From Gammaproteobacteria bacterium (GTDB lineage Bacteria > Pseudomonadota > Gammaproteobacteria > Eutrophobiales > Eutrophobiaceae): DNA of 37,877 nucleotides. The translations under genes and the position numbers were made by a program. The notes beneath the pieces are model-generated. The model saw only the letters and a list, made by a program, of their open reading frames with translations, was not told the origin of the DNA and did not search any database. The stretch's first letter is position 1. The number at the start of each line of letters is the position of its first letter. Shown here in pieces: positions 1 to 37,877 of the stretch. Where the stretch lies: NCBI GenBank assembly GCA_028281365.1, contig JANQJZ010000003.1:1-37877 (forward strand), in the 5' to 3' direction.

Positions 1-76
1 GTTGCGGGGTGGAGCAGCTTGGCAGATGTCGGGCTCCCTGTATCGACAAGTTCCGAAGGTCGCTACTACTGCGACC
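1..76 (+). pseudogene. Degenerate tRNA-fMet-like copy
   Basis: The first bases repeat the 5' half of the intact tRNA-fMet lying about 103 bases downstream. GTTGCGGGGTGGAGCAG is shared exactly, followed by shared TGGCAG, GTCGGGCTC and CCGAAGGTCGC blocks. The D-stem partner is lost, the anticodon loop is replaced by extra bases, and there is no T-arm/CCA end. Instead GGTCGC and GCGACC (58-63 and 71-76) form a 6-bp hairpin with a 7-base loop. It cannot fold as a normal tRNA. It is probably a decayed tandem duplicate. The element may begin before the window. Confidence 0.6.
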
Positions 77-105
77 GAAATGAAATAGATAGTTTGAAGC
101 GCAGT

Positions 106-182
106 TGCGGGGTGGAGCAGTCTGGCAGCTCGTCGGGCTCATAACCCGAAGGTCGCAGGTTCAAATCCTGCCCCCGCTACCA
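106..182 (+). tRNA. Initiator tRNA-fMet (CAT anticodon)
   Basis: This 77-base gene folds as a full cloverleaf: acceptor TGCGGGG/CCCCGCT, D-arm GAGC/GCTC, anticodon stem TCGGG/CCCGA with loop CTCATAA, T-arm GCAGG/CCTGC with TTCAAAT, discriminator A and encoded CCA. Two initiator hallmarks are visible: three consecutive G-C pairs in the anticodon stem and no Watson-Crick pair at 1:72 (here T-T rather than the common C-A). A tRNA-fMet ahead of rimP-nusA-infB is the metY arrangement of Gammaproteobacteria. Confidence 0.95.
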
Positions 183-194
183 AATATTGGCAAA

Positions 195-218
195 GTTTTT
201 GATTAAAGAATCAAAAAC
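195..218 (+). other. AT-rich perfect hairpin downstream of tRNA-fMet
   Basis: GTTTTTGATT (195-204) pairs perfectly with AATCAAAAAC (209-218) around an AAAG loop, giving a 10-bp stem. It lies just after the tRNA 3' end and before the terminator at 229. It could be a processing or stability structure for the tRNA transcript. No function is shown by sequence alone. Confidence 0.55.
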
Positions 219-228
219 GATGAGTGAC

Positions 229-252
229 AAACCCCTTTCAGGGGTTTTTTTA
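229..252 (+). terminator. Rho-independent terminator after tRNA-fMet
   Basis: AAACCCC (229-235) pairs with GGGGTTT (241-247) around TTTCA, running into a T-tract. It would end or attenuate the tRNA transcript before rimP. Confidence 0.85.
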
Positions 253-321
253 TTATGTACAGGATATATTGACAGAAATTAACTTATTTAGGGTGATGTG
301 GCGCACCTTATATAAACTGGC

Positions 322-327
322 TATAAT
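322..327 (+). promoter_or_regulatory. Possible -10 element upstream of rimP
   Basis: TATAAT matches the sigma70 -10 consensus exactly and lies 69 bases before the rimP start. No good -35 box sits at 16-18 bases upstream. A TTGACA at 269-274 is too far away to pair with it. The element is therefore tentative. Confidence 0.3.
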
Positions 328-356
328 TCCCGTTTACATTTATGTTGTATTAAATA

Positions 357-380
357 AGTGGGCCTTGCGCCCACTTTTTG
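357..380 (+). terminator. Leader terminator/attenuator before rimP
   Basis: AGTGGGC (357-363) pairs with GCCCACT (369-375) around CTTGC and is followed by TTTTTG. It has the form of an intrinsic terminator placed immediately before the rimP coding start, so it probably attenuates read-through into the rimP-nusA-infB operon. Internal terminators between metY and rimP are known in E. coli. Confidence 0.7.
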
Positions 381-390
381 TTTATGGCTT

Positions 391-846
391 ATGGTTAGAC
401 AAAATCAGGCATTGCTCGATTTAATTGAGCCGGAAGTTTCAGCATTAGGTTATGAACTGCTTGGAATTGAACTAAATCGTAATGGGCATGGTTCAATACT
501 ACGTGTTTATATCGATAAACCTGATGGAATTACAATTGATGACTGTGTCACCGTGAGCCAGCAATTAACAGGAATGCTGGATGTTGAAGATCCGATTAAG
601 GGGCAATATGAACTAGAGGTTTCATCCCCTGGTCTGGATCGGCCTATTTTTACAATAGAGCAGTTTAGAAAATATATTGGTGAAACAATTAAATTGCGAT
701 TGTATGAAAAGATAAATGAGCGAAAACGTTTTACGGGAGTTTTAATTTCTGTTGAGAATGACATGATTTTAATTAATTGTGAGAACGAAGATTTTGAAGT
801 ACCTATTAATATGGTTGATAGAGCACGGTTGGTTCCACAGTTTTGA
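391..846 (+). CDS. rimP: Ribosome maturation factor RimP
   Basis: RimP is needed for late maturation of the 30S ribosomal subunit. The protein carries the family's central VSSPGLDRP motif, and DDC and LDVEDPI segments resemble the E. coli protein throughout, including a C-terminal LVPQF close to LVPHF. I chose the ATG at 391, giving 151 residues (MVRQNQALL). A longer in-frame start at 358 would begin inside the leader terminator stem and add a non-homologous extension. The ribosome-binding site is weak. It is the first protein gene of the operon, 21 bases before nusA. Confidence 0.93.
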   Translation: MVRQNQALLDLIEPEVSALGYELLGIELNRNGHGSILRVYIDKPDGITIDDCVTVSQQLTGMLDVEDPIKGQYELEVSSPGLDRPIFTIEQFRKYIGETIKLRLYEKINERKRFTGVLISVENDMILINCENEDFEVPINMVDRARLVPQF

Positions 847-867
847 TTTTTTTTAACGGTAAGATAA

Positions 868-2388
868 ATGAATAAAGAAATTTTAATGGTTGTTGATGTC
901 GTCTGTAACGAAAAAGGCGTTGCCAAGGGCATCATATTTGAAGCAATCGAAGCTGCATTGGCTAGCGCTACGAAAAAACGTAATCGTGAAGATATTGAAG
1001 CGCGGGTAGAAATTGATCGTGAAACGGGGGACTACGATACATTTCGTTGTTGGGAAGTCGTTGATGATGAACCAGACTCATTGGAAGTACCAACCAGGCA
1101 AATTCGTTTTAAGGATGCTCGTGAAAAAAATCCCGATATAGAGATTGGACAATATATTGAAGAACCAATGGCATCAGTTGAGTTTGGTCGAATTGCTGCC
1201 CAGGCTGCCAAACAGGTGATTGTTCAAAAAGTTCGTGAAGCAGAACGGGCCCAGGTTATTGACGCTTATCAAGATCGGGTTGGTGAAATGGTTGGCGGTG
1301 TTGTCAAACGTTCGGAGCGCAGTGGTGCAATTATCGATCTTGGTAACAATGCCGAGGCTTTTATACCAAGAGAAGAATTAATTCCACGTGAAGCGATTCG
1401 CCCCGGTGATCGTGTACGGGCCTATTTAAAGGAAATTAAACCGGAAGTAATGCGTGGTCCACAATTATTTTTAAGTCGTACTGCGCCGGAGTTATTAATC
1501 GAGTTATTTAAGATTGAAGTACCGGAAATTAATGAAGGTATGATTGATATAATTAATGGTGCCAGAGATCCTGGTGCAAGAGCAAAAATCGCAGTAAGAG
1601 CGAATGACCCGAGAATTGATCCTATTGGTGCTTGTGTCGGTATGCGAGGTTCGCGGGTACAGGCCGTTTCAAATGAATTAGGTGGTGAACGTGTAGATAT
1701 TATCCTATGGGATGATAACCCGGCCCAATTTGTAATTAATGCCATGGCACCTGCGGAAGTCGCTTCAATCATGGTTGATGAGGATGAACATACGATGGAT
1801 GTTGCTGTGGCGGAAGAAAATTTATCTCAAGCGATTGGACGTGGTGGCCAAAATGTAAAATTGGCCAGTGAATTGACGGGTTGGGAATTAAATGTGATGT
1901 CTGTTGAACAGGCAGATGAAAAAAGTGAAGCCGAGGCAGAAACATTACAGGCTATGTTTATGGAACAGCTAGATGTTGATGAAGAAATAGCCATTATTCT
2001 TGTTCAGGAAGGATTTTCCAGTATCGAAGAAGTTGCTTATGTCCCGGAAAAAGAAATGTTGGCAATCGAAGAATTTGATGATGATCTGGTTAAAGAATTA
2101 CGTGATCGAGCGCGTGATGTCATGTTAACACGGGCAATTGCCAAGGAAGAAAAACTGGGTGATGCGAAACCTGCAGAAGATTTATTGACTATGGAAGGAA
2201 TGGATGAAGCGCTGGCTTATGAGTTAGCCGGTAGAGGTGTCGTTACTATGGAAGATCTTGCCGAGCAGTCAGTGGATGAATTACTCGATATACCTGATAT
2301 AGATAAAGAACGTGCAGGAGAGTTAATTATGACGGCACGTATTCCATGGTTTGAGGCAGAAGAATCCAATAGTGAGGGTGTTAGTTAA
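868..2388 (+). CDS. nusA: Transcription termination/antitermination factor NusA
   Basis: NusA binds RNA polymerase and nascent RNA to modulate pausing, termination and antitermination. The 506 residues are close to the 495 of E. coli. An N-terminal polymerase-binding domain (about 1-130) is followed by an S1 domain (about 139-205), two KH domains ([10 protein letters not shown] near 260 and [11 protein letters not shown] near 322), and two acidic C-terminal repeats typical of gammaproteobacterial NusA. The stop overlaps the infB start by one base (TAATG), so the two are probably translationally coupled. Confidence 0.97.
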
Positions 2389-4922
2389 TGCCGGAAGTTA
2401 CGATCAGTGAATTCGCCGCCGATGTCGGTGTACCGGTTGAACGACTACGGGAGCAATTGGTGGAGGCTGGTCTATCTGAAAAGAATGCAGACGACATCAT
2501 TACTGATTCAGAAAAATCCGAGTTGCTTCTTTTCCTTCGTAAAAAACATGGTAAAGATGAAAATTCTGAACCACGCAAGATCACATTACGTCGTAAAACG
2601 GTCAGTGAGCTGAAAGTACCGGTTGCGAGTCAAGGTAGAACCAAGCCTCGATCTAAAACGGTAAGTATAGAATTTCGTAAACGGCGAACTTATGCAAAAC
2701 GAAGTGAAATAGAAGAAACATTAAAACAGGAAGAAGAAGCAGCCAGGTTATCAGAGGAACAATCTGCAGAAGAGATAGAACAACAAGAGGCTGTAGAAGA
2801 TGTAAAAACAGAACAAGTTGAACAAGTCATTGAGACGGTTGCTGAAGAAGAAACTATTGAATCAGAAAATGTTTCGGAATTAACTGCAGAATCAGTTCCA
2901 GATAGCGTAGAAGAAGCAGAGATTCAAACGGATGATGTTGCATCAGTTGATGAACCTGAACCTGTTCCGGATCTTCCTCCACCAATAGAACCTGATCCAA
3001 TTCCGGTCAGGGATAAAGCTGCTAAAGAACACACGCGTCATGGGCGTGAAGAATTGCATGTTGCTTCCAAAGGTTCAGGGAGAAGACGTAAAAAAACCAG
3101 ACCTAAACCTGTTGTTGTTCAGCAGCCTACCAGTAAACAGCATGGTTTTGAAAAACCGACAGCCCCTGTTGTTAAAGAAGTTGATATTCCCGAGAGTATC
3201 ACTGTCGCTGATCTTGCCCAGAAGATGTCGGTAAAAGGTTCAGAAGTAATAAAGATTATGATGGGCCTTGGAAGTATGGCAACTATAAATCAGATGATCG
3301 ATCAGGATACTGCTGCCATAGTGGTCGAGGAAATGGGACATAAACCCAGGCTTCTGAAAGAAAATGCCCTTGAAGAAGAAATGATTCAGGCTACCCAGCA
3401 AGATGGTGAACAGGTAAGTCGTGCTCCCGTAGTTACCATCATGGGTCATGTTGATCATGGTAAAACATCTTTGCTTGATTATATTCGACGTTCCAAGATT
3501 ACCGCAGGTGAAGCAGGCGGGATAACTCAACATATCGGTGCTTACCGGGTAAAAACCGGTAATGGTGAGATAACCTTTCTTGATACGCCGGGACATGAAG
3601 CGTTCACAGCGATGCGAGCGCGTGGTGCCAAGGTAACAGATATCGTTATTATTGTTGTCGCTGCTGATGATGGTGTTATGCCACAGACAGAAGAAGCAAT
3701 TACCCATGCAAAAGCCGGTGACGTTCCGATTATTATCGCGGTTAATAAGATTGATAAGGAAAATGCAGATCCTGATCGCGTCAAGCAGGAATTATCCAAA
3801 TTTGATGTTATACCGGAAGACTGGGGTGGTGATACACAGTTCATAAATGTATCTGCAATTACTGGCCAGGGGATTGATGATCTGCTTGAGAGTATTTTAT
3901 TACAAACAGAAATACTTGAACTGAAAGCTGTTACGACTGGCTCTGCATCCGGTGCTGTAATCGAATCCAGACTGGATAAAGGACGTGGTCCCATAGCCAG
4001 TATACTTGTTCAGAGTGGCACACTTAATAAAGGTGATGTCATTCTTAGTGGGCACGAGTTTGGCCGTGTCAGGGCGATGATAGACGATAATGGTAATGAG
4101 GTTTCAATAGCCGGGCCGTCGACACCAGTAGAAGTATTAGGACTTTCTGGTACACCTAATGCGGGTGATGAAATGATAGTCGTTCCTGATGAAAAGAAGG
4201 CGAGAGAGATTGCACTGTTTAGACAGGGTAAATATCGTGAAACAAAGATGGCACAACAGCAGGCGACTAAGCTTGAAAATGTTATGAACCAAATGCAGGA
4301 GGGTGATTCGATAACACTCAACCTGCTTATTAAGGCCGATGTCCAGGGTTCATCAGAAGCACTTGTGGACGCCTTATCCAGACTTAGTAATGAAGAAGTT
4401 AAAGTTAGTATTATTAGTAGTGGTGTAGGTGGCATTACAGAATCTGATATTAATCTTGCCATGGCATCAGATGGTGTCGTCATTGGATTCAATGTACGTG
4501 CTGATGCCAGTGCCAAAAAACTGGTTGACGCAGAAGGTATTGATTTGCGTTATTACAGTATTATTTATGATGTCATTGATGATGTAAAAGCTGCGCTTAG
4601 CGGGCTGCTTTCACCGGAGATCCGTGAACAAATAATTGGCGTAGCGGAAGTACGTGAAGTGTTCCGTTCACCCAAGTTTGGAGATATAGCAGGCTGTATG
4701 GTTACGTCAGGATATATAAAACGTAATAACCCGATACGTGTGTTACGTGATAATGTCGTAATTTATGAAGGTGAACTTGAATCCTTACGCCGGTTTAAGG
4801 ATGATGTCAATGAAGTAAAATCAGGCATGGATTGTGGTATCGGCGTAAAAAATTATAATGATGTTCAAGAAGGTGATCAGATCGAAGTGTTCGAACGTAT
4901 CAGTATAGAACGTAAGATTTGA
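2388..4922 (+). CDS. infB: Translation initiation factor IF-2
   Basis: IF-2 is the GTPase that brings fMet-tRNA to the 30S subunit and promotes subunit joining. The 844 residues show an N-terminal IF2-N helix domain, a long Glu-rich low-complexity linker (about 110-240), a second IF2-N domain (about 268-325), and the G domain. GTPase motifs are GHVDHGKT at 353-360, DTPGHE from 399 and NKID from 453. Domains II-IV follow and the C-terminal end fits the family. The fMet-tRNA gene at the head of this region serves the factor's substrate. The start is coupled to the nusA stop. Confidence 0.97.
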
Positions 4923-4931
4923 TCGAAACAA

Positions 4932-5294
4932 ATGCCGAAAGAATTCGGGCGTAACCGTCGTGTTGCCCAGTTTATTAAACAAGAACTCTCTATCTTGATC
5001 CAAAGAGAATTTCCATTAAGTCAGTTTGGAATGATTACATTGACAAATGTTGATGTTAGCCCGGATTTAAAAAATGCTATCGTATATTTTACCGTGTTAA
5101 ATAATACGGATTCTAATGAAATGCTTGTCAATGAGTTGAATGCGCAAGCAGGGCATTTCCGTCACGAAATCGCCATTATGATGACATCAAAAGGTGTTCC
5201 GGTTTTACGCTTTAAATATGATGAATCAATTGAACGGGCACAACGGTTAACCGATATTATTGAGTCAGTTAGCCATCCTGAAGATGATAAATAA
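4932..5294 (+). CDS. rbfA: Ribosome-binding factor A RbfA
   Basis: RbfA binds the 30S subunit during 16S rRNA 5'-end maturation and cold adaptation. The 120-residue protein has the family opening (FGRNRRVAQFIKQELSILIQ), the SPDLKNAIVYF strand and the PVLRFKYDESIERAQRL C-terminal block. It starts nine bases after infB, in the standard infB-rbfA-truB order. Confidence 0.95.
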   Translation: MPKEFGRNRRVAQFIKQELSILIQREFPLSQFGMITLTNVDVSPDLKNAIVYFTVLNNTDSNEMLVNELNAQAGHFRHEIAIMMTSKGVPVLRFKYDESIERAQRLTDIIESVSHPEDDK

Positions 5295-5312
5295 ATTTAG
5301 CGGACCTACGTG

Positions 5313-6245
5313 ATGGGTAAACGAAGCAAAAAGTCTGGCAGAAATATCAACGGTATTCTGTTACTGGATAAACCATCCGGTATGACATCCAATGGCGCGT
5401 TACAACATGTTAAACGAATATTTAACGCTAATAAGGCAGGACATACAGGAAGCCTTGATGCGCCGGCAACCGGTTTGTTACCCATTTGTTTAGGTGAGGC
5501 AACGAAAATCTCAGCATTTTTATTGAATTCTGATAAAACCTATCAGGCACGATGTAAATTAGGCATAACCACAGCAACAGGCGATGCTTGTGGTGATCTA
5601 TTGGAATCACGAGAGGTTCCTGAATTCTCCAGCAGTGAGTTCGAAAAATATCTGCAAGAATTTGTTGGAGAGATAGAACAGACACCACCCATGTTCTCTG
5701 CGTTAAAGCATAATGGTAAACGACTCTATGAACTTGCCTACAAAGGGGTCGAAGTTGAGCGTAAGTCCAGAAAAGTAACAATTAATAGTCTTGCGCTGGT
5801 TAATTTAATAAAAGACGAGTTTGAGATAGAGGTCTCGTGTTCAAAAGGGACATATATCAGAACACTGGTCGAGGATATTGGATATAAATTGGGTTGTGGC
5901 GCACATATTTTAACGTTGAGAAGATTACAAGCAGGACCATTTCAACAATCACAAATGGTTACGCCAATAGAATTACAGTCAACAGCCGAACATGGTTTTG
6001 AGCAGCTTGATAAACTGTTATTACCGATCGATGTCGCGTTGAAGGATATGCCTGAAGTTCATCTATCTGACGATGTGGTGTCCTGTTTATGCCAGGGGCA
6101 GACAGTTGCTGCCAAGGACCTGCCTGGTTCAGGCCGGATCAGAATTTACAATACAAGAGATCAATTTATTGGTTTAGGCGAGGTTACAGGCGACGGTCAG
6201 ATATCCCCTAAGCGTTTGATAAATAATATAAATAATCAGCTATAA
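5313..6245 (+). CDS. truB: tRNA pseudouridine-55 synthase TruB
   Basis: TruB converts U55 of the tRNA T-loop to pseudouridine. The family core GHTGSLDAPATGLLP carries the catalytic Asp at residue 49. Most relatives have LDPLATG, so DAPATG is a mild variant. GILLLDKPSGMTSN near the N-terminus and SKGTYIRTLVEDIG later are also conserved. I chose the ATG at 5313 (310 residues). A GTG directly before it at 5310 is in frame and would add one residue. A C-terminal PUA-like region follows the catalytic domain. Confidence 0.95.
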   Translation: MGKRSKKSGRNINGILLLDKPSGMTSNGALQHVKRIFNANKAGHTGSLDAPATGLLPICLGEATKISAFLLNSDKTYQARCKLGITTATGDACGDLLESREVPEFSSSEFEKYLQEFVGEIEQTPPMFSALKHNGKRLYELAYKGVEVERKSRKVTINSLALVNLIKDEFEIEVSCSKGTYIRTLVEDIGYKLGCGAHILTLRRLQAGPFQQSQMVTPIELQSTAEHGFEQLDKLLLPIDVALKDMPEVHLSDDVVSCLCQGQTVAAKDLPGSGRIRIYNTRDQFIGLGEVTGDGQISPKRLINNINNQL

Positions 6246-6274
6246 AGTAGTATGGAAACATTTCGATGTTTCGC

Positions 6275-6303
6275 TTGTTACGGTGCATGGGCGCGGGTAC
6301 AAT
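6275..6303 (+). promoter_or_regulatory. Sigma70-type promoter for rpsO
   Basis: TTGTTA (6275-6280) and TACAAT (6298-6303) are separated by exactly 17 bases and lie 45 bases before the rpsO start. Both hexamers are close to consensus. Confidence 0.7.
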
Positions 6304-6347
6304 ACGCGCCAAATTTGATATGAGAAAGTTCGCAGGAGCAGTTAATA

Positions 6348-6617
6348 ATGGCATTAAGTCATGAACAAAAGGCAGAGATAGTCAAGGATTATCAGCGTAG
6401 TGCAAGTGACACCGGTTCGCCGGAGGTGCAGGTTGCATTATTGACATCTCGAATTACAGATCTGTCTGGTCATTTTAAAGAACACGATAAAGATCACCAT
6501 TCCAGACAAGGTTTGTTACGCATGGTAAATCAGCGACGTAAATTGCTCGATTACCTGAAGAATAAAGACATCAATCGTTATCGTGATTTGATTGGCCGTC
6601 TTGGTCTCCGTAAATAA
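6348..6617 (+). CDS. rpsO: 30S ribosomal protein S15
   Basis: S15 is a primary 16S rRNA-binding protein of the small subunit. The 89 residues match the usual bacterial length. Conserved segments include [36 protein letters not shown] and [14 protein letters not shown] clear AGGAG site precedes the ATG. It has its own promoter and a downstream terminator before pnp, as in E. coli rpsO-pnp. Confidence 0.98.
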
Positions 6618-6657
6618 TTATCTTTTCGGCATTCGCCAATGAGGAAAACAGTATCAG

Positions 6658-6690
6658 AAAACCCGCAAATGCGGGTTTTAGCGTTTTTAT
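6658..6690 (+). terminator. rpsO-pnp intergenic terminator
   Basis: AAAACCCGC (6658-6666) pairs with GCGGGTTTT (6671-6679) around AAAT, followed by an interrupted T-rich tail. It probably allows partial read-through into pnp. Confidence 0.8.
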
Positions 6691-6745
6691 AATTTCAAAA
6701 ATATATCTTTAAACATTTAATCAACAGTTTTGTTAGGGAAAGTCC

Positions 6746-8830
6746 ATGAGCGTGGTAACAAAAGAATTTCAGTTCGGTAATCATAAAGTCAAATTAGAAA
6801 CAGGAAGGGTCGCCAGACAGGCATCCGGTGCTGTTATAGTAAGCATGGGTGATACAGTTGTACTTGTTACCTGTGTCGCGAAGAAAGAAGCAGTCGAAGG
6901 TCAGGATTTTTTTCCATTGACTGTCGACTATCAGGAAAAAACATATGCGGCAGGTAAAATTCCAGGCGGTTTTTTTAAACGTGAAGGCCGGCCTTCAGAA
7001 AAAGAAACATTAACCTGTCGCCTGATCGATCGCCCGATACGACCGCTCTTTCCCAAAGGCTTTACTAACGAAATTCAAATTATTGCAACAGTCTTGTCAT
7101 TAGATCCAGATATTGATCCTGATATTCCATCTATTATAGGCGCATCAGCATCGATTTATTTGTCTGGTGCTCCTTTTAATGGTCCTATTGGTGCAGCCCG
7201 GGTTGGTTATAAAGATGGACAGTATTTGCTTAACCCTTCATTTAATGAATTAGAGAGTTCCGAGCTTGACCTTGTTGTTGCGGGTACAGGTACTTCTGTA
7301 TTAATGGTGGAATCTGAAGCCAGGCAGTTATCTGAAGAGGTCATGTTGGGCGCGGTGATGTTCGGTCATGAACAGTTTCAGGTGGTTATCGAAAACATAA
7401 AAGCACTTGCAGAAGAGGCCAATACAAAATCATGGGATTGGTCTGCACCGGAAAAAGATGATGCACTCGAAAACGAAATTCAAACTCGTGCCAATGATCT
7501 CGTTCGTGAAGCTTATAGTATTCAAGATAAACTTGATCGCAAAGAGCGTCTAAGTGAAATCAAGAATGAAATCGTTACGGCGATGACCGAGAGTGATGAA
7601 CCACAATGGACAGCAAACCAGATCATTAGTGCAATCGAAGCATTAGAAAGTCATATTGTTCGTAGCAGTGTATTGGCAGGTGAGAATCGTATAGATGGAC
7701 GGGATTCAAAATCAATTCGTCCTATAACGGTGGAAACGGGAGTATTGCCGAGAACACATGGTTCAGCGCTATTTACCCGTGGAGAGACGCAGGCTTTGGT
7801 TGTTACTACCTTGGGTACACAAAGAGACGCACAAATCATAGATGCCATTGAAGGTGAACGTAAAGAACCGTTTATGTTTCATTACAACTTTCCGCCATTC
7901 TGTGTCAATGAAACGGGCCGTGTCGGCTCGCCAAAACGGCGTGAAATTGGTCACGGTCGTTTAGCCAAGCGCGGAATTTTAGGCGTGATGCCAAATATGG
8001 ATGAATACCCATATTCTATCCGTGTGGTGTCTGAAATCACTGAATCAAATGGTTCAAGTTCTATGGCTTCTGTATGTGGTAGTAGTCTTGCTTTAATGGA
8101 TGCAGGGGTAGGGATTGATGCGCCTGTAGCCGGTATCGCAATGGGATTAATAAAGGAAGATGATAAATTTGTTGTGTTGTCAGACATCATGGGTGATGAA
8201 GATCATTTGGGAGATATGGACTTTAAAGTTGCAGGTTCGGAAAAAGGTATTACTGCATTACAAATGGACATCAAGATCGATGGCATTACTAAAGAGATTA
8301 TGGAAGTCGCCTTGAATCAGGCCCAGGAAGGACGATTACATATTCTGGGTAAAATGAACGAAGTGATTTCCACACATAATGCAGAAATGTCTGAATTTGC
8401 ACCACGTATTACAACTATCAAGATCAATCCCGACAAGATTCGGGACGTTATTGGTAAAGGTGGTGCAACCATTCGTGCTATTACGGAAGAAACAGGGGCA
8501 ACGATTGATATTGACGATGATGGTACAGTCAAAATTGCTGCAACAGATAAAGCTGCCGGTGATGAAGCCATGAAGCGAGTTGAACAAATCACTGCCGACA
8601 TAGAAGTAGGCAAGATCTACGAGGGACGTGTTGCAAAGTTGATGGATTTCGGTGCTTTTGTAAATATTCTGCCTGGTAAGGATGGTCTGGTTCATATTTC
8701 ACAAATTTGTGAAGAGCGAGTGGAAAATGTCAGTGACAAACTTAGTGAAGGTGAGATGGTGCAGGTGAAAGTGCTTGAAGTCGATAAACAGGGTAGAGTA
8801 CGCCTAAGCATGAAAGCAGTTAATGAATAA
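6746..8830 (+). CDS. pnp: Polyribonucleotide nucleotidyltransferase (PNPase)
   Basis: PNPase degrades RNA 3' to 5' using phosphate and is a degradosome component in many bacteria. The 694 residues hold two RNase PH domains. The catalytic [10 protein letters not shown] segment places Asp at 486 and 492, the same numbering as the E. coli enzyme. A KH domain with VIGKGGATI (from about 555) and a C-terminal S1 domain (about 620-690) follow. The start is preceded by AGGGA. Confidence 0.97.
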
Positions 8831-8852
8831 TAGTTAGTTCCAGACCATATAC

Positions 8853-8881
8853 AAGGGGGCGTTATACGCCCCTTTTTTTAT
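8853..8881 (+). terminator. Terminator of the pnp operon
   Basis: GGGGCG (8856-8861) pairs with CGCCCC (8867-8872) around TTATA and is followed by seven T residues. This is a strong intrinsic terminator closing the translation operon. Confidence 0.9.
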
Positions 8882-8954
8882 TTCTATAAACCCTTTTCCT
8901 GTTTACATACGTTTATATATTTACCTGAATTAATATAGAACCTATCCTTGGTGT

Positions 8955-9536
8955 ATGGATGCAGATACACTTCTGGGTATGGATGTAATTGAATCTGATG
9001 AAATTCTTATGCAGCGATATGCAACTGGAGATGTTGGCGCATTTGAACTTCTGTATCAAAGGCATAAGGGTCCGGTTTATCGATATATGTTAAAGCTTTG
9101 TCAAAATGAAGCTATTGCCGAGGAATTATTCCAGGAAGTCTGGATAAAATTAATTAAAGCAAGAGTAAACTATGTCGCATCAGCGAAATTTACCACCTAT
9201 CTTTATAAATTGGCACATAATCTATTTATTGATCATTATAGAAAACAAAATGTTCGAATAGTTATTGATGAATCTGTGGAAATAGACAACGCAGAAGCTG
9301 ACATTCAAAATGGAAATAATCCGGAAGCACAAACACAACTGGAACAATCGATAGATCAACTGAATAAAATATTAGATGAATTACCCAGTGAGCAACGAGA
9401 GGTATTTCTATTAAGGGAAGAGTCAGGTATGACTGTTCCTGAAATTGCAGACACAATTGGTGTTAATCAGGAAGCAGTTAAAAGTCGATTGAGATATGCA
9501 ATCGCCAAATTAAGAAAAGGACTCGGTAACGGTTAA
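8955..9536 (+). CDS. ECF-type RNA polymerase sigma factor
   Basis: This is a group 4 (ECF) sigma factor that would direct RNA polymerase to a specific promoter set. Region 2 spans about residues 30-97 (FELLYQRHKGPVYRYML, then FTTYLYKLAHNLFIDHYRK). Region 4 spans about 130-190 (LDELPSEQREVFLLRE, then a helix-turn-helix with EIADTIGVNQEAVKSRL). The 193-residue length is typical. No clear ribosome-binding site decides between ATG 8955 and ATG 8979. Three bases separate it from the next gene, a membrane protein that is probably its anti-sigma partner. Confidence 0.88.
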   Translation: MDADTLLGMDVIESDEILMQRYATGDVGAFELLYQRHKGPVYRYMLKLCQNEAIAEELFQEVWIKLIKARVNYVASAKFTTYLYKLAHNLFIDHYRKQNVRIVIDESVEIDNAEADIQNGNNPEAQTQLEQSIDQLNKILDELPSEQREVFLLREESGMTVPEIADTIGVNQEAVKSRLRYAIAKLRKGLGNG

Positions 9537-9539
9537 GTT

Positions 9540-10412
9540 ATGGCAAATAACGACAAAGAGCTTAATGATTATTTGAAAGGTAATTCTGAATTATCTGAAC
9601 AATATCGACAATCAAATACAATGGAGCCTTCTGCTCATGTTGATAAAACGATCTTGTCAGCAGCCAGGGAAGAAGTTACGGGCAGAAGGTATCGATCAGC
9701 ATGGACGGTACCCGTGTCGGTGGCGGCGGTGGTTACCCTGAGTGTCAGTATTGTACTGACTATGCAGGAAGAAACAGGACAAACGATATTCAATAAGCCT
9801 GAAACAGAAATGTATGATTCTGCAATATTGGCCGAAGAGGCTGTACTACAGAAAAAAAATGTACCGGAAAAAGTATCTACTCCCGATAAGATTGGTAATA
9901 AAACAACTAAAGATGCTGATATACAAGTCATGGCTCCGGCAGAGTCAGCCGCAGTCGAGGGCTATCGTATTGATAAAAATGAGATACATTTGAATTCAGA
10001 AGTAGATGCTATACAACAGGAAAGTCAGGATAGGGCAGTAGAGTTTAGTCGTAGTTATAAGAAAAATGATATTGTTCCGGAAAAAAAACGTATGGAAGCC
10101 CGGGCTAAACGTAAGACGAAAGATAGCAGGCAAACGATTATTAAAGAGCAGCAGTTGCAATCAGAACCTGCTTCATCTCCTGCAGCAATAACGGCTGATA
10201 GTGAATACTATTTAGATGATGAACTAAATGAAAACCTGGTTAATTTTCATCAGCAGGAATTAATAAATATAAAGATGTTATGGGAAGAGGGTAATTTCAC
10301 AGATGCGAAGCTTGCATTCGATGAATTTATTAAAAACCGAACCGATGTCACGGAAGATACTATGGTTCAGGTTTTGGGATCTGATGTTTATCAAGCCCTA
10401 AACGAGATGTGA
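9540..10412 (+). CDS. Putative single-pass anti-sigma factor
   Basis: The 290 residues have a cytoplasmic N-terminal segment (1-54), one transmembrane helix (about 55-75), and a long charged periplasmic tail rich in Lys, Glu and Gln with a helical C-terminal part. The architecture and the 3-base spacing after an ECF sigma gene suggest it sequesters that sigma at the membrane. There is no HxxxCxxC zinc anti-sigma motif and no Cys in the N-terminal part, so it is not of the ZAS type. The role is inferred from context. The signal it senses cannot be read from sequence. Confidence 0.6.
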   Translation: MANNDKELNDYLKGNSELSEQYRQSNTMEPSAHVDKTILSAAREEVTGRRYRSAWTVPVSVAAVVTLSVSIVLTMQEETGQTIFNKPETEMYDSAILAEEAVLQKKNVPEKVSTPDKIGNKTTKDADIQVMAPAESAAVEGYRIDKNEIHLNSEVDAIQQESQDRAVEFSRSYKKNDIVPEKKRMEARAKRKTKDSRQTIIKEQQLQSEPASSPAAITADSEYYLDDELNENLVNFHQQELINIKMLWEEGNFTDAKLAFDEFIKNRTDVTEDTMVQVLGSDVYQALNEM

Positions 10413-10474
10413 ATATATTAACAAAAACATTTCTTACTTTTTGTTTTAACTTGGCAATATAAACAAATAAATGA

Positions 10475-10960
10475 TTAATGAAGTTGTTTTTTTGAATTGC
10501 CTTCCGAGAATTGTCCTATTCCCCATTCAGCACGGCCAACCCCCTGCATCAATAATGAATAAAACATGTAGATTAGTGTGCTGTTTAAATTAAATGTAAT
10601 ACCTTTACCTGCTTCAGATTGTATTTCAAGAATAAGGTTATTGTTGTTGTCATTACCGGTTTTTATGCCAAAGGCAACAATGCCATTATCACCTAAAGGA
10701 CGGTTTTTTGTTTCCTCTTCAACATAGGGTTTCTCAAAAGCACCTTCATTAAATAATTTGGTTGTTTCTTTTTTAGAACCCAGGGTTGTTGTGCCACCGC
10801 GTTTCTCGATCTCCTTATCAAGTATTTCTATAAGTAATTTGGTGAAACGCCGCGTTAGCCAGATCAGGTATTCATCATTATTTTCAGTCGAAGTTCTTAG
10901 TAAGATACGATCTTCCTTATTAGAATATTGAACATTGATTTGATGAAGTTTGTTCGTCAT
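10475..10960 (-). CDS. Conserved hypothetical protein, unknown function
   Basis: The 161-residue protein has no signal peptide or membrane helix. It opens with MTNKLHQINVQYSNKEDRIL and a WLTRRFTKLL motif, then a charged linker and a C-terminal strand-rich part. I do not recognise a named domain. It begins nine bases after the PQQ-propeller lipoprotein on the same strand, so the two probably share a transcript. Its stop faces the anti-sigma gene convergently across 62 bases of AT-rich sequence with no clear terminator. Confidence 0.75.
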   Translation of the reverse strand: MTNKLHQINVQYSNKEDRILLRTSTENNDEYLIWLTRRFTKLLIEILDKEIEKRGGTTTLGSKKETTKLFNEGAFEKPYVEEETKNRPLGDNGIVAFGIKTGNDNNNNLILEIQSEAGKGITFNLNSTLIYMFYSLLMQGVGRAEWGIGQFSEGNSKKQLH

Positions 10961-10969
10961 ATAATTTGC

Positions 10970-12736
10970 TTAATCGTCCAGGGTAAAGGTAAGAACTTCA
11001 TCACCGGTTTTGTATCCATAAAGTTTATTGCCGCCGGCAGCAACAGTAATATATTGCCTGCCATTGATACTATAACTAATCGGTGGCGCATTAACACCAA
11101 ACTCAGACCGGTACTGCCAAAGTAATTTACCAGTACTTGCATCAAATGCATTAAAATTTCCGTTACCTTCTCCTGTGAAAACAATATTTCCTGCAGTTGC
11201 AAGCGTTCCACCAACCATAGGTTCATCCATCCTGTTTTGCCAGACTATATTACCGGATTTAACATCAATTGCTGTCAATGTTCCCCAATCCGGTTCATCA
11301 GTTTTTCTAAAAAATGTGTAGCTTTGCCAGGGTCTTCCGGGTTCAGGTGTAAGTTTTCGGGAGATAAATAACGATGGTTGGTATGTCCCTGCTATATAAA
11401 CCGTCTTATTAACGGGGCTATAAGCTGCAGGTGACCAGGATGTTGCGCCAAGCGTTCCAGGAACAATACGTGTGCCATTTTCAGAAGGAAGCGCAAACAG
11501 GTTCTCCTGGGATATAAAAGGTTTTGATTTCCGGATTAGTGTCCCTGTTTCACGTTCATGGATAAAAAACCAGCCAAGTTTGCTCGCCTGGCCAATTGCC
11601 TTAATGGTTTTTCCTTTATCTTGATAGTCGAACAGGATAGGAGGACTGGCAACATCATAGCCCCAACGATCATGAGGTACTTGTTGATAATACCAACGCA
11701 GCTTCCCGGTCTTTAACTCTAATGCAACCAGACTAACGGTATACAGATTGTCTCCGGGGCGGGTTGAACCGTCCATTTGTGGTGAAGGGTTACCAGTACC
11801 GATAAAGATTAATCCTGATTCAGGATCTATTGTAGGATTAGTCCAGATAGATCCTCCGCCAAGTTTCCATGTGTCTGAATACTTAGCGAAGTCACGTTTT
11901 TCCTGTTCTATATCTCGATTAAGTTTAGGGCCGTAATCAAGTTGCTTAGTCCAGTTGCCTTCCCACCCTTTATCCGGAACACTGTACCAGCGCCAGACTT
12001 CATCACCGGTTTCGCTGTCGAATGCCATCATGAAGCCGCGCAGGCCATGTCCCCCACCGGAAAAACTTCCTACTGACAGTATGAGTTCACCATCTTTTTC
12101 CTGTTCTATATGCAAACCGTAACCTGCACCGGTAATCCCGATATAAACAAGGCCATCGTAAACCTGCGGTGCCAGGTTTGCACTATAACCTGTCTGGCCT
12201 GTTTGTACGGCACCTTCAAATTCCTTTATATCTATAATGGCATTTACAACTTCTGCATTTCCTGCAGAAGTATCAGTAATTGCCTTATCCCATAAGACAT
12301 CACCATTATGTTCATTTAATGCAATCAGGCGTCCATCAATGGTGACAGTAAAAATTTTATTATCCGACATTGCCGGTCCCCGGTTAGCCGGACCACAACA
12401 AAAATTATTACTTTTAAGTTGATGTTGATAACGCCATTTTTCTTTACCGGTTTTTGCATCTAGTGCAATAACATCATTAAATGGTGTAGTAATATACATC
12501 ACACCATCTTTAACTATTGGACTGGTTTGAAATGTACCCTTGATGCCAGTTGTATATTTCCAGGCCAGCTTTAATCGGGGAACATTAGTATGATTAATCT
12601 GTGAAAGTTCACTATAACGCTGATTATTATATTTATTTCCATATAATGGCCAGTCAACATCATTATTCGGTTTATCTGAACATGCAGGAAGTAAAAGTGT
12701 AATTAGTAAAAATATAAATATTAGGGGCGAGTTCAT
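10970..12736 (-). CDS. PQQ-propeller lipoprotein, probable inactive or atypical quinoprotein dehydrogenase
   Basis: The product resembles the eight-bladed PQQ-dependent alcohol dehydrogenase family: WPLYGNKYNNQRYS opening, vicinal Cys pair (FCCGPANRG), repeated blade motifs such as DAKTGKEKWRY, and GGGSIWTNP. A signal with LLPAC lipobox predicts an outer- or inner-membrane-anchored periplasmic lipoprotein. Active-site residues differ. The position of the Ca-binding Glu is AGYG rather than AEFG, and the catalytic Asp position is HDRWGYD rather than HDxWDYD. The GTGNP Asn is kept. It may bind PQQ without normal catalysis, or belong to a divergent subfamily. I prefer ATG 12736; an upstream in-frame GTG at 12751 is possible. 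It is divergent from the transporter gene. Confidence 0.8.
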   Translation of the reverse strand: MNSPLIFIFLLITLLLPACSDKPNNDVDWPLYGNKYNNQRYSELSQINHTNVPRLKLAWKYTTGIKGTFQTSPIVKDGVMYITTPFNDVIALDAKTGKEKWRYQHQLKSNNFCCGPANRGPAMSDNKIFTVTIDGRLIALNEHNGDVLWDKAITDTSAGNAEVVNAIIDIKEFEGAVQTGQTGYSANLAPQVYDGLVYIGITGAGYGLHIEQEKDGELILSVGSFSGGGHGLRGFMMAFDSETGDEVWRWYSVPDKGWEGNWTKQLDYGPKLNRDIEQEKRDFAKYSDTWKLGGGSIWTNPTIDPESGLIFIGTGNPSPQMDGSTRPGDNLYTVSLVALELKTGKLRWYYQQVPHDRWGYDVASPPILFDYQDKGKTIKAIGQASKLGWFFIHERETGTLIRKSKPFISQENLFALPSENGTRIVPGTLGATSWSPAAYSPVNKTVYIAGTYQPSLFISRKLTPEPGRPWQSYTFFRKTDEPDWGTLTAIDVKSGNIVWQNRMDEPMVGGTLATAGNIVFTGEGNGNFNAFDASTGKLLWQYRSEFGVNAPPISYSINGRQYITVAAGGNKLYGYKTGDEVLTFTLDD

Positions 12737-12790
12737 TAACAAATCCAGCACAACTGCGTTTTAATTTAATTGTATTAAAGCTTATTTCCA

Positions 12791-13702
12791 ATGCAAAGTC
12801 GAAGCGTTGTATTTTTACCTGTCGGTGCGATGATAATTTCTATCATTGCCATACTCTATCCGGAAAGTTTATCAGCCTATGGTGGAGCAATTGTCCCTAT
12901 GTTAGGTCTGGTCATGTTTTCAATGGGTATGACACTCAGGTCGGTCGATTTTAAACGCGTGTTTAAAGAACCAAAATTAATATGCATAGGCATTTTATTG
13001 CAATTTTTATTAATGCCCTTTATCGCATGGTTGTTATCGATAGTATTGAAATTACCTTTATTGATAGCAACAGGATTAATTCTAGTTGGATCTTGTCCCG
13101 GTGGAACAGCATCAAACGTAATTTGTTTCCTGGCCAGGGCAAATGTAGCCCTGTCGATCTCTCTTACGGCTATCTCAACCCTGCTGGCAGTAGTACTGAC
13201 TCCGTTAATCACATATGTATATGTGGATCAAACTATTGATGTGCCAATTTTAAAAATGATCAGGAATCTGGTATTTATTATTATTTTACCGGTTTTATCC
13301 GGTATCCTGATCAATACGTACTTTCAACAACGTTTAAATTATATAAAATCGTATTTGCCAATGGTTTCAGTAATATCAATAATATTGATAATTGGCATTA
13401 TCGTAGCCAGGAATCAGGCTCAGGTGATTGAATCCGGGTATTTAATATTTACTGCTATTGCTTTACATAATTTATTTGGATTAATTTCCGGGTATATTAT
13501 TCCCAGGTTGATGCGTATAGATGAGAAAAATTGCAGGACAATAGCTATCGAAGTAGGGATGCAAAATTCGGGGCTTGCTGTTGTTTTGGCCAATCAATAT
13601 TTTTCAGTGATTGCTGCTTTGCCAGGAGCATTGTTTAGTATTTGGCATAATATTACAGGGGCGGTTCTGGCAGTATTCTGGTCAAGAAAGAATGAAAAAT
13701 AA
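12791..13702 (+). CDS. Bile acid:sodium symporter (BASS) family transporter
   Basis: The 303-residue protein is almost entirely hydrophobic, with about nine or ten membrane helices. The family signatures are visible: a GLVMFSMGMTL segment after helix 1-2 and GSCPGGTASNVICFLA in the middle, which forms a sodium/substrate site in BASS proteins. Bacterial members carry organic anions, such as ketopantoate in PanS, rather than bile acids. The substrate cannot be set here. It is divergent from the PQQ lipoprotein with a 54-base gap and overlaps the next lipoprotein gene. Confidence 0.88.
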   Translation: MQSRSVVFLPVGAMIISIIAILYPESLSAYGGAIVPMLGLVMFSMGMTLRSVDFKRVFKEPKLICIGILLQFLLMPFIAWLLSIVLKLPLLIATGLILVGSCPGGTASNVICFLARANVALSISLTAISTLLAVVLTPLITYVYVDQTIDVPILKMIRNLVFIIILPVLSGILINTYFQQRLNYIKSYLPMVSVISIILIIGIIVARNQAQVIESGYLIFTAIALHNLFGLISGYIIPRLMRIDEKNCRTIAIEVGMQNSGLAVVLANQYFSVIAALPGALFSIWHNITGAVLAVFWSRKNEK

Positions 13703-14402
13703 ATTAATTAATCCGATCCTGACGTTTAGTGTTATTTTTTTATTAACATCGTGTTCTAAAAATAATGAGACATATTTTCCATTAACTGAAGGTTATAAGT
13801 GGCGATATGATGTAACCCGGATCACACGGGATGGTTTGGAAAAACAGAAATATTTTTTTAATAATCTGGGTAAGAGTCAGTTAGACGATGAATCGGTATA
13901 TATAAGGCAATCTATAGATGGTACAGCACTTTATTATTCTATTTCAGAAGAGGGGATTATTTATCTTGGAAATACAGATAACCAAGCTATCGGTCAAAAG
14001 TTTAAAGAAGATAGACAAATAGTTATTCATAACCCTGTTAGCGTCGATACCCAATGGCAACAATTTACAACAACCAGGTTATTAAAAAAGACCGGACCTC
14101 CACAAAAAACAGTACTCCGAATTATTGCTGAAGTACCCATGGAAGTTAAAATTGAGTCTATGGATGCTGAAGTTACTGTTCCGGCAGGCAACTTTAAACA
14201 ATGTATGAAAATTTCAATGAATGGTTCAACCTTTAAGGATGCAGGTAACTATGTCGGCTTAACGCTCGTGAATGTTAAACAGACAAGTTGGTATGCAAAA
14301 GGGATAGGACTTGTGAAAATGGAAAGGTTGGAAACAACCCAGAGTGAAGCACTCGATAGAGGATCACTATTGGTTGAACTGGTTGAATTTGACAAAGGAT
14401 AA
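13692..14402 (+). CDS. Putative lipoprotein of unknown function
   Basis: I chose the ATG at 13692 because it gives a lipoprotein signal: a short Lys-containing N-terminus, a hydrophobic stretch and LLTSC. This overlaps the end of the transporter gene by 11 bases, suggesting translational coupling. A longer in-frame start at 13611 lacks a signal. The 236-residue product has an FPLTEGYKWRYDV opening and alternating strands, reminiscent of small periplasmic beta-rich lipoproteins. I do not assign a named family or function. Confidence 0.7.
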   Translation: MKNKLINPILTFSVIFLLTSCSKNNETYFPLTEGYKWRYDVTRITRDGLEKQKYFFNNLGKSQLDDESVYIRQSIDGTALYYSISEEGIIYLGNTDNQAIGQKFKEDRQIVIHNPVSVDTQWQQFTTTRLLKKTGPPQKTVLRIIAEVPMEVKIESMDAEVTVPAGNFKQCMKISMNGSTFKDAGNYVGLTLVNVKQTSWYAKGIGLVKMERLETTQSEALDRGSLLVELVEFDKG

Positions 14403-14414
14403 CTTTTTATAAAA

Positions 14415-14990
14415 TTAGAGAGAATTTCTTACATCGATAATTCTTTGCTCAGTCACTATTATATCCAGTAAAACATCTGTTGTTTCGGTCGGTAATGTAT
14501 CAACAATTTGTGCTTCAAACGCCAATCCAACTTTTGTTTTGATAACATGATGTTCAAACCAGCGATCATAATAGCCGCGACCGTAACCTAATCTCTCTCC
14601 GCTGCTTGTAAATCCAAGCCCCGGTGTGATGGCAATATCGATGGGGTTCGTTGCCACTTGATCGGATTTTGGTGTGGGAATCCCCAGGTTATCAGGTTCA
14701 AGTTCAGTTTGATCGTTGATTGGCACGGCAATCATTTTCGTGGGACTGATTATTTTGGGCACGGCCAGATAGATACCACGTCCCAGTATTTCATCGAGTA
14801 GATGCCGTGTCTCTACTTCAGCTTGGTATGAGACATAACAAAAGGCTGATTGGGCATTATTAAAGTCATTAATATTGTGGAGATTTTTAATAATCTGTTT
14901 GTTCATTGCAGCACGTCGAGTTTCGGGAATTGCAGAACGGCGCTTTTTTAATTCTGTTCTTAGTGTTTTCTTTTCTTCAGGTAAATTCAT
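14415..14990 (-). CDS. 5-formyltetrahydrofolate cyclo-ligase
   Basis: This enzyme uses ATP to convert 5-formyl-THF to 5,10-methenyl-THF, recycling a folate storage form. The 191 residues carry the N-terminal basic ELKKRRSAIP segment and the C-terminal TPGLGFTSSGERLGYGRGYYDRW block typical of the family (E. coli YgfA). In a methylotroph it would feed the THF one-carbon pool. It converges on the lipoprotein gene with 12 bases between stops. I looked upstream for the 6S RNA that often neighbours this gene in Gammaproteobacteria and saw no convincing hairpin. Confidence 0.93.
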   Translation of the reverse strand: MNLPEEKKTLRTELKKRRSAIPETRRAAMNKQIIKNLHNINDFNNAQSAFCYVSYQAEVETRHLLDEILGRGIYLAVPKIISPTKMIAVPINDQTELEPDNLGIPTPKSDQVATNPIDIAITPGLGFTSSGERLGYGRGYYDRWFEHHVIKTKVGLAFEAQIVDTLPTETTDVLLDIIVTEQRIIDVRNSL

Positions 14991-15120
14991 TAATTTAATT
15001 AATTATTTATATTTATCAATTACTTATAAACTTATTATAAAGTTATTTAAGATTATAAAATATCCGGAATTTATAAATTTTTAACTGGTAATTCGAGCTT
15101 CTCTAAATATGCCGCATTAC

Positions 15121-15148
15121 TTTCTTTTTCCGGCTATTTCCGTACAAT
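15121..15148 (+). promoter_or_regulatory. Possible promoter for rpsP operon
   Basis: TACAAT (15143-15148) is a good -10 element 71 bases before rpsP. The TTTCTT at 15121-15126 is only a weak -35 match with a 16-base spacer. Confidence 0.4.
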
Positions 15149-15218
15149 AGCGCCTTTTTTCGGGCAGGCGAGATGCCCTGACCGTGGTAATTCAGTATAT
15201 ATAGAGGTCATCGGACTG

Positions 15219-15470
15219 ATGGTAACAATTAGATTATCTAGAACGGGTGCAAAAAAGAAACCTTTTTATCACATTGTTGTAACGGATAGTCGTAAAAAGC
15301 GTGATGGTCGATCGCTTGAACGGCTTGGTTTTTTTAACCCGCTTGCAAAAGGTCAGGAGGTTCCATTGAAGATAGATATGGAACGTGTGGCATACTGGGT
15401 ATCACAAGGTGCCCAAACATCTGACCGTGTTGCAAAAATACTTAAAGATAACGCGGTCGCTACAGCATAA
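15219..15470 (+). CDS. rpsP: 30S ribosomal protein S16
   Basis: S16 is a small-subunit assembly protein. The 83-residue sequence is typical: [20 protein letters not shown], then [18 protein letters not shown]. It is the first gene of rpsP-rimM-trmD-rplS, a standard proteobacterial operon. Confidence 0.98.
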
Positions 15471-15536
15471 AGACAAGTTTTTACTTTTACGTCCAGACTT
15501 TTAAAAGGTATGTAACTTGCCTGATACAAAAAGTTA

Positions 15537-16064
15537 ATGCGGGATAACGAACACCCTATAGTTGTAGGTCGAATTAATGGTATATATGGTGTTCGTGGCT
15601 GGGTAAAAGTTATGTCATATACTCGACCTAAAGAAAATATATTGTCATATTCCCCCTGTCTGGTTTACCTGAACGGTGCATGGCAGGAATTAAATATTGA
15701 AGAGTCTCAGCAAAGAGGCGAACGTATGTTGGTGAAGTTTTCCGGCATAGACAGTCCGGAACAGGCGAGAGATTACCTGCATAGTGATTTGGCGGTCGTA
15801 CGTGCGCAATTGCCGCCACTAGAGAATGACAAGTACTATTGGTTTGATTTAATCGGCCTCGAAATCATCAATCAGGATGGTTTATCGCTGGGCTGGATTA
15901 AAGAAATTGTAGAAACCGGTGCGAATGATGTGCTGGTTATTGAAGGGAAAGGCAAGACCAGAATACTTATCCCTTTGATTATGGATATATATGTTAAACA
16001 GGTTGATTTAAGCGCCAATACGATGCGAGTCGATTGGCAATTGGAAGACGATGTATCAACTTGA
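15537..16064 (+). CDS. rimM: 16S rRNA-processing protein RimM
   Basis: RimM binds S19 and helps mature the 30S head. The 175 residues show the N-terminal barrel ([21 protein letters not shown]) and the PRC-barrel C-terminal part ([11 protein letters not shown], then [10 protein letters not shown] and [14 protein letters not shown]). The end overlaps trmD by 14 bases, indicating translational coupling. Confidence 0.96.
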
Positions 16065-16794
16065 TGTCATTACGCTGTTTCCGGAGATGTTTTCCGCTGT
16101 ATTTCGGTATGGGGTTATTGGACGGGCCCTGGAAGAACAGTTAATTGGATTCAGAAGCTGGAATCCACGTGATTTTAGTAAGGATAAACATCGTACAGTA
16201 GATGACAGACCCTATGGTGGTGGTCCCGGTATGGTGATGATGTATGAGCCTGTGGCTGCAGCAATTGAAGAAGCCAAAATGGTTCAGCCTGATGCAAAGG
16301 TTATTTATCTCTCGCCGCAGGGAAGACGCCTGGACCAGGAAGGTATTCATGAGTTATCCGGAAGAAAAGGGATGATTCTGGTGGCGGGTCGATATGAAGG
16401 TATTGATCAGCGATTGATAGAGACAGAAATTGATGAGGAATGGTCGATTGGCGATTATGTCCTTAGCGGTGGGGAAATTGCCGCAATGGTACTAATTGAT
16501 AGTGTTTGTCGGACATTGCCAGGTGTTTTAGGGCACTCAGAGTCAGCCATGGAAGATTCATTTGTTGACGGATTACTCGACTATCCGCATTATACGCGCC
16601 CTGAATTGGTAAATAAGCTTGCTGTCCCGGATGTATTGCTGAGTGGCGACCATGAACAGATAAGGCGTTGGCGCTTGAAGCAAGCGTTACTAAAGACCTG
16701 GCGTGTACGGCCGGATTTGATTGAAACAATCGAACTTGATGAAGAGCAAGGAAAATTGCTGCAAGAGGTTATTAAAGAATCCGGGCAATCCTGA
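16051..16794 (+). CDS. trmD: tRNA (guanine-37-N1)-methyltransferase TrmD
   Basis: TrmD methylates G37 next to the anticodon, preventing frameshifting. The 247-residue SPOUT enzyme has [10 protein letters not shown] at its start, [13 protein letters not shown], and the knotted AdoMet site [11 protein letters not shown] with [12 protein letters not shown]. Conserved HYTRPE follows. It overlaps rimM and precedes rplS by about 40 bases. Confidence 0.97.
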
Positions 16795-16837
16795 TGTTAG
16801 AAACATAATATATGTATAGGTGAATTGGAGTATGACG

Positions 16838-17194
16838 ATGGCAAATATAATTGAACAACTTGAAGCCGAACAAATGACGCGCAAAGTCCCGGAATTTGGT
16901 CCTGGAGATACAGTTGTTGTGCAGGTTAAAGTTAAGGAAGGTCAACGCGAACGGTTACAGGCCTTTGAAGGCATTGTCATCGCTGTTAAAAACCGTGGCC
17001 TAAACTCCTCATTTACTGTTCGAAAAATTTCTTATGGTGAAGGTGTAGAACGTGTATTCCAGACCTACAGTCCGAGCATTGCTGAAATACAAGTTAAACG
17101 TCGTGGCGATGTACGTCGGGCAAAACTATATTACATGCGGGATCGTCGTGGTAAGGCTGCACGAATAAAAGAAAAAATTAAGTCATCATCATAA
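16838..17194 (+). CDS. rplS: 50S ribosomal protein L19
   Basis: L19 sits at the 30S-50S interface. I chose ATG 16838 (MANIIEQLE, 118 residues) because GGAG at 16827-16830 is then seven bases upstream and the start aligns with the family. The in-frame ATG at 16832 would leave only one base. Conserved parts include [27 protein letters not shown] and [18 protein letters not shown]. Confidence 0.96.
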
Positions 17195-17201
17195 TCATAC
17201 A

Positions 17202-17223
17202 GGGCTGGTCGACTAGTCAGCCC
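17202..17223 (+). terminator. Weak hairpin after rplS
   Basis: GGGCTG (17202-17207) pairs with CAGCCC (17218-17223) around a 10-base loop. No T-tract follows, so termination efficiency is doubtful. It may still mark the operon end. Confidence 0.4.
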
Positions 17224-17266
17224 GCTAATTGTAAAATCAGATTCATACAAGTGTTATTACTTGCCT

Positions 17267-18187
17267 ATGAATCAATCTTCAGAAAACCCGCCAGTATTAT
17301 CCAGCTTATCCAGACAAATTATAGATTCGTTCCTGGATGCTTTATGGATGGAACGCGGTCTTAGCGATAACACCTTATCGGCTTATCGTAGTGATTTGAT
17401 TAATTTTGCATTATGGCTGCAACAACAAAACATCAAATTATTAGAATCAAAATCAAATGATGTTATGTCTTATCTTGCAGAATCCGGACAACATTCTGTA
17501 AGAACAACAGCAAGAAGACTGTCAAGTTTACGCCGTCTATTTGAATATCTGTTAAGAGAAGATCAAATCAAACAAAATCCTGTAGGTCGTATTGATGCCC
17601 CACGCTTGGGACGCTCGTTACCAACATCATTGACAGAATCAGAAGTCGAGGCATTACTTGATTCGCCTGATACAGATCAATCTCTCGGAATGAGAGATAA
17701 AACCATGTTGGAATTATTGTATGCGACCGGTCTGCGAGTGTCTGAATTGGTTGGTCTGACGGTGCAACAAGTTAATCTGCGGCAAGGCGTTGTTCGAGTG
17801 ACTGGTAAGGGCAATAAAGAGAGGCTCGTACCCATGGGCGATGAGGCAAATCGCTGCTTGAGTGAATATCTCAAATCTGCAAGAGCAGAAATATTAAATA
17901 ATAAAGTGTCTGACGCGTTGTTTCCCAGCAAGCGCGGAAAGGCAATGACCAGGCAAACATTCTGGCACATGATTAAACGGTATGCGGTTCTCGCCGGGAT
18001 AAAAAAAACATTATCGCCACATGTGCTTCGGCATGCTTTTGCTACTCATCTTATCAACCATGGAGCGGATCTCAGAGTGGTGCAAATGTTACTAGGACAT
18101 AGTGATATATCGACAACACAAATCTATACGCACGTTGCAAGGGAACGATTAAAAAAATTGCATGCGGAACATCATCCAAGAGGATAA
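17267..18187 (+). CDS. xerD: Site-specific tyrosine recombinase XerD
   Basis: XerD acts with XerC at dif to resolve chromosome dimers. With ATG 17267 the protein is 306 residues; a TTG at 17261 would add two. It has an N-terminal SAM-like core-binding domain (about 15-105) and the catalytic domain with the complete set of residues: Arg157 (ATGLRVSEL), Lys181, His252 and Arg255 (HVLRHAFATHL), His278 (LLGHSDISTTQIYTH) and nucleophile Tyr287. The proximity to dsbC favours XerD over XerC. No integrase-type neighbours are present. Confidence 0.92.
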   Translation: MNQSSENPPVLSSLSRQIIDSFLDALWMERGLSDNTLSAYRSDLINFALWLQQQNIKLLESKSNDVMSYLAESGQHSVRTTARRLSSLRRLFEYLLREDQIKQNPVGRIDAPRLGRSLPTSLTESEVEALLDSPDTDQSLGMRDKTMLELLYATGLRVSELVGLTVQQVNLRQGVVRVTGKGNKERLVPMGDEANRCLSEYLKSARAEILNNKVSDALFPSKRGKAMTRQTFWHMIKRYAVLAGIKKTLSPHVLRHAFATHLINHGADLRVVQMLLGHSDISTTQIYTHVARERLKKLHAEHHPRG

Positions 18188-18194
18188 TAGTTAT

Positions 18195-19982
18195 TTAAAT
18201 TTGTTGGTGGGGTAAGACGGAATAAACCTCTTCGAGCGTGGTTAGCCCGTCAGCAATTTTTTGAGCGCCGCTGATTTTTAATGGACGCATTCCACTATTA
18301 ATAGCAACTTCACGCAAACTGTTAAGGTTTGTGTTAATAGTTACATTATTTCGTATATCTGTGTTCATTTTCAAAATTTCATAGATACCGGTTCTACCCA
18401 TATATCCTGTATGTCGGCACTCGTCACAACCAACGGGGTTATAAATTTTTGCCGGCATCTTAAGCTTATTTGGTTTGGAAAATTCCTGCCATGCCTGCTT
18501 GTTTGTGGACTCAGCCTGTTTGCAATGAACACACAATGTTCTCAATAAACGTTGTGCAATGACGCCCTGCATTGTTGCATTAAGCAGAAATGGTTGAGTG
18601 CCTATATCGATTAACCGCGTTATTGCAGAAGGTGCATCATTGGTATGCAAACTGGATAGCACAAGATGACCGGTTAACGCTGCCTGTATTGCGATGTCGG
18701 CGGTTTCCGGATCACGAATCTCACCAACCATAATGATATCCGGATCTTGTCTGAGCAGGGTCCTGACCCCGCTTGCAAAATCAACACCGATAGATTGTTG
18801 TACCTGCATTTGATTAAATTGTGGTTCGACCATTTCTATAGGGTCTTCAATGGTACATATATTAATTTCCGGTTTGGCAATTTGATTAAGTGTTGAATAA
18901 AGAGTCGTTGTTTTCCCTGAGCCTGTTGGGCCAGTTATTAATATGATTCCATGAGGATTATCCAGCATTTCATCCAGTTGCTTCTGATCATGTCGGGTAA
19001 AACCAAGCTCTTTAAAAGTTTTGACCAACATTTCCGGATCAAAAATTCTTATCACCAGCTTCTCGCCGAATGTGGTAGGCATAGTGGAAAGCCGCATTTC
19101 AACTTCTTTACCAGCGGGGGTGATGGTTTTAACACGACCATCCTGAGGGCGACGTCTGTCAGTAACATCCATTCGACCGAGCGATTTTAGCCGACTGGTA
19201 ATTGCCCCCATAAGAACAACAGGAAGTTCGTGTACTGTATGTAAAACACTATCTATTCTAAAACGGATTCGTCCTTTTTCACGCCGTGGTTCCAGATGTA
19301 TATCACTTGCACGTTGTTCAAAGGCAAACTGTAATAACCAGTCTACAATACTGACAATATGTTGATCGTTTGCATCAGGTTCGCCAGTTTTACCAACCTT
19401 TACCAGTTGTTCGAAATTTTGTATTAGAGCAATTGGCTCGTCTTTCTTTGTTCCTACTGCACCTACAATGGATTTACTGACGCCATAAAATTCAATTAAA
19501 TAACGTTCCAAATCCCTTGGGTTAATAATAACGCGCTTAATTTTCAGTTTTGCAATTCGGGATAATTCATTTTCCCAGGCAGAGATAAATGGTTCGCAGG
19601 TTGCAATGGTTAATTCTGTTTCATTAACTTCGACAGGTAATATTTTTAATTTTGAGGCATAAGCCTGGGATACTACAGACGTAATTTTTTGTACATCAAT
19701 CTTTAATGGATCAATTCTTAGATAGGGGTGATTAACTTTTTCAGCCAACCATTTCGTGAGTGTTTCAAGTGTTAACGGATAGCCGGGTTTTGTAGTGGAT
19801 TGCCAGCCTTGTTCGGCGATTGTAATTAATGGGTGCACTTGAATTTTATTGTTATCAGCAGTTATGTTTGTTAATTGAACACGTTGTTGCTGTTTAATCA
19901 AACTGTCCTTTTCAAGCTGATCCAGGATATAATCAAGATCAAGTTTATTTTCAGATAATTGATTTTTTGCAGTGTTATTCAT
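18195..19982 (-). CDS. GspE/PilB-family secretion ATPase
   Basis: The 595-residue protein is a hexameric ATPase of the type II secretion/type IV pilus class. An N-terminal MshEN-like domain is followed by the ATPase core: Walker A GPTGSGKTTTLYS near 351, an Asp box (TIEDPIE), Walker B-type DPDIIMVGEIRDPETA and a His box (LSSLHTND). A zinc-binding module with CVHC near 482 and CDEC near 517 completes the GspE/PilB pattern. No secretin, pilin or inner-membrane partner gene lies nearby, so its machine cannot be assigned. It stands convergent to xerD and divergent from dsbC. Confidence 0.88.
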   Translation of the reverse strand: MNNTAKNQLSENKLDLDYILDQLEKDSLIKQQQRVQLTNITADNNKIQVHPLITIAEQGWQSTTKPGYPLTLETLTKWLAEKVNHPYLRIDPLKIDVQKITSVVSQAYASKLKILPVEVNETELTIATCEPFISAWENELSRIAKLKIKRVIINPRDLERYLIEFYGVSKSIVGAVGTKKDEPIALIQNFEQLVKVGKTGEPDANDQHIVSIVDWLLQFAFEQRASDIHLEPRREKGRIRFRIDSVLHTVHELPVVLMGAITSRLKSLGRMDVTDRRRPQDGRVKTITPAGKEVEMRLSTMPTTFGEKLVIRIFDPEMLVKTFKELGFTRHDQKQLDEMLDNPHGIILITGPTGSGKTTTLYSTLNQIAKPEINICTIEDPIEMVEPQFNQMQVQQSIGVDFASGVRTLLRQDPDIIMVGEIRDPETADIAIQAALTGHLVLSSLHTNDAPSAITRLIDIGTQPFLLNATMQGVIAQRLLRTLCVHCKQAESTNKQAWQEFSKPNKLKMPAKIYNPVGCDECRHTGYMGRTGIYEILKMNTDIRNNVTINTNLNSLREVAINSGMRPLKISGAQKIADGLTTLEEVYSVLPHQQI

Positions 19983-20083
19983 ACAAGCCCATTCTATTTA
20001 AAATCCGGTTTTGACTCTATCGTATACTAAAAATCTACCGTCAGGCATTTCTGTATTCAGAGTATGTATTTGGGAACGGATAG

Positions 20084-20095
20084 CCAGTATACTGG
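20084..20095. promoter_or_regulatory. Perfect 12-bp palindrome upstream of dsbC
   Basis: CCAGTATACTGG reads the same on both strands and lies in the divergent gap between the GspE-like gene and dsbC, 56 bases before the dsbC start. It has the form of a dimeric repressor/activator site. It does not have the CTG-N10-CAG form of a LexA box. The binding protein is unknown. Confidence 0.4.
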
Positions 20096-20150
20096 TCTGA
20101 TATTATTATAACCACGCCAATTTCAAGATTAATAAAATTTGGAGCCATTA

Positions 20151-20861
20151 ATGAAGTTTTTTAGTGCAGTATTCATATTAAGCCTTGTTTTTTCTACAGC
20201 TGTAATTGCTGATAAATCACTGGAAGAGGAAATGAATAATGCTTTATTAAAGATGTTACCGGATGTACAAATTAATGGTATCTCCGAAACGCCTATTGAC
20301 GGTTTATATCAGGTAATAATTGGTCCGGATGTAATCTATATGAGCCGGGATGGAAAGTATGTGATTAAGGGGGACCTGCTGGACATTGATGCTCGTCGAA
20401 ACATGACAGAAGACGTTCGTTCAAATGCCAGGGCAGAATTAATCAGTAAAATACCTGAAAAAGAATATATAGAATTTGCTCCAGACAAGGTTACTGATAC
20501 TATCTACGTTTTTACAGATGTTGATTGTGGTTACTGTCGAAAATTACATCAGGATGTTCCTGAATTAAATGCAAGAGGTATTGGTGTCCGGTATCTCGCT
20601 TATCCTCGTGCCGGCGTTGATTCAATGACGGGCCGCGAAATGAGCAGCGTTTGGTGTGCAGCAGATCGACAAGAGGCATTAACTGCATCCAAGAATCGCG
20701 AACCGATAGAACAAAAAACATGCAATGATCCAGTTGCAAAACAATACGAATTAGGTAAACAGTTAGGTGTACGTGGTACACCTGCTATTTTTCTGGGGAA
20801 TGGAAGAACATTACCAGGATATATGCCACCAAACGAAATTGTGCAACAACTCAGACGTTAA
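20151..20861 (+). CDS. dsbC: Thiol:disulfide interchange protein DsbC
   Basis: DsbC is a periplasmic disulfide isomerase that reshuffles wrong disulfides. I chose ATG 20151 because GGAG lies six bases before it; the open frame extends to a TTG at 20139. The 236-residue precursor has a signal peptide ending near VIA-D, an N-terminal dimerisation domain, and a thioredoxin-fold domain with CGYC at 126-129 and cis-Pro in GTPAIF. DsbC may matter for the unusually Cys-rich periplasmic XoxF encoded later in the window. Confidence 0.93.
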   Translation: MKFFSAVFILSLVFSTAVIADKSLEEEMNNALLKMLPDVQINGISETPIDGLYQVIIGPDVIYMSRDGKYVIKGDLLDIDARRNMTEDVRSNARAELISKIPEKEYIEFAPDKVTDTIYVFTDVDCGYCRKLHQDVPELNARGIGVRYLAYPRAGVDSMTGREMSSVWCAADRQEALTASKNREPIEQKTCNDPVAKQYELGKQLGVRGTPAIFLGNGRTLPGYMPPNEIVQQLRR

Positions 20862-20869
20862 TATTTTTA

Positions 20870-21604
20870 TCATTCTTCACTGTTAATACCAAAACCTTTC
20901 AAGGAGTGAATGATTGCTGTTGTTAATTTCTCGTCTTTTTCAATATTGGTAACTTTTACAGGTAGAAAATCCAGGTTATAGGCACACCATAAAAAAGTTT
21001 GTTGTTTACTATTGGGTTTATAGCGTGCGAGTTTCATTGTTTTAAATTCTCCAAGTGGAGTATTTAACAGTTCATCACTAAGATGTTCAAATTGGTATTG
21101 TTTTATTTTTCCACCGTCTGCAATAGTATAACTTTCTGGTACCTTGCCGGATTTTAAATCAGACATTATTGTTAACTGGTAAAGTAATTTATCCAGGATG
21201 CCGGGCTGAGTCTGCATATACCAGGTTGAATCATTGACGCGATTAATAATCTGTTTCTTTTCCCAGTTAAAACTGATCTCGACATCTCTATTCCTTTTGC
21301 CTTTTGTATGTTGATAGGTGTAGTACAATGGTTTGAAGGTCGAATCATCCAGATTCCAGGTGCTTGATTCAACAATGTGAATTTTTTTCAATAAAGCGAT
21401 TAATCCTGTCGTTTTACTCTCGGATCGAAAATTGTAGGTTCCATCGTCCTGTTTTAAAAAACGTCTTTCCATTAAGCCAACCTTGGCACCATCCCTATAT
21501 AAGGTGTAATCCACCTCAAAAAAGTCAGGTACGGTGTCCAGCGCCAGGCAAATATTCAGGTTTCCCAGCAGGTAAAGTAAAAATAGATACTTTTTAACCA
21601 ACAT
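20870..21604 (-). CDS. DUF3108 domain secreted protein
   Basis: The 244-residue product has an N-terminal signal peptide (ending near CLA-L). The body matches the DUF3108 pattern: FEVDYTLYRDGAKVGLMERRF opening, a LIALLKKIHIVESSTW segment, and LPVKVTNIEKD near the end. Members are periplasmic or outer-membrane-associated beta-rich proteins of unknown function. It converges on dsbC with eight bases between the ends and is divergent from hldE. Confidence 0.8.
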   Translation of the reverse strand: MLVKKYLFLLYLLGNLNICLALDTVPDFFEVDYTLYRDGAKVGLMERRFLKQDDGTYNFRSESKTTGLIALLKKIHIVESSTWNLDDSTFKPLYYTYQHTKGKRNRDVEISFNWEKKQIINRVNDSTWYMQTQPGILDKLLYQLTIMSDLKSGKVPESYTIADGGKIKQYQFEHLSDELLNTPLGEFKTMKLARYKPNSKQQTFLWCAYNLDFLPVKVTNIEKDEKLTTAIIHSLKGFGINSEE

Positions 21605-21675
21605 ATTGAATACTATGACAATTATCGTGTGTTAAAATTCGTTGAATTGACCCGGAAAATGAGCCAGATAACGTA

Positions 21676-23097
21676 ATGCAGGAAATTGTTTTTAAACCTC
21701 TTGAAAATGCCAGTATTTTGATAGTGGGCGATATTATACTTGATCAATATATCTATGGTGAAACCAATCGTATCTCCCCTGAGGCACCGGTACCGGTTGT
21801 ACGCGTCAAGGAAATGGAAGAAAGACCGGGTGGAGCTGCGAATGTTGCGGTTAATGTCTCATCTCTGGGTGTCAAGGTTAGACTTCTAGGGGTGACAGGA
21901 AATGATGACGCATCAGAACGATTGGAGAAAATACTTAAAGATAGAGATGTAGAGTGTCATTTTATTCGTCAGGATGGTTTTCCAACAATAACAAAAAGAC
22001 GTGTCCTGAGTCAGCACCAACAATTGATTCGTCTGGATTATGAAAACGAAATATTGGCTGCAAAAGTAGATAACTTAATCGAGTCATATTCTGGTTTAAT
22101 CGATTCAATTAGTATTATTATTTTGTCGGATTATGCAAAAGGGAGTCTTGTTCAGGTTCAGGAGCTCATTAAAATTGCCAGGGATAAATCTATACCGGTA
22201 CTGGTCGATCCCAAGTCAAAAGATTTTAGTTGTTATAAACATGCCACTATTCTTACCCCAAATCAAAAAGAACTGGAGATGGTTGTTGGTGATTGTAGTA
22301 CAACAGAATTATTAATAGAAAAAGGCATGTCGCTCTGTAGATCTTTACAATTTGAATCCTTGTTAGTAACACGTGGTGAAGATGGAATGATCTTATTGCG
22401 TCATGATCAAACTCCTTTACATTTACATGCTGAAACGCAGGAAGTTTATGATGTGACAGGTGCTGGTGATACGGTTATTGCTGTTTTAGCAACAGCAATC
22501 GCATGTGGTTATAAAATTGAACAAGCAACTGCATTGGCAAATACCGCAGCAGGTATTGTGGTCGGAAAATTAGGTGCCGCAAATGTTTCAGTGAATGAAC
22601 TTAATAACAAGGTCAATAATAAATCCGGGGTATCGGGAATTGTAGATGAAAGTTCAATCATGGAAGTAATAAATCAAGCAAGACAAAATAAAGGAAAAAT
22701 TATTATGACAAATGGCTGTTTTGATATTTTACATGCAGGACATATCAGTTATTTGTCAAAAGCCCGGGAATTAGGTGACGTATTAGTTGTAGCAGTAAAT
22801 GATGATGCATCGGTAAATCGATTAAAAGGCGGATCTCGACCAATAAATGAATTACAAAACAGGATGACTGTATTAAATGCACTTTCGTGTGTGGATTTAG
22901 TCATTCCGTTTAGTGAGGATACGCCGGAAAAACTGGTTTCACTTATACAACCTGACGTATTGGTAAAAGGAGGTGATTATGAGGAGAATCAGATTGCCGG
23001 TGCATCTCAAGTGAAAAATGCAGGTGGTAAAGTGGTTGTTTTACCGTATGAAGAAGGGCATTCAACGTCATCAATTCTGGAAAAAATTAAAGATTAG
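21676..23097 (+). CDS. hldE: Bifunctional heptose kinase/adenylyltransferase HldE
   Basis: HldE phosphorylates D-glycero-D-manno-heptose 7-phosphate at C1 and then adenylylates the product, making ADP-heptose for LPS. The 473 residues are close to the E. coli length. A ribokinase-type domain (about 1-318) has [10 protein letters not shown] and DVTGAGD at 259-265 with catalytic Asp265. The C-terminal cytidylyltransferase-like domain has [12 protein letters not shown] at 345-356. It is followed 17 bases later by hldD. Confidence 0.96.
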
Positions 23098-23114
23098 CAC
23101 AGGTATTTATACAT

Positions 23115-24062
23115 ATGATTGTCGTAACGGGTGGAGCAGGTTTTATAGGCAGCCATCTTGTGACCGGACTAAATAAGCTCGGTAAACAGGATATTTTAGT
23201 TGTTGATAATCTTGCTGATGGTAAAAAATTTTCGAACCTCTCTATTAACACTATTGCAGATTATATTGATAAGACTGATTTTAGGCAGCTAATACAAAAT
23301 CGAAATGAATTATGTGACAAGATTGAACTAATTTTCCATCAAGGAGCATGTACCACTACTACTGAGTGGGATGGAAAATATATGATGGATAATAACTATA
23401 CCTACTCAAAAGAGTTACTACATTTTTCAATAGAAAGATCAATACCATTTATTTATGCATCCAGCGCTGCTGTATATGGCACTAATTCAATATTTGTTGA
23501 GGGGCCTGAAAATGAGTCTCCAGTAAATGTTTACGGATACTCGAAATTATTGTTTGATAATTATTACAGATCAATAAAATCAAAAGTTAAATCACAAGTT
23601 GTAGGTTTACGTTATTTCAATGTTTATGGGCCCAGGGAAGTACATAAAAACAATATGGCAAGCGTTGCATTTCATTTTAATAACCAGGTTAAAGATACTG
23701 GCATACTAAAACTATTTGAAGGGAGTCATGGATATACCGATGGAGAACAAAAAAGAGATTTTATTTTTATTGACGATGTTATTAATGTGAATATGTGGAT
23801 GATGGATAATCCGGATGTTTCCGGAATTTATAACACAGGCACAGGCAAGGCGAATAGCTTTAATGATATCGCGAATGCTGTCATAGATTGGCATGGTAAA
23901 GGAGAAATAAAATACATTCCTTTTCCGGATAATTTAAAAGACAGTTACCAGAGTTTTACTGAGGCTGATATTACTAAATTACGTTCTGCTGGTTATGACA
24001 AAAAGTTCACTTCAATTAAAAAGGGTGTTCATGCTTATATGGAAGCGCTTAATTCTGAATAA
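23115..24062 (+). CDS. hldD: ADP-L-glycero-D-manno-heptose 6-epimerase HldD
   Basis: HldD inverts C6 of ADP-D-glycero-D-manno-heptose to give the LPS core precursor. The 315-residue short-chain dehydrogenase fold shows [10 protein letters not shown] at the N-terminus for NADP binding and GYSK with Tyr140. Lys178 (EVHKNN) corresponds to the second catalytic residue known in the E. coli enzyme. It directly follows hldE, giving the two consecutive heptose steps. Confidence 0.95.
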
Positions 24063-24091
24063 ATACATATAAGAATAAAGTATCTAGACAA

Positions 24092-25360
24092 TTGCAATTT
24101 TTATACACCTTAGTTATTTATCTTTTATTGCCCTTTGTATTATTAAGGCTTCTTTATCTTGGTATCAATAATCCAGGTTATAGGTCCAGGTGGCAAGAAA
24201 GGTTTGGTTTTGTTGATTCAATAAAATTTAATAAACCGATTATTTGGATACATGCTGTTTCCGTTGGTGAAGTAAATGCTGCCAGGCCGATCATTGGTCA
24301 TCTTCTGGAGAGTTATCCGCAATATCAATTACTCGTTACAACGGTAACCCCAACAGGTGCAGCAACTGTAAAACAGCATTTTAATAATGACGTGATTCAT
24401 TATTATTTCCCTTATGACCTTCCAGTGTCTGTCAAACGTTTCATAAAAGCCATTAAACCTTCATTGTTTATAACGATGGAAACCGAGATTTGGCCTAATT
24501 TATTTTGCCAGCTCCATCGTTCAAATATACCTGTCCTGATTATCAATGCCAGGCTTAGCGAAAAATCTGTCAACGGTTATCGATTAATTTCAGGATTAAC
24601 AAAACGGACTCTGTCTTTTGTTAGTGATATTGCTGTTCAGACCAAACGGGATCAGGAACGATTCATTTTATTAGGTATGTCGAATGAAAAAGTTACAGTA
24701 ACCGGTAATCTAAAATTTGATATCACTGTGCCTGTTAGTATCAATGAGCAAGCGGAATCTCTAAAACGATATTTTTCAGTAAATCGACCAATTTGGATCG
24801 CTGCCAGTACTCATGAAGGTGAAGAAGAGATCGTTTTAAAAGCTCATAAGGCTATTGAACAGAAACACAACAGTGCGATACTGATTATTGCACCCAGACA
24901 TCCTGAGCGTACCCATCAAGTTGTTTCTCTCTGTAATAGTCATGGATTTAAAGTGGTTAAGCGTACTGATCAAATACCGTTCGCTGGAGATTGTCAGGTT
25001 TATATACTGGATACCTTGGGTGAACTTCAATTACACTATGCTGCCTCGCAGCTAGCTTTTGTCGGTGGAAGTCTGGTTAATACGGGTGGCCAGAATATGA
25101 TGGAACCGGCAAGTTTGGGTATACCGGTTATTTGTGGACCATCGACCTATAATTTCGTGGAAATTACTGATTTATTAAAAAAGCGGGATGCATTGATAAC
25201 TGTTTCGAATCACGATGATTTGGCCAGTCAAGTGTGTAAGCTGTTTGAAGATGCTAACGTTCGACACACATTGGGTGAAAAAGCGCGTGATGTCATTGAA
25301 TCGAATAGAGGAAACGTTGCGAGATTGTTGCAAATCGTCGAACCATATTTGTCTCAATGA
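24092..25360 (+). CDS. waaA: Kdo transferase WaaA (KdtA)
   Basis: WaaA transfers Kdo from CMP-Kdo to lipid A precursor at the inner membrane. The 422-residue GT-B enzyme has an N-terminal membrane anchor (FLYTLVIYLLLPFVLL), WIHAVSVGEVNAARP, METEIWPNL and the C-terminal FVGGSLVNTGGQNMMEPA block. The start is a TTG, supported because the anchor aligns with E. coli WaaA from its first residues and no ATG is available nearby. It completes a small LPS inner-core cluster with hldE and hldD. Confidence 0.93.
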   Translation: MQFLYTLVIYLLLPFVLLRLLYLGINNPGYRSRWQERFGFVDSIKFNKPIIWIHAVSVGEVNAARPIIGHLLESYPQYQLLVTTVTPTGAATVKQHFNNDVIHYYFPYDLPVSVKRFIKAIKPSLFITMETEIWPNLFCQLHRSNIPVLIINARLSEKSVNGYRLISGLTKRTLSFVSDIAVQTKRDQERFILLGMSNEKVTVTGNLKFDITVPVSINEQAESLKRYFSVNRPIWIAASTHEGEEEIVLKAHKAIEQKHNSAILIIAPRHPERTHQVVSLCNSHGFKVVKRTDQIPFAGDCQVYILDTLGELQLHYAASQLAFVGGSLVNTGGQNMMEPASLGIPVICGPSTYNFVEITDLLKKRDALITVSNHDDLASQVCKLFEDANVRHTLGEKARDVIESNRGNVARLLQIVEPYLSQ

Positions 25361-25468
25361 AAACTTAATTAGTCTAAGTGATGCAACTAATTAGCGGATT
25401 TTACTATCTAAGCAATAGAATTTAGGTTATATAGATTTTAATAATTTGAGGACTTTAGGAGATAAACA

Positions 25469-25843
25469 ATGAAAAATATTTTATTAGTATTTCTAGTATC
25501 TATTTTAGGTACTGTTACGGTTCAGGCCAATGAGTATCCGACTGAGACTACGGTTCGTTATATGCTGAACTGTATGGCTGATTTAGGTGGTCAAAATGAC
25601 CAAAATCTTTATACCTGTGCCTGCCGTTATGATGGAATTCGTGAAGCTATGACATACAGTGATTATGAAGAAGGAATTACCTACGAGAGAAATAAACCTA
25701 TGCCGGGCAAGAAGGGTGCCTTCTTCAGGGATAATCAGCGTGGTGAAGGATTTTACGAAGTACTTTTGAAAGTCAGGGAAGAAGCGAATAAAGGTTGTAT
25801 CGTTGTAAAACATGTACAACGGCCACCAATTAGCGAAGAATAA
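25469..25843 (+). CDS. Small secreted Cys-containing protein of unknown function
   Basis: The 124-residue precursor has a signal peptide (cleavage near VQA-N), giving a mature protein of about 104 residues with four Cys: one in MLNCMAD, a CAC pair and one in KGCIV. They could form two disulfides. A good AGGAGA site precedes the ATG. I do not recognise a named family. It sits at the edge of the XoxF module and converges on the SoxYZ-like gene, so a role in the same periplasmic system is plausible but unproven. Confidence 0.75.
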   Translation: MKNILLVFLVSILGTVTVQANEYPTETTVRYMLNCMADLGGQNDQNLYTCACRYDGIREAMTYSDYEEGITYERNKPMPGKKGAFFRDNQRGEGFYEVLLKVREEANKGCIVVKHVQRPPISEE

Positions 25844-25850
25844 TTACAAA

Positions 25851-25878
25851 AAACCCATGGTGGGGTATCTCTCCCCAC
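25851..25878. terminator. Bidirectional hairpin between convergent genes
   Basis: GTGGGG (25860-25865) pairs with CCCCAC (25873-25878) around seven bases. On the minus strand it is followed, after six bases, by a run of T residues (the A-run at 25848-25853 region), so it probably terminates the SoxYZ-like gene and perhaps also the small secreted protein gene. Confidence 0.6.
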
Positions 25879-25887
25879 TTCGGATTA

Positions 25888-26736
25888 TTAGCTTTTTAGA
25901 GTCACCTGATGCGTTGAACTAAACGCATTCTTCTTGGTGTCGGTGCCTTTGACGGTCATCACGCCTTCCTCCTCCGGTACAAAGAAAAACCGTAACGCCG
26001 GGTCCATACTGATGGAAAACGTCAACACCGCCTTCACAATCGGCTTGTCATTGTAGCTCACCTCAAACGTGTCCATGAAAAACGCCGGCGGGATCACATG
26101 CGAGCCAATCCGCAACGGGGCCATGCCGGTGATGTTCGGGTGGCGGACCATCACCTGCATCAGGTTCGGTTCTCCCAGTTTCAGGTCACCGACGACCTTC
26201 ATTTTCATCTTGCCCAACAGCCGTTTCGAGTCCTCCATACTGGCCGGCGGGGGGGCCGAACATGCGCCCTTGGCGCGCACGAAGCTCTTGGTCATGTACA
26301 ACTCCCCGGTGTTCAATTCGGCCACGGCCCGGACATAACTGAAGGTATCGACCCGGATACGCATGGCCAGGTCGGCCTTGCCACTGTGCGGGGTGAAGTC
26401 AAACTGGCCGACCAGCGGCAGCGGGTTTTTATCGACAAAGATGGTCATGCGCTTGATATAGCGGTCGGCGGTCTGTGGCATCTTGGTGTGGATGGAGATC
26501 GGCACGACGGTGGCATCTTCGGCGGTATAGGGAGCCTTGAGCTCGAACAGGTCCTGGGCGGCACCCTCAATAATCTCCCGGTCCTGGAAGTTCTGCGTGC
26601 GGAGGTTCTCTTCCCAGGCCTTATCCGAGAGTTTTTGCCGGTAGTCGGCCGGGGCGACACCGGCGTAGACAGTCAAAAATACGAATGATGTTGAAATTAC
26701 GAGACATGTTTTGAACAAATACATAAAAAATTTCAT
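25888..26736 (-). CDS. Quinoprotein dehydrogenase-associated SoxYZ-like carrier protein
   Basis: The 282-residue precursor has a signal peptide (cleavage near VYA-G), a SoxY-like domain (about 40-158) ending in KGACSAPP with a single Cys at 159, and a SoxZ-like immunoglobulin-type domain (about 175-282). This fused form is a known companion of PQQ methanol and alcohol dehydrogenases. In true SoxY the C-terminal Cys carries sulfur intermediates. The role beside XoxF is not established. The gene is divergent from xoxF across 708 bases. Its mature part is strongly GC-rich while the signal peptide is AT-rich, suggesting recombination with foreign DNA. Confidence 0.85.
   Translation of the reverse strand: MKFFMYLFKTCLVISTSFVFLTVYAGVAPADYRQKLSDKAWEENLRTQNFQDREIIEGAAQDLFELKAPYTAEDATVVPISIHTKMPQTADRYIKRMTIFVDKNPLPLVGQFDFTPHSGKADLAMRIRVDTFSYVRAVAELNTGELYMTKSFVRAKGACSAPPPASMEDSKRLLGKMKMKVVGDLKLGEPNLMQVMVRHPNITGMAPLRIGSHVIPPAFFMDTFEVSYNDKPIVKAVLTFSISMDPALRFFFVPEEEGVMTVKGTDTKKNAFSSTHQVTLKS
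25935..26668. other. GC-rich compositional island inside the SoxYZ-like gene
   Basis: By hand count, 26101-26160 is 65% G+C and 26221-26280 is 72%, against 25% for the nearby non-coding 25381-25440 and 38% for coding 25561-25620. The 5' boundary is sharp: 7 of the first 21 codons end in G or C, but 27 of the next 32 do from codon 23 onward. The last dozen or so codons return toward the local style. This supports replacement of the gene's interior by DNA from a GC-rich relative. Confidence 0.75.
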
Positions 26737-26978
26737 ATTCTATAACTCCGCTGACATCTTGTAGATATATTGAAGTACCATGATGACATTATATAAAATT
26801 ATTATAGCTCTTTAAAAATAAGACCATAAATGTATTCTTTAGTTTATTTTTTACGTTATTCACAGAATAAATGTGTGAATAAAAGGTGTTTGTTGCAACG
26901 CAATAATTAGGCGTTTAACAGACTGTATATTTGTTGTCTAGATATATGTTTTTTAATAGTAAAAATGTCTTGCGCACC

Positions 26979-26994
26979 TAGGGAAAATTTCCTA
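26979..26994. promoter_or_regulatory. Near-palindromic site upstream of xoxF
   Basis: TAGGGAAAATTTCCTA matches its reverse complement at six of eight positions per arm. The form resembles LuxR/NarL-type response-regulator sites, which control quinoprotein dehydrogenase genes in other bacteria. The assignment is speculative. Confidence 0.35.
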
Positions 26995-27008
26995 AACTCT
27001 GTTTCAGA

Positions 27009-27023
27009 TTAGAATTCTGATTA
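27009..27023. promoter_or_regulatory. Palindromic site copy 1 upstream of xoxF
   Basis: TTAGAATTCTGATTA contains the palindrome AGAATTCT with nearly symmetric flanks. It matches copy 2 at 13 of 15 positions, with a centre-to-centre distance of 105 bases. Confidence 0.45.
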
Positions 27024-27113
27024 AAAAGCGAGTGGTTTAAATCAATTTGTCAGTGAAGGTTCTTTAAAGTTTGATTTTAGCCATTCATTTTTAAACCATA
27101 CATTTCAAGCATA

Positions 27114-27128
27114 ATAGAATTCTAATTA
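27114..27128. promoter_or_regulatory. Palindromic site copy 2 upstream of xoxF
   Basis: ATAGAATTCTAATTA contains the perfect 10-bp palindrome TAGAATTCTA. The spacing to copy 1 is about ten helical turns, so both copies face the same side of the DNA. Confidence 0.45.
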
Positions 27129-27367
27129 CTATTTAAGAATAAAACACACTATACAGTGTAAAAAAGGGTTTTAACTGTATAACAATCGTAGGTATTGGTA
27201 ACAGGACTTAAAACAAAACATGCTTCCGTGTACATTGTTGCTCTTTAATCATATAAAAATGGTTATCAATAAACTAACCAATTCTTTTCTGTTTCAATAT
27301 CATTCTCTGCATGCAAAAAGTTATTACTTGTTTGCATATAACAATTTTAAAACTCTATAGCGCTTTA

Positions 27368-27411
27368 TGATCTCGAGGTGCTATATAGTTATCTGTGACT
27401 TAACGAGATCA
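27368..27411 (+). promoter_or_regulatory. Inverted repeat in the probable xoxF leader
   Basis: TGATCTCG (27368-27375) and CGAGATCA (27404-27411) are exact inverted repeats separated by 28 bases, ending 33 bases before the xoxF start. They could form a leader RNA stem or be two half-sites for a regulator. The -10 candidate TATAGT lies within the loop. Confidence 0.4.
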
Positions 27412-27444
27412 AACACATGATCAACTAATATAGAGGAGGAGGTC

Positions 27445-29412
27445 ATGAGTAAACTATCAATAAAGAAATGGCTCGTTGCTATACTAGCATTAGGATTAGC
27501 GGCTCCAGTTATGGCGAACGATGAAGTTCGTAAACTGATCGATAATCCTAATTATTGGGCCTTCCCTGGTGGTGACTACAATAACTGGCGTTATACCGAG
27601 TTGAATCAAATCAACACGAAAAATGTTAGCAAACTGGTTACTGCCTGGACATTTTCAACCGGCCGTCTGCAAGGTCATGAAGGTGGACCTTTGGTTTTAC
27701 CACCAAGTGCTACAGGTTTAAAAACTGATCACTTGTACATCCACTCTTCATTCCCGAATGACGTTTTCGCTATCGACTTGGATACGCTTAATATCACCTG
27801 GTATTACGAGCCACAACAAGACGAAGCAGAAACCGTTCCTGTAATGTGCTGCGATATTGTAAACCGTGGCTTGGGTTACAGCATGGGTCAAATCTATCTA
27901 CAACAAGCTGACACCACATTGGTTGCTTTAACAGCTGATAAAGGTAAAGTAGTTTGGAGTGTAAAAAATGGTAGCGAGATTACTAACGATCTCAATTCCA
28001 AACCAGGACGCGGAGTTGGTCCAGCAAGTGGTATGACCAACACTAACGCGCCACATCCAATTAAAGACAAAATCTTTACCGGTTGTTCTGGTGCTGAGTT
28101 TGGTGTTCGTTGCTGGATCGCTGCATACAACGCTAAAGACGGTTCTTTGGCCTGGCGTGCATTCAGCATGGGTCCTGATGAAGACATTCTTTTTGATAAG
28201 AACACAACTTCATTAGGTAAGAAAGTTGGTAAAGACTCATCACTGAAGACTTGGTGTTCTAACGCTGACTGGAAAGCACCTTCTCGTGGTCCAAACAAAT
28301 GTAAAGGTTTGAGCGATCAGTGGAAAACGGGTGGTGGTTCAGTCTGGGGTTGGTGGCCTGCTGACTTCGACGAAAATCTTGTCTACTACGGCAACGGTAA
28401 CCCATCTACCTGGAACCCAGTCGTACGTCCTGGCGATAACAAATGGTCTATGACCATCTTTGCCCGTGACATCGATACCGGTATCGCTCGTTGGGCCTAT
28501 CAGATGACCCCACATGATGAGTGGGACTACGACGGTGTTAACGAAATGATCCTGGCTGACTTCAAAGTCAAGGGTAAGATGACCCCGGCCCTGGTTCACT
28601 TCGATCGTAATGGTTTCGCCTACACGATGAACCGTAAAACCGGTGCATTACTTGTTGCTGAAAAGTATGACCCGGCTGTTAACTGGGCGACCCACGTTGA
28701 CATGAAGACGGGTTATCCTCAAACGCTTGACCAGTTTTCAACCCACCACAACGGTGAAGACGTCGTTTCCAAGGACATCTGTCCTGCAGCACTTGGTACC
28801 AAGGATCAGCAGCCTGCTGCTTATTCTCCACGTACCAATCTGTTCTACGTCCCAACCAACCACGTTTGTATGACCTACGAACCAGTAAGTTATGCAGCTG
28901 GTGGTAACCAATACACGGCTGGTCAAGCCTACGTTAACGCTAACCTGACCATGTATCCTGCTGGCGCGGTTTGCCCGGATTGTCCTAACAACAATGCTGC
29001 TAAGGACAACATGGGTAACATGATCGCTTGGGACGCTGATAAAGGTAAGATCGTTTGGTCTATTCCTGAACAGTGGTCAGTCTGGTCAGGTGTTCTAGCT
29101 ACTGCTGGTGATGTTGTCTTCTATGGCACATTGGATGCGTATGCTAAAGTGGTTGATGCGAAGTCTGGTAAGCTGCTTTGGAAGTTCAAGGCACCTTCAG
29201 GCATCATCGGCAACTTCAACAGCTGGGCGCACAAAGGTAAGCAATACGTTGGTATCCTTTCAGGTATCGGTGGATGGGCTGGCGCTGTTGTCGCTATCCC
29301 GGGCTTAGCGGCTGCTCCAGACGAAGCGGCTCTGGGTGCGGTTGGTGGTTATCGTGCACTGTTAAATTCTGCGCGTAACGCTGGTATCTTATTGGTATTC
29401 AGCCTGCCATAA
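27445..29412 (+). CDS. xoxF: Lanthanide-type PQQ methanol dehydrogenase XoxF
   Basis: XoxF oxidises methanol in the periplasm with PQQ and a lanthanide ion. The 655-residue precursor has a signal peptide (cleavage near VMA-N), the vicinal disulfide Cys135-Cys136, metal ligands Glu218 (GAEFG) and Asn319 (GNGNP), catalytic Asp361 and the extra Asp363 (WDYDG). That second Asp marks lanthanide XoxF and is Ala in calcium MxaF. Cys446/Cys475 match the second conserved disulfide. Odd features are three further Cys pairs: 214/223, 271/286 in an insertion before WKTGGGS, and the CPDC at 510-513. An AGGAGGAGGT site precedes the ATG, predicting very high expression. It ends at its own terminator. The subclade is not assigned. 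Confidence 0.95.
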   Translation: MSKLSIKKWLVAILALGLAAPVMANDEVRKLIDNPNYWAFPGGDYNNWRYTELNQINTKNVSKLVTAWTFSTGRLQGHEGGPLVLPPSATGLKTDHLYIHSSFPNDVFAIDLDTLNITWYYEPQQDEAETVPVMCCDIVNRGLGYSMGQIYLQQADTTLVALTADKGKVVWSVKNGSEITNDLNSKPGRGVGPASGMTNTNAPHPIKDKIFTGCSGAEFGVRCWIAAYNAKDGSLAWRAFSMGPDEDILFDKNTTSLGKKVGKDSSLKTWCSNADWKAPSRGPNKCKGLSDQWKTGGGSVWGWWPADFDENLVYYGNGNPSTWNPVVRPGDNKWSMTIFARDIDTGIARWAYQMTPHDEWDYDGVNEMILADFKVKGKMTPALVHFDRNGFAYTMNRKTGALLVAEKYDPAVNWATHVDMKTGYPQTLDQFSTHHNGEDVVSKDICPAALGTKDQQPAAYSPRTNLFYVPTNHVCMTYEPVSYAAGGNQYTAGQAYVNANLTMYPAGAVCPDCPNNNAAKDNMGNMIAWDADKGKIVWSIPEQWSVWSGVLATAGDVVFYGTLDAYAKVVDAKSGKLLWKFKAPSGIIGNFNSWAHKGKQYVGILSGIGGWAGAVVAIPGLAAAPDEAALGAVGGYRALLNSARNAGILLVFSLP

Positions 29413-29453
29413 GCCCATACCTTATAGGCAATAACAGACGTAAGTTTGTTAAT

Positions 29454-29484
29454 AATCCCCGACACTTGTGTCGGGGATTTTTTT
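29454..29484 (+). terminator. Strong terminator after xoxF
   Basis: AATCCCCGACAC (29454-29465) pairs perfectly with GTGTCGGGGATT (29468-29479), giving a 12-bp stem with a T-run. It separates xoxF from the copper-protein gene, so xoxF is probably monocistronic. Confidence 0.95.
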
Positions 29485-29731
29485 ATGAATAAGACGAGCT
29501 ATGTTTTTACCATTCGAGGAAAAGTTCCATTAAATTAATGGTTATAATCAAGAACTTGAACTGAAATCACATGTCAATTTTGATAAAGGTTCAGGATATT
29601 AAAGAGAATAATTTTAGGATTTTTTGTAAATTGATTTGACATTGAAAGCAAAGACACATTTAATCTCGCCTTTTTTGATTTTAAGAGAAAAGCTAAAAAT
29701 ATATATAAGTACTAAATTGGAGATGACTATC
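29485..29731 (+). promoter_or_regulatory. Intergenic region before the cupredoxin gene
   Basis: AT-rich sequence with no gene. It contains the promoter described separately at 29636-29664 and an approximately 60-base leader ending in TTGGAG nine bases before the chosen ATG. I see none of the AGAATTCT palindromes found upstream of xoxF here. Confidence 0.6.
29636..29664 (+). promoter_or_regulatory. Sigma70 promoter for the cupredoxin-xoxJ operon
   Basis: A perfect -35 TTGACA (29636-29641) is followed by 17 bases and TTTAAT (29659-29664), five of six to consensus. Transcription would start near 29671, about 60 bases ahead of the coding start. Confidence 0.75.
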
Positions 29732-30175
29732 ATGATGACAAGAAAATTAGTGGCAATAATGGTTGCAGCTCTTGCATTTGTTTTGCCAAATCTTGCCAGT
29801 GCAGCTGAACATACCGTTAACGCAGAAGCACGTGTATTTAAGCCTGCAATTATCTATATCCAACCGGGTGATACCGTTAATTTTACCAATATGACCTCTC
29901 ATAATGCAGTCAGCTACCTGACACCTGAAGGCGGTACTGAATTCGGTACTCGAGGACAGTTTCCTGGTGGTAGCTTTAACGTAAAACCTGATAAACCAGG
30001 CATCTGGGGCTATGTATGTGAACCTCACATTGGCTTTGGCATGGTCGGTGTTATCGTTGTCGGTGATATTTCTGAAGAGGACAAAGCGGCTGCCAAGAAA
30101 AAGGCGATGGAAACCCTTGAAGGTCCATTCAAGCGTGTCATTGGTAAAGTAAACAAGATTAAGCCTACCAAATAA
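29732..30175 (+). CDS. Pseudoazurin-type blue copper protein (cupredoxin)
   Basis: This small periplasmic electron carrier holds one type I copper. With ATG 29732 the precursor is 147 residues with a signal peptide (cleavage near ASA-A). The copper ligands fit pseudoazurin exactly in spacing: His57 (TSHN), then Cys96, His99 and Met104 in YVCEPHIGFGM. PGDTVNF and the C-terminal two-helix extension (DKAAAKKKAMETL) also match pseudoazurin. Longer in-frame starts at 29636 and 29723 fit the signal peptide or RBS less well. It lies between xoxF and xoxJ, where the cytochrome XoxG normally occurs, so it may accept electrons from XoxF. Confidence 0.9.
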   Translation: MMTRKLVAIMVAALAFVLPNLASAAEHTVNAEARVFKPAIIYIQPGDTVNFTNMTSHNAVSYLTPEGGTEFGTRGQFPGGSFNVKPDKPGIWGYVCEPHIGFGMVGVIVVGDISEEDKAAAKKKAMETLEGPFKRVIGKVNKIKPTK

Positions 30176-30192
30176 TAACCTAGTTGAGGAAC

Positions 30193-30213
30193 AGCCCGCT
30201 CCAGTAGCGGGCT
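30193..30213 (+). other. Hairpin between cupredoxin and xoxJ genes
   Basis: AGCCCGCT (30193-30200) pairs with AGCGGGCT (30206-30213) around CCAGT. No T-tract follows, so it is more likely a 3' stability or partial attenuation structure that favours the cupredoxin message over xoxJ. It ends 10 bases before the xoxJ start, which lacks an obvious ribosome-binding site. Confidence 0.6.
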
Positions 30214-30223
30214 ATAAAATCTT

Positions 30224-31057
30224 ATGAAAAAAATACTTCTCTTTTTATGTCTGATTTCAACTGCACAGTTCGGCTTGGCTGAAGATTTACCTGATAAGGA
30301 AAACCTCAAGGTCTGTGCTGATCCTTACATGTTGCCTTTTTCCAATCAAAAGGGCGAAGGCTATGAAAACAAGATTGCGGAGTTATTTGCAAAAAAATTA
30401 GGCCTTGGACTCAAATACGAATTTTTCCCTCAACGCATGGGTTTCATCAGAAACACCCTAAAGGCAGAATCAGAAGATCGGCCTGGTTTTAAATGTGATC
30501 TTGTGATGAGTGTCCCTACTAATTTCGAACTTGCTGCTACAACTGATCCCTATTTCACATCTACATATGTATTAGTTTATGCAAAAGGGAGAAAACTTGA
30601 TTCAATTACCGATCCCTCTATGCTATCAGCGTTTGTCAATGAACAAGGTAATAAAGTACGGTTTGGTCTGACAGATCGCGGACCTGCACAGCTTTGGGTA
30701 GCCAGGAATAGTCTTCTTGGTAGTATTGCACCATACCAGGCACAACCTGGTGATCCTAAATCAAATCCTGGATTAAAAATGCTCGAAGATATCGTTTCAG
30801 ACAAGATTGATGCTGCAATTATCTGGGGCCCGATGGCAGGTTATCATGCAAAAAAATATAAGGATCAGTCTGAACTGGTCCTGTTGCCTCTGATAGACAA
30901 TCCTGAAATACCGGAGATGCGTTTTAACTACAGCTTTTCCATGGCTGTACGCTATGGAGAAAAAGCCTGGAAGGAAAAAATCAACAAGCTAATCAAGGAT
31001 AATCAGTCGGAAATTGAACAGATACTAAATGATTATGGTGTGCCATTGATTAAATAG
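30224..31057 (+). CDS. xoxJ: XoxJ/MxaJ-type periplasmic binding protein
   Basis: The 277-residue precursor (signal cleavage near GLA-E) belongs to the quinoprotein dehydrogenase-associated family of ABC-type solute-binding proteins. LKVCADPYMLPFSNQKGEGYENKIAELFA and FPQRMGFIRNTLKAE are diagnostic segments; the first is quoted here only by its landmarks CADP, PFSN and GEGYENK. XoxJ is thought to help activate or assemble XoxF; no transporter genes accompany it. It follows the cupredoxin gene and a hairpin, and precedes an unknown secreted protein by 16 bases. Confidence 0.9.
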   Translation: MKKILLFLCLISTAQFGLAEDLPDKENLKVCADPYMLPFSNQKGEGYENKIAELFAKKLGLGLKYEFFPQRMGFIRNTLKAESEDRPGFKCDLVMSVPTNFELAATTDPYFTSTYVLVYAKGRKLDSITDPSMLSAFVNEQGNKVRFGLTDRGPAQLWVARNSLLGSIAPYQAQPGDPKSNPGLKMLEDIVSDKIDAAIIWGPMAGYHAKKYKDQSELVLLPLIDNPEIPEMRFNYSFSMAVRYGEKAWKEKINKLIKDNQSEIEQILNDYGVPLIK

Positions 31058-31073
31058 ATTAAGAGTTATTCTA

Positions 31074-31880
31074 ATGAGAAAAATAAATTACATTTTTATA
31101 CCAATTTTGATCTCTTTTACTTTGAGTATTGCTCAAGCTGAAGAAAATAATAAGAACGCCATACAAGCTAAATCTATGAAGGGTGGTGGTACACCACTTA
31201 CTGAGGAAGAACTGGATGCAAGTTTAGGTCGCTATGGGGAAGCCGAAGAAATACCAGAAGGCTTTCAGTTCAATAACGCTGAAATGAAGCTTTGGTTAAC
31301 TGATCATTTAGGAAATATTGAAAAGCCATTAAGTCTATATTATGAATTTGTTAAGAGTGGCAGTTTGGAAGAAAACTTCATCGATTCTATTTATCTAAAA
31401 GTTGTTGAATTAAATGAAGATGGTACTAAAAATACCCTTTTAGATTTTTTTACTGGGGACAGAAAACAATTAATTACTGGTAATCAAGTAACGAACATTA
31501 CAGGTAACCCGATAATCGGTATCTATATGCAAGGCGATGTTTATGAAATGATGAGGTTAACGGATGGACACTGGCGTCATTTTCAGAAATCAATCAAGGT
31601 ATCTCTTAGAAAAGATGCAGTAGTTGAATCAACCACAATAGAGTTTAATGGTAAGCAATACCCAGCTGAAAAGATTTATTTTTCTCCTTATTTAAAAGAT
31701 CCACATCGACGAGATTTCGAAAAGTATGCTGATAAGTATTATGAATTTACTTTTTCTGATGAAATCCCCGGAACACTTTATCAGATCAAAACAGTCATTC
31801 CTGATAATAGTAAGGAACAGGCTGAACCACTTATCGAAGAAGTTTTAACATTAATAAATGTGAAAGCCAACGAATCTTGA
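31074..31880 (+). CDS. Secreted protein of unknown function linked to xoxJ
   Basis: The 268-residue precursor has a signal peptide (cleavage near AQA-E) and no Cys in the mature part. After a Gly/Lys linker it has an acidic region (TEEELDASLGRYGEAEE), then a mainly strand-rich domain with NITGNPIIGIYMQGDVYEM and HRRDFEKYADKYYEFTF segments. I do not recognise a family. It is 16 bases downstream of xoxJ on the same strand, so it is probably co-transcribed with the cupredoxin and xoxJ genes. It may be a periplasmic accessory factor for methanol oxidation. Confidence 0.78.
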   Translation: MRKINYIFIPILISFTLSIAQAEENNKNAIQAKSMKGGGTPLTEEELDASLGRYGEAEEIPEGFQFNNAEMKLWLTDHLGNIEKPLSLYYEFVKSGSLEENFIDSIYLKVVELNEDGTKNTLLDFFTGDRKQLITGNQVTNITGNPIIGIYMQGDVYEMMRLTDGHWRHFQKSIKVSLRKDAVVESTTIEFNGKQYPAEKIYFSPYLKDPHRRDFEKYADKYYEFTFSDEIPGTLYQIKTVIPDNSKEQAEPLIEEVLTLINVKANES

Positions 31881-31887
31881 TTTTTAT

Positions 31888-34677
31888 TTAAGCTACATTT
31901 CTACTAATTTGATCATTTGCACGCGTTCCTTTCTTTAAATTAACGGCACAGAACTTGAATTCCGGTATCTTACCGTGAGGATCTAATTCCTCATTGGTGA
32001 TCAGGTTGGCGGCAGCTTCACTAAATGTAAATGGCATCATGACGACACCTTCCAGCATGTGTTCATCAGCACGGGTTGTAGCCGCAATTCTACCCCGGCG
32101 GGATTCCACAACTAATATATCACCGGTTTTAAGACTAAATTTCTCCAGGTCTTTTGGGTTAATCATGATACAAGGTCCAGGTTCAATAGCATCCAGCACA
32201 CGAGAATGACGCGTCATGGTACCTGTATGCCAATGTTCGAGTTGGCGACCGGTTACAAATATATAAGGAAATTTACTATCGGGTAGTTCTGCCGCTTCAA
32301 TATAATCGGCTGGTACAAAACGACCTCTGCCATCCTCAGTTGGGAAAATACCGTCTTTAAAAATAATAGGTTCCCCAGGATCACCTTCGTCTCTAAGTGG
32401 ATAAGTTAATGAATCTTCTTGATCAAGACGCTCCCAGGTAATACCTGCCATACTCGGAACGGCTTTACGGATTTCTTCAAAAATTTCTTCTGGTCCCTGG
32501 TAATTCCAGTCAAGACCAATTCGATTCGCAATTTCCTGAATAATCCAGAGGTCTTGTTTTGCTTCTCCAGGTGGATCGATTGCCTGACGTCCGATTTGCA
32601 CCCGGCGATCAGTGTTAGTAAATGTTCCTGTTTTTTCAGCAAAAGCAGATGCCGGTAATATCACGTCAGCATAGCTACACGTCTCTGTAAAGAAGATGTC
32701 TTGTACGACGCAATGTTCTAATCTGGATAATGCCTCGCGAGCATGATTCAGGTTTGGATCGGACATGGCCGGGTTTTCACCCATGATATACAGTCCATTG
32801 ATATCATCATCATGTATGGCATGCATGATCTCAACGACAGTCTTACCCGTATTCGGGTCAAGCTCTTTTCCCCAAAGTTTTTCAAATTTTTCCCTTACTT
32901 CAGGATCAGTAACCGGTTGATAATCCGGATAGACCATTGGGATTAAACCCACATCGGAAGCACCTTGTACATTATTTTGACCTCGTAGAGGATGTAGGCC
33001 TGTACTGGGCCTTCCAATTTGTCCGGTCATTAATGCCAGTGAAATCAGACATCGGGCATTATCCGTACCATGAATATGTTGGGATATACCCATACCCCAA
33101 AAAATAATTGCTGTTTCTGCAGTTGCATAAAGGCGTGCTACAGTTTTAATGGTTTCTGGAGGTATGGCACAGATTGGCGCAACATCTTCAGGGCTGTATT
33201 TAAGTACGGTTTCTTTTAATGCCTCAAAGCCATCAGTGTGTTCATCAATAAATTTTTGGTTCTGCAGTTTTTCAGTAATGATGGTATGCATTATTGCATT
33301 TAAAAGTAATACATCAGTACCTGGTCTTAATTGTAAAAGATGCTCAGCATGGAGATACATCTCAGACCCATAAGGTTCAATCAAGATTAATTTACTTCCA
33401 CGCTCGGTCGCATTTTTGATAAATGTTGCAGCAACAGGGTGGTTATCATTAGGTCTTGCTCCGATAACGATAATGACCTCGGCCTCAGAACCATCTGCCA
33501 CTTGGTTGGAAACTGCACCCGAGCCTATTGTTTCTAATAAGGCCGCGACAGAAGAGGCGTGGCACAAGCGGGTACAATGATCGACATTGTTGGTACCGAA
33601 ACCTGCACGTACCAGTTTTTGTACCAGATACGCTTCTTCATTACTGCCTTTGGCACAGCCGAATCCGGCAAGTGCTTCAGGTCCATTCGCATCGCGGATC
33701 TTTTTCAAACCATCTGCAGCAAAATCCAGGGCCTCTTCCCAGGTGGCTTCTCTAAAATATTTATGTACCTCCAAAGGATCGATTAATGCCGGTGTCTTTT
33801 CAGCATCATCACGGCGTATTAAGGGTTTGGTTAATCGATCCGGGTGATGGACATAATCAAAACCATAACGACCTTTGACACATAGTCGACTTTTATTAGC
33901 AGGACCATCCCGACCTTCAACATATTGGATATGATTATTTTTTACATTAAATGTTAACAGACAACCAACACCACAGTACGGGCAAACCGAATCAACTTTT
34001 TTATCCGGTTCGATCAAGCCAACATTTTTTGCCGGCATTAATGCACCAGTAGGGCAGGCCTGTACACATTCACCGCAGGCTACACAGGTACTCTCTCCCA
34101 TAGGTTCTGCCATATCAAAGACAATCTGTGATTTATTACCACGAAATGCATATCCAATAACGTCGTTAACCTGTTCTTCACGACAAGCACGAATACAACG
34201 TGTACATTGAATACAGGCATCCAGGTTTACTGCAATTGCAGGATGAGAGAGGTCCGGTTTGACCTGTTTACGTTGATGAAATCTTGGATCATAAATTCCA
34301 AATTTATTGGCCCAGTAATCCAGTTCTGAATTTAACGTGTATGGTGACTTTCCCTGTTGCGGCATATCGGAAAGTAATAACTCCAGGACCATCTTTTGTG
34401 AGTGGATAGCACGTTCATTGTCACTTTCCACTTTCATTCCTTCTGTTGGCTGCCGACAACATGAAGGTGCCAAAACACGTTCGCCTTCGATCTCAACCAT
34501 GCAAGCACGACAATTTCCATCAGGACGATAGCCCTCTTTATAGCAGAGATGCGGGATTTCAATATCGTTGCGTTTAGCTGTTTGAAGTATGGTTTCATCG
34601 CCATAAGCTTCGATGTCTTGTCCATTAAGACTGAAGGTCGTTACTTTTTCATTCATAAATTTTGGATTAGCCGCCAT
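31888..34677 (-). CDS. NAD-type formate dehydrogenase, catalytic (alpha) subunit
   Basis: This cytoplasmic Mo/W-bis-pterin enzyme oxidises formate to CO2. I chose ATG 34677 (MAANPKF, 929 residues), one base after the stop of the beta-subunit gene; an upstream in-frame start would overlap that gene. A [2Fe-2S] domain uses Cys45, 56, 59 and 73. Two 4Fe-4S motifs follow: CIQCTRCIRAC from 155 and CVACGECVQAC from 198. Another cluster uses CPYCGVGC from 232 plus Cys266. Cys372 (CTRLCHASS) sits where some relatives have selenocysteine. The architecture matches Methylobacterium Fdh1A. The metal, W or Mo, cannot be read from sequence. Confidence 0.93.
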   Translation of the reverse strand: MAANPKFMNEKVTTFSLNGQDIEAYGDETILQTAKRNDIEIPHLCYKEGYRPDGNCRACMVEIEGERVLAPSCCRQPTEGMKVESDNERAIHSQKMVLELLLSDMPQQGKSPYTLNSELDYWANKFGIYDPRFHQRKQVKPDLSHPAIAVNLDACIQCTRCIRACREEQVNDVIGYAFRGNKSQIVFDMAEPMGESTCVACGECVQACPTGALMPAKNVGLIEPDKKVDSVCPYCGVGCLLTFNVKNNHIQYVEGRDGPANKSRLCVKGRYGFDYVHHPDRLTKPLIRRDDAEKTPALIDPLEVHKYFREATWEEALDFAADGLKKIRDANGPEALAGFGCAKGSNEEAYLVQKLVRAGFGTNNVDHCTRLCHASSVAALLETIGSGAVSNQVADGSEAEVIIVIGARPNDNHPVAATFIKNATERGSKLILIEPYGSEMYLHAEHLLQLRPGTDVLLLNAIMHTIITEKLQNQKFIDEHTDGFEALKETVLKYSPEDVAPICAIPPETIKTVARLYATAETAIIFWGMGISQHIHGTDNARCLISLALMTGQIGRPSTGLHPLRGQNNVQGASDVGLIPMVYPDYQPVTDPEVREKFEKLWGKELDPNTGKTVVEIMHAIHDDDINGLYIMGENPAMSDPNLNHAREALSRLEHCVVQDIFFTETCSYADVILPASAFAEKTGTFTNTDRRVQIGRQAIDPPGEAKQDLWIIQEIANRIGLDWNYQGPEEIFEEIRKAVPSMAGITWERLDQEDSLTYPLRDEGDPGEPIIFKDGIFPTEDGRGRFVPADYIEAAELPDSKFPYIFVTGRQLEHWHTGTMTRHSRVLDAIEPGPCIMINPKDLEKFSLKTGDILVVESRRGRIAATTRADEHMLEGVVMMPFTFSEAAANLITNEELDPHGKIPEFKFCAVNLKKGTRANDQISRNVA

Positions 34678-34678
34678 C

Positions 34679-36340
34679 TTATTCAAATTCCTCAGGAAAA
34701 TATTTAATAGCACAACGTAATGGGTTTGGTGCAGCCTGGCCCAAGCCGCAAATTGATGCATCCTCCATAGCTTTAGCTAATTCTTCTAATAAATCTTGAT
34801 CCCAGTCGTCCTGTTCCATCAGTTTTGCTGCTTTTTCCGTACCTACTCGGCAAGGTGTACATTGACCACAGGATTCATCTTCAAAAAAACGCATAGCATT
34901 TAATGCCATTGCTTTTGCACTGTCCTTGTCAGATAACACGACAATAGCTGCGGATCCGATAAAGCAACCATAAGGTTGTAGGGTATCAAAATCTAACGGA
35001 ATGTTTCCTAACGAAGCAGGAAGTATTCCACCCGAGGCACCGCCAGGAAAATAACCATAAAATTTGTGACCATCTAACATTCCTTCACAATATTCATCAA
35101 TGAGTTCCTGCATAGTAATACCTGCCGGTGCCAGATGCACGCCGGGGTTCTTCACCTTGCCACTGACTGAAAATGAGCGTAAACCTTTACGATCATGTCG
35201 TCCGTTTGTAGTAAACCACTCTGCGCCATTCTCAATTATATCTCTGACCCAGTGCATACTTTCCATATTTTGTTCAAGGGTAGGGTGACCAAATAACCCA
35301 ACTTGAGCAACATAAGGTGGTCGCAATCTTGGCATACCGCGTTTACCTTCTATAGATTCAATCATGGCAGATTCTTCACCGCAGATATAAGCACCAGCAC
35401 CACGACGTAAATAAATTTCAGGTAACTCACATGGCGGATCCTGTTTTAATAACTCAAGTTCACGTTCCAGCATTTTGCGACAACCTGCATATTCATCTCT
35501 TAAATAGATATAGATTTTTTCAGCTTCAATTGCCCAGTTTGCAATTAATGTTCCTTCAATAAATCGATGCGGATCTGTTTCAAGATAATAGCGGTCTTTA
35601 AATGTACCAGGCTCACCTTCGTCAATGTTAATGGCCACCATTTTAGGTTTGGGTTGTTCGCTTAATATGCGCCATTTCCGGCCAGTAGGGAAACCTGCTC
35701 CTCCGAGACCGCGCAAATTTGAATCTTCAAGTACTGAAATAATATCTTCCCTGTTATATTTCCCCTCTATACAATTAATTAAAGTTTGATAGCCACCATC
35801 TTTACGATAATCTGTGTAACCAATTGCATTTGGTTCAGATGCTTCAAATTCATCGTTATCGATTGCTGATTTAACCTTTGCTACATCAGCTGTTTCAATC
35901 GGGTTGGTTCCAGCAACAGCAATGGGAGCAGCATGGCATCGACCAACACAGGGTACTGGTTGGACACGAACGTTTTCTATATTTTCAGATTTAAGTTGTT
36001 TAATTAATTCTTTTGCACCAAACATCTCACAGCTTAGTGATTCACAAACTCTAACTGTTCTTGTTGGTGGGGGAGTCTCATTTTGTTGTAATACATCGAA
36101 ATGATGATAAAAAGTCGCTGTTTCATAGACTTCAGCCATCGGTAATTGCATGTCAATAGCAAGTGCCAGGATGTGACGATTAGATATATGATGATAGTGA
36201 TCCTGTATTTTATGCAAGTGTTCAATCAGCATCTCACGCGTACGTGGAGCATCACCAAGAAGATGTCTGATTTCTGCAAGCGATTTGTGCGGTGTTGTAC
36301 GACCTTCGACACGACCTTTTTTTCCACGGGTTCGTTTCAT
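34679..36340 (-). CDS. NAD-type formate dehydrogenase, fused NuoE-NuoF-like beta subunit
   Basis: This subunit passes electrons from the catalytic subunit to NAD through Fe-S clusters and FMN. The 553 residues are a fusion. The N-terminal NuoE-like thioredoxin-fold part has [2Fe-2S] ligands Cys99, 104, 131 and 135. The NuoF-like part has GLGGAGFPTGRKW and GAGAYICGEESAMIESIEG for NADH/FMN, and 4Fe-4S ligands Cys491, 494, 497 (CGQCTPCR) and Cys531. The same fusion occurs in Methylobacterium Fdh1B. The ATG lies one base past the fhcC stop, so translation is coupled on both sides. Confidence 0.93.
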   Translation of the reverse strand: MKRTRGKKGRVEGRTTPHKSLAEIRHLLGDAPRTREMLIEHLHKIQDHYHHISNRHILALAIDMQLPMAEVYETATFYHHFDVLQQNETPPPTRTVRVCESLSCEMFGAKELIKQLKSENIENVRVQPVPCVGRCHAAPIAVAGTNPIETADVAKVKSAIDNDEFEASEPNAIGYTDYRKDGGYQTLINCIEGKYNREDIISVLEDSNLRGLGGAGFPTGRKWRILSEQPKPKMVAINIDEGEPGTFKDRYYLETDPHRFIEGTLIANWAIEAEKIYIYLRDEYAGCRKMLERELELLKQDPPCELPEIYLRRGAGAYICGEESAMIESIEGKRGMPRLRPPYVAQVGLFGHPTLEQNMESMHWVRDIIENGAEWFTTNGRHDRKGLRSFSVSGKVKNPGVHLAPAGITMQELIDEYCEGMLDGHKFYGYFPGGASGGILPASLGNIPLDFDTLQPYGCFIGSAAIVVLSDKDSAKAMALNAMRFFEDESCGQCTPCRVGTEKAAKLMEQDDWDQDLLEELAKAMEDASICGLGQAAPNPLRCAIKYFPEEFE

Positions 36341-36341
36341 A

Positions 36342-37172
36342 TCATCTTCTGTTTATGGTTTGTAGAATTAAAATTTCACCTTTACCGTTTCGGGCAAGAT
36401 CACCTGAAAAACGATGTGCTTCCGGACCATATCTATTGAATAAGCTAAATTCAGCATCCATTCCTGCTAATTGTGTAAATAGTAATCGTAAGAATTGCAT
36501 CTTCAAATTACCGCAGCTTTTAAATGTAGCTGATATATGTGCCGGTCTTTTAGCCAAGACAATTGTCCCTCGACGCATACCTTCACCCGGATGTTTGCCA
36601 ACTTTATCCAGGGCAATGATTGTGCCTGCATGGATGCGACTGCCACAATAATTTCCCGATTTGCCTTGAATAATAATTATGCCGCGTCGCATACGGTCAC
36701 CAACTCTGTCGCCGGCGTTACCTGTAATATTAATTAGACCATTGGTCATGCCAAAAGAATCGCCAGGCAAACCAGAACCGACATAATCTGCTGCATCACC
36801 ATTAATATTAATGCGACCACCCGCCATATTATTACCTGCCCAGGAACCGGCATTGCCATTAACAGTTAAAATGCCGTTTTTCATCCCTTGTCCCAGAAAG
36901 TCGCCAACATTACCTTTTACTTCTATAGTACCTTTAGTCATTCCTTGACCGACATGAATTAATTTATCACAACTTTTTTCAATAATAATTTGATCTGTAT
37001 CCCTTCCTTTTACATTAAAAAGTTCTTTGACTTTTATACTTTCTTTTCCGTAAACCAGATTTATATCCTTAATTTTGGTCAATGTGTTTCCCTCAAGCTT
37101 GTCAGCGACTAAAGGAGACACATCTAATGTAAACTTTGGTTGGGTCTTTAATGTAAATATTAATGCACTCAT
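36342..37172 (-). CDS. fhcC: Formylmethanofuran dehydrogenase/formyltransferase-hydrolase complex subunit C
   Basis: FhcC is part of the formyltransferase/hydrolase complex that releases formate from formyl-H4MPT through methanofuran in methylotrophs. The 276 residues contain the FwdC-type beta-helix, seen as repeats such as GNVGDFLGQGMKNG, GNAGSWAGNNMAGG, GNAGDRVGDRMRRG and GKSGNYCGSRIHAG. The start overlaps the fhcD stop by four bases (ATGA), and its stop is one base from the formate dehydrogenase start. Confidence 0.93.
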   Translation of the reverse strand: MSALIFTLKTQPKFTLDVSPLVADKLEGNTLTKIKDINLVYGKESIKVKELFNVKGRDTDQIIIEKSCDKLIHVGQGMTKGTIEVKGNVGDFLGQGMKNGILTVNGNAGSWAGNNMAGGRININGDAADYVGSGLPGDSFGMTNGLINITGNAGDRVGDRMRRGIIIIQGKSGNYCGSRIHAGTIIALDKVGKHPGEGMRRGTIVLAKRPAHISATFKSCGNLKMQFLRLLFTQLAGMDAEFSLFNRYGPEAHRFSGDLARNGKGEILILQTINRR

Positions 37173-37877
37173 TTCAGTATCTTCCTTAGATAAAACAAGT
37201 GCGGACCTAAATTTCCACCATAATTACCAGCACTAATACGATAAATACCCTTTGCCGGCCCAAATGAACATGCGGCTTCAATGCCAACACGCATAGCTTC
37301 GTTAATCGACTCTTCATCAAGGCCATCAATAACAATTTCAAGTACAGAGCCAATCTCATCGCCCAGCTCAGATTTAACCTGTCCTTTTAAAGTAGGGCAG
37401 TACGCTTCATTTGTTGATGCGGTTAGAAAATTATATTTAGAACCGACTTTGGAGCCGGAACCAACAACTCCTCCAGGAAATGCTGTTATCACACCGGGCA
37501 GTTTTTGAATTTCATCAACAGCTTTTTCGCATGCGGTTAAAGTATGCCGGGTAGTCTTCCCGAGCACTAAAAAATTACCACCTCCAATTGCCTTGGTTAC
37601 ACCGGTTGTTTCTTCACAAATAAATTCACCATGCATCACAGGTATACGCCAAAAACGTTTTCCGTTTAACACTTTGGATATTTGATAGCCATCACCAAAA
37701 AAACGCAGACTCTTACCCAGGGAAATTTTTTGTTCACTGGCTAATCCCGAGTAGCATGCTGTCGTTGCTGTTGTCATTACAGATTGACCAACACGTGTCG
37801 GCACATGTTTTTCCAGCTCTTTCGTTGACATGGCAAAGATCATGATGGATATTCCGGGCCGGCCATCCGGTGTTTCT
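37169..37877 (-). CDS. fhcD: Formylmethanofuran:H4MPT formyltransferase (5' end cut by window)
   Basis: FhcD transfers the formyl group between tetrahydromethanopterin and methanofuran. The frame stays open to the window edge: upstream of the internal ATG at 37843 it reads ETPDGRPGISIM, which matches the family. The gene is therefore partial, missing roughly the first 60 residues of a protein usually near 300. Conserved downstream parts include RVGQSVMTTATTACYSG, FPGGVVGSGSKVGSKY and SAGNYGGNLG near the C-terminus. It overlaps fhcC by four bases. fhcA and fhcB are probably upstream beyond the edge. Confidence 0.92.
   Translation of the reverse strand, partial: ETPDGRPGISIMIFAMSTKELEKHVPTRVGQSVMTTATTACYSGLASEQKISLGKSLRFFGDGYQISKVLNGKRFWRIPVMHGEFICEETTGVTKAIGGGNFLVLGKTTRHTLTACEKAVDEIQKLPGVITAFPGGVVGSGSKVGSKYNFLTASTNEAYCPTLKGQVKSELGDEIGSVLEIVIDGLDEESINEAMRVGIEAACSFGPAKGIYRISAGNYGGNLGPHLFYLRKILK

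Follow-up and report, generated by a model that had tools for sequence, protein, structure and literature searches.

A GC-rich tract within the soxYZ gene of a xoxF locus points to a probable replacement of the gene body by DNA of a GC-rich relative

How can a single gene combine the codon usage of a GC-rich genome with the protein sequence of a low-GC lineage? This question is raised by a fused soxYZ gene in the window analyzed here, a stretch of 37,877 nucleotides (GCA_028281365.1, contig JANQJZ010000003.1) from a gammaproteobacterium whose genome (2.2 Mb) has a mean GC content of 39.6%. The original prediction held that the interior of this gene had been replaced by homologous DNA from a GC-rich methylotroph, whereas the native signal peptide and ends had been kept. 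Below, the composition of the gene, the affinity of its protein, the edges of the foreign tract and the mobility of soxYZ among relatives are considered in turn. Genomes and genera are designated by G- and g-numbers, respectively; the window's own genome is G000.

A fused soxYZ gene with a GC-rich body

The soxYZ open reading frame (ORF) (Table 1) scores 224 bits against NCBIfam TIGR04557, above the curated cutoff of 140, contains the Pfam domains SoxY and SoxZ, and adjoins a quinoprotein PQQ dehydrogenase gene, as the neighborhood rule of that family demands. Assignment to the true SoxY of thiosulfate oxidation (TIGR04488) was rejected, the score being 73.5 bits vs. a cutoff of 125 and the arm being an internal GACSAP, not a terminal GGCGG. 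Separate SoxY- and SoxZ-type genes are found elsewhere in the genome (contig C51). The fused gene is single-copy, and apart from it the soxY/soxZ-like matches in this genome are remote paralogs only (29-32% identity). Cys159 is the sole cysteine of the mature protein. Since all positions conserved across the family and outgroups are intact, including the G-[AG]-C-S-A-P motif, the protein is probably functional and should still work as a periplasmic sulfur carrier, with the sulfur group on Cys159. Similar to other TIGR04557 fusions encoded beside xoxF (compare SoxYZ-S4; PMC11237559), it combines fused SoxY and SoxZ domains, a signal peptide, a single swinging-arm cysteine and a xoxF neighbor; it differs in that the transfer signature lies within one gene at a native locus and in that its family also has the ORF in a soxYZ-soxC-soxD operon. 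Horizontal transfer has been proposed for SoxYZ fusions, and it has been speculated that they protect methanol dehydrogenase from thiosulfate (PMC11237559).

Table 1. Features of the soxYZ-xoxF locus, in order of position in the window
Feature	Position	Strand	Basis or remark
Conserved 124-aa gene (p124), native GC3 0.31	25469..25843	plus	flanked by kdtA and soxYZ/xoxF throughout the family
Terminator-like hairpin 3' of soxYZ	25860..25878	minus	consensus scan only
Fused soxYZ gene, 282 aa, TIGR04557 quinoprotein dehydrogenase-associated SoxYZ-like carrier	25888..26736	minus	NCBIfam and Pfam profiles
ORF 3' tail, mixed composition	25888..25929	minus	6/14 codons G/C-ending; codons compared with relatives
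GC-rich tract, codons 23-269, GC3 0.81	25930..26670	minus	maximum-likelihood segmentation; codon-usage likelihood fits GC-rich kin, not own genome
GACSAP swinging-arm motif, Cys159	26251..26268	minus	G-[AG]-C-S-A-P in every family member and outgroup compared
ORF 5' end (signal peptide), native codon composition	26671..26736	minus	7/22 codons G/C-ending; 5/20 without ATG/TGG
Native AT-rich intergenic region, soxYZ to xoxF	26737..27444		26924-27007 and 27336-27444 match xoxF loci of low-GC relatives, about 75-89% nt
xoxF-type PQQ methanol dehydrogenase, native-type composition, GC3 0.44	27445..29412	plus	TIGR03075; tree; codons
Cupredoxin, pseudoazurin-like	29636..30175	plus	PF00127; TIGR02375 below cutoff
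xoxJ-type periplasmic binding protein	30224..31057	plus	TIGR03871

Downstream of xoxF, the cupredoxin gene stands where one would normally look for a cytochrome c (XoxG) gene, an order kept in most family members examined. A second xoxF in the same genome (L183 5795-7762, G000:C73) is 84-85% identical to the first, and the stretch examined around it holds no soxYZ-like gene. Additionally, xoxF fragments at contig ends in G006 and G003 (L251, L252, L253, L262, L263) suggest that these genomes have several near-identical copies of xoxF, at which the assembly breaks.

Within soxYZ, maximum-likelihood segmentation of third codon positions delimits a tract in which 200 of 247 codons end in G or C, vs. 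12 of 36 in the rest of the ORF (Fisher p = 1.5e-8), so that the sharp island of the original prediction is real; against the third positions of the own genome, the tract deviates with a binomial p = 2e-53. Segmentation on all bases returns nearly the same segment (25936-26665), with 59% GC, and the predicted 65-72% G+C holds for single lines of sequence but not for the island as a whole. In 856 ORFs from ~1.05 Mb of the own genome, GC3 averages 0.333 (sd 0.052); the whole-ORF value of soxYZ, 0.752, is the highest of all, and the runners-up resemble spurious antisense ORFs. Likewise, a 700-bp window in soxYZ has the highest GC content of 20,170 (0.584; the next separate window reaches 0.530), and no comparable gene or window was found elsewhere in this ~1.05 Mb. 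Across 36 family genes, the excess of soxYZ GC3 over the local background is +0.48 here, +0.19 in G039 and between -0.06 and +0.12 in all others; none of the 35 orthologs shows a similar excess (z ~9).

The tract uses codons as a genome of about 60% GC does: its likelihood is -0.91 to -0.92 nats per codon under the tables of the GC-rich relatives G026 and G001, compared with -1.41 under that of the own genome, and it favors CGG, CGC, CCG, GCC and GTC. Thus, a compositionally foreign tract lies inside a native locus, as homologous replacement would leave it. As an alternative, high expression might have selected for particular codons or for mRNA properties, and xoxF is indeed slightly GC-elevated too. 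However, xoxF, which is likely highly expressed, prefers CGT, GGT, GCT and GTT, with 53% T and 27% G+C at four-fold sites, whereas these sites are 92.5% G+C in the tract, which uses the CGG and CCG that xoxF avoids; moreover, the orthologs show no such pattern. As xoxF prefers T-ending and the tract G/C-ending codons, expression-driven codon choice is excluded, and selection of this kind is extremely improbable as the cause. The first codon positions are shifted as well (GC1 0.563 vs. 0.47-0.54 in low-GC kin), and 10 amino-acid changes go toward GC and 2 toward AT, which suggests a long residence of the sequence under GC pressure, not a purely synonymous event. A/T-ending codons of the tract, considered as relics of a low-GC ancestor, show a weak and uneven excess.

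Placement of the protein and search for a donor

The mature SoxYZ protein is 85% identical to that of G006, 78-84% to those of g4 genomes and 78-85% over the low-GC genera g4 and g7, vs. 57-67% to the GC-rich genera g15, g2 and g5. In a tree of 44 rows it pairs with the low-GC G006 (96/76), and both fall in a low-GC clade of 22 rows with good support. Grouping SoxYZ with the sampled GC-rich genera was rejected, being 110 log units worse (AU p = 4e-45). In line with this placement, 81 synonymous codons are common to soxYZ and G006 where 63 are expected, and synonymous sharing above expectation was seen with none of the GC-rich genera. The housekeeping yardstick aspS gives similar values (84% identity to G006, 77-84% to those g4 genomes that gave a match). 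Thus, the protein sits where vertical descent would place it, while its codons are foreign. xoxF likewise groups with G006, and the agreement of the two trees means that there is no phylogenetic discordance between soxYZ and xoxF, such as homologous replacement might have left; the case for a foreign origin therefore lies in composition. Grouping of the mature domain with low-GC relatives of the same composition had been named as evidence against replacement, and the outcome is divided: the domain does group with low-GC relatives, but its composition is not common to them.

Searches for the donor covered 53 family genomes, 369 class genomes and, at the DNA level, 398 phylum genomes, as well as the contigs of 84,980 species, plasmids, phages and viral contigs, and found none; protein and DNA searches of family, order, class and phylum genomes and of these further collections returned nothing closer than the low-GC kin. 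Viral transfer was considered because viral SoxYZ has been reported (PMC11237559), and it was rejected, since no viral relative of soxYZ was found among the phages and viral contigs. Given a protein of the low-GC clade with foreign codons, the simplest reconciliation is a GC-rich donor near that clade that has not been sampled. The donor, if any, would thus be an unsampled GC-rich lineage close to the window's own clade, and not a distant methylotroph. In this respect the original prediction needs amendment: codon usage is foreign inside the tract and native outside, but a donor among the sampled GC-rich methylotrophs is not supported.

On this evidence, we hold with moderate confidence that the body of soxYZ was recently overwritten by homologous recombination with an orthologue from a GC-rich relative outside the sampled genomes, while the remainder of the locus is native. 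In this scenario, soxYZ would be a long-standing native gene of the xoxF locus, and about 740 bp of its coding body, beginning just past the signal peptide and ending at the stop codon or close to it, would have been replaced by the orthologous gene of a relative with about 60% GC, placed within or beside the g1/g4/g7 clade.

Homologous replacement of genes and gene fragments, which yields mosaic genes, is known for many bacterial genes, and the event proposed here would be an unusually clear example of this known kind. As in other mosaic genes, a foreign tract with abrupt edges lies in a native ORF and locus; the differences are the extreme contrast, GC3 0.81 in 0.33, and a donor, with no known sequence, that has to combine high GC with close kinship. 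Since such a donor would be near the clade and yet GC-rich, phylogeny is silent, and composition reveals a probable replacement of a gene body that trees by themselves would miss.

Edges of the tract and the native surroundings

The 5' edge of the tract falls near the signal-peptide cleavage region, where the residue after the cleavage site is Gly in this protein and Asp in most relatives (A-D-V); the 3' edge falls somewhere between codon 269 and the stop codon. The original count of 7/21 G/C-ending codons before the boundary is exact. Without ATG and TGG, 5 of 20 signal-peptide codons end in G or C, vs. 72 of 119 in seven GC-rich orthologs pooled (Fisher p = 0.004), and their likelihood is -1.05 under the own table compared with about -1.6 under the most GC-rich tables. 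This argues for a 5' edge within the ORF, while GC-rich orthologs show end effects too: in four GC-rich g15 genomes GC3 is 0.44-0.63 in the signal peptide vs. ~0.7 in the body, and in GC-rich orthologs it falls at the tail as well, so that the abrupt edge is partly an ordinary end effect. It could therefore be asked whether the whole ORF, including the signal peptide, was replaced by or inserted from a GC-rich donor, the low-GC3 ends being usual for this gene. An exchanged stretch that stops exactly at the stop codon in G039 is in agreement with such an event, but the signal-peptide codons, which lie below those of the GC-rich orthologs and fit the native table, stand against it and make it quite unlikely. 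Retention of the native signal peptide is thus moderately supported by codon usage, in keeping with the original prediction.

An assembly chimera is the main risk to the reading of a replaced gene body. The assembler could have joined the soxYZ body of another, GC-rich organism from the same community into the contig at k-mers shared on both sides; the source assembly is fragmented (76 contigs), and the related assembly G039 breaks inside soxYZ, owing there to the presence of near-identical copies. Such a chimera, however, needs two in-frame false joins in a contig that is uniform apart from this tract and whose ORF is intact. Furthermore, the other soxY/soxZ-like genes of this genome are too divergent to cause a collapse, and the identity of the mature protein to its relatives fits this lineage when set beside that of aspS. 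An artifact of this kind is accordingly unlikely.

Upstream of soxYZ, a non-coding block at 26924-27007 recurs with 75-88% nucleotide identity at the xoxF loci of G003, G018, G029 and G006, even where soxYZ is lacking, and could possibly be a regulatory element of xoxF. No Rfam match to this block was found, and the only RNA family in the window is a tRNA.

Two loci for soxYZ in the family

Members of the family have the fused soxYZ at two sites, one flanked by kdtA-p124 and xoxF, the other by htpG-HD-prmB and soxC-soxD. The soxCD operon carries it in G006, G003 and other g4 genomes. G006 and G003 have it only there, their xoxF locus being devoid of the gene; the window's own genome has soxYZ at xoxF only. 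Thus, the ORF moves between two loci independently of xoxF, and soxYZ and xoxF, though adjacent, need not share their history. The proposal that soxYZ is exchanged separately from xoxF holds in this sense for the family, although in the window itself no tree discordance attests to it.

G039 has both copies, which are near-identical over 306 bp inward from the stop codon and followed by unrelated DNA past it; its contigs collapse further inside soxYZ. Both copies are GC3-elevated above their neighbors. This is evidence for what appears to be ORF-scale copying between the xoxF and soxCD loci, in an assembly that is fragmented. To our knowledge, no bacterial process raises the GC3 of a single gene by about 0.5 in place with abrupt edges. 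Still, the vertically inherited gene might have been enriched in GC in situ, e.g., by repeated GC-biased gene conversion between two soxYZ copies such as some genomes of this clade have. The congruence of the soxYZ and xoxF trees, the synonymous sharing with G006 above expectation and the conversion between GC3-raised copies in G039 are all compatible with this idea, and GC-biased conversion has been argued for in bacteria (PMC4450053). There, it is described by comparing groups of genes that do and do not recombine; it would likewise raise GC3 in recombining genes, but here the island is abrupt and confined to one gene of one genome, with a shift of about 0.5. In addition, this genome now has one soxYZ copy, and G029, a relative with two, shows no such shift (+0.03). 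Enrichment in place is therefore very unlikely, and replacement of the gene body by donor DNA is retained as the preferred reading.

In genera g7 and g4, the fused soxYZ, soxC (TIGR04555) and the gene of a c-type cytochrome apparently form an operon (L144 3500-6263, L145 3658-6522, L149 5904-8712). This arrangement suggests that the carrier may present sulfur to SoxCD, instead of or besides a role at XoxF. A broader and doubtful possibility is that fused SoxYZ is an interchangeable module for the XoxF locus and the SoxC-SoxD (sulfite dehydrogenase-type plus cytochrome c) operon, its ORF being repeatedly copied between loci and species, here from an unsequenced GC-rich lineage, and that the real role of the XoxF-associated carrier is to deliver sulfur to SoxCD. 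As the XoxF-associated SoxYZ swaps places with the copy in the apparent soxC/soxD operon, its function becomes testable. At the soxCD locus of the window's own genome (contig C2; L185 3181-4065), a FecR/SPOR-domain gene stands in the place of soxYZ. In G029, the xoxF-side soxYZ (L181 73-892, G029:C44) is split into two overlapping frames, and the soxCD-side copy is intact.
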